Shown piece after piece: positions 1 through 64,000 of a stretch of DNA of 64,000 bases (positions are counted from its first letter, which is position 1; the number at the start of each line of letters is the position of its first letter). The notes under the pieces were generated by a model. It did not search any database. It had not been told where the DNA came from and saw only the letters and a program-made list of their open reading frames with translations. This DNA comes from Cryobacterium sp. Y57. GTDB taxonomy: Bacteria > Actinomycetota > Actinomycetes > Actinomycetales > Microbacteriaceae. Made by a program: the position numbers and the translations under genes. Location: positions 63,918-127,917 of the forward strand of contig NZ_PJJL01000064.1 of the NCBI RefSeq assembly GCF_002929505.1. Reading direction: 5' to 3'.

Positions 1-7
1 TGACGCG

Positions 8-847
8 ATGGCTGCGGGCGCGCTGCTCGCCCTGAATCTCGTTCTGACGGGTGTGCCGGCCGTTGCCGGCGTCGCGATCGGTTTGTGGCCCGGAATCAGC
101 GCGCGGGCCAGGCGAGGTGTTTTTTTCTTTCTGGGTGTGTTCGGCGGGATGGGCGCTACCACTTGGTTGCTCTCCGTTGGTCTGACGATCCAGATGGGCG
201 ACCCGTATGAGGTTGTACTCGGGCCTTGGGTCATAGTGTCTTTTGTCGCGGCCGGATACGGGTTCATTCCATTCGCTATCTCACCCAAGCCCCGTCTCGA
301 GGCGACGGATGTCGAGAGGCGATTCAAGTTCGCGCCCAGTGAGAGTGGAGCATGGTCCCAAACAATCACGGGAACTCTGTTTGCCTGGGCAACGATTGGA
401 TTGATCATTTTAGGCGCTGTGCTCTACGGACCCGCGATCATCGACGGGCGCATCATCGGCGGACTCCTTGGGATGATCACGATAGCTGTAGCGATTCTCG
501 TGGTGGCACTGTTCATCCGTCTGCGCGTGACTGCGGATTGGCGCGGCCTGCGGGTGGTCTCGGCAATATTTCGGATTCCGCTGAAACGCATCCGTCTCGA
601 CGCGATCGACGTGATCGAGGCGGCGGAACTACGACCCACCGAGTGGGGCGGGTGGGGCTATCGCATCATGCCCGGACGATCAGCAGTCATCCTCCGAAAG
701 GGACCCGGGCTGATTGTGACGACAACGAACGAGAAGCAGTTCGCGATCAGTCTCGACGATCCCGAAACGCCGGCAGCGCTGCTGGCCACTCTCCGAGACA
801 ACAACAACGCAGCACTGCGTGCGGCGGCAAAAGACGTCAAGTCATGA
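8..847 (+). CDS. Membrane protein of unknown function, possibly 5'-truncated by the window edge
   Basis: The protein has about five hydrophobic segments, two near the N terminus (residues 1-25 and 38-58), one around 70-92 and two around 118-170. A soluble C-terminal part of about 110 residues resembles a PH-like bacterial domain (arginine-rich strand then WGGWGYR). The reading frame stays open to the first base of the window, so the true start may lie upstream and the ATG at 8 is only the first visible start. The layout recalls DUF1648-type membrane proteins of actinobacteria, but their diagnostic N-terminal motif is not visible here. No function is assigned. It ends about 350 bases before the thiamine riboswitch and is probably unrelated to it. 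Confidence 0.6.
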   Translation: MAAGALLALNLVLTGVPAVAGVAIGLWPGISARARRGVFFFLGVFGGMGATTWLLSVGLTIQMGDPYEVVLGPWVIVSFVAAGYGFIPFAISPKPRLEATDVERRFKFAPSESGAWSQTITGTLFAWATIGLIILGAVLYGPAIIDGRIIGGLLGMITIAVAILVVALFIRLRVTADWRGLRVVSAIFRIPLKRIRLDAIDVIEAAELRPTEWGGWGYRIMPGRSAVILRKGPGLIVTTTNEKQFAISLDDPETPAALLATLRDNNNAALRAAAKDVKS

Positions 848-1202
848 CGCCGATGACCAGCAGAACAGGCTGAAGCCCGACTGGTTTCAGCAGGCGCATG
901 CTGCTTGGCTCTCACTGCCGTCGGTTGAGCCACGCTTTGATGAAGCAATTCATGCTCCAACCAGTCTAAGGGTCTGCGCGCCGCACGACAAGCGTCGCCC
1001 TCGCCCTGCGTGGTCGGGCGGCAATCGACGGCCACCTGGCCGCGCTGCGTGCACTAGCGGGGTAAAGCCGCCGGGACCGTGCACGCGGATTGCTCGACCG
1101 ATGGCTGCGCAGGCGCTCTACCAGCGTGCGTCAGTGTAGGAGAGCCACTATGTAGCAATAGCGGCGGTTGTGCGCTGAATGCGCGCGCATATAGGGTGAA
1201 TG
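848..1202. other. Intergenic region without a convincing gene
   Basis: About 355 bases between the membrane protein and the TPP riboswitch. Short open frames on both strands lack a ribosome binding site and look like GC-rich noise. A TATAGG-like hexamer near 1189-1196, just upstream of the riboswitch, could be the -10 box for thiD transcription, but no clear -35 is seen. Confidence 0.4.
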
Positions 1203-1282
1203 TTGACACGGGGTGCCGCACATAGTGTGCGTGCTGAGATCAATACCCGTCGAACCTGTCTAGTTAGTACTAGCGAAGGAAT
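1203..1282 (+). promoter_or_regulatory. TPP riboswitch (THI box)
   Basis: The conserved THI-box parts are present in order: ACACGGGGTGC at 1205-1215, GTGCTGAGAT at 1231-1240, ACCCGTCGAACCTG at 1245-1258, and the closing TAGTTAGTACTAGCGAAGGA at 1261-1280. The last element ends in GAAGGA, which is also the only plausible Shine-Dalgarno for the ATG at 1290. TPP binding would therefore hide the ribosome binding site, the usual actinobacterial mode of control by translation initiation. No terminator hairpin is seen between the aptamer and the gene. Confidence 0.95.
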
Positions 1283-1289
1283 GTCACGG

Positions 1290-2174
1290 ATGACTGATCG
1301 AACCTCCCAGCTCGCGTTGCGGCAAACGCCACGAATTTTGAGTATCGCCGGAACCGATCCGACCGGCGGCGCCGGGATTCAGGCCGACCTGAAGAGCATT
1401 GCGGCCAACGGCGGCTACGGTATGGCGGTGATCAGTGCTCTGGTCGCGCAGAATACGCGCGGGGTGCGCTCGGTGCACACCCCGCCTGTGGATTTTCTGC
1501 GCGCACAGTTGAACGCCGTGAGCGACGATGTGACCATTGACGCCGTCAAGATCGGCATGCTCGCTCAACTCGACGTCATTACCGAGGTGCGCTCCTGGCT
1601 CGGGGAGTGTCGACCGCCCCTGGTGGTGCTCGACCCGGTGATGGTAGCAACGAGTGGTGACCGGCTGCTTGACCGCTCAGCCGAGCAGGCGCTGCGCGAC
1701 CTGATCCCTCAGGTCGATCTCGTCACGCCCAACGTTCCCGAGCTGGCTGTTCTGCTCGACGAGCACCCGGCGGCCACCTGGGCGGAGGCCCTGGAGCAGG
1801 GCGGAAGGTTGTCTGCTCGCACCGGTGTCACCGTGCTGGTCAAGGGCGGCCATCTCAACGAAACCAGCTGCCCGGATGCCCTGGTCAACACCCAGGGGCT
1901 GCTGTCGCACAGCGTGGTCGAGGTTGCGTTGCCACGTATCCGCACCAGGAACACGCACGGCACCGGATGCTCGCTCTCCTCAGCCATGGCCACGGTGCAG
2001 GCGAGAACCGGTGACTGGGCTCAGTCCCTCGTCGAGGTCAAAGACTGGCTCCAGGACGCCCTGGCCCACGCCGACGACCTCGAGGTCGGCCAGGGAAATG
2101 GCCCGATTCACCACTTTCATCGGCTGTTCGCCCGTGCAACAGCGGCATCCGCTCTGACCGCAGGCGTGCGATGA
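1290..2174 (+). CDS. thiD: Hydroxymethylpyrimidine/phosphomethylpyrimidine kinase
   Basis: ThiD phosphorylates HMP and HMP-P in the cytosol to give HMP-PP for thiamine synthesis. The N terminus carries the ribokinase-superfamily start ILSIAGTDPTGGAGIQADLK, followed by VKIGMLA, VLDPVMVATSGDRLL, LVTPNVPE and the catalytic-site segment TRNTHGTGCSLSSA. The start at 1290 is chosen because GAAGGA (1275-1280) sits nine bases upstream; an in-frame ATG at 1281 overlaps the riboswitch end and is less likely. The product is 294 residues, slightly longer than E. coli ThiD (266). Expression should be repressed by TPP through the riboswitch directly upstream. It converges on thiE with only 20 bases between stop codons. 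Confidence 0.95.
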   Translation: MTDRTSQLALRQTPRILSIAGTDPTGGAGIQADLKSIAANGGYGMAVISALVAQNTRGVRSVHTPPVDFLRAQLNAVSDDVTIDAVKIGMLAQLDVITEVRSWLGECRPPLVVLDPVMVATSGDRLLDRSAEQALRDLIPQVDLVTPNVPELAVLLDEHPAATWAEALEQGGRLSARTGVTVLVKGGHLNETSCPDALVNTQGLLSHSVVEVALPRIRTRNTHGTGCSLSSAMATVQARTGDWAQSLVEVKDWLQDALAHADDLEVGQGNGPIHHFHRLFARATAASALTAGVR

Positions 2175-2194
2175 ACGCGGTACGGTCGGTGGAA

Positions 2195-2839
2195 CTACCC
2201 GAGCGGCGGGAGGCTGGCGAGCAGGCGCTGCGCGGCATCCGTCGGGTCGTCGGCGTCGGTGATCGCGCGCACCACCACTACCCGGGTGGCGCCGGCGTCG
2301 ACCACTTGGTCGATGGTGCCCAGGTCGATGCCGCCGATGGCAAACCAGGGGCGCAGGCTGCCGACGGTGGCGCTCTGCGCGGTCGCATAGCGCAGCAGGT
2401 CGGTGCCGACCGCTGCCCGGCCGGGTTTCGTTGGCGTAGCCCAGACCGGGCCGACACAGAAATAGTCGAGGTTATCGGCGGTGACGGCGGCATCCACTTG
2501 TTCGGTGGTGTGGGTGGACAAGCCGATCCGCGCAGCCGTGCCGAGCAGTGTGCGCGCGGCGGGCAGCGGCAGGTCGGTCTGGCCGACATGAAAAACCGGC
2601 GCGCCGGAGAGGCTGGCGATATCCGCTCGGTCGTTGACCGCCCAGAGCCGGGCGTGACGGTCGGCGACCGTGTGCAGAACCTCGAGATAGTGAAGTTCCT
2701 CGGCCGCGTCGATATTCTTATCGCGCAGTTGGATGATGTCGACCCCGCCGGCGAAGGCGGCATCCACGAAGTCGGCGAAATCGCCGCGATTCCTTCTCGC
2801 ATCGGTGCAGAGATACAGCCGGGCGGTGATGGGGTCCAT
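2195..2839 (-). CDS. thiE: Thiamine-phosphate synthase
   Basis: ThiE joins HMP-PP and the thiazole phosphate into thiamine monophosphate. Family motifs visible are RLYLCTD at the N terminus, IIQLRDKN (pyrophosphate site), [50 protein letters not shown], and [27 protein letters not shown] (phosphate loop). The start at 2839 gives a normal 214-residue enzyme; a longer frame upstream runs into thiO on the other strand and lacks family similarity. It lies in opposite orientation to all other thi genes here. Its start codon is only 43 bases from the thiO start, so both promoters must sit in that gap or inside the neighbouring gene. Confidence 0.95.
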
Positions 2840-2882
2840 GCGACCAACCCTAAGGGGCGCTGCCGTGGCATCGGTGCACATC

Positions 2883-4105
2883 ATGAGTGAGCGGGGAGCG
2901 CAGCGAACAGTTGATATCGCCGTCATTGGCGGCGGCGTCATCGGGCTCGGCATCGCCTGGACGCTGGCGCATTCCGGCCGGAGCGTGGTCGTCATCGACC
3001 CCGACCCGGCCGGCGGTGCCACCTTCGCTGCAGCCGGAATGCTCGCCGCGGTGAGCGAACTGCACTATCGGGAAGAGGCATTGCTTGAGCTCATGCTGGC
3101 GTCCTCGAAGTTGTATCCCGACTTCATCGACTCGCTCGGAGCCGATAGCGACGCTACCGGATACCAGCGAACGACAACCCTGAACGTGGGCGCGGACGCG
3201 GCCGACCGGCAAGCCCTCGCCGACCTGCGTGCTGTGCAGGTGGCCAATGGATTGGGTGTCGAGCCCCTCACCGTGCGCGAAGCGCGGGTGCTTGAACCGC
3301 TGCTGAGCCCTCAGGTTTCCGGCGCTTTTTTGGTGGAACAAGATCACCAGGTCGACCCGCGACGGCTCACGGAGCGCATCCAGTTCGCGCTCACCGCCCT
3401 CGCGCCAAACGGTCAGGACGCCGTGATTCGGGTGCGCGCGCGCGGGTTACTGCACGCCGATGCAACGGATGCCTCCTCGCGCGTTACCGGTGTCGCCCTG
3501 GCCGATGGCAGCTCGATCCAAGCCGATGAGGTGGTCGTGGCCAATGGGCTCTGGGCGGGCGAGTTGGACGGGCTCCCCGAGCACCTGAGCCTGCCGCTTC
3601 GCCCGGTCTATGGTGACGTGCTTCGATTGCGAGTGCCCGAGCATCTTCGGCCGCTGCTCACCTGCACGGTGCGCGGGTTGGTGCATGGGGTGCCGGTCTA
3701 TCTGGTTCCGCGCACCGACGGAACGCTCGTGATCGGAGCCACCCAGCGCGAAGACGGCTCGGGCGTGGTCTCGGCCGGCGGCGTCTATCAGCTGCTGCGT
3801 GATGCACAGGCCCTGGTGCCGGCGGTCAGCGAGCTGGAGCTGATCGAAACGACCGCTCGGGCGCGTCCGGGCACGCCGGACAATGCACCGTTCCTCGGCC
3901 GCGTCGGGTGTTCAAACGGTGACATCGCCGGCCTCATCATTGCCACCGGATTCTTTCGTCACGGTGTACTGCTCACCCCGGTCGCAGCCGCGTACTGTCT
4001 GCAGCTCATCGAGGGAAGCGCAGACGATCGATGGCGAAACTTTCGGCCCGATCGATTCTCGGCCAGCCGAGAGCCCGCATCCGCTTTACTGAAAGGAGGC
4101 CTGTA

Positions 4106-4106
<1 letters not shown>
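2883..4106 (+). CDS. thiO: Glycine oxidase ThiO
   Basis: ThiO is a FAD enzyme that oxidises glycine to the imine used by ThiG for thiazole formation. The N-terminal dinucleotide fold reads [19 protein letters not shown] (residues 10-28), and the C-terminal FAD contact region contains [13 protein letters not shown] and [14 protein letters not shown], typical of DAO-family oxidases. Length is 407 residues. The ATG at 2883 is chosen because the Rossmann fold starts ten residues later, as in homologues. It begins the thiO-thiS-thiG-thiF operon; its TAG stop overlaps the GTG of thiS by one base. No riboswitch precedes it. Confidence 0.93.
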
Positions 4107-6296
<2,190 letters not shown>

Positions 6297-6345
6297 AGCG
6301 CGCGGTCGCGACACGAAGGCAGAGGCCATACATGGCATCTGCTGT

Positions 6346-6368
6346 CTACCCCCATAAGGGGGTAGTAT
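6346..6368 (+). promoter_or_regulatory. C/G-tract dyad (CsoR-like operator shape) overlapping a -10 box
   Basis: CTACCCCC (6346-6353) and GGGGGTAG (6358-6365) are a perfect inverted repeat around ATAA. The right arm runs into TAGTAT (6363-6368), a good -10 hexamer. CsoR/RcnR-family metal or sulfur sensors bind dyads of this TACCCC...GGGGTA type, so this is a candidate operator for the small membrane protein gene that follows. No csoR gene is in the window. Confidence 0.45.
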
Positions 6369-6413
6369 CGCGGCAATCGGGGATTTCCCGCGCATGAAAT
6401 GAAAGGTCAAACT

Positions 6414-6578
6414 ATGAACCCGTTACTCATCATTGTGGCCATTGTTGCGGTGGTACTGCTCATTACCGGAGGTCTGGTGCAGTCGCTTCAATTTCTGCTC
6501 TGGGTCGGTATCGTACTGGCGATCATCGCGGTGATCATGTTCCTGATGCGATCAATGTCTGGACGCAAGAGCGCCTGA
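6414..6578 (+). CDS. Small membrane protein (54 residues)
   Basis: A 54-residue protein with two hydrophobic segments (residues 3-21 and 27-45) separated by a short GGLVQSLQ turn and ending in basic RSMSGRKSA. This is a hairpin membrane protein with both ends probably in the cytosol. GAAAGG at 6401-6406 is the ribosome binding site. It stands alone between the C/G dyad with its -10 box and a strong terminator, so it is a monocistronic unit. Function is unknown; if the dyad is a metal-sensor site, a role in metal or envelope stress is possible, but that is only inference. Confidence 0.7.
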   Translation: MNPLLIIVAIVAVVLLITGGLVQSLQFLLWVGIVLAIIAVIMFLMRSMSGRKSA

Positions 6579-6597
6579 CGCGATATGGTGCCAGAGC

Positions 6598-6638
6598 AGC
6601 CGGTAGAAGGAGAATAAACTCCTTCTACCGGCTTTTTC
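6598..6638 (+). terminator. Rho-independent terminator
   Basis: Perfect 15-bp stem AGCCGGTAGAAGGAG / CTCCTTCTACCGGCT around AATAAA, followed by TTTTTC. It closes the small membrane protein unit 20 bases after its stop. Confidence 0.9.
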
Positions 6639-6682
6639 TCTGCCCAAACAAGCTGCTGCGGAGTTGATACAGATTGGACCCC

Positions 6683-7579
6683 ATGCCTGAACTCAACGCC
6701 CCTTCCCGTGTCGTCGTCGTCGGTGACGCCCTGATCGATGTGCTGCGTGACTCCGAGGCGAGTCGGGAATTCGCCGGCGGTGCAGCCCTGAACGTGGCGG
6801 TGGGCCTGGCCATACTCGGGGTGCCGACGACCCTGATCGCGATGGTCGGTGACGATGCTGATGGCGTGGTGCTTCGGTCGTTCCTCGACCAGTACGGCGT
6901 GCAGCTGATCGCGACACCGGCCCTGCTCGGGTCTTCCCGGGCCGTATCGGATCGCACCGATGGCGAACCCCGCTACTTCTTCAACGACGCCGCCAAAGCG
7001 CGCCGAATCGACTTCGGCGCGGTCGAGCGGGCCGCGCTGGCCGCCGCCGTCGTCGTCGTCGTAAGCTGCTTTCCGTTCGACGACACCGCGCAGACCGAGG
7101 CGTTCATCGCCTGCATCACCGACCCGGTGCACCGCCTCGTGATCGACCCGAACCCACGCGCCGGCATGCTGCACGACGGACCGCGGTTCGTACGCAACTT
7201 TGAAGCGCTCGCCGCGCGCAGTCTGCTCGTGAAGGTCGGCGACGAAGACGCCGACCTTCTCTACGGCAGCACGCTCGACGAACTGCGTGAACGACTCGTC
7301 GAGGGGGGCGCGCAGACGGTGCTGGCGACCGCCGGGCGGCTCGGTGCCTCAGTTGCGTTCGAAGACAATGGACTGGTCAGCGTCCCGATCGCCGCGCTTG
7401 ACGGCCCGATCGTTGACACGATGGGGGCGGGGGACGCAACGCTGGCGGCATCCGTGTGCACCATCGTGAACGGTGGGGTTCCGCAGGATTCCACGGCGTG
7501 GGAGGCGCTGCTGGCCGACGCCATGCTCACCGCCGCGGCGACCTGTCGACACGAGGGTGCACTGCTCCGCCGGCCGTAG
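6683..7579 (+). CDS. PfkB-family carbohydrate kinase
   Basis: A cytosolic sugar kinase of the ribokinase/PfkB family (298 residues). The first motif appears as EFAGGAALNVAVGLAILGV (residues 25-45) and the catalytic motif as DTMGAGDATLAASV near residue 245, with the conserved Asp of GAGD as base. VVVVGDALIDVL at the N terminus and VIDPNPR also match fructokinase-like members. The substrate cannot be deduced; fructokinase or ribokinase is the usual annotation. ATG at 6683 is preferred to a TTG nine bases upstream. The gene is separate from its neighbours and converges on the HEAT-repeat gene. Confidence 0.85.
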   Translation: MPELNAPSRVVVVGDALIDVLRDSEASREFAGGAALNVAVGLAILGVPTTLIAMVGDDADGVVLRSFLDQYGVQLIATPALLGSSRAVSDRTDGEPRYFFNDAAKARRIDFGAVERAALAAAVVVVVSCFPFDDTAQTEAFIACITDPVHRLVIDPNPRAGMLHDGPRFVRNFEALAARSLLVKVGDEDADLLYGSTLDELRERLVEGGAQTVLATAGRLGASVAFEDNGLVSVPIAALDGPIVDTMGAGDATLAASVCTIVNGGVPQDSTAWEALLADAMLTAAATCRHEGALLRRP

Positions 7580-7600
7580 TGAGCGGATGCCCAGGTCGGG

Positions 7601-8173
7601 TCAGGCCTCGGGCTCGGTTTCGGGCTCGGTCAGCTTGAGCCGGGAGCGGATGGCGTCGCGGGCCTGCTGGGCGGCGCGGCGCACTCCCTTGTCGGAGTCG
7701 CGCAGGCGCACCTCGATCGTCGCGATGTTGTCGGTGGTGCCCTGATCGGCGAGGGCGTGCAGCGCGGCCGAACGTACGCGCGGGTTCTCGTCGGTCGTGA
7801 GACGCACGAGCTTGGGTACCACCTGCAGGCCGCGCAGCAGCACAACCTTGGCGCACATCTCACGCACGCGCCACGCCTGATTGTTCAGGCCGACGACGAT
7901 GTACGGTGCGGCCTGCTCTCCCCAGACGTGCAGCAGCGCCCGGGCGCCCCACAGTTCGGGCCAGTACAGGGCGGGTGCACCCTCGAGGATGCCGAGCGCG
8001 TGGCGCCCGCCGGCATAGAGCAGAAAGTCTTTTCCGGCGTTCTTGGCGCGCAACAGAGCCACGGCATTGTCGATGACGATGTTCTCGCCGTAGTGCGTGA
8101 CAGCGGCGCGAATGCGCTCATCGGTCGGCAGATCGATCGGAAGGTCGGGGTGCGGAATCAATTTGTTTTGCAT
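7601..8173 (-). CDS. HEAT-repeat protein
   Basis: A 190-residue soluble protein whose C-terminal half shows HEAT/PBS-lyase-like repeats: WRVREMCAKVVLLRGLQVVPKLVRLTTDENPRVRSAALHALAD and a further IEVRLRDSDKGVRRAAQQARDAI. Such repeats act as protein-binding scaffolds. The N-terminal half (LPTDERIRAAVTHYGENIVIDNAVALL) has no motif that I recognise. The C terminus is rich in Glu and Pro. Start ATG at 8173. It may share a promoter region with nothing obvious upstream; the GNAT gene ends 104 bases further up on the same strand. Confidence 0.7.
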   Translation of the reverse strand: MQNKLIPHPDLPIDLPTDERIRAAVTHYGENIVIDNAVALLRAKNAGKDFLLYAGGRHALGILEGAPALYWPELWGARALLHVWGEQAAPYIVVGLNNQAWRVREMCAKVVLLRGLQVVPKLVRLTTDENPRVRSAALHALADQGTTDNIATIEVRLRDSDKGVRRAAQQARDAIRSRLKLTEPETEPEA

Positions 8174-8277
8174 AGCCCTCTAACGCTACCTCCCCTCCGC
8201 AGTTTCCAGCCCGTAAGAGCGCAAAAAGTGCCCGATTGCGAGTGTCAAACAGGCACCTTGTGCGCTGGCGCGAGCTG

Positions 8278-8724
8278 CTAGGAGAGGAGCAGCTCGAAAC
8301 CGGAGGCCTGCTCGTAGATACCGTAGTTGCCGATGTCGACGAAACCGAGACTGCGGTAGAGGGCGAGTGCTTCGGGCTGCGCAAAGCCGGTTTCCAAACG
8401 CATCCGCTCGTAGCCGAGATCTCGGGCGAGGGATTCCAGCTCGCGCAGAATCATCTTCGCGTGGCCCTGGCGGCGGTAATCGGGGTTGGTCCACATGCGC
8501 TTGACCTCGGCGGTGGTGGCGTCGTACTGGCGGAGGCCGCCGCCGGCAACAGTGATGTCACCGTCGACGAGCACGAGAAATCCTCCGCCGGGCGGATCGA
8601 ACTCGGCCCCGTCAACGTCATGCACAGAATCGCCATCGCCGTATCGGGTCTCGTATTCACGGTGCAGGTCAAGCAGAAGAGGGGCAACTTCGGGGTCACC
8701 GAAGCGCACGGATACACATTTCAC
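8278..8724 (-). CDS. GNAT-family N-acetyltransferase
   Basis: A 148-residue acetyltransferase. The acetyl-CoA binding motif A is clear: AEVKRMWTNPDYRRQGHAKMILRELESLARDLG (R/Q-x-x-G at YRRQGHA), followed by motif B ALALYRSLGFVDIGNYGIYE. The central GGGFLVLVDGDITVAGGGLRQY forms the preceding strands. The substrate is unknown. A GTG at 8724 gives the start. It lies divergent from the HadA-like gene with 71 bases between the starts. Confidence 0.85.
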   Translation of the reverse strand: MKCVSVRFGDPEVAPLLLDLHREYETRYGDGDSVHDVDGAEFDPPGGGFLVLVDGDITVAGGGLRQYDATTAEVKRMWTNPDYRRQGHAKMILRELESLARDLGYERMRLETGFAQPEALALYRSLGFVDIGNYGIYEQASGFELLLS

Positions 8725-8783
8725 GCTTAATAGTGTGCGCCTTGTCGCGGTGCGCTCCTGACAATCGGCGCGATCTCTCTGAG

Positions 8784-8789
8784 TAGACT
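8784..8789 (+). promoter_or_regulatory. -10 box of a leaderless transcript
   Basis: TAGACT lies six bases before the GTG at 8796 and there is no Shine-Dalgarno, the arrangement (TANNNT then start codon) of leaderless actinobacterial mRNAs. Confidence 0.5.
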
Positions 8790-8795
8790 CGGTGG

Positions 8796-9242
8796 GTGTC
8801 AGTGAACCCAGAGTTGCAGGGGCGGGTCTTTCCGCCGGTCGCCCCGTATCTAGTCGGCCGTGAAAAGGTGCGCGAATTCTCCCGCGCCGTGTTCGCGACC
8901 AACCCGATCAACCACGATCCCGAAGCGGCCCGCGCGGCCGGCCACCACGACGTCGTCGCCCCGCCCACCTTTGCCGTGGTCGTGCAGGAGGCCACCCTGG
9001 CCCAACTTCTGGCCGAACCGGATGGCGGCATCGACTTCACCCGCGTCGTACACGGTGACCAACGCTTCAGCTACACCCGGCCGATCATCGCCGGCGATGA
9101 GCTCACGGCAACTCTCGCGGTGACGAGCATCAAGAGCCTCGGTGGCCACTCGATGGTGACCGCCGAGTCCACCATCGTCGACGCCGCGGGCGATCACGTC
9201 GTCACCGCCATCTCCACTCTCGTCGTCAGGGGAGACGAATGA
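8796..9242 (+). CDS. MaoC-like dehydratase, HadA-type (FAS1-like N-terminal hot-dog)
   Basis: A 148-residue hot-dog protein resembling the HadA/HadC subunit of mycobacterial (3R)-hydroxyacyl-ACP dehydratase: YLVGREKVREFSRAVFATNPINHDPEAARAAGHHDVVAPPTFAVVV, then VVHGDQRFSYTRPIIAGDELTA. It lacks the catalytic D-x5-H of HadB and is expected to be the substrate-binding partner. The start at 8796 is leaderless. Its TGA overlaps the ATG of the HadB-like gene by four bases, which supports a heterodimer. The pair directly precedes murB, an order common in actinobacteria. Confidence 0.85.
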   Translation: MSVNPELQGRVFPPVAPYLVGREKVREFSRAVFATNPINHDPEAARAAGHHDVVAPPTFAVVVQEATLAQLLAEPDGGIDFTRVVHGDQRFSYTRPIIAGDELTATLAVTSIKSLGGHSMVTAESTIVDAAGDHVVTAISTLVVRGDE

Positions 9243-9661
9243 TCCCCGATGCGACCGCCCTCACGGTCGGCGACGTCGTCGCCGAGGCGAGTTTCGCCCT
9301 GACGCGCGATTCCCTCGTGCGCTATGCCGGGGCATCCGGTGATTTCAACCCCATTCACTACCGCGATGATGTCGCGCAGTCAGTGGGATTGTCGGGTGTG
9401 CTCGCCCACGGCATGCTCACCATGGGGCTGGCCGTGCAGCCCGTCGTCGACTGGGCCGGCGACCCGGCCCGGGTTCTCGACTATCAGGTGCGGTTCACCC
9501 GCCCGGTCTTCGTCGACGCCACTGATGGCGCCACCGTGGCGGTCGTCGCCAAGGTGGGTGCCGTCGACCCCGAAGCCCTCATTGCCCGTATCGACCTGAC
9601 CGTGACGTTCAACGGCGCGACGGTTCTCGGCAAGGCGCAGGCGCGCGTCAACCTGGCCTGA
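9239..9661 (+). CDS. MaoC-like dehydratase, HadB-type
   Basis: A 140-residue R-hydratase subunit. The catalytic hydratase-2 motif is present as YAGASGDFNPIHYRDDVAQSVGLSGVLAHGMLTMGL, with the catalytic Asp and His of D-F-N-P-I-H. It would dehydrate (3R)-hydroxyacyl thioesters, with the HadA-like neighbour as partner. It overlaps that gene by four bases and is three bases from murB, so the three are one transcript. Whether it serves fatty acid synthesis or another acyl pathway cannot be told from sequence. Confidence 0.87.
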   Translation: MIPDATALTVGDVVAEASFALTRDSLVRYAGASGDFNPIHYRDDVAQSVGLSGVLAHGMLTMGLAVQPVVDWAGDPARVLDYQVRFTRPVFVDATDGATVAVVAKVGAVDPEALIARIDLTVTFNGATVLGKAQARVNLA

Positions 9662-9664
9662 AAG

Positions 9665-10831
9665 ATGATCGAACCCGTTGCACTCAGCACCCTCACCACC
9701 TTTCACATCGGCGGGCCGCCGGTTGCACGGGTGGCACCGGTCACGGAGCAGGACCTCATCAACGAGAGCCTCGTGGTCTGGGGCATGGCTGAGAACTGGT
9801 TGCTGCTCGGCGGCGGCTCCAACACCGTCGTCGCCGACGACGGCTTCGACGGTATCGTCATCCACGTCGTGACTCGCGGTATCGAGGTACTCCGCAGTGA
9901 AACCACGAGCGAAGCGGATGCCGGCACCGGGCCGACCGATTGCGTGCGACTGCGCGTACAGGCCGGCGAACCGTGGGACGACCTCGTCGCCTACAGTGTG
10001 GAGCGCGGCTGGTCCGGCATCGAGGCGTTGTCGGGCATTCCCGGATCGTGCGGTGCCGCCCCGGTGCAGAACATTGGCGCCTACGGCCAGGAGCTCGCGG
10101 ACAGCCTCGTCGCCATTGACTTTCTCTCCTATGAAACCGGCGAGATCGAACGACTCGAGCATGCCGACCTGGGCCTCGGCTACCGCACCTCCGCGCTCAA
10201 ACAGGGGCTGCGCGGCGTCGTGCTCGCGATCGAGCTGAAGCTGCACGACACCGCGGCCGAGGCATCCGTTTTGGGAAGCGCCCTCGGTCAACCGTTGAAG
10301 TACGCCCAACTCGCCGGGGCCCTCGGTGTTCAGCTCGGCGACCGGGTGCCGCTGCAGATTGTACGCGCCACCGTTCTGGGGCTGCGGGCCGAAAAGGGAA
10401 TGGTGCTCGACCCGAGCGACCCCGACACCTTCAGCGCCGGTTCGTTCTTCACCAACCCGATCGTGACCGAGGCATTTGCGCGCTCGCTGCCGATGGATGT
10501 GCCGCGCTGGCCGCTTGCCGCGGAGCCGGCCGATCGTGTTATTCCGCTCGAGGAATATAGCGGGGTCGGACCTGTTCCCGGTGAGGAACCCGTGCGTATG
10601 GTCAAGCTCAGCGCCGCCTGGTTGATCGAACACGCGGGGGTCAGCCGCGGCTTTCGCCTACCGGGGTCGAGAGCGGCGGTGTCGAGCAAACACACCCTGG
10701 CCTTGACGAATACCGGCGGGGCTACCGCCGAGGAGGTCGCCGAACTGGCCCGGTACGTGCTCGGCCGGGTGCAGGCGGAGTTCGGGGTGAACCTGCAGCC
10801 CGAGCCGGTGCTGGTGGGGCTGACGCTCTAG
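9665..10831 (+). CDS. murB: UDP-N-acetylenolpyruvoylglucosamine reductase
   Basis: MurB reduces UDP-GlcNAc-enolpyruvate to UDP-MurNAc in peptidoglycan synthesis using FAD and NADPH. The FAD-binding domain shows TTFHIGGPP, LLGGGSNTVVADDGFDG and SGIPGSCGAAPVQNIGAYGQEL. The proton-donating serine is in SAGSFFTNPIV. The C-terminal region AAWLIEHAGVSRGFRLPG, then SSKHTLALTN, matches the long actinobacterial type (388 residues). It follows the HadAB-like pair after three bases. Confidence 0.95.
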   Translation: MIEPVALSTLTTFHIGGPPVARVAPVTEQDLINESLVVWGMAENWLLLGGGSNTVVADDGFDGIVIHVVTRGIEVLRSETTSEADAGTGPTDCVRLRVQAGEPWDDLVAYSVERGWSGIEALSGIPGSCGAAPVQNIGAYGQELADSLVAIDFLSYETGEIERLEHADLGLGYRTSALKQGLRGVVLAIELKLHDTAAEASVLGSALGQPLKYAQLAGALGVQLGDRVPLQIVRATVLGLRAEKGMVLDPSDPDTFSAGSFFTNPIVTEAFARSLPMDVPRWPLAAEPADRVIPLEEYSGVGPVPGEEPVRMVKLSAAWLIEHAGVSRGFRLPGSRAAVSSKHTLALTNTGGATAEEVAELARYVLGRVQAEFGVNLQPEPVLVGLTL

Positions 10832-11070
10832 CTTCACCGCGTGGACGGCCGGACGATCATGGCGTAGCTTGTGATCTGGGCAGGGGTGGCGGTGTTCGCG
10901 TTGAGCGATGAGACGTTGTCGCCGACCGCAGAGAACGACCGCCAAGAACGACCACCGTTGAAACGCATGTCTCGTCCGTGCTGCGCACACTGCAGCTGTC
11001 GAATCAGCATGCACTGACCGCCGGGGCACTCGAGCGCAAATTGCTCGAACGTTCGGGCGTCAGGCCAGGC

Positions 11071-11925
11071 TCACGCGTCGCGCCGAATCCAACGAAACGT
11101 CACCCGGCTCAGCACGAGTCCCAGCACCAGCCAGATACCGAGGGCGCCGGCCACCCAGGGTAAATCCCAGGTGCCGCTCTGCTCGGCAACCGCGAAGCTT
11201 TCCGGTAGAAAGACCGAACGCATGCCCTGCGCCATCCATTTGAGCGGAAAGATGCTCGCCAAGTTCTGCATCCACTCCGGCAGCGTCGTGAACTGCAGAT
11301 AGACGCCCGAGATGAATTGCAGCACGAGCACCACGGGAGCCACCACGGCCGTGGCGCTGCGCCCCGACCGAGGTACCGCCGCGAGCGCTATACCGAGAAA
11401 CGCGCTCGTGATCACGCCGAATACGAACACCCAGGCGAACGTCGCCCACTTTTCGGGCTCAGTCGGCAGCGCGATATCAAGCACAAGCCGTGCCACGAGC
11501 AGCAGGAGGCCGGCCTGAAGAATCGCGGTGACGAAGACTTGCCCGATCTTGCCGAGAAAATAACTCAGCGGGGAGAGCGGGGTGCCGCCGAGGCGTTTGA
11601 GGGTGCCGTCGCTTTTCTCGCCGGCGATATCGACGGCGAGGTTCTGCACACCGGAGAGAAGCATGCCGGCAGCGAGCATGCCGGGCAGATAGTAGGTACC
11701 CACGCTGACGCCGCCGGTGCCGTCGGGATTGGCACCGATATTGCCGGAGGAGCTGAACGCGGCGGTGAAAATGCCCAGCATGATGAAGGGAAAAAAGAAC
11801 GTGAACAACAGGGTGTCGGGGGAGCGAAAGTACAGGCGCGTTTCATAGCCGATGCGGGACAGGCCGAGCGCGAGCGTGCCCGGAGCCTTGTTCTGCGGGC
11901 GGGCGACCGAAACCGTGGCGCTCAT
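11071..11925 (-). CDS. ABC-2 type transporter permease (DrrB-like)
   Basis: A 284-residue inner-membrane permease with six hydrophobic segments. The first follows ETRLYFRSPDTLLFTFFFPFIMLGIFTAAF, and the ABC-2 signature region is GEKSDGTLKRLGGTPLSPLSYFLGKIGQVFV. The last segment precedes the basic C terminus RVTFRWIRRDA. It overlaps the ATPase gene by four bases and forms with it a DrrAB-type exporter for drugs, lipids or other hydrophobic compounds; the cargo is unknown. Confidence 0.85.
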   Translation of the reverse strand: MSATVSVARPQNKAPGTLALGLSRIGYETRLYFRSPDTLLFTFFFPFIMLGIFTAAFSSSGNIGANPDGTGGVSVGTYYLPGMLAAGMLLSGVQNLAVDIAGEKSDGTLKRLGGTPLSPLSYFLGKIGQVFVTAILQAGLLLLVARLVLDIALPTEPEKWATFAWVFVFGVITSAFLGIALAAVPRSGRSATAVVAPVVLVLQFISGVYLQFTTLPEWMQNLASIFPLKWMAQGMRSVFLPESFAVAEQSGTWDLPWVAGALGIWLVLGLVLSRVTFRWIRRDA

Positions 11926-12866
11926 GCTCGTACGTCCTTATAGGTACGTCGGCTCGGATCCGGCCGGCCGTCATTAGTGGATGCTGCAGCCCCGGTCCCA
12001 GCCGGAATTGCCTCATGTCCCCGCACGAGCGACAGGTACACGTCTTCGAGACTGGGCCGGATCACTTCGAGATCCTCAGGCTCGGCGCCGTTCAAGCTGC
12101 GGACGAGTTCGGCCACGACCTGCGCCGGGCGGCTGGTGCGCTCTTCGCGTACCAGTCCGTTGCCGTCACGCCAGCGCACGACCGGAACGCGGGCATCCGC
12201 TCCGCCGATTTTGTCGAGCGGGCCGATGTCGATGAGCTGGCCACCGGCGATGATTCCCGCACGGTCGCCGAGTTGCGCGGCCTCGTCGAGGTAGTGGGTC
12301 GTCAGCAGAATGGTGGTGCCCTCCGCCTTGAGCCCGCGAATCAGGTGCCAGAACTGATGCCGAGCCTCGGGGTCGAAGCCGGTGGTCGGTTCGTCGAGAA
12401 ACAACAACTCGGGACGTCCGATAATGCCGAGGGCGACATCCACTCGGCGACGCTGCCCGCCGGAAAGCTTGCTGACGCGGGTTTTCGCTTTCTCCCGCAG
12501 GCCCGCCGCGTCGATGACCTCGTCGACGTCGCGCGGATGGGGATAGAACCCGGCGAAGTGACGCAGCTGCTCGGTCACGGTGGCATTGCCGCTCTCGTTG
12601 CTGGTCTGCAACACAATGCCCAGGCGGGCCTTCCACTCCAGGCCGCCCCGGTGCGGATCAGTGCCCAGCACGCTCACCTCGCCACCGGAACGGGCACGAT
12701 AGCCCTCGAGAATCTCGATCGTCGTGCTTTTGCCGGCGCCGTTTGGACCGAGCAGGGCGAAGGTCTCACCGGCTGCGATCGAGAAACTCACGCCGCGTAC
12801 CGCCTCGACGCCGCCATACGATTTCTGCAGATCGCGCACCTGCACAGCCGGGGGAGTGGATGTCAT
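11922..12866 (-). CDS. ABC transporter ATP-binding protein (DrrA-like)
   Basis: A 314-residue ATPase with Walker A GPNGAGKST, Q-loop region IVLQTSNESG, signature LSGGQRRRVDVALGI, Walker B LLFLDEPTTGFD and H-loop TTHYLDEA. The C-terminal extension of about 80 residues with LEDVYLSLV is typical of the DrrA/NatA subgroup that pairs with ABC-2 permeases. The ATG at 12866 gives MTSTPPAVQVRDLQKSYGG; upstream codons lack family similarity. First gene of the exporter operon. Confidence 0.9.
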   Translation of the reverse strand: MTSTPPAVQVRDLQKSYGGVEAVRGVSFSIAAGETFALLGPNGAGKSTTIEILEGYRARSGGEVSVLGTDPHRGGLEWKARLGIVLQTSNESGNATVTEQLRHFAGFYPHPRDVDEVIDAAGLREKAKTRVSKLSGGQRRRVDVALGIIGRPELLFLDEPTTGFDPEARHQFWHLIRGLKAEGTTILLTTHYLDEAAQLGDRAGIIAGGQLIDIGPLDKIGGADARVPVVRWRDGNGLVREERTSRPAQVVAELVRSLNGAEPEDLEVIRPSLEDVYLSLVRGHEAIPAGTGAAASTNDGRPDPSRRTYKDVRA

Positions 12867-12952
12867 AGGTCCAGAGTCCCACTCCCGCGCTTTCCACACC
12901 ACCTCTGGTGATCGTCTTCCTCATCCAGCAGTGGACGGGAACGGATGCCGTA

Positions 12953-14155
12953 CTAGGCGAACAGGCGCTGCAGGCGTTGCACACCCTCGAGCAGGACGTC
13001 ATCGCCGAGAGCGTATGACATGCGCAGGAATCCACTCGGTCCGAAAGCTTCACCGGGAACTGCGGCCACCTCGGCCTGATCGAGAATGAGGTCGGCCAGT
13101 TCGAGCGACGTCGTTGGAGTCACGCCGCCCCACGGACGGCCGAGCAGGCCGGTCACGTCGGGATAGACGTAGAACGCGCCCTGCGGGGTGGGCGTCACGA
13201 CGCCGGGAATCTGGTTCAGCTCGGCGATGATCAACTTGCGGCGGCGGTCAAAGGCGACCCGCATGGCCTCGGCGGCGTCCTGCGGGCCGTTTAGCGCTGC
13301 GATTCCCGCGCGCTGCGAGATGTTCGACACGTTCGAAGAGAGGTGGGACTGCAGGTTGGCTGCCGCCTTCATGGCGTCGGCGGGGCCGACCATCCAGCCG
13401 AGTCGCCAGCCGGTCATCGCATACGTTTTTGCGACACCGTTGACCAGGATGGTGCGGTCGGCCAGCGCCGGAACGGCCTCGACAATCGAAATGGCACGAA
13501 CCCCGTCGTAGGTGAGGTTTTGATAGATCTCATCGGAGATGACCCAGAGGCCGTTGTCTTCGGCCCACTGACCGATGGCACGGGTCTGCTCCAGCGTATA
13601 GACGGCGCCGGTGGGGTTGGACGGTGAAACGAATAGCAGCACCTTGGTTCGCGGGGTGCGTGCGGCTTCGAGCTGCTCGACGGTCACGAGGTAGCCCTGA
13701 TCGCTGCCGGCGAAGACGTCGACCTGCACGCCGCCGGCGAGGCGGATCGCTTCGGGGTAAGTGGTCCAATACGGGGTTGGCACGATGACCTCGTCACCGG
13801 GATCGAGCAGGGTCGCGAAGGCCTGGTAAACGGCCTGCTTGCCACCGTTGGTGACGACGACCTGGCTCGGCGAGACCACGAGGCTGCTGTCACGCAGCGT
13901 CTTGGCCGCGATGGCCTCGCGCAGCTCAGGCAGACCAGCCGCTGGGGTGTATCGATAGTTTTTCGGGTCGCGCACGGCGGTCAGCGCCGCCTCCACGATG
14001 TGCTCAGGCGTTTGAAAATCGGGTTCCCCCGCCGCGAAGCTGATCACCGGCCTTCCCGCCGCCTGCAGCGCCTTGGCCTTGCCGTCAACCTTGAGGGTCG
14101 CTGACTCGGCAATAGAACCGATCCGAGTTGAAATTCGCTTGAGTTCGTGATCCAC
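12953..14155 (-). CDS. PLP-dependent aminotransferase (aspartate aminotransferase family)
   Basis: A 400-residue fold-type I class I aminotransferase. Visible motifs are [78 protein letters not shown] and the PLP lysine in [17 protein letters not shown], with the substrate-carboxylate arginine in [10 protein letters not shown]. Aspartate is the most likely amino donor. This gene next to secE-nusG is a familiar actinobacterial order. Its GTG at 14155 is leaderless, with a TAAACT -10 box six bases upstream. Confidence 0.88.
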
Positions 14156-14161
14156 GTATTG

Positions 14162-14167
14162 AGTTTA
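14162..14167 (-). promoter_or_regulatory. -10 box of leaderless aminotransferase mRNA
   Basis: On the minus strand TAAACT stands six bases before the GTG at 14155 with no Shine-Dalgarno between, matching the TANNNT leaderless pattern. Confidence 0.5.
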
Positions 14168-14293
14168 GCCACCCGACCCGCGCGCGAGCACAGGCCCCGG
14201 TGGAGCCAGCGCTCGTGCCAGCTGCGGTGACGAAGATCTGCCGCGCACCGGCTGAGCCAGGGGATACCCGTAAAAATTGAGTCTCCGCAGGAA

Positions 14294-14299
14294 TAGAGT
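14294..14299 (+). promoter_or_regulatory. -10 box of leaderless prenyltransferase mRNA
   Basis: TAGAGT is followed after six bases (GATCAA) by the ATG at 14306. The arrangement matches leaderless initiation. Confidence 0.45.
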
Positions 14300-14305
14300 G
14301 ATCAA

Positions 14306-15148
14306 ATGATCACCCGCCTGGTTCAGATCTCTCGGCCGGTGCTGTGGGTCAACACCGTCGGAACGACCGTCATCGGCATGTGGTTGATCGGGGATTTGTG
14401 GCGCTGGGACATTGTTCCGCTGCTGCTCTGGGCGACCCTGCCGTTCAACCTGCTGATCTACGGCGTGAACGATATCTTCGACCAGGAAACGGATGCCCGG
14501 AACGCCCGCAAGGGCGGCCTCGAGGGGGCTCGTATCCTCGGCTCGGAAACTCGCAGTATTGTGCTCGCGGTCGTGCTGACCAACGCACCGTTCCTGGTGT
14601 ACTTTCTCCTCACGCTGCCGGCGGCCGCGCTTGCCTGGATTGCCGCGTACACGGTGATCTTCATCTTCTACTCGGCACCCCCGCTGCGTTTCAAGGCTCG
14701 GCGCTACCTCGACTCGCTCAGCAACGCCGCCTACGCGTTCCCGCTGATCTTCGTGCCCCTGGCCTTCGGCACGTCGCCGGTCTGGTCGGCGGCTATCGGG
14801 CTGATGGCGTGGAGCGTAGCCAAGCACACCTACGACGCGGTGCAGGATATCGACGAGGACCGCGCCGCCGGAATTCACACCACTGCCGTCCATCTCGGTG
14901 CGCGCGGCGCTACGGTGTGGAGCGGCGTGTGGTGGGCTCTGTCCACCGTGGGATTCGCGCTGATCAGTTGGCCGGTCGCCGCGGTGAATGCACTCATCGC
15001 CGGCTGGCTGGTAATTTCGCTGGGGCGCAGCCCCACACCGGCAACGGCCCGCCGACTGTATCGATTCTCGATCGTGTTCCCCTACGTTGCCGGTTCCGTA
15101 GCGGGGGCCCAAATCGTGGCAGCCATATTGCTGGGAGGCTATCCATGA
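14306..15148 (+). CDS. UbiA-family prenyltransferase (lycopene elongase-like)
   Basis: A 280-residue membrane protein with about eight hydrophobic segments. The two aspartate-rich UbiA motifs are NDIFDQETDARN (residues 55-66) and DAVQDIDEDRAAG near 190, which bind the prenyl diphosphate through magnesium. The N terminus (ISRPVLWVNT) and overall look resemble carotenoid C5-adding enzymes (CrtEb/LyeJ). Its stop overlaps the start of a CrtI-like oxidoreductase, pointing to a pair acting on carotenoids, possibly C50 types known in cold-adapted relatives. Other crt genes are not in the window, so the product is inferred. Confidence 0.75.
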   Translation: MITRLVQISRPVLWVNTVGTTVIGMWLIGDLWRWDIVPLLLWATLPFNLLIYGVNDIFDQETDARNARKGGLEGARILGSETRSIVLAVVLTNAPFLVYFLLTLPAAALAWIAAYTVIFIFYSAPPLRFKARRYLDSLSNAAYAFPLIFVPLAFGTSPVWSAAIGLMAWSVAKHTYDAVQDIDEDRAAGIHTTAVHLGARGATVWSGVWWALSTVGFALISWPVAAVNALIAGWLVISLGRSPTPATARRLYRFSIVFPYVAGSVAGAQIVAAILLGGYP

Positions 15149-16599
15149 CCCGATCACGCCCGAATACATCCCCGCGGCGCATAGTCGTGCTCGGCGCGGG
15201 CATCGGGGGGCTCACGGCCGCCGCGCTGTTGGCCCGCGCCGGTCATTCGGTGACCGTACTGGAAGGATCCGACTGGATCGGCGGCAAGAGCAGGCGCCTC
15301 GAGATTGACGGGCAGCGTGTGGACACCGGACCCGCACTGGTCACGTTCCCGCGGGTCTGGGAGGAACTGCTCGCTCGCTACGACGCGCTCGGCGCCCGCC
15401 GGTCTGCTCCCGTGGAGGCCGCAGCGGTAGCCGGGGTCACGCTGCACCGACTGCCTGAAGTGGGCCGGTACTTCTACCGGGGAGAAGCAGCCACCCTGCC
15501 GGTGCCGGCCGGGCATCCCTGGTACGCGGCCTGGACCCGTTTCGAACGGGAACACGGTGGCCTCGGGCCCCAACTCACGACCATGCTCACGGCCGACCCG
15601 CTGGATCCGGCATCGCTGCCGGCCGTGCGCAGCGTGTTTCGCCGGTACGGCACCCGACTGACCACGCGCAGCTTTCTTGACGGCCTGAGCTGGATGCCCG
15701 ACGGCCTGCGGGAGGTCATCGCCATCCACACCCTCAACGCGGGGGTCTCGCCCCGGCAGACTCTCGCCCTGTACGCGAGCATGCCGGCCATTATGGCCAG
15801 GGACGGCGTGTGGGTTCCCGAGGGGGGAGTGAACGAGCTACCACTCGCGTTGCACCGCCTGGCGCTGCATGCTGGCGCCAATGTGCACACCGGCGAGCCT
15901 GTCACATCCGTGTCAAAAAGTCTCGTGACCACGGCATCGGCGACATACCCGGCCGACGTGGTCGTCAGCGGACTCGACAGTGTGGTGCTCGACGGTCTGC
16001 TCGGCGCGTCACCGGCACGGGCGCGGGCACGCTCGTGCTCGGGGGTGGCCATCTATGCGGCGCTCGAGACGCCGCTGCCGGAGGGCACGGCTACGCACTC
16101 CGTCGTGCTACCCGACGACCCGGCTGCCCTGCACCGCAGCCTCGATGCGGGACTCGTGCCGGAGCAGACGATGGCTTTCCTGAACTACTATCGCCCGCAC
16201 GAGGTCTATCCCAATGACCGGGCCACTGTAGCGGTACTCCTCACCGCGCCCGCCGATGGCCGCCACTACGATCTCGACAGCCCGTGGGTGGCACGTGAGG
16301 TTGCTCGGGTCAGCGCCGCCGTGGGCCTGGACCGGCCGATCAGCGAGCTGTTTCGCGACCATGTCGTGCTCGACCCGCAGTATTTCGGCAGTTGGGGTTC
16401 CACCGATGGAGCACTGTACGGCGCAACCCACCCACTCTGGCAGAGTGGGCCGTTCCACCGCCCCGGCTATACGAGCCGCGCACGTCCGTGGCTGTGGCGG
16501 GTGGGCGCGTCGGTGCACCCCGGCGGCGGTATCCCGGCCGTGCTCGGCGGCGCCATGACCGCGATGCACAAGCTGATCGGCCGCCTCGATCGTCCCTGA
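15145..16599 (+). CDS. CrtI/CrtD-like carotenoid desaturase-type FAD oxidoreductase
   Basis: A 484-residue FAD protein. The N terminus has RRIVVLGAGIGGLTAAALLARAGHSVTVLEGSDWIGGKSR, the phytoene desaturase dinucleotide fold. The C terminus has RVGASVHPGGGIPAVLGGAMTA, the CrtI C-terminal signature. NAGVSPRQTLALYA and VWVPEGGVNELPLALHRLA fit the same family. The start at 15145 overlaps the prenyltransferase TGA by four bases with GGGAGG upstream. Pairing with a UbiA elongase resembles the lyeJ-crtD pair of bacterioruberin synthesis, which would make it a 3,4-desaturase rather than the primary phytoene desaturase; this is inference. Confidence 0.82.
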   Translation: MTRSRPNTSPRRIVVLGAGIGGLTAAALLARAGHSVTVLEGSDWIGGKSRRLEIDGQRVDTGPALVTFPRVWEELLARYDALGARRSAPVEAAAVAGVTLHRLPEVGRYFYRGEAATLPVPAGHPWYAAWTRFEREHGGLGPQLTTMLTADPLDPASLPAVRSVFRRYGTRLTTRSFLDGLSWMPDGLREVIAIHTLNAGVSPRQTLALYASMPAIMARDGVWVPEGGVNELPLALHRLALHAGANVHTGEPVTSVSKSLVTTASATYPADVVVSGLDSVVLDGLLGASPARARARSCSGVAIYAALETPLPEGTATHSVVLPDDPAALHRSLDAGLVPEQTMAFLNYYRPHEVYPNDRATVAVLLTAPADGRHYDLDSPWVAREVARVSAAVGLDRPISELFRDHVVLDPQYFGSWGSTDGALYGATHPLWQSGPFHRPGYTSRARPWLWRVGASVHPGGGIPAVLGGAMTAMHKLIGRLDRP

Positions 16600-16890
16600 T
16601 CCCAAGTGCTGGCCGCGCGTTCAGCTGAGAAAATAAACCGTGACGGGTCGGGTGACACTGGTTCCCTCAGTGACGACTCACTTCTTGGGAAGGTGCGCGC
16701 TCAAGGGTTCGGGTGCCAAGCTGACCGGGAAGCGGTGGCTCGCCCCTCGCGCTTGTTCGCCTCAGCTTTACAGTGGCCGGTCCGTGACCTAGACTTGTTC
16801 TGGTAGTTGAATTCGCCATGCTTTTCTGCGCCTTTTTCCACGTGTTTCTACGTGGTTGAAGTTCAGGCGGCTTTGCGGGTTTACGTCCAT
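16600..16890. other. Intergenic region before tRNA-Trp
   Basis: About 290 bases without a supportable gene. Short frames are unconvincing. A CCACG/CGTGG dyad lies near 16838-16855. The promoter of the tRNA/secE unit must be here; TAGACT near 16792 is a possible -10. Confidence 0.35.
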
Positions 16891-16963
16891 AGGGTGGTGG
16901 CTCAATTGGTAGAGCAGCGGTCTCCAAAACCGCAGGTTGCAGGTTCGAGTCCTGTCCGCCCTG
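16891..16963 (+). tRNA. tRNA-Trp (CCA)
   Basis: Cloverleaf folds by eye: acceptor AGGGTGG pairs with CCGCCCT (one G-T), D stem GCTC/GAGC, anticodon stem GCGGT/ACCGC with loop CTCCAAA giving anticodon CCA at 16924-16926, and T loop GTTCGAGTC. Discriminator base is G at 16963; the 3' CCA is not fully encoded. Location just before secE is standard in actinobacteria. Confidence 0.96.
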
Positions 16964-17003
16964 CACATCGGTAGAATTCTTCCGATCATGAGAGGTGAAA
17001 CAG

Positions 17004-17276
17004 GTGGCCCGAAAAGTTGTCGACGAACCTAGTGAGGAAGTCGTCGCGAACGCCCGAATTGCCCGCGACTCCAATCGTGGACCTTTTGGTCGGTTGTCCC
17101 TGTTCATCAAGCAGGTTTTCGCCGAGTTGCGCAAGGTCGTCACTCCGACTCGTAAAGAGCTGCTGAACTACACCGGCGTCGTACTCGTCTTCGTGATTAT
17201 CATGATGGCTATCGTCTCGGCTTTCGACTGGGTCTTCGGACTTGCCGTTCTCTACGTGTTTGGAACGCCGGGTTAA
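17004..17276 (+). CDS. secE: Preprotein translocase subunit SecE
   Basis: The single-span actinobacterial SecE (90 residues). The conserved amphipathic region FIKQVFAELRKVVTPTRKELLNYT precedes one transmembrane helix (GVVLVFVIIMMAIVSAFDWVF). It joins SecY and SecG in the plasma membrane. The GTG at 17004 is chosen since GAGGTGA (16992-16998) is the ribosome binding site; a GTG at 16995 lies inside that site. Linked to tRNA-Trp upstream and nusG downstream. Confidence 0.93.
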   Translation: MARKVVDEPSEEVVANARIARDSNRGPFGRLSLFIKQVFAELRKVVTPTRKELLNYTGVVLVFVIIMMAIVSAFDWVFGLAVLYVFGTPG

Positions 17277-17403
17277 AAGAGCCTCACCGGCATCCGCAGA
17301 GAGTCCCATCGGCATCCGCTCGGGCAGAGCGCCCACATTACCGGCATGGAAACGTGTCCAGACAAAACTTGCACACGTAGAACAAATTAGGAATTGAGAT
17401 TTA

Positions 17404-18366
17404 GTGACTGAGACGAAGCACGACGATGTCGACTGGGCCACTGCCGCCGAGCAGTCCTCCGAGGAAGACGAGGCCCAGGAAGGCAACACGCTTGCCGCCG
17501 ACGAAGACTCCGTAGAAGCTGCCGAGCAGGCGGCCCTGCACGTCGTGGACGAAAGCGCCGATGTCGAGATCAACCTCGATGCCGCGCTCGACGCCCTCAC
17601 CGAATCCCCCGATCCCGAAGCTGATGCCATCGTCGATGACGCCCTCGACATCGATTCGGCCGAAGAAGCCGAGGCGTCCGTCGAAGCCGTCGAAGACGAA
17701 GACGAGCTCGTCACCGCCGACGCGGACGTCGAGACCGAAGCAGATGCCCCGATCGACCCGTACGAAGCCTTCCGCAAGGAACTTCGTTTCCTGCCGGGCA
17801 AGTGGTACGTCATTCACTCCTACGCCGGATTCGAGCGTCGGGTGAAGTCGAACATTGAAAACCGTAAGCAGTCCATGGCGATGGAAGACTTCATCTACCA
17901 GTGCGAAGTTCCCATGGAAGACGTCGTCGAGATCAAGAACGGCCAGCGCAAGATGGTCACCCGCGTGCGCATCCCGGGCTACGTGCTCGTGCGTATGGAC
18001 CTCGACGAGGACAGCTGGTCGGTTGTTCGCCACACCCCCGGTGTGACCGGCTTCGTCGGCAACGCCCACAACCCCACGCCGCTGCGCTTCGAAGAGGCCT
18101 TTGGCATGCTCAAGGGACTCGTGGAGATTGTCGAAGCCCCCACCAAGGCTGGCGGCGCCCCCGGAAAGTCGGCGCAGCGCGTCATCGCCGCCGAGATCGA
18201 CTACGAAATCGGCGAGACCATCACGATCAAGGAAGGTTCGTTCGCGGGCCTGCCCGGTTCGATCAGCGAGATCAAGCCGGAGAGCGGCAAGCTCATCGTG
18301 CTTGTCTCCCTGTTCGAGCGTGAGACCCCCGTCGAGCTCAGCTTCGACCAGGTCACCAAGCTCTAA
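17404..18366 (+). CDS. nusG: Transcription termination/antitermination protein NusG
   Basis: NusG binds RNA polymerase and links it to Rho and the ribosome. The core begins near residue 130 with [26 protein letters not shown] (NGN domain), continues with [32 protein letters not shown], and ends with the KOW domain [21 protein letters not shown]. The first 120 residues are a low-complexity acidic extension rich in Glu, Asp and Ala, typical of actinobacteria but long here. Total 320 residues against about 181 in E. coli. GTG start at 17404. Confidence 0.95.
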
Positions 18367-18489
18367 CCAATCAGAACGGATGCCCCGCCAGGGCCATCCA
18401 CGCTGGTTTCCCCAAACCACCGGGGCCCATCCGGGCCACCGGGAGAGCGGCCTCCGGGCTGCTCGCACATCAATACGAAGGACAACACA

Positions 18490-18921
18490 ATGGCACCGAA
18501 GAAGAAGGTTACAGGTCTGATCAAACTTCAGATCAAGGCCGGCGCAGCCAACCCCGCACCGCCCATTGGGCCGGCACTGGGCCAGCACGGCGTGAACATC
18601 ATGGAGTTCTGCAAGGCCTACAACGCGGCGACCGAAGCCCAGCGCGGCAACGTCATCCCCGTGGAGATCACCGTCTACGACGACCGCTCGTTCACGTTCA
18701 TTCTGAAGACCCCGCCCGCAGCGGAGCTCATCAAGAAGGCCGCCGGCGTCGCCAAGGGCAGCGGAACCCCGCACACCGTCAAGGTTGCCAACCTCACGCA
18801 GGCCCAGGTCCGCGAGATCGCTGAAGCGAAGATGGTTGACCTCAACGCCAACAACATCGACGCCGCCGCGAAGATCATCGCCGGAACCGCCCGTTCCATG
18901 GGCATCACGGTCAGCGCCTAA
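18490..18921 (+). CDS. rplK: 50S ribosomal protein L11
   Basis: L11 (143 residues) of the GTPase-associated centre, binding 23S rRNA and the L10/L12 stalk. It starts with [42 protein letters not shown] and contains the proline-rich [11 protein letters not shown] signature and the C-terminal RSMGITV. Good ribosome binding context (GAAGGACAACACA). Between nusG and rplA, the usual order. Confidence 0.97.
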
Positions 18922-19030
18922 GCACACCCCCGCATCAGCGCCTCACGGCGTCTGTTGTGCACCCTTAGCAATTAGTGGAAGAGCCTGCCAGGCTCGCACC
19001 ACACTCTGAAGTACATACAGGAGATTTCAC

Positions 19031-19720
19031 ATGGCAACCAAGTCAAAGGCGTACCGCGCCTCCGCCGCGAAAATCGGCGAAGACAACGTCTTCACCCCGT
19101 CCGAGGCCGTAGCCCTCGCCAAGGAAACCGGCTCCGCAAAGTTCAACTCCACGGTTGAGGTCGCCCTCCGCCTCGGAGTCGACCCTCGCAAGGCCGACCA
19201 GATGGTTCGTGGAACCGTCATCCTCCCGCACGGCACCGGCCGCACCGCCCGCGTCATCGTCTTCGCAACCGGCCCTGCCGCCGAAGCCGCTATCGCAGCC
19301 GGCGCCGACGAGGTCGGTGGCGACGAGCTCATCGAGAAGGTAGCCGCCGGTTACACCTCATTCGACTCGGCCGTCTCGACCCCCGAGCTCATGGGTAAGG
19401 TCGGTCGTCTCGGAAAGGTGCTCGGCCCGCGTGGTCTCATGCCCAACCCGAAGACCGGAACCGTGACGCCCGACGTCGCTAAGGCCGTTTCCGACATCAA
19501 GGGCGGAAAGATCGAATTCCGCGTCGACAAGCACTCCAACGTGCACTTCGTCGTCGGCAAGGCCTCGTTCTCGGTCGAGCAGCTGAATGAGAACATCTCC
19601 GCCGCTCTCGAAGAAGTTGTCCGTCTCAAGCCGAGCTCGTCCAAGGGCCGTTACATCACGAAGGGCGTCGTCTCGACCACCTTCGGTCCTGGCATCCAGC
19701 TCGACGTCAACAGCATCTAA
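19031..19720 (+). CDS. rplA: 50S ribosomal protein L1
   Basis: L1 (229 residues), the L1-stalk protein and usual translational autoregulator of the L11 operon. The signature [17 protein letters not shown] is seen as [21 protein letters not shown], and [23 protein letters not shown] is conserved. It is followed by a strong hairpin, so the L11 operon ends here and does not continue into rplJ. Confidence 0.97.
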
Positions 19721-19751
19721 GGCTCAAAGAATCTGAGCATTCGCTAGAGCA

Positions 19752-19787
19752 AGAAGCAGGGCCCGTCTGTGGACGGGCCCTGCTTCT
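19752..19787. terminator. Hairpin terminator between rplA and the aldehyde dehydrogenase
   Basis: A perfect 16-bp stem (AGAAGCAGGGCCCGTC and its complement) around TGTG. Only GTT follows on the plus strand, so it is a weak-U or bidirectional terminator. It lies between two converging genes. Confidence 0.8.
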
Positions 19788-19801
19788 GTTAACGGATGCC
19801 G

Positions 19802-21235
19802 CTAGCCGATGTAGCTCATGACGTGCTTGATGCGGGTGTAGTCCTCGAGGCCGTACAGGGAAAGGTCTTTGCCATAGCCGGAGTGTTTGAAGCCACCGTG
19901 CGGCATCTCCGCTACGAGGGGGAGGTGCGTGTTGATCCAGACACAGCCGAAGTCGAGGTTCTTGGCCATGCGCATCGCGACACCATGGTGCGACGTCCAC
20001 ACCGATGAGGCGAGGCCGTATTCCACGTCGTTGGCCCAGGCCAGCGCCTGGGCTTCATCACTGAACTTCTGCGCGGTGATGACCGGGCCGAAGATCTCGT
20101 TCTGCACGGCCTCGTCGCTTTGCAGTAGGTCAGCGATGATCGTGGCTTCGTGAAAGTAGCCCGTGGTGCCCTGGCGGTGGCCGCCGAGTGCGAGGGTGGC
20201 GTGGTCGGGTAGACGGGAGATGACACCCTCGACCCGAGCGAGCTGCTCGGCACTCGAAAGGGCACCGAACAGGATCCCCTCATCGAATGGGGCGCCCGTG
20301 CGGGCGTTGTCCTTGGCGTAGGCGGCGAGTGCGGCCACGAACTCGTCATGGATGCCTTCCTGCACGAGCACGCGGGTAGCTGCCGTGCAGTCCTGCCCGC
20401 CGTTGTAGAACGCGGCCGCAGCGATGCCCTCAACGGCCTGCTGAACATCGGCGTCGTTGAACACGATGACGGGCGCTTTGCCACCGAGCTCGAGGTGTAC
20501 TCGCTTGAGATCGAGGGCGGCAGTGCCGGCGACCTCCATGCCGGCGCGGACCGATCCGGTGATCGAGACGAGCTGCGGGGTGCGGTTGGTGATGAGGGCT
20601 CGACCGGTGTCGCGGTTTCCGGTCACGACGTTGAAGGTACCGGCAGGCAGAAATTCGGAGGCAATCTCGGCCAGCATCAGGGTGGAGACCGGGGTCGAGT
20701 CGCTCGGTTTGAGCACGACGGTATTGCCGGCGGCGAGGGCTGGAGCGATCTTCCAGATGGCCATCATCATCGGGTAGTTCCACGGAGTGACCTGGCCGAC
20801 GACGCCGATCGGCTCGCGCCGGACAAAGGACGTGTGGTCTTTCATGTACTCGCCGGCGGCCTTGCCTTCGAGGAGGCGGGCTGCCCCGGCAAAAAAGCGC
20901 ACCTGGTCGATCATGACCTCGACCTCGTCGCCCACGATACCGGCGCGCGGCTTGCCGGTGTTCTCGCACTCGGCGTCGGCGAGTTCCTCGGCCCGCGACT
21001 CGAGCGCGTTCGCGAACCCCAGCAGGGCGAGCTGGCGTTCGCTCGGAGTGGTCTGTCCCCAGATTTCGAATGCAGTGGCGGCGGCTGTGTAAGCGGCGGC
21101 TACGTCGACCTCGGTCGAGATGGGCGCGCGGGCATACACCGCTTCGGTGGCCGGGTTGATGATGTCCAATTGTTCACTGGCCGAGGACGACGTGTAGTCC
21201 CCGTTGACGAAGTTGCGGAGTTCACGGGTAGACAT
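19802..21235 (-). CDS. Aldehyde dehydrogenase, gamma-aminobutyraldehyde/betaine-aldehyde type
   Basis: A 477-residue NAD-dependent aldehyde dehydrogenase. VTPWNYPMMMAIWKIAPALAAGNTVVLKPSD is the cofactor region, VHLELGGKAPVIV holds the general-base Glu, and FYNGGQDCTAATRVLVQ holds the catalytic Cys. The sequence around these motifs and EMPHGGFKHSGYGKDLSLYGLEDYTRIKHVM is close to gamma-aminobutyraldehyde dehydrogenase of putrescine degradation; betaine aldehyde is an alternative substrate. AAAGGACC precedes the ATG at 21235. No aminotransferase or transporter for putrescine is adjacent. Confidence 0.87.
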   Translation of the reverse strand: MSTRELRNFVNGDYTSSSASEQLDIINPATEAVYARAPISTEVDVAAAYTAAATAFEIWGQTTPSERQLALLGFANALESRAEELADAECENTGKPRAGIVGDEVEVMIDQVRFFAGAARLLEGKAAGEYMKDHTSFVRREPIGVVGQVTPWNYPMMMAIWKIAPALAAGNTVVLKPSDSTPVSTLMLAEIASEFLPAGTFNVVTGNRDTGRALITNRTPQLVSITGSVRAGMEVAGTAALDLKRVHLELGGKAPVIVFNDADVQQAVEGIAAAAFYNGGQDCTAATRVLVQEGIHDEFVAALAAYAKDNARTGAPFDEGILFGALSSAEQLARVEGVISRLPDHATLALGGHRQGTTGYFHEATIIADLLQSDEAVQNEIFGPVITAQKFSDEAQALAWANDVEYGLASSVWTSHHGVAMRMAKNLDFGCVWINTHLPLVAEMPHGGFKHSGYGKDLSLYGLEDYTRIKHVMSYIG

Positions 21236-21513
21236 GTGGTCCTTTCGACAAGCCGAGGAGACGGCACGGGCGGCGGTACCCTATCGTGACGATATCGTAA
21301 ATCAGTAGGAATACAATCGTGTTTTCGCCGAGCCACGCGGGGCTGGAAATCATCAATTCGACGCCCGGGCAGGCACTGAAGTGGCACCCGGCAAGCGGAT
21401 TCCTCACGTCGCCGAGTAGATCTCCCACCGGGCGAGACCGTGGTGGCGGGCCTGCACGAGGGTGCTGCGCGGGGCATCCGTTTTCAACACGAAGCTTCGT
21501 CCATGCGCCCAAT

Positions 21514-22473
21514 CTATAAGGCGGTGCACCCCAGTGACTCATTCTCGGACGCGTGGAGCATCGCGCGGGTGTACGGGTGTTTGGGGGAGCCACACAGGTC
21601 GGCGACCGACGCGTATTCAACAATCGCACCGGTACGCACCACAGCAACACGATGGCAGATCTGGGCCGCCACATGCACCGAGCGTGTCACGATGATCATC
21701 GTCAACTTGTGTTTGCGCTGCAACTTACTCAAGAGCTCAAGAATGTCGACGCTGTCAGCTGCGTTCAGGGTGTCGGTCGGGTCGTCGGCCACCAGCAAAT
21801 TCGGGCTGCCGGCGAGGGCATGGGCAATGTGCACGCGCCGTGCCAGGATCGCCGACACATCGCGCGCATAGGCGGTAAAGGTATGTTCCGGATTTTCGAC
21901 ACCGGCCTGGCCCAGCAGATCCAGCGACCGTTCGTAGGCGGCCGGTTTCGACAGACCGCCGCGGGAACGCAGCAGTGCGGCCAGCTGGGTTCCCACCGTC
22001 ATATTCGAGTCGAGGCTGTCCCGTGGGCTGCGCGGCAGATACGCGATTTTGGTGTCGTTCAGTCGAGAGAAAGATCGTGCCGGCAGTCCGACCAGTTCGA
22101 CGCCGTTGTACAGAATCGAGCCGGATCGGATACTCGCCGGGGCAGGGAGCACGCCGGCGATGCTCTGCGCGACTTCGAGGGCTCCAGAAGACGCATCGCC
22201 AACCAGCCCGATGACCTCGCCGCAGGTGATGGAGAGCGAGATGCCGTGCACCAAACGCCGTGCGTTCACGTGCGCCGCCGACGAAACCTGAAGCCCGCGC
22301 ACATCGAGTAGCGCTGAGGAGCGAAACCAGTGTGATGGCATGGGCGCCGTCGTCTCGGCCGGCGGGGGAGGCTCAACCTGATCGTGCGGCTCGTTCATCC
22401 ACGGTTTCACCGACGGGATTCCCGCGTGCACGGCACGGTTGAGATGACGCAACACACTGCGAGCGTCATACAT
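21514..22473 (-). CDS. Degenerate ABC-type ATP-binding protein (oligopeptide-transporter DppD-like)
   Basis: The protein follows the fold of an Opp/Dpp ATPase, including the C-terminal VEYASVADLCGSPKHPYTRAML tail, but its catalytic motifs are broken. Walker A reads GDASSGAL (residues 92-99) where GxxxxGK(S/T) is required. The signature LSGGQ is replaced by VSAIL. Walker B is LLVADDPTDTLN with Asp for the catalytic Glu. The H-loop is VTRSVH. It should not hydrolyse ATP. No frameshift or stop breaks it, so it may be a maintained regulatory relative or a decaying gene. The start is uncertain: ATG at 22473 or 22398; a TTG at 22536 is less likely. No permease is nearby. Confidence 0.7.
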   Translation of the reverse strand: MYDARSVLRHLNRAVHAGIPSVKPWMNEPHDQVEPPPPAETTAPMPSHWFRSSALLDVRGLQVSSAAHVNARRLVHGISLSITCGEVIGLVGDASSGALEVAQSIAGVLPAPASIRSGSILYNGVELVGLPARSFSRLNDTKIAYLPRSPRDSLDSNMTVGTQLAALLRSRGGLSKPAAYERSLDLLGQAGVENPEHTFTAYARDVSAILARRVHIAHALAGSPNLLVADDPTDTLNAADSVDILELLSKLQRKHKLTMIIVTRSVHVAAQICHRVAVVRTGAIVEYASVADLCGSPKHPYTRAMLHASENESLGCTAL

Positions 22474-22679
22474 TGTCGGCTCGCATTTCAGTAGGTCGAG
22501 ACAGGCGGCGACGCGTAGGACAAGCCCAACCGACAATCTCTGGTGCGTGGTACCGCAACAAGGCCACTATTTACAGAGCGCTTATTTACGTCATAGTAAT
22601 GGTATCGAAAAGTATTACCGGCGACGTACCGGTTTGTTTAGTTAAGAGTGGCTGGGTATCCATAGGTTTCGCGAGCAGG

Positions 22680-24161
22680 TTAGCGCGGTGAGTGCGCCTC
22701 AAGAAATTCGTACACCTCGGTCTGGTCGACGCCGGGAAAGGTGCCGGTGGGCAGCGCGGCAAGCAGACTCGTCGGGGTGCGTGCGGCCGGCCACGATTGC
22801 CCGGCCCAGCGAACGGCCAGATTGTCAGGCGCGCGGCGGCAGCAGGATTCGTCGGGGCACAGGGAGACGGCGCGGTTCGCCGTCTCCCTGCCTCGGAACC
22901 ATTTCACGTGAGCGAACGGCACGCCAACGCTCACCGAGTACTCGCCCTCTTTGGCTTTTTCGATGCGGGAGGTACACCAGAAGCTTCCGGCCGGCATGTC
23001 CGTGTACTGATACCAGGCGCTGAACCGGTCTTCGACGTCGAAGACGGTACGAGCCGTCCAGCTGCGGCAGACAGTGGTGCCCTCGACCGCGCCCAGTGCG
23101 TCGCTTGGGAACCGCACGTTATCGTTCTCATATGCCTTGATGATCGTGCCGGACTCGTGCACCTTCATGAAATGCACGGGAATGTCTAGCCGTGCCGTAG
23201 CAAGGTTGGTGAAGCGATGAGCGGCCGTCTCGTAGGAGACCGCGAAAGCGTCCCGCAGGTCTTCCATGGAGATGCGCCGCAGGGTCTTGGCCTCGGTCAG
23301 CATACGCAGCGCGTCCCGCTCCGGCAGCAGGATAGCGGCGGTGAGATAGTTGGTCTCCACCCGTTGGCGCAGAAATTCAGCATAATTTTTTGGCTCTTCG
23401 TGCGCGCAGAGGTGGCTTGCGAAGGCCTGCACGATCGGCGAACGGGAATCTCGTGATGCCGAATGCTGGGTGGGTAAGTAGATGCGCCCGTTGCGCTTGT
23501 CGGTGACCGACCGGGTGGAGTGTGGAAGATCGTTCACATAGTGCAGCGAAAAACCCAGGTGGGTGGCCATGTCGGCAACGAGCTGCTGCGACACCGGGCC
23601 GCCGGAGTGCCCGACTGCGGTGAGCAGCTCGAGGGCTTGCGTCTCCAGCTCGGGAAAGTAGTTATCCTGCTGACGCATGATCTGGCGCAGCGCGGAATTA
23701 GCCCGTCGTGCCTCCTCCGGAGTCGCCGCGCGTTCGCGGTTGAGCCGGTCGATTTCATTATGCAAGCTCAGGATGGTCTGCAGTGTTTCGTCGCTCTGGC
23801 CTTTGCTCACTCGAATGCGGGGGAGTCCCAGGGCCTGGAAGACCGGCCCACGCTGGGCGCGCTCGACCGAGATTTCCAGGGCAGCGCGCTCGGAGGGGGC
23901 ATCCGTTCGCATCAGATCTTCGACGGTGGTGCCGAGCGCGAGGGCGATCGTGCGCAGCATGGAGAGGCGCGGTTCGCGCTTGCCGTTCTCCATCATCGAC
24001 ACCTGCGACGGCGCGCGGTCGATCGCGGCAGCGAGGGCGTCGAGCGTCATGCGCCGCGCGGTACGCAGCTCCCGAATGCGACGCCCCAGCGTGAGCGCGT
24101 CAAGTTCCGGTTCATCACTGCTGAGAGAGGAGAGCGCTGCGAGGGCTTCGGCGGGGACCAT
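22680..24161 (-). CDS. RamB-like XRE/IrrE-type regulator of acetate metabolism
   Basis: A 493-residue regulator. An XRE helix-turn-helix lies at residues 24-80 (GRRIRELRTARRMTLDALAAAIDRAPSQVSMMENGKREPRLSML). The middle resembles the ImmA/IrrE domain seen in RamB, and the C terminus has a Cys cluster CPDESCCRRAPDN of DUF2083. RamB of Corynebacterium controls ack-pta and the glyoxylate genes aceA and aceB. This gene is divergent from aceB, supporting a role in controlling it. ATG at 24161 gives a normal N terminus. The upstream region holds a RamB-box-like sequence, suggesting autoregulation. Confidence 0.85.
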   Translation of the reverse strand: MVPAEALAALSSLSSDEPELDALTLGRRIRELRTARRMTLDALAAAIDRAPSQVSMMENGKREPRLSMLRTIALALGTTVEDLMRTDAPSERAALEISVERAQRGPVFQALGLPRIRVSKGQSDETLQTILSLHNEIDRLNRERAATPEEARRANSALRQIMRQQDNYFPELETQALELLTAVGHSGGPVSQQLVADMATHLGFSLHYVNDLPHSTRSVTDKRNGRIYLPTQHSASRDSRSPIVQAFASHLCAHEEPKNYAEFLRQRVETNYLTAAILLPERDALRMLTEAKTLRRISMEDLRDAFAVSYETAAHRFTNLATARLDIPVHFMKVHESGTIIKAYENDNVRFPSDALGAVEGTTVCRSWTARTVFDVEDRFSAWYQYTDMPAGSFWCTSRIEKAKEGEYSVSVGVPFAHVKWFRGRETANRAVSLCPDESCCRRAPDNLAVRWAGQSWPAARTPTSLLAALPTGTFPGVDQTEVYEFLEAHSPR

Positions 24162-24177
24162 AGCGCCAGTGTCGCAG

Positions 24178-24231
24178 ATCGCAAAAGTTTCCACAATCAG
24201 AAGAACAAGGTTTCTTCTGCCCAATTATTAT
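24178..24231. promoter_or_regulatory. Regulatory region between ramB-like gene and aceB
   Basis: GCAAAAGTTT (24181-24190) resembles the RamB box (TTTGCAAAGTTT) with one extra A. AGAAGAA (24199-24205) and TTCTTCT (24212-24218) form a 7-bp dyad. TATTAT at 24226-24231 could be the aceB -10. All are by-eye matches. Confidence 0.4.
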
Positions 24232-24421
24232 GGTTCGGCCCGGCCCCGGTCGGGCAGAGTAAAGGTACAGGCAAATACCACTGTCGAATCGTGATGGCAC
24301 ACCCCTACACTCGCTCATTCGGCCGAAGCAAAACAGCTCCCCCCCGCCACCTGGAATCGGTCGCACCGCACCTACAGCTCGACCGCCGTCAGTACCACCT
24401 ACTTTCGCAAGGAGTCAGATC

Positions 24422-26095
<1,674 letters not shown>

Positions 26096-26115
26096 CTCGT
26101 TCGACGTTCGCGAAA

Positions 26116-26179
26116 ACGGGCAGACGGATGCTGCACCCCGGCATGATCACAGGGGTGCAGCATCCGTCTGCCCGTTTTT
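26116..26179 (+). terminator. Strong rho-independent terminator after aceB
   Basis: Two perfect 24-bp arms (26116-26139 and 26152-26175) surround a 12-base loop, followed by a T run at 26175-26179. It separates aceB from the SipW region. Confidence 0.92.
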
Positions 26180-26204
26180 GTTGAGAGCAGACCCATCGTT
26201 CCAT

Positions 26205-26303
26205 CCCCCAGTCTGGGGGGTCTTGGCCACCCAACGGGGGTATACATGAGAATGTCTCATCTCTATTGTTCTGAATATAGATGATGAATAAAATTCATCA
26301 TCT
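26205..26303 (+). promoter_or_regulatory. Upstream control region of SipW cluster 1 (three dyads)
   Basis: Three elements stand in order. First is CCCCCA-GTC-TGGGGG (26205-26219). Second is GGGGGTATACATGAGA with TCTCAT to its right (dyad 26246-26260). Third is a perfect dyad AGATGATGAAT-AAA-ATTCATCATCT (26279-26303) that ends 33 bases before the GTG. ACTGACAATTGAGA follows. The same elements with equal spacing occur before cluster 2. Confidence 0.65.
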
Positions 26304-26335
26304 CACCTTGGGACTGACAATTGAGAGGCACAATC

Positions 26336-26935
26336 GTGAACAAAATGCTCAAAGGATCCATCGCTGGCGCTGCCGGCGTTGCTCTTCTCCTTGGCGGCGC
26401 GGGAACCTTCGCGCTCTGGAATGACGACGCGGCGATCGCCGGTGCAATCATCACTGCTGGCACGCTGACGGTCAAAGCGTCGGAGAGCACCTGGCGCGAC
26501 GGTGCGGGCACCGAAATCACCGAACCGGAAAAGTACCTCATTGTTCCGGGCGACACGCTCACCTCTGCCACCACACTGACTGTGAACGCGCAGGGCGATA
26601 ACCTTCAAGCGACCCTTAATATCCCTCAGGGCTCGATCGCGGCCCACGCCACTACCGACAAGGAGGACGTGGCGCTATACGAGGCTCTCGAGGTGATGAC
26701 CACGGTCACCACCGTTGAGGACGGGGGCACTGTGGCGATCGAAGCCGAAGTCGACGGTTCCTATAAGGTCAACGTGTCGGCAGGGGAGTCGCAGGAGTAT
26801 CTCGTGACTGTCGCGGTCGACTTCCCGAGCGGTGCCGAAGGTGACGACAACGCTGCGCAGGCCGGAAGGGTCGATCTGTCCGCGTTCGACGTCACCCTCA
26901 CGCAGACCCCCGCCCCCGCGCCGGTCGCCGAATAG
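26336..26935 (+). CDS. TasA/camelysin-like secreted protein 1 with SipW-type signal peptide
   Basis: A 199-residue protein. Residues 1-45 (KMLKGSIAGAAGVALLLGGA, then GTFALWND) form an alternate SipW-type signal peptide with the hydrophobic LLLGGAGTFALW before the cleavage region. The mature part is acidic and beta-rich with ITAGTLTV, IVPGDTLTSATTLTVNAQGDNLQATL and C-terminal FDVTLTQTPAPAPVAE, a pattern of TasA-like matrix or filament subunits. The GTG at 26336 has GAGAGG seven bases upstream. It starts cluster 1, followed by a hairpin, a paralogue and a SipW peptidase. Expected location is outside the cell. The assignment rests on signal shape and context. Confidence 0.78.
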   Translation: MNKMLKGSIAGAAGVALLLGGAGTFALWNDDAAIAGAIITAGTLTVKASESTWRDGAGTEITEPEKYLIVPGDTLTSATTLTVNAQGDNLQATLNIPQGSIAAHATTDKEDVALYEALEVMTTVTTVEDGGTVAIEAEVDGSYKVNVSAGESQEYLVTVAVDFPSGAEGDDNAAQAGRVDLSAFDVTLTQTPAPAPVAE

Positions 26936-27235
26936 GACCTCGGCGCCCCACGAAAGGAGAGTCGCGTGAAATCGCAGGTGCGAGCGCGACTCTCCCCGTG
27001 GACTCCGGTTAGCCGGAATGTCGTTCAAAAATAAAACTCGGCGATTGAATGAATGTCGCCGGCACCGACGCAGAACGCCAAGACATATTTTTCCAACGGT
27101 TTGGGACCCGCCGACACAGGGCGTTCCATCCTCGGGCGGGGACCCAGGTGCGGTTTTGCGTTCCCCAAGGGCTCCGCGCGGCAAACGGTAGAGAGATTTC
27201 CTCGGTTCACCTCGATTGTAGAATGGAAGATTTTC
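26936..27235. other. Spacer between TasA-like genes 1 and 2
   Basis: About 300 bases without a supportable gene. It contains the hairpin at 26956-26995. The 26954-26990 stretch (GGAGAGTCGCGTGAAA...) resembles the start of the sipW gene at 27836-27880 (GGGGAGTCGGGTGAAA...), so it could be a relic of a duplicated sipW start. GGAAGA near 27225 serves the next ATG. Confidence 0.4.
26956..26995 (+). terminator. Attenuator-like hairpin after TasA-like gene 1
   Basis: GGAGAGTCGCG (26956-26966) pairs with CGCGACTCTCC (26985-26995), and inside TCGC pairs with GCGA. No U tract follows. Such a hairpin between a subunit gene and its peptidase could protect the upstream mRNA or lower read-through. Confidence 0.55.
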
Positions 27236-27808
27236 ATGAAGCGGATCCTCACCGGTTCGATCGCCGGCGCTACTGGTATGGCACTTCTTCTTGGCGGGGC
27301 GGGAACCTTCGCGCTCTGGAATAGCTCCGCGGCCATCGCTGGCGCTCCCCTCACTGCCGGCACGCTGACGGTTGAGACGGCGGACGTTGTTTTCTGGACC
27401 GACCAGTACGGCACCGAGATCAATCTGGAGAGTTATAAGATCGTGCCCGGGGACGTCCTTACTTACACATCGTTCCTCAACGTCACAGCACGAGGTGACA
27501 ACCTCCATGCGCGAATAGCTATCGACCACGGCTCGATCAGCTCTGAAAACTCTGATGCCAGCACGGCGCTTAAGATCCTCCTCGACAAGACGACCATTGT
27601 GTCGGTGGACATCGGCGACGCAATATACGTCCCCCACGCCTATAGCGACGATCAAACCTGGTTCGACCTGAGCGAAGGCGACCACGAGCTCCGCGTTACG
27701 GTCGTGATCGAATTCCTGGAGAGCTTCGATGACGTTGACGACGACGACGCGAAGAACGCATCGGCCCTCTTGTCCAATCTCGGCGTGATCCTCACGCAGA
27801 CCCCGTAG
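27236..27808 (+). CDS. TasA/camelysin-like secreted protein 2 with SipW-type signal peptide
   Basis: A 190-residue paralogue of the preceding gene. The signal MKRILTGSIAGATGMALLL, then GGAGTFALWNSSAAIAG, is nearly identical, also at DNA level. IVPGDVLTYTSFLNVTARGDNLHARIAI matches the other mature beta repeat, and it ends LGVILTQTP. The C-terminal part contains an acidic run (FDDVDDDD). ATG at 27236 with GGAAGA upstream. It lies 38 bases before the SipW peptidase. Probably a minor or anchoring subunit of the same structure; this role is inferred. Confidence 0.78.
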   Translation: MKRILTGSIAGATGMALLLGGAGTFALWNSSAAIAGAPLTAGTLTVETADVVFWTDQYGTEINLESYKIVPGDVLTYTSFLNVTARGDNLHARIAIDHGSISSENSDASTALKILLDKTTIVSVDIGDAIYVPHAYSDDQTWFDLSEGDHELRVTVVIEFLESFDDVDDDDAKNASALLSNLGVILTQTP

Positions 27809-27846
27809 CCGCTCATTACCACTGAGCGCTCACGCAGGGGAGTCGG

Positions 27847-28515
27847 GTGAAACAAGTCGCAGTGCGCGTGACTGTCGACGCTGACCCGCGTCCTTTGCCC
27901 AAGCCGACCAAGCAGGCCGCTGGCCTGTGGCGTCAGATCAGTTTCGCATTGAGTCTGGCCGTATTACTTTTGGTAATCGGTCTCGGCGCCGTGCTAGTCG
28001 TCGTGCCGAAGGTCACTGGGTCGATCCCGCTTACCGTGCTTACCGGCTCGATGGAGCCGGGATTTCCACCCGGCACGCTGATTATCGTTCGACCCGTTGC
28101 AGTTGAAGACCTGGCCCTGGGCGACGTGATCACCTACCAAATGGAGACGGGAAAACCCGGTGTCGTTACCCACCGCGTCATCGCGATCAATATGACCGCG
28201 GGTGAGCGCACGTTCGTCACGAAGGGTGACAACAACGGTGCGGCCGATGCGTCCGCAGTGCTCGAAGGGCAGATTCAAGGCCGGCTCTGGTACTCCGTTC
28301 CGCTGATTGGCTACGTCAATAATGCGGTCAATGGCGCCAACCGGGTCTGGCTCATTCCGGTGGCCGCGTCATTGCTGTTCGCCTACGCGGGCTCCATGAT
28401 CTTCGCCGGCGTCGTGGCCAGCGTGCGCAAGCGGCGCAGAACGGGCCAGTCGGGCGGGACGACGCTCGACTCGGCTGCCGGTGATTCTGGCGTCAATGTC
28501 GACGAACGAAGCTAG
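27847..28515 (+). CDS. SipW-type signal peptidase I (copy 1)
   Basis: A 222-residue membrane peptidase of the ER/archaeal (Ser-His) type. The N-terminal span (ISFALSLAVLLLVIGLGAVLVVV) is followed by the catalytic serine in LTGSMEPGFPPGTL, the conserved GDVITYQM, the catalytic His in THRVI and the GDNN box. A second span (VWLIPVAASLLFAYAGSMIF) lies near the C terminus. It would cleave the SipW-type signals of the two preceding proteins. GTG at 27847 with AGGGGAG. It is closely related to copy 3 at 35.3 kb and less to copy 2. Confidence 0.9.
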   Translation: MKQVAVRVTVDADPRPLPKPTKQAAGLWRQISFALSLAVLLLVIGLGAVLVVVPKVTGSIPLTVLTGSMEPGFPPGTLIIVRPVAVEDLALGDVITYQMETGKPGVVTHRVIAINMTAGERTFVTKGDNNGAADASAVLEGQIQGRLWYSVPLIGYVNNAVNGANRVWLIPVAASLLFAYAGSMIFAGVVASVRKRRRTGQSGGTTLDSAAGDSGVNVDERS

Positions 28516-28578
28516 AAAAATCTATCTCTATCCGTTGCGGGCACGTTTTGAGAACCGTCATCGGTAGGCGTTCCAGCA

Positions 28579-28675
28579 CCCAGATTGGGGGTTAGCTACA
28601 CCTGATGGGGGGCATACATGAGGAGTGCTCAAACCTACGCTTCTGGATGGGGATAATGAAAAGCCCTCATTATCC
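28579..28675 (+). promoter_or_regulatory. Upstream control region of SipW cluster 2
   Basis: CCCAGATTGGGGG (28579-28591), GGGGGGCATACATGAG (28607-28622) with CTCA at 28628-28631, and a dyad GGATAATG-N9-CATTATCC (28651-28675), then ACTGACAATTTGAGA. Distances from TGGGGG to ATACATGAG (28 bases) and to the start of the last dyad (65 bases) are the same as in cluster 1. Confidence 0.65.
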
Positions 28676-28708
28676 ACTTCAAAACTGACAATTTGAGATG
28701 AGACTGAC

Positions 28709-29377
28709 GTGAAACTTATGTTAAACCGCAAGAAGGCCATCATTGGGGCCGGGGGCGTCGCTGTGGCGCTGACCATGGCACTCGCGGCATTGGGGCCGAC
28801 CGGTGCGTACTTCAGCGATACCGAGCAGGGCAGCATTGATGGCACGAAGGGCTCGATTAAGATCGCAGGCGTCGACAGCCTCGACTTGCACTTCACCAAC
28901 ATGCTCCCGGGTGAGCTGCAGACTGTCTCCGAACGGTACACGAACAACGGCCGGAGTCCCCAGGATGTCTGGGTCGTCTTCAATAACGCCGAGGCGCTGC
29001 ACGCGTTGAATGACGAAGGCACCTTCATGGAATTCCATCTTTCGGCAAACGGCACAGCCCTATTTGATTCAGCGAACCTGAACGACAATGGCGATGGTGT
29101 TCCCGGATGCTCGGGTGACCCGGAATTTTCCCCGGACGGCTGCTGGCCTTTGGAACGTGCGTACAAGCTGCAGGAAAACCTCACGCCGGGGTCCATCGGA
29201 CAAGTTTCCTTCAGCGCTATGATCGCCGCCAAAGCTGTCGGCCAGTCCGAGGTTGGCGGCGGCGAATGGCTCCCGTACCCGGTCAAGCAGCAAAATGGAC
29301 CGCCCGTGAAGGCCACAAATGCAGGACTGCCGTACCAGATCGTCGCAACACAGGTGGGGCAGAAACCGAGCCTCTAA
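28709..29377 (+). CDS. TasA/camelysin-like secreted protein 3 (GAYFSDTE type)
   Basis: A 222-residue protein with an N-terminal signal (NRKKAIIGAGGVAVALTMAL) running into GPTGAYFSDTEQG, the classic camelysin/TasA signal-mature junction. The mature part has beta-rich IKIAGVDSLDLHFTNMLPGELQT and RYTNNGRSPQDVWVVF, and two Cys (PGCSGDPE, DGCWPLE) that could form a disulfide. It differs in sequence from the cluster 1 proteins and is followed by a different SipW peptidase, suggesting a separate enzyme-substrate pair. GTG at 28709; ATG at 28718 is an alternative start. Confidence 0.8.
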   Translation: MKLMLNRKKAIIGAGGVAVALTMALAALGPTGAYFSDTEQGSIDGTKGSIKIAGVDSLDLHFTNMLPGELQTVSERYTNNGRSPQDVWVVFNNAEALHALNDEGTFMEFHLSANGTALFDSANLNDNGDGVPGCSGDPEFSPDGCWPLERAYKLQENLTPGSIGQVSFSAMIAAKAVGQSEVGGGEWLPYPVKQQNGPPVKATNAGLPYQIVATQVGQKPSL

Positions 29378-29386
29378 GGCGTGAGT

Positions 29387-29431
29387 GAATGGCTCGGATA
29401 TCGCTGTCGGGTAGCGACGTCCGGGCCATTC
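29387..29431 (+). terminator. Attenuator-like hairpin before sipW copy 2
   Basis: GAATGGC/GCCATTC, CGGA/TCCG and TCGCT/AGCGA pair in order with single or double mismatched bases between, giving a long stem with a 7-base loop. It lies ten bases after the subunit stop. No U tract. Confidence 0.6.
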
Positions 29432-29460
29432 CACATTTCATTTCGAGCTGAAGGGGCACC

Positions 29461-29976
29461 GTGAAGCGATTCAAGGGCACTGTGATTTTGTTGCTTGTGC
29501 TGGCCGCCGTGCTCACACCGGTAGCTCTCGTGGCCACGGGCGCTCTGCCCTACCGTGCGTATGTCGTGCGCACAGGGTCGATGTCGCCCACCATTCTGCC
29601 GGCCAGCGTCGTTATCGCTGAGGCCGACCAGTACGAGGTCGGCCAGATCATCACCTTTCGGCACGCTGGCGATCGCACCACCCACCGACTTGTTGCTGTC
29701 AACGACGATGGCACCCTGACCACCCAGGGTGATGCGAATAACACGGTCGACCCCTTTACCGTGCCCACCGCTGATGTCATTGGCGGTGTGACGGCCTTTG
29801 TGCCGCGGCTCGGCTATCTGGTGGTCTACCTGCAGAATCCGTTGGCCCTCGGCTCCCTCATTATGTGTGTCCTGAGCATGTGGTACATCGGGTCGTCCGA
29901 CCAGAAACGGGAACAAAAGCCTGAGAAGAAACCCTCCGAGAAAATCCCGGGAATCGTGTCCGTTCAGGTGGTCTAA
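29461..29976 (+). CDS. SipW-type signal peptidase I (copy 2)
   Basis: A 171-residue Ser-His signal peptidase. N-terminal span GTVILLLVLAAVLTPVALVA, catalytic serine in VVRTGSMSPTILPASVV, GQIITFRHAG, catalytic His in TTHRLVAV, and GDANNTVD. A C-terminal span (YLQNPLALGSLIMCVLSMWYIG) and a charged tail (KREQKPEKKPSEK) follow. It lacks the long cytosolic N terminus of copies 1 and 3. Likely processes the GAYFSDTE protein upstream. Its stop overlaps the photolyase stop on the other strand by four bases. Confidence 0.87.
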   Translation: MKRFKGTVILLLVLAAVLTPVALVATGALPYRAYVVRTGSMSPTILPASVVIAEADQYEVGQIITFRHAGDRTTHRLVAVNDDGTLTTQGDANNTVDPFTVPTADVIGGVTAFVPRLGYLVVYLQNPLALGSLIMCVLSMWYIGSSDQKREQKPEKKPSEKIPGIVSVQVV

Positions 29977-31409
29977 CTCGCCGATTGGGCCTTGACCCTC
30001 TCGTAGGCGGCGAGGGCGGCTCGGCGCGTTTCGCCGAGGTCGACGAGGGGCTCCGGGTAGGCATCCGTGCCGTACTCGGGTACGTATTCCCGGATGTACT
30101 GCTGGTGCGGGTCGAACTTGGCCGCCTGCAACTCGGGATTGAAGATGCGAAAGTAGGGCGCAGCATCCGCTCCGGAGCCGGCCACCCACTGCCAGCCGAA
30201 AGGGTTGCTCGCAGCGTCGGCATCGACCAAAGTGTCCCAGAACCAGCGCTCTCCTTCGCGCCAGTCGACCAACATATTCTTGATCAGGAATGATGCGGTA
30301 ACCATGCGTACCCGATTATGCATACTTCCAGTGCGCCACAGTTCGCGCATCCCGGCATCGACGAGCGCAAAGCCGGTGCGCCCCTGTTTCCAAGCGGCGA
30401 GTGCACGCTCGTCAACCGGTGGCCACGGGAAAGCGTCGAAGGCGGGGCGCAGGTTTGTCGTCGCGAGCTGGGGAGCGTGAAAGAGCACGTGGTAAGCGAA
30501 CTCGCGCCAGCCGAGCTCGGTGAGAAATCGGGTCGCGCTTGTCAGCGCCGGGCCGGAGAGTTCACGCTGAGCCTGCTGCGTGGCGGCCCAAACCTGATGC
30601 GGGCTGATCTCGCCCCAGCGCAGGTACGGTGACAGGCGCGACGTGGCGTTCTGGGCCGGTTCGTCACGGTCGGCGGCGTAGCGCGGAAGCGCCTCTGCGA
30701 GAAAGCGCTCGAGCATTCTCTGAGCGGATGCTTCGCCCGGCGTCCAGGCGGCGCGCAGCCCGGCGGCCCAGTCGGGCGCACTCGGCTCGAGGCCCCAGTC
30801 GTTCAGGTTGTCGGAGTCGAGGCCGTCTGTCGCGGTGTCGCCCGTCGAGGTGGCAATACTGGTGGGTGCCGGATACGGCGCGCGCGGCGGCGGGCCTGCT
30901 GTGCAGGAACGCCAGAACGGCGTAAAAACCGAGTAAGAGCCGCCTTGCCCGGTCTGCACCGTCCAGGGTTCGAACAGAAGCGAACCCGCGAAACTGTGGG
31001 TGTCCACGCCGCGCCCGCGCAACTCGGCCTTGATCGCGGTGTCGATCGTGCGTTCGGCCTCGCCGTAGCGGCGATTCCAGAAGACCGCCGCGGCATCCGT
31101 GTCGTGCACAATCTGAGCGATGATTGCGGCCGCAGCACCCCGGCGCAGGATGAGTCGCCCGCCGAGCTTTTCGAGGGTCGCAGCCAGAGATCGCAGGCTT
31201 TGGTGTAACCACCAGCGAGCCGCACCTCCGAGCGGACGCACGCCGGGAGATTCGTCGTCAAACACGTACACGGCCACGATCGGTCGTTGACGGGCCAAGG
31301 CGGCGTGCAGGGCCGGATGGTCGGCAACCCGTAGATCGTCGCGGAACCAGACGACGACGGGGCCGGCGGGCTCGTCGGGGTGGGGGGTGATGGCGGGGGG
31401 TGCAGTCAT
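29973..31409 (-). CDS. phr: Deoxyribodipyrimidine photo-lyase
   Basis: A 478-residue CPD photolyase/cryptochrome-family enzyme repairing UV dimers. N-terminal alpha/beta domain: VVVWFRDDLRVADHPAL and AVFWNRRYGEAE. FAD domain: TSRLSPYLRWGEISPHQVW, FLTELGWREFAYHVLFH, GRTGFALVDAGMRELWRTGSMHNRVRMVTASFLIKNMLVDWREGERWFWDTLVDAD, and NPFGWQWVAGSG. It sits on the opposite strand between SipW clusters 2 and 3, so it is an unrelated passenger. The start is GTG or ATG near 31409. Confidence 0.94.
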   Translation of the reverse strand: MTAPPAITPHPDEPAGPVVVWFRDDLRVADHPALHAALARQRPIVAVYVFDDESPGVRPLGGAARWWLHQSLRSLAATLEKLGGRLILRRGAAAAIIAQIVHDTDAAAVFWNRRYGEAERTIDTAIKAELRGRGVDTHSFAGSLLFEPWTVQTGQGGSYSVFTPFWRSCTAGPPPRAPYPAPTSIATSTGDTATDGLDSDNLNDWGLEPSAPDWAAGLRAAWTPGEASAQRMLERFLAEALPRYAADRDEPAQNATSRLSPYLRWGEISPHQVWAATQQAQRELSGPALTSATRFLTELGWREFAYHVLFHAPQLATTNLRPAFDAFPWPPVDERALAAWKQGRTGFALVDAGMRELWRTGSMHNRVRMVTASFLIKNMLVDWREGERWFWDTLVDADAASNPFGWQWVAGSGADAAPYFRIFNPELQAAKFDPHQQYIREYVPEYGTDAYPEPLVDLGETRRAALAAYERVKAQSAS

Positions 31410-31885
31410 GGGCGTCTCCTCCAGAGAACTCCAGTGTGGACCCTTCCGGCGAGTAGACCAATTCGGAGGTAGAACGCTCTGTATTGGACTGACCTTCTAT
31501 GGTGCACCGAGGAAGCTCAGACGCGAAAACCTCGGTGTGACTGTAAAAAACGACGAAAATCAGCATAAAACTGTACGGATACTGGATAAAAACACCGTAT
31601 TTGCTCAAAAACCCAATTCCCTATTCTGGGGGTTTGAGTAGGACAGACATATCCGTCTGTCCCATCTAGTGTGTGAATCGCGGATGGCGCTACAGCCGAA
31701 AAAATCATCGGCGATTTGTCGCAATTCATGGCTTGATACCCAGAGCCGTGGCAGCCAACCGCAACAACGGCGTGCTTACCCCACGCCGGCCACTTGGCGG
31801 GTTCTCTCACCGTTGCTCCACGCCTGCCGATTTCTGGCCTGCGATCACCCGAAGTTTTCAGACCAGTACTCGAAGGGTTTTACTC
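31410..31885. other. Long intergenic region upstream of SipW cluster 3
   Basis: About 476 bases, AT-richer than the surroundings in its first half, with no supportable gene. CCCAATTCCCTATTCTGGGG lies at 31613-31632, and a perfect dyad GGACAGAC-ATATCC-GTCTGTCC lies at 31641-31662. These resemble, but do not match in spacing, the regions before clusters 1 and 2. The rest up to AAGGG near 31873 would be a long 5' leader of the next gene. Confidence 0.5.
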
Positions 31886-32515
31886 ATGAACAAGCTCACT
31901 AAAGCCGCGATTGCCGGCGCTGCCGGTCTCACCCTGCTACTCGGCGGCGGCACGACTTTCGCACTATGGAACTCCTCGGCTGCGGTTTCCGGCGGCACGA
32001 TTATCGCCGGCAACTTGGTCGTTACCCCCACTGTGTCCAACGGCGTCGAAGTCGCAGGAATCTGGAGCGTGAAGGACGAAACCGCCGAGGGCACGGAGAT
32101 CCCTGTGCTTGCCAATTTCAAAGCCTCGCCCGGTGATGTGCTGGTGTACACCAAGTCCATGCACATCACGGCCAGTGGCGATAACCTCGTCGCCGATCTG
32201 GCGCTTGCCCCGGGTTCGATCAAAGCTACAAAGACAAGCGTTCCTGCCGATGAGAATCTCGCAGAATATCTCGAGGGGACCGCGGTTCTGACAGCGAGGG
32301 GTACTGGAATTACCGACAACTACTCCGAGTCCTACCGGACGGTGGCCACCGGCTCGACGAAATATGTCGTCACGCCCGGAACGGGAGTGGTCGATGAAGA
32401 CGTCACCGTCGAGGTGACAATCACCTTCCCGAACGGCGCCTTGGGCCGTGAGAACACCATGATGCTCGGTTCGGTCACCCTTCAAGACATGGCGGTCACG
32501 CTTACCCAGCAGTAA
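31886..32515 (+). CDS. TasA/camelysin-like secreted protein 4 with SipW-type signal peptide
   Basis: A 209-residue paralogue of the two cluster 1 proteins: signal TKAAIAGAAGLTLLLGGGT, then TFALWNSSAAVSGG, then IIAGNLVV. The mature half repeats the pattern ASPGDVLVYTKSMHITASGDNLVADLAL and ends MAVTLTQQ. ATG at 31886 with AAGGG upstream. First gene of the five-gene cluster 3, followed by a strong hairpin. Presumably the main subunit of a surface fibre or matrix. Confidence 0.78.
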   Translation: MNKLTKAAIAGAAGLTLLLGGGTTFALWNSSAAVSGGTIIAGNLVVTPTVSNGVEVAGIWSVKDETAEGTEIPVLANFKASPGDVLVYTKSMHITASGDNLVADLALAPGSIKATKTSVPADENLAEYLEGTAVLTARGTGITDNYSESYRTVATGSTKYVVTPGTGVVDEDVTVEVTITFPNGALGRENTMMLGSVTLQDMAVTLTQQ

Positions 32516-32527
32516 CCGGTCTGTGCC

Positions 32528-32558
32528 GGGGTGCCCACCATTCGACGGTGGGCACCCC
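32528..32558 (+). terminator. Attenuator-like hairpin after TasA-like gene 4
   Basis: A perfect 12-bp stem GGGGTGCCCACC / GGTGGGCACCCC with loop ATTCGAC, 13 bases after the stop. No U tract follows and downstream genes continue on the same strand. Confidence 0.65.
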
Positions 32559-32609
32559 GAAAACGGCCAGCACGCAGTGTCCTTTCGATTCGCGAAAGCC
32601 GGTGATCTT

Positions 32610-33143
32610 TTGAAAACGTATTTACTCGCCAGCGCGGCGATTCTGGGCGCTACCCTCCTGGCGACGGCCGCTGTCGGCGGAACCTATGCCCTGCTCACTT
32701 CAAGCGCCTCGGCCGGCCAGGCGGTGACCATTCAGGCCGGAGCGGCAGCCCTCAGCATCACGTCACCCCTCGTGCTGTCGAATGCCCCGTTGTATCCGGG
32801 AGCGAGAAATGTCGGCACGGTCGAAGTGCGAAACGACGGCACTGTGTCGCTCGCGCTTCGGCTTTTTGGACTGACGCCGCCGACGGCCCAGACCGCATTG
32901 TCTGAGGACTTGATCGTGGGTGCTCGAACAGTGTCGGCGGTGAGCGAGTGCACGTCGAGCCTGACACCGACCATTACCGGAACTTTTCGTTCCGCGCCGG
33001 TTGCCGAGCTCGGTACGACCCTCGCCCCGGGGGCTACGGCAATACTCTGCGTCTCGGTGGGGCTGTCAGCGGATGCCCAGAGCGCCAGCCAATCCCAGAC
33101 TGCGACCAGTTTCGGACTTTTGATTGATGGACGACAGGTCTAG
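32610..33143 (+). CDS. Camelysin-like secreted protein with SipW-type signal
   Basis: A 177-residue secreted protein. The N terminus (KTYLLASAAILGATLLATAA, then VGGTYALLTSSASAGQ) has the same hydrophobic run and Tyr-Ala-Leu junction as the other SipW-type signals. The mature part is rich in Ser, Thr and Ala with SLALRLFGLTPP and two Cys (SECTSSL, ILCVSV). The TTG at 32610 is chosen because GGTGA is upstream and the signal then has normal length; a GTG at 32577 is possible. Four bases separate it from the next gene. Confidence 0.65.
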   Translation: MKTYLLASAAILGATLLATAAVGGTYALLTSSASAGQAVTIQAGAAALSITSPLVLSNAPLYPGARNVGTVEVRNDGTVSLALRLFGLTPPTAQTALSEDLIVGARTVSAVSECTSSLTPTITGTFRSAPVAELGTTLAPGATAILCVSVGLSADAQSASQSQTATSFGLLIDGRQV

Positions 33144-33146
33144 CCC

Positions 33147-34504
33147 GTGAAATTGCACCGTCACTTCCCGCGTTCCCTGCGACTGCGAACACGGCGTTCG
33201 ACTGTTCGCCGACGGGTATCCCGGCCTCGCTGGCCCGCTACCCGGTCAGCCCTCACGATCGCGAGCGCTGTCTTGTTGACCCTCTCAGGCTCTGGAGCTG
33301 CCCAAGCCCTCTGGACCGCCGCGGCGGTCCATCCCACGGCATCCGTTCGGTCGGGCGCCGTGACGATCAGCCAGACGGGGTTTGCCGAGCTCGCGACGAC
33401 GTACACGTCCACCGGCCTCTCGACCACCAAGCTGATTTCGGTATCTAACGAAGGTGTGCCAGCCAGCTACAGTCTGGTGCTCGGCTCAGCCTCGTCTACC
33501 CCGACCTCGTTCGCCGAGGCAATCACCGTGCGCACCTGGGCGATCGCCGAGGCCGGTACCTGCGCTTCGACGCCGTCGACCAGCACACGAAGCAGCACCT
33601 GGGCGAGTGGAGTCGTACTCAGCGGCTCCCTGGCGGCGGGGGCTTCGGCGCGCTATTGCGTGCAGACCGCCATCACCAGCGCGGCCGCTGGGAACGCGCT
33701 CGGCACGACGATGACGGCGCGAATGGATCTGCAAGCGCGTGCCGCCAACTGGACCTCACCGGTGACGACCTTGACAATCGTGCAGAAAGTGGCTGACACT
33801 GCGCCGCGGTCGCTGGCTGCGGCTAGAAAGACGGCCAGCTCCATCTCGTTGAGCTGGGATGCGCCCAACGATGAATCCGTGACGCGATACCAGCTGTATC
33901 GCGGTAGTACGGCAGTCTCGTCGGTGCAGACCGCAACCACCTTCACGGACACGGGCCTGACGGCAAATACTGCCTACGGTTACACGGTGTATTCCGTGGA
34001 TGGCGACAACAACCGTCTGGCAGCCTCGAACGTGCTCGCTGTCACGACGGATAGAAAGGTGCCGGCGCCGAATACCTGGTACCACGTCGTTACCGCAGAC
34101 GGAAGCTGCGTCGATGCCGCAGCTCCGCAAGAAGAAGGCAGAGTTCTTGCAACGACGCTGTGCTCGACGGCCTCATCATCGAGCTTTCGCTTCGTCGCGG
34201 ATGGAGAGGGCGCCTACACGGTCAACGCAAAAACGAACGCCAGGGTGTGGGATTCCAGGGCTAAGAAGCAGGGCTCGTCCGACGTGACACTGAGCGTCGA
34301 AGATGGCGGACCACAGAGATTGGAGCGACACTTCGCTCTCATCAGCATTGATGACACGACCGGAGCATTCCAGATTCGCAGCATGCAGGTAAGTAAACAC
34401 TGTATGCAATCGGGCGCTTCGGGTACCGCGCTCACCATGCAGTCCTGCGACACCACGATTCCCAGCCAGGACAACCAGCAATTCACCCTGGTCGAGGTGA
34501 CACC

Positions 34505-34508
<4 letters not shown>
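33147..34508 (+). CDS. Secreted protein with fibronectin type III and ricin B-type lectin domains
   Basis: A 453-residue multidomain secreted protein. A basic N terminus precedes a hydrophobic signal (LTIASAVLLTLSGSGAAQAL) ending in ALWTAAAVHPTASVRSGAVTI, again SipW-like. Residues 60-210 are a Ser/Thr-rich beta domain. Residues 215-305 form a fibronectin type III domain (APRSLAAARKTASSISLSWD, YQLYRGSTAV, YTVYSVDGDNN). Residues 311-453 resemble a ricin B-type beta-trefoil with CVDAA, CMQSG and a final QQFTLVEV, suggesting carbohydrate binding. GTG at 33147; ATGA overlap with the next gene. Likely the adhesive tip or binding part of the surface structure, by inference. Confidence 0.75.
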
Positions 34509-35259
<751 letters not shown>

Positions 35260-35263
<4 letters not shown>

Positions 35264-35925
35264 CCGGACATCAGACACTCGCGTCTGTCGACCGACCTCA
35301 GGAATTTGCAGCCGCTTCGCCCGCACCCCCCGAGAGCAGTATCTGGCGGTACCTCGGATTGGCGCTCAGCGCGGCCCTGCTCCTGCTCGTTGTCGGTCTT
35401 GGGGTGCTGCTCGTGGTGATTCCCAAGGTGACCGGCGCGACCCCGCTGACCGTGCTGACCAGCTCCATGGAGCCGGGGCTTCCACCGGGCACTCTGGTCA
35501 TCGTGCGTCCGGTCGCCGCCGAGACGCTGCGCATCGGCGACGTCGTCACGTATCAAATGGTGTCGAATGATGCCAAGGTCGTGACCCACCGCATCATCTC
35601 GATCACGTCGAGCTCAGACGGATCGCGTTCTTTTATCGTGCAGGGTGACAACAACAGCGTGCCCGACGACGATCCGGTGCTGGCTGAGCAGGTTCAGGGC
35701 CGGCTCTGGTACGCGGTGCCCTACGTCGGCTACGTCAACAACGTGGTCAACGGGGCAAACCGGGCTTGGATCATCCCCGTGCTGACCGTCGCGCTTTTCG
35801 GTTACGCCGGATTCATGGTCGCCGGAGGCGTGCTTGATCGCAAACGAACTCGCTCGCGAACAGCCGATACCAGCCAGCCGGGCGTCGCGGGCGCGACGGG
35901 GAAGGGCGCGGCTGAGCGCTCGTGA
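35260..35925 (+). CDS. SipW-type signal peptidase I (copy 3)
   Basis: A 221-residue Ser-His signal peptidase very like copy 1: VIPKVTGATPLTVLTSSMEP (catalytic Ser in SSMEPG), GDVVTYQM, catalytic His in THRIISI, QGDNNSVPDDDP, and the shared GRLWYAVPYVGYVNNVVNGA followed by a C-terminal span. The GTG at 35260 overlaps the LPXTG gene stop. As last gene of cluster 3 it likely processes the SipW-type signals of the three proteins upstream. The strong similarity to copy 1 indicates duplication of a TasA-SipW unit. Confidence 0.9.
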
Positions 35926-35947
35926 TGACCGGTCAATCGCTTGACGA

Positions 35948-36934
35948 TTAGGACACGCGCAGCACGATCTTGCCACGGGTATGACCCTCCTCGAGCAGCC
36001 GATGGGCCGCGGCACCGTCGGCGAGGTCGAACAGCGAGTCGACGTGCACCCGCACGATACCCGCGTCGAGCAGCGCCGAGATTTCGTCGAGCACGCGTGC
36101 GTCGGGGGACACCTTGAAATCGGTTGCGCGTCGTCCTGCTGCTGCGGCATCCGCTGCCAAGGTCGGCCAGCTGCCGGTCGGCGCGTTCACGAGCAGGCCG
36201 TCGGGGCGCAGCACACCGAGGGAACGGGTGCCGGTGTCGTCATGCACGTTGCCAATGAGGTCGATGACCGAGTCGAGGTCGTGGACCACGTCTTCGAAGC
36301 GCGTTGTCGTGTAGTCGATGACCTCGTCGGCGCCGAGCTCGCGCAGAAAATCGAGGTTGCGGGTCGATGCCGTGGCGGTCACGTGGGCGCCGAGAACCCG
36401 GGCGAACTGCACTGCGAAGTGGCCGACGCCGCCGCTGGCGGCGTGCACGAGCATGCACTGCCCGGGGGCGGCTCCGGCCAGCTTGACCATGCCCCATGCG
36501 GTCAGAGCCGCAAGGGGAACCGCGGCCGCCTCGGCATGACTGAGCCGGGCGGGTTTGCGGGTGACGCTCATGCTCGACACCGAGACATACTCGGCGAAAC
36601 TGCCACCGATGCGCGGCACCCGGCCCATGCCATAGACGGCATCGCCCGGCTGGAGGGGCGCGGCCTCGAAGGCAGCGCGCACAACGATTCCGCTGAAATC
36701 GTTGCCGAGAATGGCCGGGTAGCTCTCGATGGCGGCCGCGACACCCGTGCCGGAGCGCGTCTTGGCGTCGATCGGGTTGAGACCGGCCGCGATGACCTTG
36801 ACGAGAACCTCGTCGACAATCTGGCGTGGCAGCATTCGATCGGCCAAGTGCAACACTTCGGGGGCGCCGGTCTCGTCGATGACCAGGGCGCGCATGGTCT
36901 GCGGCAGTTCGAATTCAGGAGCCATGCTCCCCAT
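35948..36934 (-). CDS. Zinc-independent MDR-family quinone oxidoreductase-like protein
   Basis: A medium-chain dehydrogenase/reductase of about 328 residues. Visible motifs are the GroES-like N-terminal part (VKVIAAGLNPIDAKTRSGTG, ILGNDFSGIV, GDAVYGM), the nucleotide-binding VHAASGGVGHFAVQFARVLGAHVTATAS and LGADEVIDY. Cys ligands for catalytic zinc are absent, as in quinone reductases (QOR). NADPH-dependent reduction of quinones or enones is the expected activity. ATG at 36934 or 36925 could be used. It converges on the sipW copy 3 gene. Confidence 0.85.
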   Translation of the reverse strand: MGSMAPEFELPQTMRALVIDETGAPEVLHLADRMLPRQIVDEVLVKVIAAGLNPIDAKTRSGTGVAAAIESYPAILGNDFSGIVVRAAFEAAPLQPGDAVYGMGRVPRIGGSFAEYVSVSSMSVTRKPARLSHAEAAAVPLAALTAWGMVKLAGAAPGQCMLVHAASGGVGHFAVQFARVLGAHVTATASTRNLDFLRELGADEVIDYTTTRFEDVVHDLDSVIDLIGNVHDDTGTRSLGVLRPDGLLVNAPTGSWPTLAADAAAAGRRATDFKVSPDARVLDEISALLDAGIVRVHVDSLFDLADGAAAHRLLEEGHTRGKIVLRVS

Positions 36935-36964
36935 TGTGCTGCATTCTCCGCCCATGCACTGCGA

Positions 36965-37035
36965 ACGGGGCCCGGGCCCCGAACGCGGGCCTAGTTTATA
37001 ACCTGGGCCCGGGGACGGGGCCCAGGCCCCGTCCG
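36965..37035. repeat. GC-rich palindromic intergenic repeat, copy 1
   Basis: Contains the core GGGCCTAGTTTATAACCTGG, then GCCCGGGGACGGGGCCCAGG and CCCCGTCC. The same unit occurs at 59053-59128 (inverted) and 63405-63478. It lies between two genes on the minus strand. Confidence 0.85.
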
Positions 37036-37049
37036 CAAAAAGAGGGAGA

Positions 37050-37727
37050 CTAGCGACGAGCCTGCTCGTCGAGATTGTCGATCAGGGCATTGGCGAGCCC
37101 GACCAGAATGGCGATCTGGTCTTCGTCCCGCTCGATCCAGCGACATTCGGGTACGGCCGCCACCGGTACGAAGTCGAGGTGCTCTTCCCAGACCAGCAGG
37201 GTGCGGTCGGCACCGAGCACATACTGCTGCCACCACACCTGCCGCAGATAGCTGCGCGGAATGCTGCGCCACGGTTTGCTCGTGGTCTTGATCTCGGCCA
37301 GGTGCAGGTCGCCGCCGGCTACGACGCCGACGCCGTCGGGGGTCGCCAGATGCCGCGGATGCCCGAGCGACCGAAACAGGTTCGTGCTCGGCTCGATGCC
37401 GTAGTTTTCCAGCACCCACGCGGCGATGACGGGTTCTCGGGCGCGACCATGGTCGGTGTAACTGTTGCCGGAGAAGCTCGTACCGTGCATTTTGTCGTGT
37501 GCGGCGTTCACGATGGATTTCGGGGTCGACAGTTTGGCGACATCCGTTGCGGTGATGCCCTGGTTACGCGCGCGCAGCCAGGCCACCCGGTCGGTCGAGT
37601 CGGCGACGATGCGCAATGTGTGCGGCGCCGGTGCTGGTGGACGTTCCGCTGTCGGCAGCACAGTCAATACAGCGGGGTGCGCTAAAGTCTGGTCCAGGTT
37701 GAACAGAAACAGCGTGGAATTTGGCAC
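37050..37727 (-). CDS. YqaJ-like (lambda exonuclease-fold) nuclease
   Basis: A 225-residue protein with the YqaJ viral recombinase fold. Residues 60-75 RARNQGITATDVAKL, then HGRAREPVIAAWV, the catalytic DGVGVVAGGDLHLAEIKTTS (Asp, then E-x-K) and the helix RQVWWQQYVLGADRTLLVWEE are all present. Family members degrade or process double-stranded DNA, often in phages with RecT. No RecT or other phage gene is next to it here, so it is a stand-alone chromosomal copy. The GTG at 37727 is the most likely start; a longer frame overlaps the divergent lipoprotein gene. Confidence 0.8.
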   Translation of the reverse strand: MPNSTLFLFNLDQTLAHPAVLTVLPTAERPPAPAPHTLRIVADSTDRVAWLRARNQGITATDVAKLSTPKSIVNAAHDKMHGTSFSGNSYTDHGRAREPVIAAWVLENYGIEPSTNLFRSLGHPRHLATPDGVGVVAGGDLHLAEIKTTSKPWRSIPRSYLRQVWWQQYVLGADRTLLVWEEHLDFVPVAAVPECRWIERDEDQIAILVGLANALIDNLDEQARR

Positions 37728-37920
37728 TCCTCTATTGTGTCCCCGCGGGACCGGTCGGCGCGCCACCGCCACGGGGCGCGGCCTGATTGAGGCCGCTCGT
37801 GCGGCCGACGCCAGGCCCGTCTGCCCAGCGGTAGTCACGCATCCGCTGCCGTGAGAATTGTTATCGCGACGAGACCGGGGTTCGCTAGCCTGAGACGACG
37901 GCAACCAATCGGGGGAACAG

Positions 37921-39048
37921 ATGGCGCTGCAGCTTCCAGTACGATTCACGCTCGCCGGGGCCGTCACGCTGGCCCTGCTGCTCAGCGGATGCGCCGGCCT
38001 CCCCGGCTACCCGGCTGCGACTGGCACTCCGGTGGCGCAGCTCGTCGCCGGCGTCGACTGCCAGGCGCCCAACCTCAAGAACGAATGGATGGTTTTCCGG
38101 GAAGGCGCTGCCCCCCCCCAGACCGATCTGACGGCCACGCACCCCGACGCCCCGGAGCCGGGCATGGTTCCGGCCGACTTTGAACCGGTCGCCGCGTACC
38201 TCTGTACTTTCTCCGGTAGCGTCGACGACGACCAAGGCCGTTGGGCAGCCGTGACGGTCGAGACCCGCACCGGAGACTTCGGTCCGCTACTGTCTGCGCT
38301 CGCCGAACCCAGCGACGAGGCCGGGTTCAATCAGGCCTGCACCGCCGACATGGAGTTCGTGCCGGAGCTGTGGCTTGAAAACGCTCCGGGTGAGGCGATG
38401 CGGGTGGCCTGGCCGAGCACCGCCTGCGGCAAGACCAAGCGGGCGACGTGGAAAGCGCTCGAGAAGCTCGCGTTGACCGGCACGGTAAAACTGCCACTCG
38501 TGCTCGAGATCACCCGCCCGGCCCTCGACGCCGGCTGCGTCATGAGCGCTGGCACGCCTGAGCAATCGCTGCAGTTCGGGGTCACCGGCTTGCCGACGTC
38601 CACTACCACCGGCGAGGTCGGCGAAAACATCCTGCCGGTTCCCGTGCCCCCGGCAGAAGTTGTGTCCTACGAGGGCGTCGACGGCGCGAGCGTCTGCTTC
38701 TACACGGTGGACCCGACCACCGCATCCGAGTCCGGGAAGCTGAGGGACGGTGACGGCATGGAATCCAGCAACCACGCGCTGGGCTCCATGCTTACCCTGC
38801 CGTTCGGTACCTTCGACAGCGCGACCATCCTTGGAGCGGATGCCACAGCGCTGCTTCCGGCCGCAGCATCCGCTCTGCCCGCCCCCGAGTGCACGGCCGA
38901 CCTCACCCGATTCGCGGTGATCTGGCCCCAGCGCGCCGGCACCCGGCTGGACAGTCCGATCCAGGTCGAGCTCGACGGCTGCCGGCGACTCTTCGCCAGC
39001 GCGGCGTTCGTGCCCGCGCCGGCCTTGCTGGCTGCCCTTGACGGCTAG
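37921..39048 (+). CDS. Lipoprotein of unknown function
   Basis: A 375-residue exported lipoprotein. The signal FTLAGAVTLALLLSGCAGLP has the lipobox LLSGC, with Cys as the lipidated residue. The mature part contains repeated Cys (CQAPN, YLCTF, QACTAD, STACGK, GCVMS, VCFY, PECTADL, GCRRL), suggesting several disulfides. No domain is recognised. It ends 67 bases before a response regulator gene. It might be sensed by or controlled by that two-component system, but nothing in the sequence proves it. ATG at 37921 with GGGGGAA upstream. Confidence 0.75.
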   Translation: MALQLPVRFTLAGAVTLALLLSGCAGLPGYPAATGTPVAQLVAGVDCQAPNLKNEWMVFREGAAPPQTDLTATHPDAPEPGMVPADFEPVAAYLCTFSGSVDDDQGRWAAVTVETRTGDFGPLLSALAEPSDEAGFNQACTADMEFVPELWLENAPGEAMRVAWPSTACGKTKRATWKALEKLALTGTVKLPLVLEITRPALDAGCVMSAGTPEQSLQFGVTGLPTSTTTGEVGENILPVPVPPAEVVSYEGVDGASVCFYTVDPTTASESGKLRDGDGMESSNHALGSMLTLPFGTFDSATILGADATALLPAAASALPAPECTADLTRFAVIWPQRAGTRLDSPIQVELDGCRRLFASAAFVPAPALLAALDG

Positions 39049-39075
39049 GCGGGCCACAGGCATCCGACGGTGCAC

Positions 39076-39108
39076 TCATAGCGCGTTCATAGGCAACTGC
39101 CGGATACT
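39076..39108 (+). promoter_or_regulatory. TCATAG direct repeat and -10 box before response regulator
   Basis: TCATAG occurs at 39076-39081 and again at 39087-39092, an 11-base period typical of OmpR/PhoB-family sites. GATACT at 39103-39108 is seven bases before the ATG at 39116, a leaderless-type -10. Suggests autoregulation. Confidence 0.4.
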
Positions 39109-39115
39109 CATCAGA

Positions 39116-39862
39116 ATGAGCACACGTGAGAGCACCCACACCGGCCACGGCCCGCGCCTGACCAAGGCCGACGGCAGCGCCATCCGGGTTCTGGTCGTTG
39201 ACGACGAGCCCACGCTCACCGATCTGCTCTCGATGGCCCTGCGCTACGAAGGCTGGGAGGTGCGCACCGCCGGCGAAGGCCGTCAGGCGCTGACCATCGC
39301 CCGCGAATTTCGGCCGGACGCCATCGTGCTCGACATCATGCTGCCCGACATCGATGGCCTGCAGGTGCTGCAGCGGGTGCGCGCCGACGGCTACGAGACT
39401 CCCGTGCTCTTTCTCACCGCCAAGGACTCGCTCGACGACCGCATCGCGGGGCTCACCGCCGGCGGCGACGATTACGTCACCAAACCCTTCAGCCTCGAGG
39501 AAGTCGTCGCTCGGCTGCGCGGCCTTATCCGCCGCTCCACCCTCGCCGTTGCAGACTCAACCGACCCCCGCATCAACGTCGGCGACCTCACCCTCGACGA
39601 AGACAGCTATGAGGTCTTCCGCGATAGCGAAGCCATCGAACTGACCGCGACCGAATTCGAACTGCTGCGTTTTCTTATGCGTAACCCGCGCCGGGTACTC
39701 AGCAAGGCGCAAATTCTCGACCGGGTCTGGAGCTACGACTTCGGCGGCAAGTCGAGCGTTGTCGAGATTTACATTTCTTACCTGCGCAAGAAGATCGATG
39801 CCGGCCGGGAGCCGATGATCCACACGGTGCGTGGCGCCGGTTACATGCTCAAGACGGTATGA
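39116..39862 (+). CDS. OmpR/PhoB-family response regulator
   Basis: A 248-residue regulator. The receiver domain has the acidic pocket VVDDEP, the phosphorylated Asp at residue 73 (VLDIMLPD) and the Lys of TKPF. The winged-helix domain shows ELTATEFELLRFLMRNPRRVLSKAQILDRVW and SVVEIYISYLRKKI followed by HTVRGAGYMLK. ATG at 39116 is chosen from family length and the -10 box upstream. Its stop overlaps the histidine kinase start, making a two-component operon of the TcrX/TrcR-like type. The stimulus is unknown. Confidence 0.94.
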   Translation: MSTRESTHTGHGPRLTKADGSAIRVLVVDDEPTLTDLLSMALRYEGWEVRTAGEGRQALTIAREFRPDAIVLDIMLPDIDGLQVLQRVRADGYETPVLFLTAKDSLDDRIAGLTAGGDDYVTKPFSLEEVVARLRGLIRRSTLAVADSTDPRINVGDLTLDEDSYEVFRDSEAIELTATEFELLRFLMRNPRRVLSKAQILDRVWSYDFGGKSSVVEIYISYLRKKIDAGREPMIHTVRGAGYMLKTV

Positions 39863-41397
39863 CCAAGCAGCGGATGCCGCGCCGCCTCAACCGACTCCGC
39901 TCGCCCTGGACTCTGCAGCGGCGTCTCGTGCTCACCGTGGTCGGGCTGCTCGCGCTCGTGAGCGTCACGATCGGCGTGGTGAGCGTGGTTATTTTGCGCG
40001 CGTCCCTGCTTGATCGCCTCGACGTGCAGCTGGCCTCCGCCGTTGACCGATCGGGCGTTGCGCTTGGCGGTGTCGGTGACAACGACGGCGATCGTTCCGG
40101 CGACCTTCCGGGGAGCCGCTACTTTGGCACGCCGACAGCCGACAGTATTCTCAGTGGACCCGCCCAACCGCCCGGTCTGCTCGCGCTGGTTTACGATAAA
40201 TCCACCGTCACAACCGGCTATACCGACGACCGCAGCGGCGTGATCGAAGCGCTCACCACCCAGCAGGTGCAGCTTCTCGCCGACCACGTCAACCAGTTGG
40301 CGCCAGTAACCGTCGATCTCGGCGGTGAGCTCGGTGACTATCGGGTGCAGGTCGATACGTCCCACTCCGGCACGCTCTATCTGGTCGGTTTGCCCCTGAC
40401 CGGAGTGGCGGCCACCGCAGCCCAGCTGGCTGTGATCATTGGCCTGGTCTCGCTCGCGGGGCTTGTCGTGGTCGCCGTCATTGCCGCCTGGGTGGTGCGG
40501 CTGGCCCTGCGTCCCCTCCAACGCATGACAGCGACGGCCACTCGGGTGGCGCAGCTGCCCCTCGACCGCGGCGAGGTGTCCCTCGATGATCGGGTTCCGG
40601 CGGGGGACACCGACCCGCGTACCGAAGGGGGCCGGGTCGGCGCGGCGCTCAACCGCATGCTCGACCATGTCAACCGCGCCTTGGAAGCGCGGCAGGCCAG
40701 CGAGCGCAAAGTGCGCCAGTTCGTCGCCGACGCGAGTCACGAATTGCGCACGCCGTTGGCCTCCATTCGGGGCTACTCCGAACTCACCCGGCGTAGCGGC
40801 CAGGAATTGCCGCCCGACGCGATGCACGCACTCGGTCGGATCGAGTCGGAGTCGGTGCGCATGACGGGGCTGGTCGAAGACCTGCTGTTGCTCGCCCGCC
40901 TCGACGAGGGCCGCGAGCGCGACATGCAGCCGGTGGATCTCACCATGCTGCTCGTCGATGCCGTCAGCGATGCCCACGCCGCCGGCCGCGATCACGTCTG
41001 GACCCTCGACCTGCCCGACGAACCCCTCGAGGCGATCGGCGACGAACCGCGTCTGCGCCAGGTGATCGCCAACCTGCTCGCCAACGCGCGAGTGCACACC
41101 AATGCTGGCACCACGGTTCTGGTCGCGCTCGCCGAGCACGACGAACACGCGGTGGTATCGGTGACGGATGATGGTCCCGGCATTCCCGAGGAGCTTTCAG
41201 CCACCCTGTTCGAGCGTTTTGCCCGCGGCGACAGCTCACGTTTTCGCGCCGCCAACGCCACGGGCGCGCCGAGTACCGGAAGCACCGGCCTCGGTTTGGC
41301 CATCGTGGCGGCGGTCGTCGCCGCGCACCACGGCGAGGTCACCGTCGACAGCCGCCCCGGCCAGACAACCTTCCGCGTCTCGCTGCCCCTGGCCTGA
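39859..41397 (+). CDS. Sensor histidine kinase
   Basis: A 512-residue membrane kinase. One span near residues 20-45 and another near 185-215 flank an extracytoplasmic sensor region of about 140 residues. A HAMP region follows, then the phosphoacceptor helix FVADASHELRTPLASIRGYSEL and the ATPase motifs RLRQVIANLLANARVH (N box), VTDDGPGIPEEL (G1), FERFARGDSS (F) and GSTGLGLAIVAAV (G2). It is cotranscribed with the response regulator (four-base overlap). Its last codons lie inside a 13-base tandem repeat. Confidence 0.94.
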   Translation: MTKQRMPRRLNRLRSPWTLQRRLVLTVVGLLALVSVTIGVVSVVILRASLLDRLDVQLASAVDRSGVALGGVGDNDGDRSGDLPGSRYFGTPTADSILSGPAQPPGLLALVYDKSTVTTGYTDDRSGVIEALTTQQVQLLADHVNQLAPVTVDLGGELGDYRVQVDTSHSGTLYLVGLPLTGVAATAAQLAVIIGLVSLAGLVVVAVIAAWVVRLALRPLQRMTATATRVAQLPLDRGEVSLDDRVPAGDTDPRTEGGRVGAALNRMLDHVNRALEARQASERKVRQFVADASHELRTPLASIRGYSELTRRSGQELPPDAMHALGRIESESVRMTGLVEDLLLLARLDEGRERDMQPVDLTMLLVDAVSDAHAAGRDHVWTLDLPDEPLEAIGDEPRLRQVIANLLANARVHTNAGTTVLVALAEHDEHAVVSVTDDGPGIPEELSATLFERFARGDSSRFRAANATGAPSTGSTGLGLAIVAAVVAAHHGEVTVDSRPGQTTFRVSLPLA

Positions 41398-41440
41398 CGA
41401 GCTGGCCTGACGAGCTGGCCTGACGAGCTGGCCTGACGGG
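41389..41440 (+). repeat. 13-bp tandem repeat across the kinase stop codon
   Basis: CTGGCCTGACGAG is repeated at 41389, 41402 and 41415, with a fourth unit ending in GGG at 41428-41440. The first unit contains the TGA stop of the histidine kinase. Confidence 0.9.
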
Positions 41441-41456
41441 GGTCAGCCCTGAGTGT

Positions 41457-41897
41457 TCAGTCGGGAGTGTTCAGCCGGGCGAGCAGCTCGGCAAACCGGG
41501 TGAGATCGTCGCCCGACCAGTTCTGCAGACGGCTGAGCAGGCGTGTCGACTTGTTGGCTCGCACCTCGGCGAGCTTTTTCACGGCCAGGGGGGTGAGCGC
41601 GAAGTACTTCACCCGTCCATCGTCGACGTCGGTCTGCGTCTTGATCAGCCCCAGATCGAGCAGCGCTCTGGCCTGGCGGCTGATGATGCTCTTATCGACC
41701 ACCAGATTCTCGGCCAGGGCGCTAGCGTGGGTTGGCCCGCAACGCTCGAGCGTGCGCATGAACTTGAGCCCGAACGGTTGCAGGGTCGGGTCGATGAACA
41801 GGGCAGTGTCGCGCATACTGACGCGGATATTCCCCGCCAGTACCGTCATCTGCTCCTCGACGGCCGCCACGGCAGCATCCGTGGTGAGTATGGTCAT
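41457..41897 (-). CDS. MarR-family transcriptional regulator
   Basis: A 146-residue winged-helix protein. The HTH core is TLERCGPTHASALAENLVVDKSIISRQARALLDLGLIKTQTDVDDGRVKYFALTP, with the wing DVDDGRVKYF typical of MarR. It overlaps the MFS transporter stop by four bases and lies second in that operon. It probably represses the operon through the dyad at 43612-43631 and is released by a transporter substrate. Confidence 0.9.
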   Translation of the reverse strand: MTILTTDAAVAAVEEQMTVLAGNIRVSMRDTALFIDPTLQPFGLKFMRTLERCGPTHASALAENLVVDKSIISRQARALLDLGLIKTQTDVDDGRVKYFALTPLAVKKLAEVRANKSTRLLSRLQNWSGDDLTRFAELLARLNTPD

Positions 41898-43597
41898 GAT
41901 CGAATTTTACCCTCGCCCAATTCGGTGGCTGACGTCGGCAGGGCAACGGATGCCGCACTCACGTCGACCAGGATCCGGCCGGTCGCCGGTGAAGCGGCCT
42001 GGCCAGCAGCAGCGGCGCTCCGCTCCCGGTCGATGCCGGTCATGGTTCCCAGCGGAATGTTGGGCAGCGAAGCGATCGTCACGAGGGTGATCACGGCCAA
42101 CGGCACCATGAGGAGGAACACGTCGCCCACTCCGATTCCGTAGGCCGACTCCACGATAACGCGCAGGGCCGCCGGTAGCAGCGACACCTGCGGAATGGTG
42201 CCCTCACCGAGGGTCTCTGCGGCGACAGCTTGAGTGGCCGGGCTGAGAGCGCCGGCACCGTCGCGGATGTACTGCGCCACCACGGTGCCGAGCACGGAGC
42301 CCATCACCGCAACGCCCACGGTGCCGCCGAGGCTGCGAAAGAAGGTGACGGTGCTGGTGGCCACACCGAGGTGGCTGATGTCTACGGTGTTCTGCACGAC
42401 GAGCACGAGGTTTTGCATGATCATGCCAACGCCGGCGCCGAGGATGAACATGAACACGCCCACGAAGACCAGGCTCGTGTCGTAGCGCAGCGATCCGAGC
42501 AGCAGCGAACCGTCCAGTACGAGCACGCTGCCGGAGACCATGATCGATTTCCACTTGCCGGTGCGGCTGATCAGGTTGCCGAAGAACGTGGAGGAGATCA
42601 GCAGGCCGCCCATCATCGGGATGGTGAGCAGGCCGGACTCGGTCGGCGTTGCACCGCGGGCGAGTTGCATGTACTGACTGAGAAAGACCGAGGTGCCGAA
42701 CATGGCGACACCCACCGAGAGGCTCGCGATAACGGCGAGGGTGACGGTGCGATTCTTGAACAGGTCGAGCGGAATGATTGGTTCTTTTGCCGTGAACTCG
42801 ACGATAACGGCACAGATCAGCAAAATGACCGAGCCGAGCACCATGGCCAATGACGGCAGCGATGCCCAGTCGAACGAGTTGCCGGCCAGGGTGACCCAGA
42901 TCAACAGGAGCGACACGCCGGAGCTGATCAGCACGATGCCCAGGTAATCGATGCTCACCACGCGCTTGATGCGTTCGGGCAGGCGCAGGGTGACCTGCAG
43001 CAGGATGATGGCCACAATAGCAACGGGCAGCGCGATGAAGAAGTTCCACCGCCAGCCGAAAGCATCCGTTACGACGCCGCCGAGCAGCGGCCCGCCAATG
43101 GTGCCCAGAGCCATGACGGCGCCGAACAGTCCGGCGTACCGGCCGCGCTCGCGGGGGCTGATGATGTCGGCCAAGATGATCTGGCTGAGGGCGGCAAGAC
43201 CGCCGCCACCGAGCCCCTGCATGATGCGGAACACGATGAGCGTGTCGGTGTTCTGAGCGAATCCGGCCAGTGCTGAGCCAAGCACGAAGACCACCAGGGC
43301 GAGCTGAATGAGCAGTTTACGGTTGAACAGGTCGGCAAACTTGCCCCAGATGGGTGTCGAAACGGCGGTCGCCAGCAGTGTATTGGTGACGACCCAGGTG
43401 TAGGCCGACTGGTCGCCCTTGAGGTCGGAGATGATCAGGGGCAACGAGGTGGCGACGACCGTGCCGGCCAGAATCGAGACGAAGATACCCAGCAGCAGGC
43501 CGGACAGGGACTCCAAAACCTGGCGATGGCTCATCGACCCGTTGGCGTTGGGGGCGTGGCGAACGGATGCTGTGCTGCGGCGAGATGCGCGACTCAT
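41894..43597 (-). CDS. MFS multidrug transporter, DHA2 (EmrB/QacA) family
   Basis: A 567-residue major facilitator with about 14 hydrophobic segments. Motif A is GKFADLFNRK (after TPIWGK), and motif C-like GPLLGGVVTD and RIMQGLGGGGLAA fit the drug/H+ antiporter-2 family. The C-terminal tail of about 50 residues is hydrophilic. ATG at 43597 with AGGAG upstream. First gene of the MFS-marR operon, whose promoter and operator are visible directly upstream. The exported compound is unknown. Confidence 0.9.
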   Translation of the reverse strand: MSRASRRSTASVRHAPNANGSMSHRQVLESLSGLLLGIFVSILAGTVVATSLPLIISDLKGDQSAYTWVVTNTLLATAVSTPIWGKFADLFNRKLLIQLALVVFVLGSALAGFAQNTDTLIVFRIMQGLGGGGLAALSQIILADIISPRERGRYAGLFGAVMALGTIGGPLLGGVVTDAFGWRWNFFIALPVAIVAIILLQVTLRLPERIKRVVSIDYLGIVLISSGVSLLLIWVTLAGNSFDWASLPSLAMVLGSVILLICAVIVEFTAKEPIIPLDLFKNRTVTLAVIASLSVGVAMFGTSVFLSQYMQLARGATPTESGLLTIPMMGGLLISSTFFGNLISRTGKWKSIMVSGSVLVLDGSLLLGSLRYDTSLVFVGVFMFILGAGVGMIMQNLVLVVQNTVDISHLGVATSTVTFFRSLGGTVGVAVMGSVLGTVVAQYIRDGAGALSPATQAVAAETLGEGTIPQVSLLPAALRVIVESAYGIGVGDVFLLMVPLAVITLVTIASLPNIPLGTMTGIDRERSAAAAGQAASPATGRILVDVSAASVALPTSATELGEGKIRS

Positions 43598-43611
43598 GAA
43601 ACTCCTGCAAG

Positions 43612-43656
43612 TAGTTGACAACGGCCAACTATACGTAACTAGTAGACCAATGTCAA
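43612..43656 (-). promoter_or_regulatory. Promoter and MarR-type operator of the MFS-marR operon
   Basis: On the minus strand TTGACA (43656-43651) and TATAGT (43633-43628) are separated by exactly 17 bases, a near-consensus promoter. TAGTTG (43612-43617) and CAACTA (43626-43631) form a dyad that overlaps the -10 and start point, the expected place for MarR binding. Confidence 0.75.
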
Positions 43657-43834
43657 CCATTTGTCATCCGCTTGCGATTTGCACAGCGTCGACCGCTCGC
43701 CTATGCTGATCTCTAGCCACAGACCGCCGGTTGCTGCGCCCTGTTGAAAGACAGAAGTGCAGACGAAGGTTCATTCACGTGAACGGCCCGCGCAGGTGTT
43801 CGAAGTTCAGGTACAGTCTTTTAGGTTGTTCTCC

Positions 43835-43865
43835 AAGCTCCGGCGCCCTGCGCTGGAGCTTTTTT
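43835..43865 (+). promoter_or_regulatory. L10 leader hairpin/attenuator before rplJ
   Basis: AAGCTCC and GGAGCTT pair, with GCGC/GCGC inside, followed by a T run to 43865. A terminator-like stem 50 bases before rplJ is the expected L10-leader attenuator. Confidence 0.75.
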
Positions 43866-43915
43866 CATGTCTGCGCCCCGGGCTACCCGGCACATGATTA
43901 TTAATGAGGAGCACC

Positions 43916-44431
43916 ATGGCGAACAAGGAAGCAACGGTCGCCGAGCTTACGGAGAAATTCCAGAGCTCGACCGCCGTTCTGCTCACCGAGTACCGCGGTC
44001 TCACTGTTGCGCAGCTCAAGAGCCTGCGTACGTCCATCAGTGAGGACGCCACGTACGCCGTGGTAAAGAACACGCTCACCAAGATTGCGGCCAACAAGGC
44101 CGGCATCACCTCGTTCGACGAGGAACTTGTCGGTCCGTCCGCTATCGCCTTCGTGCACGGAGACCCCGTCGCCGTCGCGAAGACCCTGCGTGCCTTTACC
44201 AAGGCAAACCCTCTCCTGGTGGTAAAGGGCGGTTACTTTGACGGTAATCCGCTCACCGCAGCGGAGGTTGGCAAGCTTGCCGACCTCGAGTCCCGCGAGG
44301 TGCTGCTGGCCAAGCTGGCCGGCGCCTTCAAGGCATCGCTGTTCGGAGCCGCTTATCTCTTCCAGGCACCGCTGTCGAAGGCTGTTCGCACCATCGACGC
44401 GCTGCGTGAGAAGCAGGAGTCCGCGAACTAG
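43916..44431 (+). CDS. rplJ: 50S ribosomal protein L10
   Basis: L10 (171 residues) anchors L7/L12 dimers to the ribosome stalk base. [37 protein letters not shown] and [13 protein letters not shown] are typical. The ATG at 43916 has GAGGAG four to nine bases upstream; an ATG at 43904 overlaps that site. Followed by rplL. It is about 24 kb from rplA. Confidence 0.96.
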
Positions 44432-44486
44432 GCATCTGCCTGGCATCACGGTTCACGAATTTTTAAGAAACTAAAAGGAGTACATC

Positions 44487-44870
44487 ATGGCAAAGCTTTC
44501 CACTGAAGACCTGCTTGAGCAGTTCAAGGGCCTGACCCTCATCGAGCTCTCCGAGTTCGTCAAGGCGTTCGAGGAGACCTTCGAGGTCACCGCAGCCGCT
44601 CCCATCGCCGCTGCCGGAGCCGCTGGCCCCGCCGCTGCTGCTGAAGAGGTTGAAGAGCAGACCGCATTCGACGTCATCCTTGACGCCGTCGGCGACAAGA
44701 AGATCCAGGTCATCAAGGTTGTGCGCGAGCTCACCAGCCTGGGCCTCGGCGAGGCCAAGGCCGTTGTCGATGGCGCGCCGAAGGCCGTCCTCGAGGGCGT
44801 TGCCAAGGACGCTGCTGACAAGGCCAAGGCTTCGCTCGAAGAAGCCGGCGCCACCGTTACCCTCAAGTAA
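44487..44870 (+). CDS. rplL: 50S ribosomal protein L7/L12
   Basis: L7/L12 (127 residues), the stalk protein that recruits translational GTPases. The N-terminal dimer domain ([20 protein letters not shown]), the Ala-rich hinge and the C-terminal domain [45 protein letters not shown] are standard. AAAAGGAG precedes the ATG. Confidence 0.97.
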
Positions 44871-44907
44871 TCTCGGCCCCGTGAGGGGCTCTGATTGAGG
44901 CGTAGCC

Positions 44908-44969
44908 GACCGGCTTCGTGCCGGTCATTGCGTAGGGGGCGTCATTTCCGTAAGGAGACGGCGCCCCCT
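44908..44969 (+). terminator. Two hairpins after rplL
   Basis: GACCGGC-TTCGT-GCCGGTC (44908-44926) and a larger stem from AGGGGGC (44934-44940) to GCCCCCT (44963-44969). Neither has a clear U tract, but they mark the end of the L10 operon. Confidence 0.55.
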
Positions 44970-45044
44970 GTGTCGTACCCGCCGTCATTCATTCGTGGTG
45001 ATGAGTTCCCGGTTGGTCGCGCACGCCGGCGCGTGAATCGCTCG

Positions 45045-46073
45045 TCATTCGGCCCGCAAAGCGCGAAGCGCGCGCGGCGCACTGGTGCTCGACCGGATGA
45101 CCAGGCTGGTGGGCAAAATGGTCGATGCGCCGATGCTGCTCCCGCTGGCGAGTCCGTCCAGCAGCGTGCGCACGGCGAGTTGGCCCTGGGTGCGCGGATG
45201 CTGCGCGAGGGTGGTCAGACGAAACATCTCGGAGTGCGGGTGCCCGTCGATGCCGATGACGCTGAGCTCGGTGGGTACCCGGATACCCAGCTCGCGGGCC
45301 GCGAGAACCAGCCCGAAGGCAATCTCGTCACTCGCCGCGAAGATCGCGGTAGGACGACGGCGCGGATCTCCGAGAATGGCCAGGCCCCTGGCGTACCCAC
45401 CAGGCATGGTGAAATCAGAGGAGTAAAAGCATCCACTGACCGGCAGTCCGGCTTCCGTCATCGCAGCCTCAAAACCGCGCAGCCGATTACTGTGTACCTC
45501 GAAGTCCATCTCGTCGGCCTGGCTGCCACCCACGTGCACGATGTCGCGATGACCGAGGCTGAGCAGGTGTTCGGTGGCCAGTCGCGCGGCCGCGACGTCG
45601 TCGATCTCGATTGTGGCCACGCCGCGGATGGGCCCGCCGATGCCGACGAGGGGACGGCGAAGGCGATGCAGCTGGTCGACCTCCTGCTCGCTCAGCGCGA
45701 CGCAGACCGAGATAATACCGTCGAATCGTTTGCGGGCCAGGAAGAACTCAAAGACCCGGTCACGCTCGGGGGAAGCAGGCGGAAGGTTGTAGAGCGTCAT
45801 GTCGTAGCCGTGTTCGAGCAAGGCTAATTCCAGGCTCTCCAGGACCTCCCCGAAAAACCAGCGGCTGATGTACGGGATGATCACACCGACACTCTGGGTG
45901 CGGCCGGTCACAAGACTTGCGGCGTTCGGTGACGCGACGTACCCAATTTGCCGGGCAGCAGCGATGACCTTTGCTCGGGTCTCCGTGGAGACATAGCCAC
46001 GACCGCTCAGCGCACGGCTGGCCGTGGCTTTGGCCACTCCGGCGAGGCGCGCGACATCGGCGATCGCGCTCAT
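45045..46073 (-). CDS. LacI-family sugar-responsive repressor
   Basis: A 342-residue repressor. The N-terminal HTH is AIADVARLAGVAKATASRALSGRGYVSTETRAKVIAAARQIGYV; the hinge leads to a periplasmic-binding-like domain with VGVIIPYISRWFFGEVLESLE and IFAASDEIAFGLV. GGAGGCACAG precedes the ATG at 46073. It is divergent from the sugar ABC importer and the gap holds two GGAAnCGGTTCC dyads, so it very likely represses the importer until a sugar ligand binds. Confidence 0.92.
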   Translation of the reverse strand: MSAIADVARLAGVAKATASRALSGRGYVSTETRAKVIAAARQIGYVASPNAASLVTGRTQSVGVIIPYISRWFFGEVLESLELALLEHGYDMTLYNLPPASPERDRVFEFFLARKRFDGIISVCVALSEQEVDQLHRLRRPLVGIGGPIRGVATIEIDDVAAARLATEHLLSLGHRDIVHVGGSQADEMDFEVHSNRLRGFEAAMTEAGLPVSGCFYSSDFTMPGGYARGLAILGDPRRRPTAIFAASDEIAFGLVLAARELGIRVPTELSVIGIDGHPHSEMFRLTTLAQHPRTQGQLAVRTLLDGLASGSSIGASTILPTSLVIRSSTSAPRALRALRAE

Positions 46074-46127
46074 CTGTGCCTCCGTCTGTGGTGACTGCTT
46101 CTCATACCCTAGCGTGCGTTTGCCGGG

Positions 46128-46145
46128 CATGGAATCGGTTCCATG
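46128..46145. promoter_or_regulatory. LacI-type operator 1
   Basis: CATGGAATCGGTTCCATG, perfect 7-base arms around TCGG, 55 bases upstream of the lacI-like start. It shares GGAAnCGGTTCC with operator 2. Confidence 0.75.
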
Positions 46146-46274
46146 ATATCCCTTGATTCTCCTACGATGCAGCCGCTAAACTTTGATATCGGGCGACGAT
46201 ATGGCTCTGATCTTTGCCATTTTGTTATATTTCCGGACTTGCTATCCCCGTTCGGGTGACGTAATTTATGGTCT

Positions 46275-46286
46275 GGAACCGGTTCC
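46275..46286. promoter_or_regulatory. LacI-type operator 2
   Basis: GGAACCGGTTCC, a perfect 12-base palindrome between the divergent repressor and the importer, 117 bases before the binding-protein ATG. Confidence 0.72.
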
Positions 46287-46402
46287 CGAGATCCGATCAA
46301 AAGACCTGTCCCAACGGTTGATTCCACCTCGGTAACGCCAGCTCTATTCACAGTTCACACGTGCACAACCTGATCCGGCACCACTCAAAGAGGAGAAACA
46401 AG

Positions 46403-47722
46403 ATGCGGCCTTCCCTGCACCGTCGAATTACAGCACCGATTGCCATGGCGGCGATAGCTGGTCTGGCACTGGCTGGTTGTTCCGGCGGACCCGGTGCCAC
46501 CACCGCTGACTCGGGCGCGAAGGGCGATGGCGTCGTCACCGTCTACGGCACGATCGCCGACACTGAAGCGCAGCTGCTCGAGCAGTCCTGGGCTGGCTGG
46601 GAGAAAGACAACAAGATCGACATTCAATATGAATCGTCGAAGGAATTCGAATCCCAGATCTCTATCCGCGCGCAGGGCGGCAACGCTCCCGACATCGCGA
46701 TCTTTCCGCAGCCCGGGCTGATGAAGGACCTCGCGTCCCGCAACTTCCTCAAGCCAGCACCCGCCGCCGTCACAGCTAATGTCGACAAGAACTGGTCGGC
46801 CGACTGGAAGGCCTACGGCACCGTGGACGGCACCCTGTACGGCGCTCCGCTGATGGCCAGCGTCAAGGGCTTCATCTGGTATTCGCCGGCGAAATTCCAG
46901 GAGTGGGGCGTTGAAGTTCCCACCACCTGGGACGAATTGCTCGCCGTCACCAAGACCATCCAGGAAAAGACCGGCACGCAACCTTGGTGCGCCGGCTTCG
47001 GCTCCGGTGACGCCACCGGCTGGCCCGGCACCGACTGGGTCGAAGACCTCGTGCTGCGCCAGGCCGGCGCCGAGACCTACGACAAATGGGTCACCAACGA
47101 GATCCCCTTCACTGACCTGGCCATCAAAAAGGCCTTTGACTCCGTCGGTGAAATTCTGCTCAACCCCAATTACGTCAACGCCGCCTTTGGCGACGTCAAG
47201 TCGATCAACAGCACCCCGTTCGGAGATGTGGCCACCCCCATCTCCAACGGCACCTGCGCGCTGACCCACCAGGCCTCCTTCTTCGACGGATTCATCAAGG
47301 ACGCGGGCGGAACAGTCGGACCGGATGCCGACGTCTGGGCCTTCATCACTCCCTCGGTCAAGGCCGGTGGCCAGGCAGTCACCGGTGGCGGCGAAATCGT
47401 CGGAGCTTTCTCCGATGACGCCGACACCCAGAAGGTGCTGGAATACCTCTCGAGCGCTGACTGGGCGAATAGCCGGGTCGGTCTCGGCGGCGTGATCAGC
47501 GCAAACAAGGGCCTCGACGCTTCCAAAGCAACGAGCCCCATTCTGCAGGAAGCGATCACTATCCTGCAGGACCCGAAAACCACCTTCCGCTTTGACGGTT
47601 CCGACCTGATGCCGGGCGCTGTGGGATCGGGAACCTTCTGGAAGGGCATCGTCAGCTGGATCAACGGCACCCCGACCGACGAGGTGCTCACGAGCATCGA
47701 AGCTGGCTGGCCGTCCAGCTAG
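46403..47722 (+). CDS. Sugar ABC transporter substrate-binding lipoprotein (alpha-glucoside type)
   Basis: A 439-residue lipoprotein with signal ITAPIAMAAIAGLALAGCSG and lipobox LAGC. The binding-protein pattern for CUT1 sugar importers is seen in IDIQYESSKEFESQISIRAQGGNAPDIAIFPQPGLM and VPTTWDELLAVTKTIQEKTGTQPWCAGFGSGDATGWPGTDWVED, close to AglE-like alpha-glucoside binding proteins. AGAGGAG precedes the ATG at 46403. It heads a three-gene importer operon under the divergent LacI repressor. The exact sugar cannot be read from sequence. Confidence 0.88.
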   Translation: MRPSLHRRITAPIAMAAIAGLALAGCSGGPGATTADSGAKGDGVVTVYGTIADTEAQLLEQSWAGWEKDNKIDIQYESSKEFESQISIRAQGGNAPDIAIFPQPGLMKDLASRNFLKPAPAAVTANVDKNWSADWKAYGTVDGTLYGAPLMASVKGFIWYSPAKFQEWGVEVPTTWDELLAVTKTIQEKTGTQPWCAGFGSGDATGWPGTDWVEDLVLRQAGAETYDKWVTNEIPFTDLAIKKAFDSVGEILLNPNYVNAAFGDVKSINSTPFGDVATPISNGTCALTHQASFFDGFIKDAGGTVGPDADVWAFITPSVKAGGQAVTGGGEIVGAFSDDADTQKVLEYLSSADWANSRVGLGGVISANKGLDASKATSPILQEAITILQDPKTTFRFDGSDLMPGAVGSGTFWKGIVSWINGTPTDEVLTSIEAGWPSS

Positions 47723-47872
47723 CTGAAGCAGCCATCACTCAGGCATGAAAACGGTGTGCCGTCCGCTTCGAACTGGGCGGTACACCGTGCGTGGCAGGTG
47801 TGCGTTATCGATACGTTTTCACCGGTTGTCGGGCGAATACCAGGGTTTACTGTCGTACTCGGAAGGTTTCAG

Positions 47873-49006
47873 ATGTCCGCTTTCTTCTCCTGGCTGGCGC
47901 AATTACCGGCGCTGGCGCAAGTCCCCATCGTCATCCTGGCTTTCGGTGTCGTTGTTGGTGCCATCTTGTTTTTCGTCGAGATCGCCCCACGCTCTGGCCG
48001 GGGCTACACGATCATTCGTCTTGCCGTCTGCGTTCTGGCACCACTGCTGATTTTGCTGGTTGCCAACTCCTACACCTGGGCCATCATCGGGGCCGGTGCC
48101 CTAGGACTCGGCTTCTTCTACATCGACTACCGCGCGCGCAAGGGGGCTGGCTACCTCTTTCAGCTGGTCGGTTTTCTCGCCCCGGCCGTTATCCTGCTCG
48201 GCATCGGCCTGGTCATTCCGACCATTCAAACCACGGTGCAGGCCTTCATGAGCGCTCGCGGTGACCGGTTCGTTGGCCTGGACAACTTCGCCTGGATCTT
48301 CACCCAGCCCGAGAACGTGCGTATCGTGCTCAACACCGTTGTCTGGGTGCTGATCGTTCCGACCATCTCGACCATCGCCGGGCTCGCGTACGCCGTGTTC
48401 ATCGATAAGAGCCGCGGTGAGAAGTACTTCAAGATTCTGGTCTTCATGCCGATGGCCATCTCCCTGGTGGGAGCATCCATTATTTGGCGCTTCGTCTACA
48501 CGGCCCGCCCAGCCGACCAGGAGCAGATCGGCCTGCTGAACCAGCTCGTGGTCATGTTCGGCGGGCAGCCGGTCGACTTTCTCTCGGTGTCCCCGTTCAA
48601 TACCCTGTTTCTCATCGTGATTTTGATCTGGGTACAGACCGGGTTCGCCATGGTGGTGCTGTCTGCCGCCATCAAGGGCGTACCGACCGAGCAAATGGAG
48701 GCGGCCGAGCTCGATGGCACCAACGCCTGGGAGCAGTTCGTGAACGTGACCGTCCCCGGCATCCGCAGCGCCCTCGTGGTCGTTCTGACAACAATTTCTA
48801 TTGTTTCGCTCAAGGTCTTCGACATTGTGCGCACCACCACGGCCGGGTCAAACGAGACCAGCGTCGTGGCTAACGAGATGTACACCCAGTTCAAGAATTT
48901 CGAGCAGGGCCGTTCAGCCGCCTTCGCCCTGGTGCTGTTTCTGCTGGTGCTGCCGATCGTCGTCTACAACGCCCGTCAGATCAAGAAGCAGAGGGAAATT
49001 CGATGA
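47873..49006 (+). CDS. Sugar ABC transporter permease (AglF/MalF-like)
   Basis: A 377-residue permease. The EAA loop reads EQMEAAELDGTNAWEQFVNVTVPGIRSALVVV. Besides the usual six spans it has about three extra N-terminal hydrophobic segments (residues 10-95), recalling the longer MalF. ATG at 47873 with GGAAGG upstream. Its stop overlaps the start of the second permease. About 150 bases separate it from the binding protein. Confidence 0.88.
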   Translation: MSAFFSWLAQLPALAQVPIVILAFGVVVGAILFFVEIAPRSGRGYTIIRLAVCVLAPLLILLVANSYTWAIIGAGALGLGFFYIDYRARKGAGYLFQLVGFLAPAVILLGIGLVIPTIQTTVQAFMSARGDRFVGLDNFAWIFTQPENVRIVLNTVVWVLIVPTISTIAGLAYAVFIDKSRGEKYFKILVFMPMAISLVGASIIWRFVYTARPADQEQIGLLNQLVVMFGGQPVDFLSVSPFNTLFLIVILIWVQTGFAMVVLSAAIKGVPTEQMEAAELDGTNAWEQFVNVTVPGIRSALVVVLTTISIVSLKVFDIVRTTTAGSNETSVVANEMYTQFKNFEQGRSAAFALVLFLLVLPIVVYNARQIKKQREIR

Positions 49007-49977
49007 GCTCCGTTATGCCTGTACGGCTTCCTGTGGACGCCCAGACCACGCGACGACTTCGTCGTGGCGTGCGCCGGATGGAGTCGCCTATCGCCCGCAA
49101 CACCAAAAAACGGCTCACCAGCCGCGGGGCGACCATTGGGGCGCTCCTCATCGCGGTGCTGTGGTCTATCCCCACGCTGGGACTATTGGTGTCGTCCTTC
49201 CGGCCGGCGCAGCAGGTACGCACCACCGGTTGGTGGACTATTTTCACCAACACCGGGGTCACCTTCGACAACTACACGGCGGCGCTGGCGGCGGGCAACA
49301 GCCAGCTCAACCTGGCCGGGTCATTCATCAACTCGATCGCGATCACCTTGCCGGCCACGCTCATCCCGTTGATGATTGCCAGCCTCGCCGCCTATGCCTT
49401 CGCCTGGATTGACTTTCGGGGTAAGAACGCCATGTTCATCGGCGTTTTTGCCTTGCAGATCGTGCCGATTCAGATGGCCCTCGTGCCATTGCTGCAGTTC
49501 TTCTCCGGTGGCACGGTTTTCGGGTTTCCGGTCGTCGCGGCACTCAATCCCGGCAGCGGCTATTCGCAAGTGTGGATCGCGCACACCATGTTCGCTCTTC
49601 CCCTGGCCATCTACCTGCTGCACAACTTCGTCTCGGAGATACCGAGCGAGGTCATTGAAGCGGCCAGGGTCGACGGTGCCGGCCACGGACAGATCTTCTT
49701 TCGCATCGTACTGCCGTTGACCATGCCGGCCATCGCGTCGATCGCCATTTTCCAGTTTCTCTGGGTCTGGAACGACCTGCTGGTGGCGCTGATCTTCGCG
49801 GACGGCGCGGTCGCCCCGATGACCAAACTGCTCGCCGAACTCTCCGGTGCCCGTGGGCAGGACTGGCATCTGCTCACGGCCGGTGCCTTCCTGTCGATTC
49901 TGGTTCCGCTGATCGTGTTCTTCGCCCTGCAACGCTTCTTCGTGCGCGGACTGCTCGCCGGGTCGACCAAGGGTTAG
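49003..49977 (+). CDS. Sugar ABC transporter permease (AglG/MalG-like)
   Basis: A 324-residue permease. An N-terminal cytosolic stretch of about 45 residues precedes six spans; the EAA loop is IPSEVIEAARVDGAGHGQIFFRIVLPLTMPAIASI and the C terminus ends QRFFVRGLLAGSTKG, typical of CUT1 G-type permeases. No ATPase gene follows, so the pair must use a shared MsiK-type ATPase encoded elsewhere. Confidence 0.9.
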   Translation: MSSVMPVRLPVDAQTTRRLRRGVRRMESPIARNTKKRLTSRGATIGALLIAVLWSIPTLGLLVSSFRPAQQVRTTGWWTIFTNTGVTFDNYTAALAAGNSQLNLAGSFINSIAITLPATLIPLMIASLAAYAFAWIDFRGKNAMFIGVFALQIVPIQMALVPLLQFFSGGTVFGFPVVAALNPGSGYSQVWIAHTMFALPLAIYLLHNFVSEIPSEVIEAARVDGAGHGQIFFRIVLPLTMPAIASIAIFQFLWVWNDLLVALIFADGAVAPMTKLLAELSGARGQDWHLLTAGAFLSILVPLIVFFALQRFFVRGLLAGSTKG

Positions 49978-50041
49978 CCGAGCCGGTGGCGCTCCGGTGA
50001 ATGGATGCCGGGGGCCCACTCTGGCACGCTAGCTCTCGCAG

Positions 50042-50773
50042 TCATTTCCAGCGCAAGGCGTTGGCGTTGAGGGAGTTGTCGACCACAAGGCTGATCGTGT
50101 CGGCGACGTAGCGGTCGACCGACCATTCCAGCGGCACGCCGTCGCGGCTGAAACTCATCCGTTTATGCATGAGCATCGGGGATCCGCGGCGCACATCGAG
50201 CAGCCGGGCATCTTCCGCCCCTGCTGGACAGGCGGAAAACTGGTGCTCCGCGCGGGAGAAGGTGATTTTGGCCGTCGCTGCGAGCCAGGCAGTCACCGAC
50301 GGGCAGTCGGACGGAATCCGCTCCACCTCGGCGCCGACCGAATCCCGGTAGCGGGTGCGCTCCACCATGATGGCATCGCCGTCGAGCAGGCGGACCCGCA
50401 CGACACAGAACACGCGAGCAGCGACCGGCAACCGAAGTGCCTCGCGGTCGAGCGGCGAAGCGTTCTGCCACACCCCCGAGATGACCTGGCCAGCCGGTAC
50501 GCGCCCGCGCGACGACGCCCATTGGGCAAAACTCCGAAACTCTTCAAACGTCACTGCCGACCGGGGCTCACCGATGACGGTGCGCCGACTGCCGCGACGG
50601 GAGGCTAAAACTCCCTCGGTTTCGAGCTCGCCCAGCGCCTGCCGGATAGTACCGGGGGCAACGGCGAATTCTTCGGAGAGCACACGTTCGCTGGGCAGTT
50701 GACTCCCGCGTGCGTAGAGCCCCCGCGTAATTGCGCCTCGAATGGCTTCTGCGATGTCGTGATATCTTGCCAC
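50042..50773 (-). CDS. GntR-family (HutC-type, UTRA) regulator
   Basis: A 243-residue regulator. The winged helix YHDIAEAIRGAITRGLYARGSQLPSERVLSEEFAVAPGTIRQALGELETEGVLASRRGSRRTV is followed by a UTRA ligand domain (ARVFCVVRVRLLDGDAIMVERTRYRD, PMLMHKRMSFSRDGVPLEWSVDRYVADTISLVV). GTG at 50773 has GTGAGG upstream. It is divergent from the importer operon at 51 kb, with a large dyad between. It most likely represses that operon and responds to the imported compound or its metabolite. Confidence 0.9.
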   Translation of the reverse strand: MARYHDIAEAIRGAITRGLYARGSQLPSERVLSEEFAVAPGTIRQALGELETEGVLASRRGSRRTVIGEPRSAVTFEEFRSFAQWASSRGRVPAGQVISGVWQNASPLDREALRLPVAARVFCVVRVRLLDGDAIMVERTRYRDSVGAEVERIPSDCPSVTAWLAATAKITFSRAEHQFSACPAGAEDARLLDVRRGSPMLMHKRMSFSRDGVPLEWSVDRYVADTISLVVDNSLNANALRWK

Positions 50774-50937
50774 GCCCAACCTCACTGTGTGCGGCCTGGC
50801 TTTGACAGCCCGGCCTGGTTCACCTTCCAAAGTATTGCGTCACCGCAACGTAGCGTGACCGGACCGGCCTCACGCTTGGGGGTTCACCGAGCGTTCACCC
50901 TTTCGTTACTTAATTTACCCATCCCGGCCAAACTTCT

Positions 50938-50975
50938 CTAGTGAACTTCAATCGTCAACGATCAAAGTTCACTAG
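50938..50975. promoter_or_regulatory. Nested GntR-type operator
   Basis: Outer arms CTAGTGAACTT (50938-50948) and AAGTTCACTAG (50965-50975) are perfectly complementary, and inner arms ATCGT and ACGAT are too, all separated by CA dinucleotides. Further GTGAAC/GTTCAC copies lie near 50883-50898 and 50984. Confidence 0.75.
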
Positions 50976-51063
50976 ATAAGTCGAGTGAACGATGACCTTT
51001 TGCCTTGGGAGTCTCCGTCGGCGACCCACTCGTACACGATCATTCTGGCTGAAGAGGATTTCC

Positions 51064-52203
51064 ATGAACACGTCGCGCCGCCGTTACCTGCCCGCAGTCC
51101 TGCTTGTCAGCGCACTCGGACTGTCTGGTTGTACCAGTACCTCCACCAACACTGCCGGGGACGTCGACTGGGCGGCCGCGACCTCCGTCGAGACCGGCGG
51201 TGGGTTGGACAACCTCGTGAGCGCTGCGCAGGCTGAAGGAACTCTGAACGTCATGGGCCTGTATCCGGACTGGGCAAATTACGGCGTCTTGATTGAAAAA
51301 TTCACGGCTACCTACGGTATCGAGGTGGACAACGACACTTCGGCCGGTTCCAGTCAGGACCAGGTCAACGCCATCAAGAACCGCGTCGGCCAGAGTCGGT
51401 CCCTGGACTACCTCGACACTGGAGTTTCCTTCGCCAACAGTGCCAGTGCTGAGGGACTCCTGGCCGAATATCGTCCGGCGACGGTCGCTGACATTGACCC
51501 ATCACTCACCGATGCCGAGGGCATGTGGACGAACCAGTACGGCGGCTACGTCACCATCGGGTGTGACGCGGCCGCAGTCGCGGTGTGTCCCACCTCCTTC
51601 GCCCAACTCGATGACCCGCAGTACGTCGGCAAGGTCGCCCTCACCGGGAATCCCGCCCAGGGCGAATCTGGCTTCAACGCAGTCTGGGCCGCAGCGATGG
51701 CGATGGGTGGCAGTCTCGACGACATCCAGCCCGGTATCGAGTTCATGGCGGAGTTGTCGGCGCGCGGCATCCTCATTCCCGTCGAGGCCAACGCCGGCAC
51801 CCTGGAAACCGGTGAAACCCCCATCATCATCAACTGGGATTACCTCAATTTGGCCGTGGCCGATGACACTGCCGCGGCTGGTGTCGATTTTCAGGTGGTC
51901 ATCCCGACCGACGGCACCATGGCGTCCTACTACGCCGCGTCAATCAACGCGGACGCCCCGCACCCGGCTGCGGCCCGCCTATGGATCGATTTCATGTACT
52001 CCGATGAGGGCCAGAACATCCTGCTCAATGGCTACACCCGACCCGTGCGATTCGATGCCCTGATCCAGTCCGGTGCTGTCGACACGGCTGCGGCCGACAA
52101 GCTCCCGATCGTTGTGAACGGATTCGAGCTTCCGTCGGAAGCTCAGCGCAGCTCCGCCAACCTGCTCCTCGCTGAGAAGTGGGATGCAGCGGTCGCCTCG
52201 TGA
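51064..52203 (+). CDS. ABC transporter substrate-binding lipoprotein (iron/phosphonate/polyamine-type)
   Basis: A 379-residue lipoprotein with signal RRYLPAVLLVSALGLSGCTS and lipobox LSGC. The mature part (EGTLNVMGLYPDWANYGVLIEKFTATYGIEV, GETPIIINWDYLNLA, HPAAARLWIDFMYSDEGQNILLNGYTRPV) resembles the type used by Fe(III), spermidine/putrescine and 2-aminoethylphosphonate importers. ATG at 51064 follows the GntR operator by about 90 bases. First gene of a five-gene operon with two permeases, an ATPase and a HAD-EEP phosphoesterase, favouring a phosphorus-containing substrate. Confidence 0.82.
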   Translation: MNTSRRRYLPAVLLVSALGLSGCTSTSTNTAGDVDWAAATSVETGGGLDNLVSAAQAEGTLNVMGLYPDWANYGVLIEKFTATYGIEVDNDTSAGSSQDQVNAIKNRVGQSRSLDYLDTGVSFANSASAEGLLAEYRPATVADIDPSLTDAEGMWTNQYGGYVTIGCDAAAVAVCPTSFAQLDDPQYVGKVALTGNPAQGESGFNAVWAAAMAMGGSLDDIQPGIEFMAELSARGILIPVEANAGTLETGETPIIINWDYLNLAVADDTAAAGVDFQVVIPTDGTMASYYAASINADAPHPAAARLWIDFMYSDEGQNILLNGYTRPVRFDALIQSGAVDTAAADKLPIVVNGFELPSEAQRSSANLLLAEKWDAAVAS

Positions 52204-53144
52204 CCCCCACGGTGGCCACGCGAAACGCCCCCTCAGCCCCTGGTGCGATCGAGCGGGCGATATGTCGCATTGATTCATTGCGTGCCCGGGCCGAACGCCG
52301 GACCGGCGCTTCCTTCTGGGGACTCATCCCGTTTCTTATCTTCATCGTACTTTTTTTGGGCATACCGGTCTGCGGCATTGTGCTGTCGGCGTTCCGGGTC
52401 GCTGACGTGAACGAGCCGGGAAGCTACGTGCCCAGCCTGGTCAACTTTGCGGCCAGTTTTCGGGGCGCATCCTGGGACGCAATGCGAAACAGCCTGCAGA
52501 TTAGCGTGATCGCAGCGCTGGTCGGCGGCGTCATCGGTCTGGCCCTCGCGCAGGCTATTCTCACTACGCGCTCCAGGAAACTCACCGCTGTGGTCACCGT
52601 GCTCACGAGCGTACTGGCCAATTCCGGAGGTGTTCCTCTCGCTTTCTCCTTCATTGCAGCGGTCGGCAACGCCGGCATTATCACCGGACTTTTGTCGCTC
52701 ACAGACCTGGGCTTCACCCTCTACAGCAGTGGCGGACTCATTCTGATGTATCAGTATTTTCTGATACCGACCATGGTCATGGTTGTTCTCCCCACCCTGG
52801 CCGGCCTGCGCGTGGAATGGAAGGAGGCGGCCGCCTCCGTGGGGGCAACCAGCTGGCAGTTCTGGAAGAAGATCGGCTTGCCTATCGCCACTCCAGCGAT
52901 TCTGAGCGGCTTCGTCCTGCTCTTCGGGGCATCGTTTGCGACCCACGCGTCGGCGGCGGCCCTGATCGGCGGCGGCGGAGTACCCCTCATCAGCCTGCGC
53001 ATCGACAGTGGACTGGCCGGTGGCAACCTGGCTGGCCAGGAGAATGTCGCCATGGCGCTGGGTGTCAACATGATCGTCGTGGCCCTAATCGTCTTGCTCA
53101 TCTACATGCCCCTGCAGAAACGGAGTCTCAAGTGGTTCACGTGA
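52200..53144 (+). CDS. ABC transporter permease 1
   Basis: A 314-residue permease with six to seven spans. The N terminus is cytosolic (about 45 residues). The EAA-like loop is LRVEWKEAAASVGATSWQFWKKIGLPIATPAILSG, as in PotB/PhnU permeases. GTG at 52200 overlaps the stop of the binding protein by four bases. Overlap with the next permease start also indicates one transcript. Confidence 0.87.
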   Translation: MTPTVATRNAPSAPGAIERAICRIDSLRARAERRTGASFWGLIPFLIFIVLFLGIPVCGIVLSAFRVADVNEPGSYVPSLVNFAASFRGASWDAMRNSLQISVIAALVGGVIGLALAQAILTTRSRKLTAVVTVLTSVLANSGGVPLAFSFIAAVGNAGIITGLLSLTDLGFTLYSSGGLILMYQYFLIPTMVMVVLPTLAGLRVEWKEAAASVGATSWQFWKKIGLPIATPAILSGFVLLFGASFATHASAAALIGGGGVPLISLRIDSGLAGGNLAGQENVAMALGVNMIVVALIVLLIYMPLQKRSLKWFT

Positions 53145-54007
53145 GTCGGAAAACGCGCGCGGCTCGGGATGTCCGTGTCGTGGCGCCGGGGCTCAGCTGG
53201 GCTTTGATCATCCTGGTGGCGCTCTACATTGCGGTGCCCATGCTGTGCGCTTTCGCCTTCAGTATCTACGTGCCCACTGCCGGGTTCACTTTTGAGCCAT
53301 ATCTAGAATCGGTGCGCGACCCGGGGTTTCCCGGTGCGCTATCGCTGACACTGCTCATAACTGTTTTGACCGTTGTGGGGTTGCTGGCCCTTATGGTTCC
53401 CACCATGGTCTATCTCCACCTTCGGGCGCCACGGTGGCGTCCCATTATCGAGATCGTCTGCACGATCCCTCTCGTCGTACCGTCAATCGCCCTAGCGGCC
53501 GGGTTGGTCACGGTGTTGCGCAGCATGGCCGGTTTCGGTCGCGGTTCTCTGCCAGCTCAGGTCAGCCAGCTGCTTCAAAACCCTGACCTGCCCGTCGTTC
53601 TGGTCGGCAGCTACATTGTCTTGACCTTGCCGTTCGTCTTTCGATCGCTCGACGCTGGTCTGCGCACCATTGACCTGCGCACCCTGGTCGAGAGTGCACA
53701 TTCGCTCGGTGCGAGCGGCGCCACGGTGCTCCGACGGGTCATCCTGCCCAACATCAAGGGGCCGGTGATCTTCTCTGCGTTTTTCTGTATAGCACTGTGC
53801 CTGGGTGAATTCACGGTGGCGGTGACGCTGGGCTATCGAACCCTGCCGGTCTGGCTCACCCAAATCGCCGGCTCCAACTTTCGCGCTTCCATTTCCATGT
53901 CCCTGCTCATCAACGCGCTCACCTGGGCCTTGTTGATCGCCATGACAGTACTCGCCGGACGGGCAGCCCCTGCGCGCGCCCGGGCCTTGAAAGGACACGA
54001 ATCGTGA
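53132..54007 (+). CDS. ABC transporter permease 2
   Basis: A 291-residue permease with six spans, PotC/PhnV-like. EAA-type loop: IDLRTLVESAHSLGASGATVLRRVILPNIKGPVIFSA. CGGAG at 53121-53125 fits a GTG at 53132; a GTG at 53141, overlapping the previous stop by four bases, is the alternative. Its stop overlaps the ATPase start. Confidence 0.86.
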   Translation: MVHVSRKTRAARDVRVVAPGLSWALIILVALYIAVPMLCAFAFSIYVPTAGFTFEPYLESVRDPGFPGALSLTLLITVLTVVGLLALMVPTMVYLHLRAPRWRPIIEIVCTIPLVVPSIALAAGLVTVLRSMAGFGRGSLPAQVSQLLQNPDLPVVLVGSYIVLTLPFVFRSLDAGLRTIDLRTLVESAHSLGASGATVLRRVILPNIKGPVIFSAFFCIALCLGEFTVAVTLGYRTLPVWLTQIAGSNFRASISMSLLINALTWALLIAMTVLAGRAAPARARALKGHES

Positions 54008-55071
54008 CGCTCACAGCAACAACCGCTCACCCTCGAAGTACAACGGCGGCGCGTATCGAGTACACCGCGGTGAGCAAGAAGTTTGGTGACACCACTGTGC
54101 TCACTGGCCTTGACCTCACCGTCGAACCCGGGGAATTCGTCGCGCTGCTCGGCCCTTCCGGCTGCGGAAAATCAACAGCACTGCGTATTCTCGCTGGGTT
54201 CGAGACCGCGTCGAGCGGTACTCTCACGGTGGATGGGCGCGATGTATTGCGGGTTCCGGCCCACCGTCGCGGCATCGGCATGGTGTCTCAGTCCTACAGC
54301 CTGTTTCCCAACCTCAGTGTGGCCGACAACGTGTCGTTCGGGCTCGTCGTGCGACGCGAAGTTAAGGCCAGGCGGGTAGCGAAACTCACCTCTCTGCTCG
54401 ATCTGGTCGGGCTGCCCGGTTACGCAGACCGGTTTCCAGCCCAGCTCTCCGGCGGGCAGCAACAGCGCGTCGCGCTGGCACGAGCCCTTGCGATTGAGCC
54501 CCGGGTACTACTCCTGGATGAACCGCTGTCGGCGCTCGATGCCAAGGTGCGTTCTTCGCTTCGGGAGGAGATTCGCAACCTGCAGCTGCGTCTCGGAATC
54601 ACAATGCTCTTCGTCACTCATGACCAGGATGAAGCACTGGCGATGGCCGATCGGGTCGCGGTTATGCGGGGCGGTGGAATCGAACAGATTGACCAGCCGG
54701 GAGTTCTCTACGACCAACCGAGTACTGATTTCGTTGCTCGTTTCGTCGGCACTACGAACCAACTCGCCGTCGCCCGCGGCGCCGCCATCCCCGATCTCTG
54801 GGTGCCTCTGCGTGAGGGCGACCATGATTTGCTCTATGTGCGGCCCGAATCGCTCATGTTCGAGGAGTACGACCGCGGATGTGCCCACATCGTTTCCCAC
54901 GTTTACCGAGGTGCCACCACGCGTATCACGGCCAAAATCGACGGCAGCATTAGTCGCGGAAGTTCCGAGATCAAGGTCGACGTTCCCTCGGCCAGCGTCA
55001 CCGAGTTACCGATCGGCATTAGAGTCCGGGTTCGCCTCACGGGGCGCCCGGCACTTCGAGTGGAGGCATAA
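54004..55071 (+). CDS. ABC transporter ATP-binding protein
   Basis: A 355-residue ATPase of the CUT/POPT class. Walker A GPSGCGKST, Q-loop MVSQSYSLFPNLSVADNVSFGL, signature LSGGQQQRVALARALA, Walker B LLLDEPLSALD and H-loop FVTHDQDEALAMADRV. A C-terminal TOBE-like domain (LWVPLREGDHDLLYVRPESLMF) follows. GTG at 54004 overlaps the permease stop. Supplies energy to the two permeases of this operon. Confidence 0.93.
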   Translation: MTLTATTAHPRSTTAARIEYTAVSKKFGDTTVLTGLDLTVEPGEFVALLGPSGCGKSTALRILAGFETASSGTLTVDGRDVLRVPAHRRGIGMVSQSYSLFPNLSVADNVSFGLVVRREVKARRVAKLTSLLDLVGLPGYADRFPAQLSGGQQQRVALARALAIEPRVLLLDEPLSALDAKVRSSLREEIRNLQLRLGITMLFVTHDQDEALAMADRVAVMRGGGIEQIDQPGVLYDQPSTDFVARFVGTTNQLAVARGAAIPDLWVPLREGDHDLLYVRPESLMFEEYDRGCAHIVSHVYRGATTRITAKIDGSISRGSSEIKVDVPSASVTELPIGIRVRVRLTGRPALRVEA

Positions 55072-57051
55072 ATGCAAGCGCAATTTCTCAACACCGGTAT
55101 CGACGTGAGCGTGAGCCTGCTGCCGGGCGCAGCATCCGCGATTATCTTTGATTGCGACGGGCTGCTCGCCGACACCGAGGATCTGTGGCTTCGTGCTGTC
55201 GATGCCTGCGCGAACGCGCACGGCACAACCCTGACCGACTTGGCCGGGTTTCGTGGTGGCGCGATAGATGACGTGGCCGCCCAGCTCGTGACGATTTTCG
55301 AGGTCGCCGGGCTTCCGATTCCCGTGGTGGGTGAATTGGTAAAATCATTGTCCGAAGAATTTCGCGCGCTGGTCGTTCAGGAGGCGATCGCGATGCCGGG
55401 AGCCGTGGCCATGGTGAGTGAACTCGCGGCGCGATTTCCCGTCGCGGTCGCATCGAACAGCCCGCGTGCGCTGCTTGATCAGATTCTGGAGCGTATCGGT
55501 ATGCACACGTTGATCACCTGTTCTGTCGCCCGGGATGAGGTGTCTGCGGCCAAGCCAGCTCCCGATCTGTACGTGGCTGCCCTGCGCAAACTACGAGAAC
55601 TCGATCCCTCGATAAACGCCGAGACAGCCGTCGCCTTCGAAGACTCAGCGGTGGGGGCGTTGGCTGCCACGAGCGCCGGCCTGCTCGTCGTCGGCGTCAA
55701 CGCTGACCCGGCAGTGTTCCTCGGCTGCCACGTGCGGCACAACACTCTGCTCGAAGAAGAACTCGTCGCGTGGGCCCAAGTCGTGGAACGGGAGTCGCCC
55801 ACGCATCTCGAGCCGTCCGCCGTCGCCGTTGGGTCCTTTGACGCGGCGACTTCGACTCTGACCGTGCAGTGCACGTATTCAACCGAACAAGCGGCGCGTG
55901 TGCAGGTTTATGCGCAGAGAGATTGTCGGTGGAACGAACTGCCGGAAAGTCCACCCGTGGCAGCGGCTTCCGTGCTATCCGATAGGGAACCTTTATTAAT
56001 AGATCTGGCGCACCTCCCGGACGGGGCTTATCGCTTTCTGCTGGTGACGGATGGGTTAGTGCCAGAGTGGAATGGGCGCACCGGTGAATTCACGGTGCGG
56101 ACCAATGTGCTCGTGGCGCAGGCGGCAGCGTCAAAAATTGCCGCGCCCGCTGTGTTCTCTCCGAAAATGTTGGAGCAGGGCGTGGCTGCCATGACCTGGA
56201 ATCTCTGGTTCGGTGGATGTCACTCCAACGACGGGCACGCCAAGCAGGTCGCCTACCTTCAAGAATTTCCCCACGCGATCGTGGCCCTGCAGGAGTGTTT
56301 CGGAGCTCATGGCCGTCAGTTGGCGGCAGCGATGGGTTGGAATATCGCTCAACAGGGTCATGACACAGCGGTGATCAGCCCGTATCCCCTGTCGCTTCAT
56401 CACACCGAGACCGATTCGTTCGCTACCTGTGCCACCGTTTTCACACCGAACGGCGCCGTCACGGTGTGGTCTGTGCACCTGTGGCATGCGGACTATGGCC
56501 CGTACACCGCCGACGATGCAGGTATTCCTGCGCGCTATACCCTCGCCAGCCGAGGCGAACGCCGGCGCACAGCACAGCTCGCGGAAATCTTGTCGGAGCA
56601 GGGTCGGCTCGAAAGTGAGGGCATCGTGTCTGCACAGGACCCAATTCTCCTCATGGGCGATTTCAACGTGCCCTCGCATCTGGACTGGAAGCCGGGGCAC
56701 CGCACGAACAGTGTCGAGTGGCCTGCCTCACGCATGCTCGAGGTCGCAGGGTACGCCGATGCCTTTCGAGTCGTTCATCCCGATGTCACTGCCGTGCCCG
56801 GACACACGTGGTCCCCGATCATTCCGGCTGATGAGGAGCCTCGAGACCGGATTGACTTTATCTATAGCCGCGGTGCGCGTGCTTTAGAGGCGTTCACCGT
56901 CGCTTCTGAGATAGAAAGTGCGGCACCCCCGATACCCAGCGCCACCGGAAAGCGCCGTGTCGGCCTGGGCGCAGATATTCTGGGCCACCACCTGGACAAT
57001 GCCTGGTCGACCGACCACGCAGCTGTCGTGGCCCGGTTGGCGTGGAAGTGA
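55072..57051 (+). CDS. HAD-phosphatase fused to an endonuclease/exonuclease/phosphatase-type phosphodiesterase
   Basis: A 659-residue two-enzyme fusion. Residues 20-215 are a HAD hydrolase of the beta-phosphoglucomutase/phosphatase type: nucleophile FDCDGLLADTE (Asp27, Asp29), motif II ASNSP, motif III Lys in AAKPAPD and motif IV FEDSAVG. Residues 250-360 form a beta-rich linker (YRFLLVTDGLVPEWNG). Residues 372-659 are an EEP fold: MTWNLWFGG, ALQECFG (metal Glu), SVHLWHADYG, LMGDFNVPSH and STDHAAVVARL. Both active sites look intact. It begins directly after the ATPase stop. The fusion suggests that an imported phosphodiester is cut and then dephosphorylated; the substrate is unknown. Confidence 0.82.
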   Translation: MQAQFLNTGIDVSVSLLPGAASAIIFDCDGLLADTEDLWLRAVDACANAHGTTLTDLAGFRGGAIDDVAAQLVTIFEVAGLPIPVVGELVKSLSEEFRALVVQEAIAMPGAVAMVSELAARFPVAVASNSPRALLDQILERIGMHTLITCSVARDEVSAAKPAPDLYVAALRKLRELDPSINAETAVAFEDSAVGALAATSAGLLVVGVNADPAVFLGCHVRHNTLLEEELVAWAQVVERESPTHLEPSAVAVGSFDAATSTLTVQCTYSTEQAARVQVYAQRDCRWNELPESPPVAAASVLSDREPLLIDLAHLPDGAYRFLLVTDGLVPEWNGRTGEFTVRTNVLVAQAAASKIAAPAVFSPKMLEQGVAAMTWNLWFGGCHSNDGHAKQVAYLQEFPHAIVALQECFGAHGRQLAAAMGWNIAQQGHDTAVISPYPLSLHHTETDSFATCATVFTPNGAVTVWSVHLWHADYGPYTADDAGIPARYTLASRGERRRTAQLAEILSEQGRLESEGIVSAQDPILLMGDFNVPSHLDWKPGHRTNSVEWPASRMLEVAGYADAFRVVHPDVTAVPGHTWSPIIPADEEPRDRIDFIYSRGARALEAFTVASEIESAAPPIPSATGKRRVGLGADILGHHLDNAWSTDHAAVVARLAWK

Positions 57052-57110
57052 CGCAGGGGCCGGGCCGAATGGGGACATCCGCTTCACCGGGTAGTCTCTG
57101 CCGCTACACC

Positions 57111-57116
57111 TAAAAT
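57111..57116 (+). promoter_or_regulatory. -10 box of leaderless ABC exporter mRNA
   Basis: TAAAAT lies six bases before the ATG at 57123 without a fitting Shine-Dalgarno spacing, the TANNNT leaderless arrangement. Confidence 0.5.
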
Positions 57117-57122
57117 GAGGAT

Positions 57123-59036
57123 ATGAGTTCAGCGCACGGGTCGGGAAGCTTCGGGTCGCGGCCAGCCGTCGCTATGAAACGCGGCCGGGTGAGCGGGGCG
57201 GATGCTGCGGCGCAGCGGGCCGAGAACGCCGAGGCGCCGCGCATCCCGCACCTGTTGCACCGTGTCTTCGCGCTGTTTTCGCCGCACCGCAACACCCTCA
57301 TCGTTACCGTCGTGCTGGTACTGATCAGCGCCGCTCTGTCGGTGGTGCCGCCGCTCCTCACCCAACGCGCCTTCGACGACGGTCTTTTTCCGCCCGGCAA
57401 CACTCCCAACCTCTCGGTTCTCGGCGTTCTCGTTGCGCTCATGCTCGGCGTTTTTCTGGTCAATGCACTGCTTGGTGTCTGGCAGACCTGGCTGACGGCC
57501 ACAGTGGGCAACAAGGTCATGGGCGCCCTGCGCGTACGGCTGTTCACCCACCTGCAGTCGATGGAGCTGAGCTTCTTCACCAAGACCAAGACCGGCGTGA
57601 TTCAGTCGCGGTTGCAAAACGACGTCGGCGGCGTCGCGACGGTGCTGACCAACACCATCTCGAGCATCCTCGGCAACACCGTCACCGTGATCGCCGCCTT
57701 CGTGGCGATGCTGCTGCTGAACTGGCAGCTGACCATCGTGGCCGTGGTGCTCATGCCCACTCTGGTGTTCGCCCAGCGCCGCGTCGGCCAGGTGCGGGCG
57801 CGCATTGCCGGTAAGACGCAGGAATCGCTGTCGGACATGACCGCCATCACGCAGGAAACCCTGAGCGTGTCCGGCATTCTGCTCTCAAAGAGCTTCACCC
57901 GACAGCAGAACGAGATCGAACGCTACGCCGAAGAGAACCGCAATCAGGTGCGCCTGCAGGTGAGTCAGCAGATGAGCGGCCAGTGGTTCTTCGCCACGGT
58001 GAGCGTGTTCCTGTCCGCTATTCCGGCGATCGTCTACCTTGTCGCAGGGGCGCTCATGTTCAATGGTACGACCGATGTCACGGCCGGCACGATCGTGGCG
58101 TTCACCACGGTGCAGGCTCGGCTGATCTTTCCGCTGCTCGGTCTGATGCGGGTCGCCCTTGACCTGCAGACCTCGTCAGCGTTGTTCGCGCGCATCTTCG
58201 AATACCTCGACCTGAAGCCGGCGATCAGCGACAAGCCTGGCGCTGCCCTGGTGCCGTCGGCCGGGGCGGCTCGAGGCCGGGTGGAGTTCGACCGGGTGCA
58301 ATTTGCCTACCCGGACGCTCGCGGTGACGCGCGCCCGACCCTCGACGACGTGTCACTGACAATCGAGCCGGGGCAGTTCGCCGCTTTTGTGGGACCGTCG
58401 GGGGCCGGCAAGACCACCGTCTCGTACCTGATTCCGCGCTTCTACGAAGCCGCGGCCGGCCGGGTGCTGTTCTCCGGCCTGGATGTGCGCGATCTGCAAC
58501 AGGAGTCGCTCGTCTCCCACATCGGCATCGTGAGCCAGGAGACCTACCTGTTCCACGCCACCATCGCCGAGAACCTGCGCTATGCCAAACCCGAGGCAAC
58601 GGATTCTGAGCTCATAGCGGCCGCCCGCGCCGCCAACATTCACGATACGATCGACTCCTTTCCGGAGAAGTACGACACCATGGTGGGGGAGCGCGGCTAC
58701 CGGCTGTCCGGCGGTGAGAAGCAGCGCATCGCCATCGCACGCGTCTTGCTGAAAGACCCGCCGGTGCTCATCCTCGACGAGGCCACGAGCGCGCTCGATT
58801 CCATCTCGGAAAGCGTGGTGCAGGCCGCGCTCGACACCGCGAGCCATGGTCGCACCACGATTGCAATCGCGCACCGTCTCTCGACGATCGTCGACGCTGA
58901 CGTGATCTTCGTCGTCGATGCCGGCCGCATCGTGGAGCGCGGCACCCATGCCGAACTGCTCGCCCGCGGCGCCGTCTACGCGAGTCTCTACGCCCGCCAG
59001 ATCACGGCGAGCCCCCTCTCCGCCGACGCCCCCTGA
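57123..59036 (+). CDS. ABC exporter, fused membrane and ATPase domains
   Basis: A 637-residue half-transporter. The membrane domain (residues 45-345) has six spans and the MsbA-like coupling region ELSFFTKTKTGVIQSRLQNDVGGV. The ATPase domain has Walker A GPSGAGKTT, Q-loop VSQETYLFHATIAENLRYA, signature LSGGEKQRIAIARVLL, Walker B LILDEATSALD and H-loop AHRLST, all intact. It probably works as a homodimer exporting lipids or drugs. ATG at 57123 is leaderless. It ends 17 bases before a palindromic repeat. Confidence 0.92.
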   Translation: MSSAHGSGSFGSRPAVAMKRGRVSGADAAAQRAENAEAPRIPHLLHRVFALFSPHRNTLIVTVVLVLISAALSVVPPLLTQRAFDDGLFPPGNTPNLSVLGVLVALMLGVFLVNALLGVWQTWLTATVGNKVMGALRVRLFTHLQSMELSFFTKTKTGVIQSRLQNDVGGVATVLTNTISSILGNTVTVIAAFVAMLLLNWQLTIVAVVLMPTLVFAQRRVGQVRARIAGKTQESLSDMTAITQETLSVSGILLSKSFTRQQNEIERYAEENRNQVRLQVSQQMSGQWFFATVSVFLSAIPAIVYLVAGALMFNGTTDVTAGTIVAFTTVQARLIFPLLGLMRVALDLQTSSALFARIFEYLDLKPAISDKPGAALVPSAGAARGRVEFDRVQFAYPDARGDARPTLDDVSLTIEPGQFAAFVGPSGAGKTTVSYLIPRFYEAAAGRVLFSGLDVRDLQQESLVSHIGIVSQETYLFHATIAENLRYAKPEATDSELIAAARAANIHDTIDSFPEKYDTMVGERGYRLSGGEKQRIAIARVLLKDPPVLILDEATSALDSISESVVQAALDTASHGRTTIAIAHRLSTIVDADVIFVVDAGRIVERGTHAELLARGAVYASLYARQITASPLSADAP

Positions 59037-59052
59037 CGCCCCCAACGGGACT

Positions 59053-59128
59053 GGGGACGGGGCCCGGTCCCCGTCCCCGGGCCCAGTTTATAAACTGGGC
59101 CCGGGTTCACAAGGTGGGCCCGAGACGG
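59053..59128. repeat. GC-rich palindromic intergenic repeat, copy 2 (inverted)
   Basis: The centre is a perfect palindrome at 59076-59105 whose half is CCCGGGCCCAGTTTA. The GGGGACGGGG arm lies on the left, so this copy is inverted relative to copies 1 and 3. It lies between converging genes. Confidence 0.88.
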
Positions 59129-59134
59129 CGCGGA

Positions 59135-59839
59135 CTACGAACGTTCGGCGAGCATGCCGGTCATCAGTTCGATCTCGGATTCCTGGCTCAACACCACCGA
59201 GGTAGCGAAGGCCCGCACGGTCGCGTTCGTGCTGCGGTCCAGAACGGCATCGGCCATCTCGATCGCACCCCGATGGTGGGCGATCATGCTGACGAGAAAC
59301 TGCTTCTCCGCTTCCACACCGGATGCCGCGGTGAGCGCGGCAATCTGCGCCGGGGTCGCGAGTCCGGGCATCGGTTCCCCGGCGACGTGGCCGGCGTCGG
59401 CGCTGGCCGAGTGAGACGAATCGTGCGTATTGTCGGACAGGCCGGGCCGGGTCATCCAGGTCATCGACGGTTCGGGAGCGAATTGCGGTAGCCCCCAGAC
59501 AGCGAGCCAGCCCGACATCTGCCCGCTTTGCTTGGCCTGCGTCGTGGCAATGTCGTAGGCAAGTAGCCGCACGGGCGCGTCGTCGGTACGATCGCGAACG
59601 ATCAGGGCGAGTTCAACGCCCTGGTTGTGGTGTTCCTGCATGTCCCTGGCAAAGCCAGCCTCCGCACTTGTCGTGTCGGGCGTGGCGTCGGTAAGCGTGC
59701 TCAGGCGCCCCGCCGAAAAGGCCGCAGCGCCGACAACGAGCGCCGTGACCGCAACAGTGACGGTGATGGCGCGCAACACGGAGCGGCGTTGGCGCGGTGG
59801 GTCAGCATCCGCTGTGGGCTGTAGGTGATCAGAAGTCAC
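59135..59839 (-). CDS. DUF305 protein, secreted/membrane-anchored
   Basis: A 234-residue protein with one N-terminal span (AITVTVAVTALVVGAAAFSA). The DUF305 four-helix bundle shows FARDMQEHHNQGVELAL and FLVSMIAHHRGAIEMADAV, the paired His motifs (EHH, AHH) that are thought to bind metal such as copper. GTG at 59839. It follows the DUF3105 gene by 13 bases; the two domains often occur together in actinobacteria. Confidence 0.88.
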   Translation of the reverse strand: MTSDHLQPTADADPPRQRRSVLRAITVTVAVTALVVGAAAFSAGRLSTLTDATPDTTSAEAGFARDMQEHHNQGVELALIVRDRTDDAPVRLLAYDIATTQAKQSGQMSGWLAVWGLPQFAPEPSMTWMTRPGLSDNTHDSSHSASADAGHVAGEPMPGLATPAQIAALTAASGVEAEKQFLVSMIAHHRGAIEMADAVLDRSTNATVRAFATSVVLSQESEIELMTGMLAERS

Positions 59840-59852
59840 GGGTTAGCGCGAT

Positions 59853-60533
59853 TTATGAAACTTTGCCGGGTGCGTCGATCCCACCGGAGCAGGGGGCGCC
59901 GTCTTCTGGAACGTTGGTGCTCTTCCAGAATTCGGTGAAGTACTCAGCGATGCGCGGGTCGTTGGCGTTGTCGACCTGCAGCTGTGAATTCCAGCCGCTC
60001 AGCACGATCGGTGCGGGAATTCCTTCGAAGGGCGACAGCACTACGTAGCTGGAGGGCAGTTCCGTCTTCAGCAGATCGAGCTCAGCGTCGGAGATCGATG
60101 GATCGTAGGTGACCCAGATGGCACCGTGTTCAAGTGCGTGCACGGCGTTCTCGTTCGGAACCGCCTGATCGTACACGCCGCAATTGAGCCAAGCTGAAGC
60201 GTGCTGGCCGCCGGCTGGCGGCGTCTGATCATAGGTGACGGCGGTCTCGACGTGGCCGGCTCCGTTCGTGAAGGTCTCGACACCGTCGATCGTCGACGCA
60301 TCACCCGCGCCGCCGCCGGCATAGTTGGCGGCCTTCGGCGTGAGCACGAACGCGGTCACGATCAGGGCGATGATCGCGACGATCGCCACAGCCCCGCCGA
60401 TAATGCCAATCAGACGATTACGCTTGCCGCGCTTTTGCTGGCGGTGATATTGCTCCAGCTTTTTTGCACGCTTCGCGGTGCGTTCTTCCTTGATCGACGC
60501 TTTGTTGACGGGGGAACCGGGCTGGGGGGTCAC
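59853..60533 (-). CDS. DUF3105 protein, membrane-anchored
   Basis: A 226-residue protein. A basic N-terminal segment (KEERTAKRAKKLEQYHRQQKR) precedes one span (LIGIIGGAVAIVAIIALIV), placing the rest outside the membrane. The DUF3105 signature is ALEHGAIWVTYDPSI with NCGVYD and a late Cys (APCSGG). Function is unknown; pairing with the DUF305 protein suggests a shared task, possibly metal handling. GTG at 60533. Confidence 0.87.
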   Translation of the reverse strand: MTPQPGSPVNKASIKEERTAKRAKKLEQYHRQQKRGKRNRLIGIIGGAVAIVAIIALIVTAFVLTPKAANYAGGGAGDASTIDGVETFTNGAGHVETAVTYDQTPPAGGQHASAWLNCGVYDQAVPNENAVHALEHGAIWVTYDPSISDAELDLLKTELPSSYVVLSPFEGIPAPIVLSGWNSQLQVDNANDPRIAEYFTEFWKSTNVPEDGAPCSGGIDAPGKVS

Positions 60534-60791
60534 GAGGGCCTCTCTATGGGAGCTTCTTCTACCTGAACGTAGCAGTCGTCCCTGTAGCTTCCCCCGGTGC
60601 CGCTCTCACGGTTATTTCTCAGGCTAGTGACCGGATCTCGCCGCCCGTTAGAGTGGAGGGGCGACCGTTCATCGTCGTGTTGCTGCTGTCGCGAGTCGAT
60701 TTCGTACGAACGCGCCGGCCAGCGCTGAATTGGTGAGCAAATCCGAGGCCGCGCCTGCCACCGGGCGCGCAGCCCGACAGAAGGAATTTTT

Positions 60792-62156
60792 ATGAAGATC
60801 GCAGACACCGTTCTTGACCTTATCGGTGACACCCCGCTGGTCAAACTACACAAGGTCACCGACGGATTGACCGCGACGGTGCTCGTGAAGCTCGAATACC
60901 TCAACCCGGGCGGGTCGGCGAAGGACCGCATTGCGGTGCGCATCATCGATGCCGCCGAGCGCGACGGCCTGTTGAAGCCCGGCGGCACGATCGTCGAGCC
61001 GACGTCCGGCAATACCGGCGTCGGCCTCGCTTTGGTGGCGCAGCAGCGCGGCTACAAGTGTGTGTTCGTGCTGCCCGACAAGGTCGGCGACGACAAGCGC
61101 AACGTGCTCACGGCCTATGGCGCCGAGATCGTCGTGACGCCGACATCCGTTGCGCCGGAGGACCCCCAGTCGTACTACAGCGTCTCAGACCGGCTGGCCC
61201 GGGACATTCCCGGTGCCTTCAAGCCCAACCAGTATTTCAACCCGAACGGCCCGCTCAGCCACTATGAGACCACCGGGCCCGAGATCTGGCGTGACACCGA
61301 CGGAACCGTCACCCATTTCGTCGCCGGCGTCGGCACCGGCGGCACCATCACCGGAACCGGCCGCTACCTGCGCGAGGTCTCGAACGATGCCGTGCGCATC
61401 ATCGGTGCGGACCCGGAAGGCTCGGTCTACTCCGGCGGCACCGGCCGGCCCTACCTGGTCGAAGGTGTCGGAGAGGATTTCTGGCCCGGCGCCTACGATC
61501 CAACGGTCGTGCACGAGGTCATCGCCGTCTCGGACGCAGATTCCTTCGCCATGACCCGGCGACTCGCCCTCGAAGAGGGAATCCTCGTCGGCGGTTCGAG
61601 CGGCATGGCCGTTGTTGCAGCCCTGCGCGCGGCCGAGAAGCTCGGGCCCGAGGACACGATCGTCGTGCTGCTGCCCGACGGCGGTCGCGGCTACCTCGGC
61701 AAAATTTTCAACGACGGGTGGATGCGCAGCTACGGTTTCAGCAACGCTCCGGTCGGTCACACGGTCGCTAATTTGCTGGAATCGAAGACCGGGCGCCTGC
61801 CGGCCCTGGTGTACGTGCATCCGAGCGACACCGTGCACGATGCGATCGAGACCATGACGAGCCAGGGAGTGTCCCAGTTGCTGGTGTTGAGCGCTAAACC
61901 GCCCGTCGTCATGGGTGAGGTACTCGGCGCGGTTGATGAACGTGCCCTCATGGGCCTCGTTTTCTCTGGCGACGCGAAGCTCACCGATCGGGTCGGCTCG
62001 ATCGTCGGTGATGCGTTGCCGCTGATCGGGGTCAACGAGCTGGTGGCAGCCGCCCGCGCCGCCTTTGCCGACCACGATGCGCTGCTGGTGACCGACGGCG
62101 GCAAGCCGCTCGGCGTCATCACCCGGCATGACCTCCTCAGCTACCTGAGCGTCTGA
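60792..62156 (+). CDS. Cystathionine beta-synthase
   Basis: A 454-residue PLP enzyme that condenses serine and homocysteine to cystathionine (or makes cysteine from O-acetylserine). The PLP lysine lies in NPGGSAKDRIAVR, with the loop EPTSGNTGVGLALV and GTGGTITGTGRYL. Residues 335-454 contain two CBS regions (LVYVHPSDTVHDAIETMTSQGVSQLLVL and ADHDALLVTDGGKPLGVITRHDLLSYL) that may sense S-adenosylmethionine. AGAAGGA precedes the ATG. Forms an operon with the gamma-synthase after 24 bases. Confidence 0.93.
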   Translation: MKIADTVLDLIGDTPLVKLHKVTDGLTATVLVKLEYLNPGGSAKDRIAVRIIDAAERDGLLKPGGTIVEPTSGNTGVGLALVAQQRGYKCVFVLPDKVGDDKRNVLTAYGAEIVVTPTSVAPEDPQSYYSVSDRLARDIPGAFKPNQYFNPNGPLSHYETTGPEIWRDTDGTVTHFVAGVGTGGTITGTGRYLREVSNDAVRIIGADPEGSVYSGGTGRPYLVEGVGEDFWPGAYDPTVVHEVIAVSDADSFAMTRRLALEEGILVGGSSGMAVVAALRAAEKLGPEDTIVVLLPDGGRGYLGKIFNDGWMRSYGFSNAPVGHTVANLLESKTGRLPALVYVHPSDTVHDAIETMTSQGVSQLLVLSAKPPVVMGEVLGAVDERALMGLVFSGDAKLTDRVGSIVGDALPLIGVNELVAAARAAFADHDALLVTDGGKPLGVITRHDLLSYLSV

Positions 62157-62180
62157 TCTTTTTCACAGAAGGAGCCCACA

Positions 62181-63332
62181 ATGGCCAATAAGCAGAACTT
62201 CGACACGATCGCCATCCATGCCGGTCAGGCGTTTGACCCGACCACCGGCGCAGTCATTCCGCCGATCTACCAGACCTCGACCTATGTTCAGGACGGCATC
62301 GGTAATCTGCGTGGCGGGTACGAGTACAGTCGTGGCGGCAATCCCACCCGCACCGTGCTCGAAACGCTGCTCGCAGCCCTGGAAGGCGGCAAGCACGGCT
62401 TGTCCTTTGCGAGCGGACTCGCCGCGGAAGACACCATCCTGCGCGCCATTCTCAAGCCCGGCGACCACGTCGTGCTCGGCAACGATGTCTACGGCGGAAC
62501 CCACCGCCTCATCAACAGGGTGCACGCCGCCTGGGGTGTGCTCAACACGACGGTCGAGATGAGCGACCTCACAGCGGTCGAAGCGGCCATCCGTCCGGAG
62601 ACGAAGATCCTCTGGGTTGAGACGCCGAGCAACCCGCTCATGAAGATCAGCGACATTGCGGCGCTCGCCGAGATCGCACACCGGCACGGCATAGTCGCGA
62701 TCGTCGACAACACTTTTGCGTCACCGGCCCTGCAGCATCCGCTTGAATTTGGCGCTGACGTGGTGGTGCACTCGACCACAAAGTATCTCGGCGGCCACTC
62801 CGACGTACTCGGTGGCGCGCTCATCATCAACGATGACGAGCTGTACGAGAAGGCCCAGTTTCTGCAGTTCGCGGCCGGCCCCGTGTCGGCTCCACTCGAC
62901 TCCTGGCTCACCGTGCGCGGCATCAAGACGCTCTCGGTGCGCATGGAACGGCACTCGAGCAACGCCCAGGCCATCGCGGAATTTCTCGACGGCCACCCAG
63001 CCATCGAGCAGGTCTATTACCCGGGACTACCCGGCCATCCCGGCCACGACCTGGCGAAAAAGCAGATGTCCAGCTTCGGCGGCATGATCTCCATCGCGTT
63101 CGCCGGCGGAGCCGCTGCTGCGCGGCTGTTCGCCGAGTCGATGCACCTGTTCCAGCTTGCCGAATCGCTCGGCGGGGTTGAATCTCTTGTGAACTACCCC
63201 TCGGAGATGACGCATGCCTCCGTCCGCGGCACCGAACTCGAGGTGCCCGACAACATCGTGCGCCTCTCGGTCGGCATCGAAGACGTCGCCGACCTTATCG
63301 CCGACCTTGAGAGCGCGCTGCCCCAGGCCTGA
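62181..63332 (+). CDS. metB: Cystathionine gamma-synthase/gamma-lyase (Cys/Met metabolism PLP enzyme)
   Basis: A 383-residue Cys/Met-metabolism PLP enzyme. FDTIAIHAGQAFDPTTGAVIPPIYQTSTY, YEYSRGGNPTRTVLE, FASGLAAEDTI, GDHVVLGNDVYGGTHRL and the PLP lysine in VVVHSTTKYLGGHSD are visible, then EMTHASVRGTEL near the C terminus. Gamma-synthase is the usual annotation in actinobacteria; a gamma-lyase activity with the adjacent beta-synthase (reverse transsulfuration) is equally possible. GAAGGAG precedes the ATG. Confidence 0.9.
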   Translation: MANKQNFDTIAIHAGQAFDPTTGAVIPPIYQTSTYVQDGIGNLRGGYEYSRGGNPTRTVLETLLAALEGGKHGLSFASGLAAEDTILRAILKPGDHVVLGNDVYGGTHRLINRVHAAWGVLNTTVEMSDLTAVEAAIRPETKILWVETPSNPLMKISDIAALAEIAHRHGIVAIVDNTFASPALQHPLEFGADVVVHSTTKYLGGHSDVLGGALIINDDELYEKAQFLQFAAGPVSAPLDSWLTVRGIKTLSVRMERHSSNAQAIAEFLDGHPAIEQVYYPGLPGHPGHDLAKKQMSSFGGMISIAFAGGAAAARLFAESMHLFQLAESLGGVESLVNYPSEMTHASVRGTELEVPDNIVRLSVGIEDVADLIADLESALPQA

Positions 63333-63404
63333 CCGCGGGCATGCTTGTCGGCCGGGCCGGGCCGGGGCCGGGGCGAGGGCAAAGGCAAGGTTAGGGGCAA
63401 GGCA

Positions 63405-63478
63405 GGGGACGGGGCCCAGGCCCGGAGCGTGGGCCCAGTTTATAACTTGGGCCCGGGGACGGGGCCCGGGCCCCGTCC
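63405..63478. repeat. GC-rich palindromic intergenic repeat, copy 3
   Basis: GGGCCCAGTTTATAACTTGG, then GCCCGGGGACGGGGCCCGGG and CCCCGTCC, the same order as copy 1. It is in the gap between the converging metB and aroE-like genes. Confidence 0.87.
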
Positions 63479-63490
63479 AAGAGAATGGGG

Positions 63491-64000
63491 TCAGGGGAGG
63501 CGGGAGAAGGCGGAGGCGCGGCGTACCTGGTCTGGCGTGGGACGGATGCCGGTGTACAGATAGAACTGCTCCTCGGCTTGCAGCGCCACCACCTCAGCGC
63601 CGGTGATGACCGGCTTTCCGACCGCGCGCGCGGCCAGGATCAGCGGCGTCTCGGCGGGAGAGGCCACGACGTCGAAGACGACGCTCGCGCCCGCGATGGT
63701 CGACGTGGAAAAGGACGTCTGATCGGCTTCAGCGCCGCCCGCCATACCCACCGGTGTGACGTTGACGATGAGGTCGGCGGTGAGCGCGCCCACCGTGGGC
63801 GCCCAATCGTAGCCGTACAGTGCGGCCAAGGCCCGGCCGGTGACTTCGTTGCGCGCCACTATCGTTCCCTGCGCGAACCCGGCATCGTGCAGGGCTGCCG
63901 CGACGGCCTTGGCCATGCCGCCGCTCCCGTGCACGATCACCGAGTAAGCGCGTGGAACGTCATGCTCGCCCAGCAGGCGCTGTACGGCCGAGTAGTCGGT
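63491..64000 (-). CDS. aroE: Shikimate dehydrogenase-like protein, partial (5' end outside the window)
   Basis: The C-terminal two-thirds of a shikimate dehydrogenase-like protein; the frame is open to the window edge. VIVHGSGGMAKAVAAALHDAG is the NADP site, NVTPVGMAGG and VFDVVASPAETPLILAARAVGKPVITGAEVV are typical family segments. It lacks the N-terminal shikimate-binding half, which must lie beyond 64000. It would reduce 3-dehydroshikimate; a quinate/shikimate-type relative cannot be excluded. Confidence 0.82.
   Translation of the reverse strand, partial: TDYSAVQRLLGEHDVPRAYSVIVHGSGGMAKAVAAALHDAGFAQGTIVARNEVTGRALAALYGYDWAPTVGALTADLIVNVTPVGMAGGAEADQTSFSTSTIAGASVVFDVVASPAETPLILAARAVGKPVITGAEVVALQAEEQFYLYTGIRPTPDQVRRASAFSRLP

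Follow-up and report, generated by a model that had tools for sequence, protein, structure and literature searches.

Two neighbouring gene clusters of the SipW secretion type in Cryobacterium sp. Y57 are preceded by upstream regions of similar layout. In the original prediction, based on the window (the whole stretch of 64,000 nucleotides that was analysed), these were described as a conserved control region with either a functional RNA stem or a relaxed operator. The question raised by this locus is which control signals the two regions hold, and whether their dyad is read as RNA or as DNA. The regions are referred to as W1 (before cluster 1) and W2 (before cluster 2), and the genes that follow them are:

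26336-26935, plus strand: cluster 1 gene, TIGR04089 alternate-type signal peptide protein (E 5.1e-39)
27236-27808, plus strand: second TIGR04089 protein of cluster 1 (E 4.5e-37)
27847-28515, plus strand: signal peptidase of cluster 1, SipW-like (TIGR02228 with a score above its cut-off, E 4.1e-27)
28709-29377, plus strand: cluster 2 gene with weak camelysin/TasA-like similarity (Peptidase_M73, 17.9 bits, below the 22.5 cut-off)
29461-29976, plus strand: cluster 2 signal peptidase, 30% identical to the cluster 1 peptidase over 104 columns

Cluster 1 has a TIGR04089 substrate beside a SipW-like signal peptidase; SipW-dependent secretion clusters are recognized by such a peptidase next to a TIGR04089 or TIGR04088 substrate. 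The substrate gene of cluster 2 gave no NCBIfam hit, and this cluster would be assigned to the SipW type by its peptidase. The matrix operon of B. subtilis, tapA-sipW-tasA, likewise combines a SipW-type peptidase with secreted substrates, a likeness in gene content, whereas the TasA/camelysin likeness of cluster 2 lies under the family cut-off.

One layout in two upstream regions and their relatives

The layout proposed for the two regions was confirmed to the base. TGGGGG at 26214 (W1) and 28586 (W2) is followed in both by ATACATGAG after 28 bases (26242 and 28614) and by the start of the dyad after 65 bases (26279 and 28651); then come ACTGACAATT (26313 and 28684) and the GTG codon (26336 and 28709). 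The stem arms are AGATGATGAAT/ATTCATCATCT in W1 (26279-26289/26293-26303) and GGATAATGA/TCATTATCC in W2 (28651-28659/28667-28675), and the dyad centre lies 45 and 46 bases before GTG, respectively, as had been claimed. Of 133 aligned bases, 79 are identical between W1 and W2, and similarity between the proteins downstream of them was not detectable.

When the 4.0-Mb genome was searched for GGGGGNATACATGAG with up to 2 mismatches, 15 places were found, of which only W1 and W2 are exact, the remaining 13 having 2 mismatches each. In the window alone, 3 mismatches gave 6 matches where 3.6 were expected, which is not unusual; the case for more than chance is therefore made by the exact matches together with 13 related elements in other genomes.

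These elements, with W1 and W2, form a family of 15 present in 11 of 57 genomes of the genus Cryobacterium (distinct elements, copies under two locus identifiers being counted once). They precede TIGR04089 genes (5), cluster-2-type genes (8) and a glycosyltransferase gene (1), and one is apparently orphaned. A model, whose E-values for the 15 elements used to build it prove nothing, found no others in the genus. A family search of 398 genomes, with strict filters that can miss weak copies, matched five: four known Cryobacterium carriers and one genome outside the genus (G078, E 0.0036, 23 bits), the latter match being treated as chance. The element is most likely confined to one Cryobacterium subset, and within it the motif conservation and fixed spacing bear out the proposal of a conserved control region.

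Candidate promoter and G-rich operator sites

The following signals were assigned upstream of the dyads and before cluster 3:

26205-26219, no strand: W1 upstream palindrome CCCCCAGTCTGGGGG, candidate operator 1, right half TGGGGG (sequence and CCCCANNNTGGGG search)
26230-26240, no strand: W1 candidate operator 2, CCCAACGGGGG, abutting the -35 element (CCCAATGGGGG in many relatives)
26241-26246, plus strand: putative W1 -35 element TATACA
26264-26269, plus strand: putative W1 -10 element TATTGT, 17 bp past the -35 element
26276, plus strand: predicted W1 transcription start, plus or minus 1, from the -10 position
28586-28591, no strand: W2 candidate operator 1 half-site TGGGGG
28606-28611, no strand: W2 candidate operator 2 half-site TGGGGG, 20 bp past the first
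28613-28618, plus strand: putative W2 -35 element CATACA
28636-28641, plus strand: putative W2 -10 element TACGCT
28648, plus strand: predicted W2 transcription start, plus or minus 1, from the -10 position
31627-31672, plus strand: putative related promoter of cluster 3, with TGGGGG and a GGACAGAC/GTCTGTCC dyad over the -35 element
31644 and 31667, plus strand: putative cluster 3 promoter boxes, -35 CAGACA and -10 TAGTGT, separated by 17 bp

The pattern (C/T/A)ATACN-17 bp-TANNNT is present in 15/15 elements, with ATAC invariant; all have the TA, the final T and a -35 element within the 16-18 bp expected of a housekeeping-type promoter. ATACATGAG is most likely the -35 region, and the predicted transcription start, placed from the -10 position, falls some 3 nt ahead of the dyad, so that the dyad would form a stem close to the 5' end of the mRNA. 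TANNNT is also the commonest -10 element at mapped starts in one actinobacterium, M. tuberculosis (PMC3898074); no -35 consensus was found in that start-site map, whereas here the -35 region and upstream G-rich sites are conserved. The -35 elements are far from TTGACA, and these promoters were not picked up by a generic promoter scan, whose thresholds were stricter. A -10 element at CATACA was rejected by inspection: its final T is missing in 14/15 elements, and no -35 element lies at 17 bp.

TGGGGG forms one half of a C-rich/G-rich palindrome that recurs upstream, and would be an operator half-site; in this reading, which is drawn from sequence, TGGGGG and ATACATGAG would both lie outside the RNA, as operator half-sites and -35 region. 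TGGGG begins 27-29 bp before the -35 element in 13/15 elements and 7 bp before it in 9/15, and 17 bp before it in the cluster 3 promoter; in two further orthologues the distances are 17 and 50 bp, with -10 boxes that were chosen visually and a spacer that was set to 17 bp. CsoR-type operators likewise have a C-tract/G-tract palindrome. Genome-wide, the operator pattern CCCCANNNTGGGG occurs at 3 places including W1, and a control pattern at 1; the CCCCANNNTGGGG place at position 115025 of contig C66 lies between two genes without clear relation. Three features had been missed in the original prediction: the perfect CCCCCAGTCTGGGGG palindrome of which the W1 TGGGGG is half, the second TGGGGG of W2 (28606), and the promoter before cluster 3.

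Compensated pairing in the predicted leader stem

26279-26303, plus strand: W1 leader hairpin, 11-bp stem and 3-nt loop (covariation)
28651-28675, plus strand: W2 leader hairpin, 9-bp stem (covariation)

Over the 15 elements, inner stem pairing was 92.1%, compared with 75.9% (sd 3.8) under a tree-aware null, and the double-change score was 0.110 compared with 0.015, the observed value being reached in 0/400 simulations. One mostly gapped column was left out of this run, and a gap was shifted by one column in three rows for the null, the G-U/A-C counts and the pair table. In an alignment-free arm swap, own arms gave -9.45 and crossed arms -7.53 kcal/mol (p=0.0002, in a test that ignores relatedness and gave p=0.049 in one of its three controls). 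A pair-counting test lent support on slid registers and in three of five shuffle measures, the other two being unremarkable. Within one genome, W1 and W2 differ at two pairs by changes on both sides that fully keep the pairing, one from AT to GC and the other from GC to AT, and two loop-adjacent pairs of W1 are lost in W2. The compensation in the stem is real.

Two other explanations of these data were considered. According to the first, duplicated upstream regions share ancestry and the stem has no function; all copies do come from one subset of one genus, where the model finds no further ones, with a single weak match outside. However, the compensated changes exceed the tree-aware null in 400/400 simulations and the region has stayed conserved beside flanking proteins that are unlike, and we consider this explanation very improbable. 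According to the second, which appears unlikely, the stem acts at the DNA level, as an operator lying across the transcription start, where a dimeric repressor reads the palindrome and the half-sites drift together. Transcription starts are a common repressor position and the stem sits at the predicted one; marginal symmetry extends to the -10/discriminator, a stretch that would be missing from RNA begun at the predicted start, and three of the eleven stem pairs never vary. Against this, one-sided changes in eight core pairs produced 12 G-U and 0 A-C cells, as expected of RNA (an optimistic count, the core pairs having been picked after seeing the pair table), and the arms differ between two sites of one genome for supposedly the same protein. 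Near the loop there are 7 A-C cells, and the whole long hairpin has 32 G-U, 17 A-C and 28 other mismatches. G-U without A-C in the core would favour RNA; of the two alternatives offered originally, the RNA stem gained support from covariation and arm swap, and the relaxed operator became less likely.

The original prediction was to stand or fall with covariation or conserved motifs ahead of orthologous clusters. Both were found in the carrier subset, the covariation exceeding our own tree-aware null; of the 12 genomes in which the cluster 2 gene has an orthologue, 4 lack the element. In these four no leader fold was better than shuffles (z -0.39, 0.04, -0.94 and -0.56), and in seven orthologues from other genera z ranged from -0.48 to -2.31, several of the start codons used being extrapolated from a partial alignment; the median for 28 control genes was -0.35. 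Pooling gave a difference (19 vs 28, p=0.0012) that is due mostly to the 8 element-bearing copies, and a hairpin is therefore not claimed outside the carriers.

Leader folding and the proposed function

26313-26338, plus strand: W1 conserved ACTGACAATTGAGAGG, putative ribosome-binding region, with GTG (26336)
28684-28711, plus strand: W2 conserved ACTGACAATTTGAGATGAG, putative ribosome-binding region, with GTG (28709)

Leaders folded from the predicted start at 0-37 C had a core pair probability of at least 0.86 in 13/13 cases, and z fell below -2 in only 5/15; longer transcripts folded better relative to shuffles. The latter could indicate that the leader is an RNA switch, be it a riboswitch, a protein-binding leader or an SD-occluding structure, on a transcript starting near 26255-26260. 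From alignment column 56, z was lowest (median -2.71; 13/15 below -2), the closing helix of many predicted folds involves the ribosome-binding region, and the complementarity of the 5' segment to that region is -7.23 kcal/mol vs -3.98 in letter-shuffled controls. However, this closing helix was rejected as showing no coevolution (own -7.23, cross -7.48 kcal/mol, p=0.66), no upstream TANNNT -10 element fits such a start by inspection, and Rfam 15 gave no bacterial family for 24000-36000 at E up to 5 (six matches, all miRNA and below gathering scores). Predicted SD exposure is, moreover, nearly constant: the mean unpaired value was 0.47 at 0 C and 0.59 at 37 C in 13 leaders from the predicted start, and went from 0.78 to 0.83 and from 0.28 to 0.31 for two longer starts. 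These predictions speak against an RNA thermometer and, in the 13 leaders, do not support SD sequestration. From column 56 the stem is lost in at least 1 of 13 leaders (minimum pair probability 0.01-0.02). A switching RNA is, in our estimate, a doubtful candidate.

An outer helix (5' arm 26267-26275 in W1), if real, would place the transcription start upstream of the predicted one. Its covariation is marginal against the tree-aware null (p 0.005 and 0.007), and its arm swap gave p 0.007 (15 rows), 0.11 (13) and 0.81 (8 cluster 2 rows), figures that are optimistic as the helix was chosen after RNAalifold suggested it. Helix P1 (TGAG/CTCA, W1 26246-26260), which sits within the promoter spacer, was rejected, being complementary without coevolution (own -2.13, cross -2.06, p=0.31). 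A further, rather improbable reading is a genus-restricted cis-regulatory RNA for matrix genes, in which a long hairpin from near the -10 element to the ribosome-binding region would act as the sensor for a signal or protein and bring fibre clusters, together with glycosyltransferase clusters in one species, under common control; the outer helix and the ribosome-binding complementarity would then be real switching parts, and the start would lie upstream of the prediction.

The explanation that we favour, with slightly better than even confidence, is a conserved, activated promoter followed by a short mRNA-stabilising leader hairpin, serving genes for secreted fibre-type proteins. A putative activator would bind TGGGGG half-sites, spaced by approximately whole helical turns, upstream of the weak -35 element ((C/T)ATACA), and RNA polymerase would use the TANNNT 17 bp past it. 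Transcription would begin about 3 nt before the stem, so that the mRNA would open with a stable hairpin, with the ribosome-binding site about 20 nt beyond. This hairpin, apparently kept by pairing more than by sequence, would most likely shield the mRNA 5' end from decay, by analogy with 5' stem-loops elsewhere. The ompA-type 5'-terminal stem-loops were reportedly described by Emory et al. in 1992 as mRNA-stabilising. The likeness to that type lies in a stable stem-loop predicted a few nt from the mRNA 5' end and before the ribosome-binding site (here a covarying stem about 3 nt past the start predicted from TANNNT), and in pairing kept more than sequence; genus, sequence and genes differ, and here the start is a predicted one and stabilisation is proposed by analogy. 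Protection of mRNA by 5' UTR stem-loops is known (PMC7509114).

A literature search, which covered papers outside subscription, found none on Cryobacterium with SipW, and only Bacillus work under the protein family names. In this cold-living bacterium and some relatives, several surface-fibre-type gene clusters are probably started from the same promoter, with a message that begins with a hairpin. For actinobacterial secretion clusters of the SipW type, the regions offer a control signature that can be tested, with one promoter grammar for unlike substrate genes and a leader stem kept by compensation. If true, expression of extracellular fibre-type proteins would be linked to mRNA protection, and the operator sites would provide a handle for finding the regulator.

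Predicted promoter architecture of the W1 and W2 control regions

In the 4.0-Mb host genome, a SipW-like signal peptidase is encoded in cluster 1 and in cluster 2 alike, and the control regions W1 and W2 precede the following genes, respectively:

GTG at 26336, cluster 1, downstream of W1: TIGR04089 protein
GTG at 28709, cluster 2, downstream of W2: weakly camelysin/TasA-like protein

The database entries that resemble the cluster 1 signal peptidase most closely are from Cryobacterium. W1 and W2 are identical at 79 of 133 aligned bases, despite which the proteins behind them share no similarity with each other. The distances between their motifs in the original prediction proved correct on re-measurement. 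All 15 distinct elements of this type contain (C/T/A)ATACN, 17 bp and TANNNT, in which T, A and the final T are invariant and the middle positions vary. We take these motifs as the predicted -35 and -10 of a promoter, and ATACATGAG of the original prediction is therefore the -35 region; TANNNT is described as the commonest -10 in M. tuberculosis (PMC3898074). A generic promoter scan did not list these predicted promoters. A TGGGG starts 27-29 bp upstream of the -35 in 13 of 15 elements and another 7 bp upstream in nine (6 bp in one G019 element, G019c1), and each of the remaining elements has one degenerate site of the two. Behind the gene upstream of W1, inspection by eye showed a long inverted repeat with a T tract after it (26116-26175); it is a possible transcription terminator, although the generic scan did not list it, and it gave spurious miRNA matches in Rfam.

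The grammar of the predicted W1 and W2 promoters is repeated before cluster 3, a further cluster in the window:

31627: TGGGGG
31644 (17 bp on): -35, CAGACA
31667 (after 17 bp): -10, TAGTGT

These boxes, within 31612-31720, lie beneath a strongly conserved dyad, GGACAGAC-N6-GTCTGTCC, that covers the predicted -35. BLASTN matches to this region were found in 13 of 57 genus genomes and aligned, and two-armed dyads of the same kind were recognized by eye before the TIGR04089-type gene at 10 of the 22 loci listed. At 33147-35263, cluster 3 also encodes two further proteins, of which one matches fibronectin III and a ricin-type lectin and the other an LPXTG-type anchor.

Distribution of the element in Cryobacterium

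With W1 as a BLASTN query, matches were obtained in 15 of 57 genus genomes, some of them solely in coding sequence. A covariance model (R1), built from the alignment of the 15 elements, recovered these same 15 elements in 11 of the 57 genomes; four of its 19 rows were weak reverse-strand matches to elements already counted, as expected for a palindromic element. At the family level, R1 matched 5 of 398 genomes, of which four are element-carrying Cryobacterium and the fifth, outside these, matched weakly.

A TIGR04089 gene lies behind five of the elements (W1, G037, G034, G036, G019) and a cluster 2 gene behind eight others (W2, G047, G053, G050, G019, G036, G020, G011). In genome G029, the element retains its position after what we take to be a malate synthase gene, but the four genes that come next include two for glycosyltransferases; at this locus (L168:3713-10093), these and other genes thus take the position under the element that SipW clusters have in relatives. 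In G034, a second copy at the place after the presumed malate synthase gene (L028:2328-2466) has a strong predicted hairpin and no obvious gene, with a presumably photolyase-like gene on the opposite strand; it is apparently an orphan element.

The cluster 1 signal peptidase has relatives in 28 of the 57 genomes and the cluster 1 protein in 27 (cluster 3 paralogues included), so the clusters are more widespread than the element. For the cluster 2 gene, a relative is present in 12 genomes; eight of these carry the element, and G026, G033, G046 and G048 lack it. With boxes picked by eye, two of these four element-less orthologues have TGGGG at -17 and -50 (in one of them also at -80) relative to a CAGACA or CAGACG, which is followed by 17 bp and TAGGGT, while the other two have a single TGGGG at -58 and none, respectively. 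TGGGG steps of about 10, 20 and 33 bp would be compatible with one face of the helix.

Covariation and folding of the stem

In the alignment of the 15 elements, 92% of the cells of the 11-bp stem are paired, with both-sided changes at five pairs, and when the 3' partners are shifted by 1-3 columns, the paired share of the entire structure falls from 84.8% to 35-51%. The pairing that the original prediction described as kept between differing dyad arms is upheld against a null model preserving the tree and substitution counts (none of 400 simulations reached the observed pairing or the observed double-change score) and by an alignment-free arm swap (p=0.0002 for both 15 and 13 rows; p=0.004 for eight cluster 2 rows and 0.067 for five cluster 1 rows), whose p values ignore kinship of the rows and which placed one of three control segment pairs at p=0.049 (15 rows). 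Shuffle measures were mixed: cells paired, double-change cells and covariation score were exceptional (each 0/500), but pairs with a double change (236/500 shuffles as high) and pair types (52/500) were not. We regard the well-conserved control region and its covarying stem as real.

Either an RNA stem or a relaxed operator had been proposed. The eight core pairs contain 12 cells that depart from Watson-Crick pairing, every one of them G-U and none A-C, which favours a stem acting as RNA; since the cells are not independent, this count is support, not proof. Near the loop (alignment columns 87-89) A-C occurs in seven cells, and the long hairpin overall has 32 G-U, 17 A-C and 28 other mismatches.

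RNAalifold prolonged the stem outward into an outer helix with marginal covariation (tree-aware null, arm swap); the 5' arm of this helix runs into the predicted -10 and the discriminator and therefore lies outside RNA from the predicted start. Fold scores strengthen with transcript length, from a median z of -1.77 at the predicted start (5/15 below -2) to -2.19 from column 66 (10/15) and -2.71 from column 56 (13/15). The outer helix and the better long folds may reflect an upstream start, symmetric DNA there or a conserved coincidence.

Proposed role of the leader hairpin

Protection of the mRNA would best fit a stable hairpin near the predicted 5' end, about 20 nt ahead of the RBS, in which pairing is kept more than sequence, together with a predicted RBS exposure little altered by temperature (mean 0.47 at 0 C and 0.59 at 37 C) and downstream genes for secreted proteins; such protection by 5' stem-loops is documented (PMC7509114). 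Among the literature matches listed, no paper on the element was found; none of them joined Cryobacterium with SipW, and those on the family names concerned Bacillus. The region is best read as a promoter that would depend on an activator, joined to a leader hairpin that would stabilise the mRNA, in one subset of one genus. On this evidence it is not a new kind of system; it is a clean case and offers a handle on actinobacterial SipW clusters.
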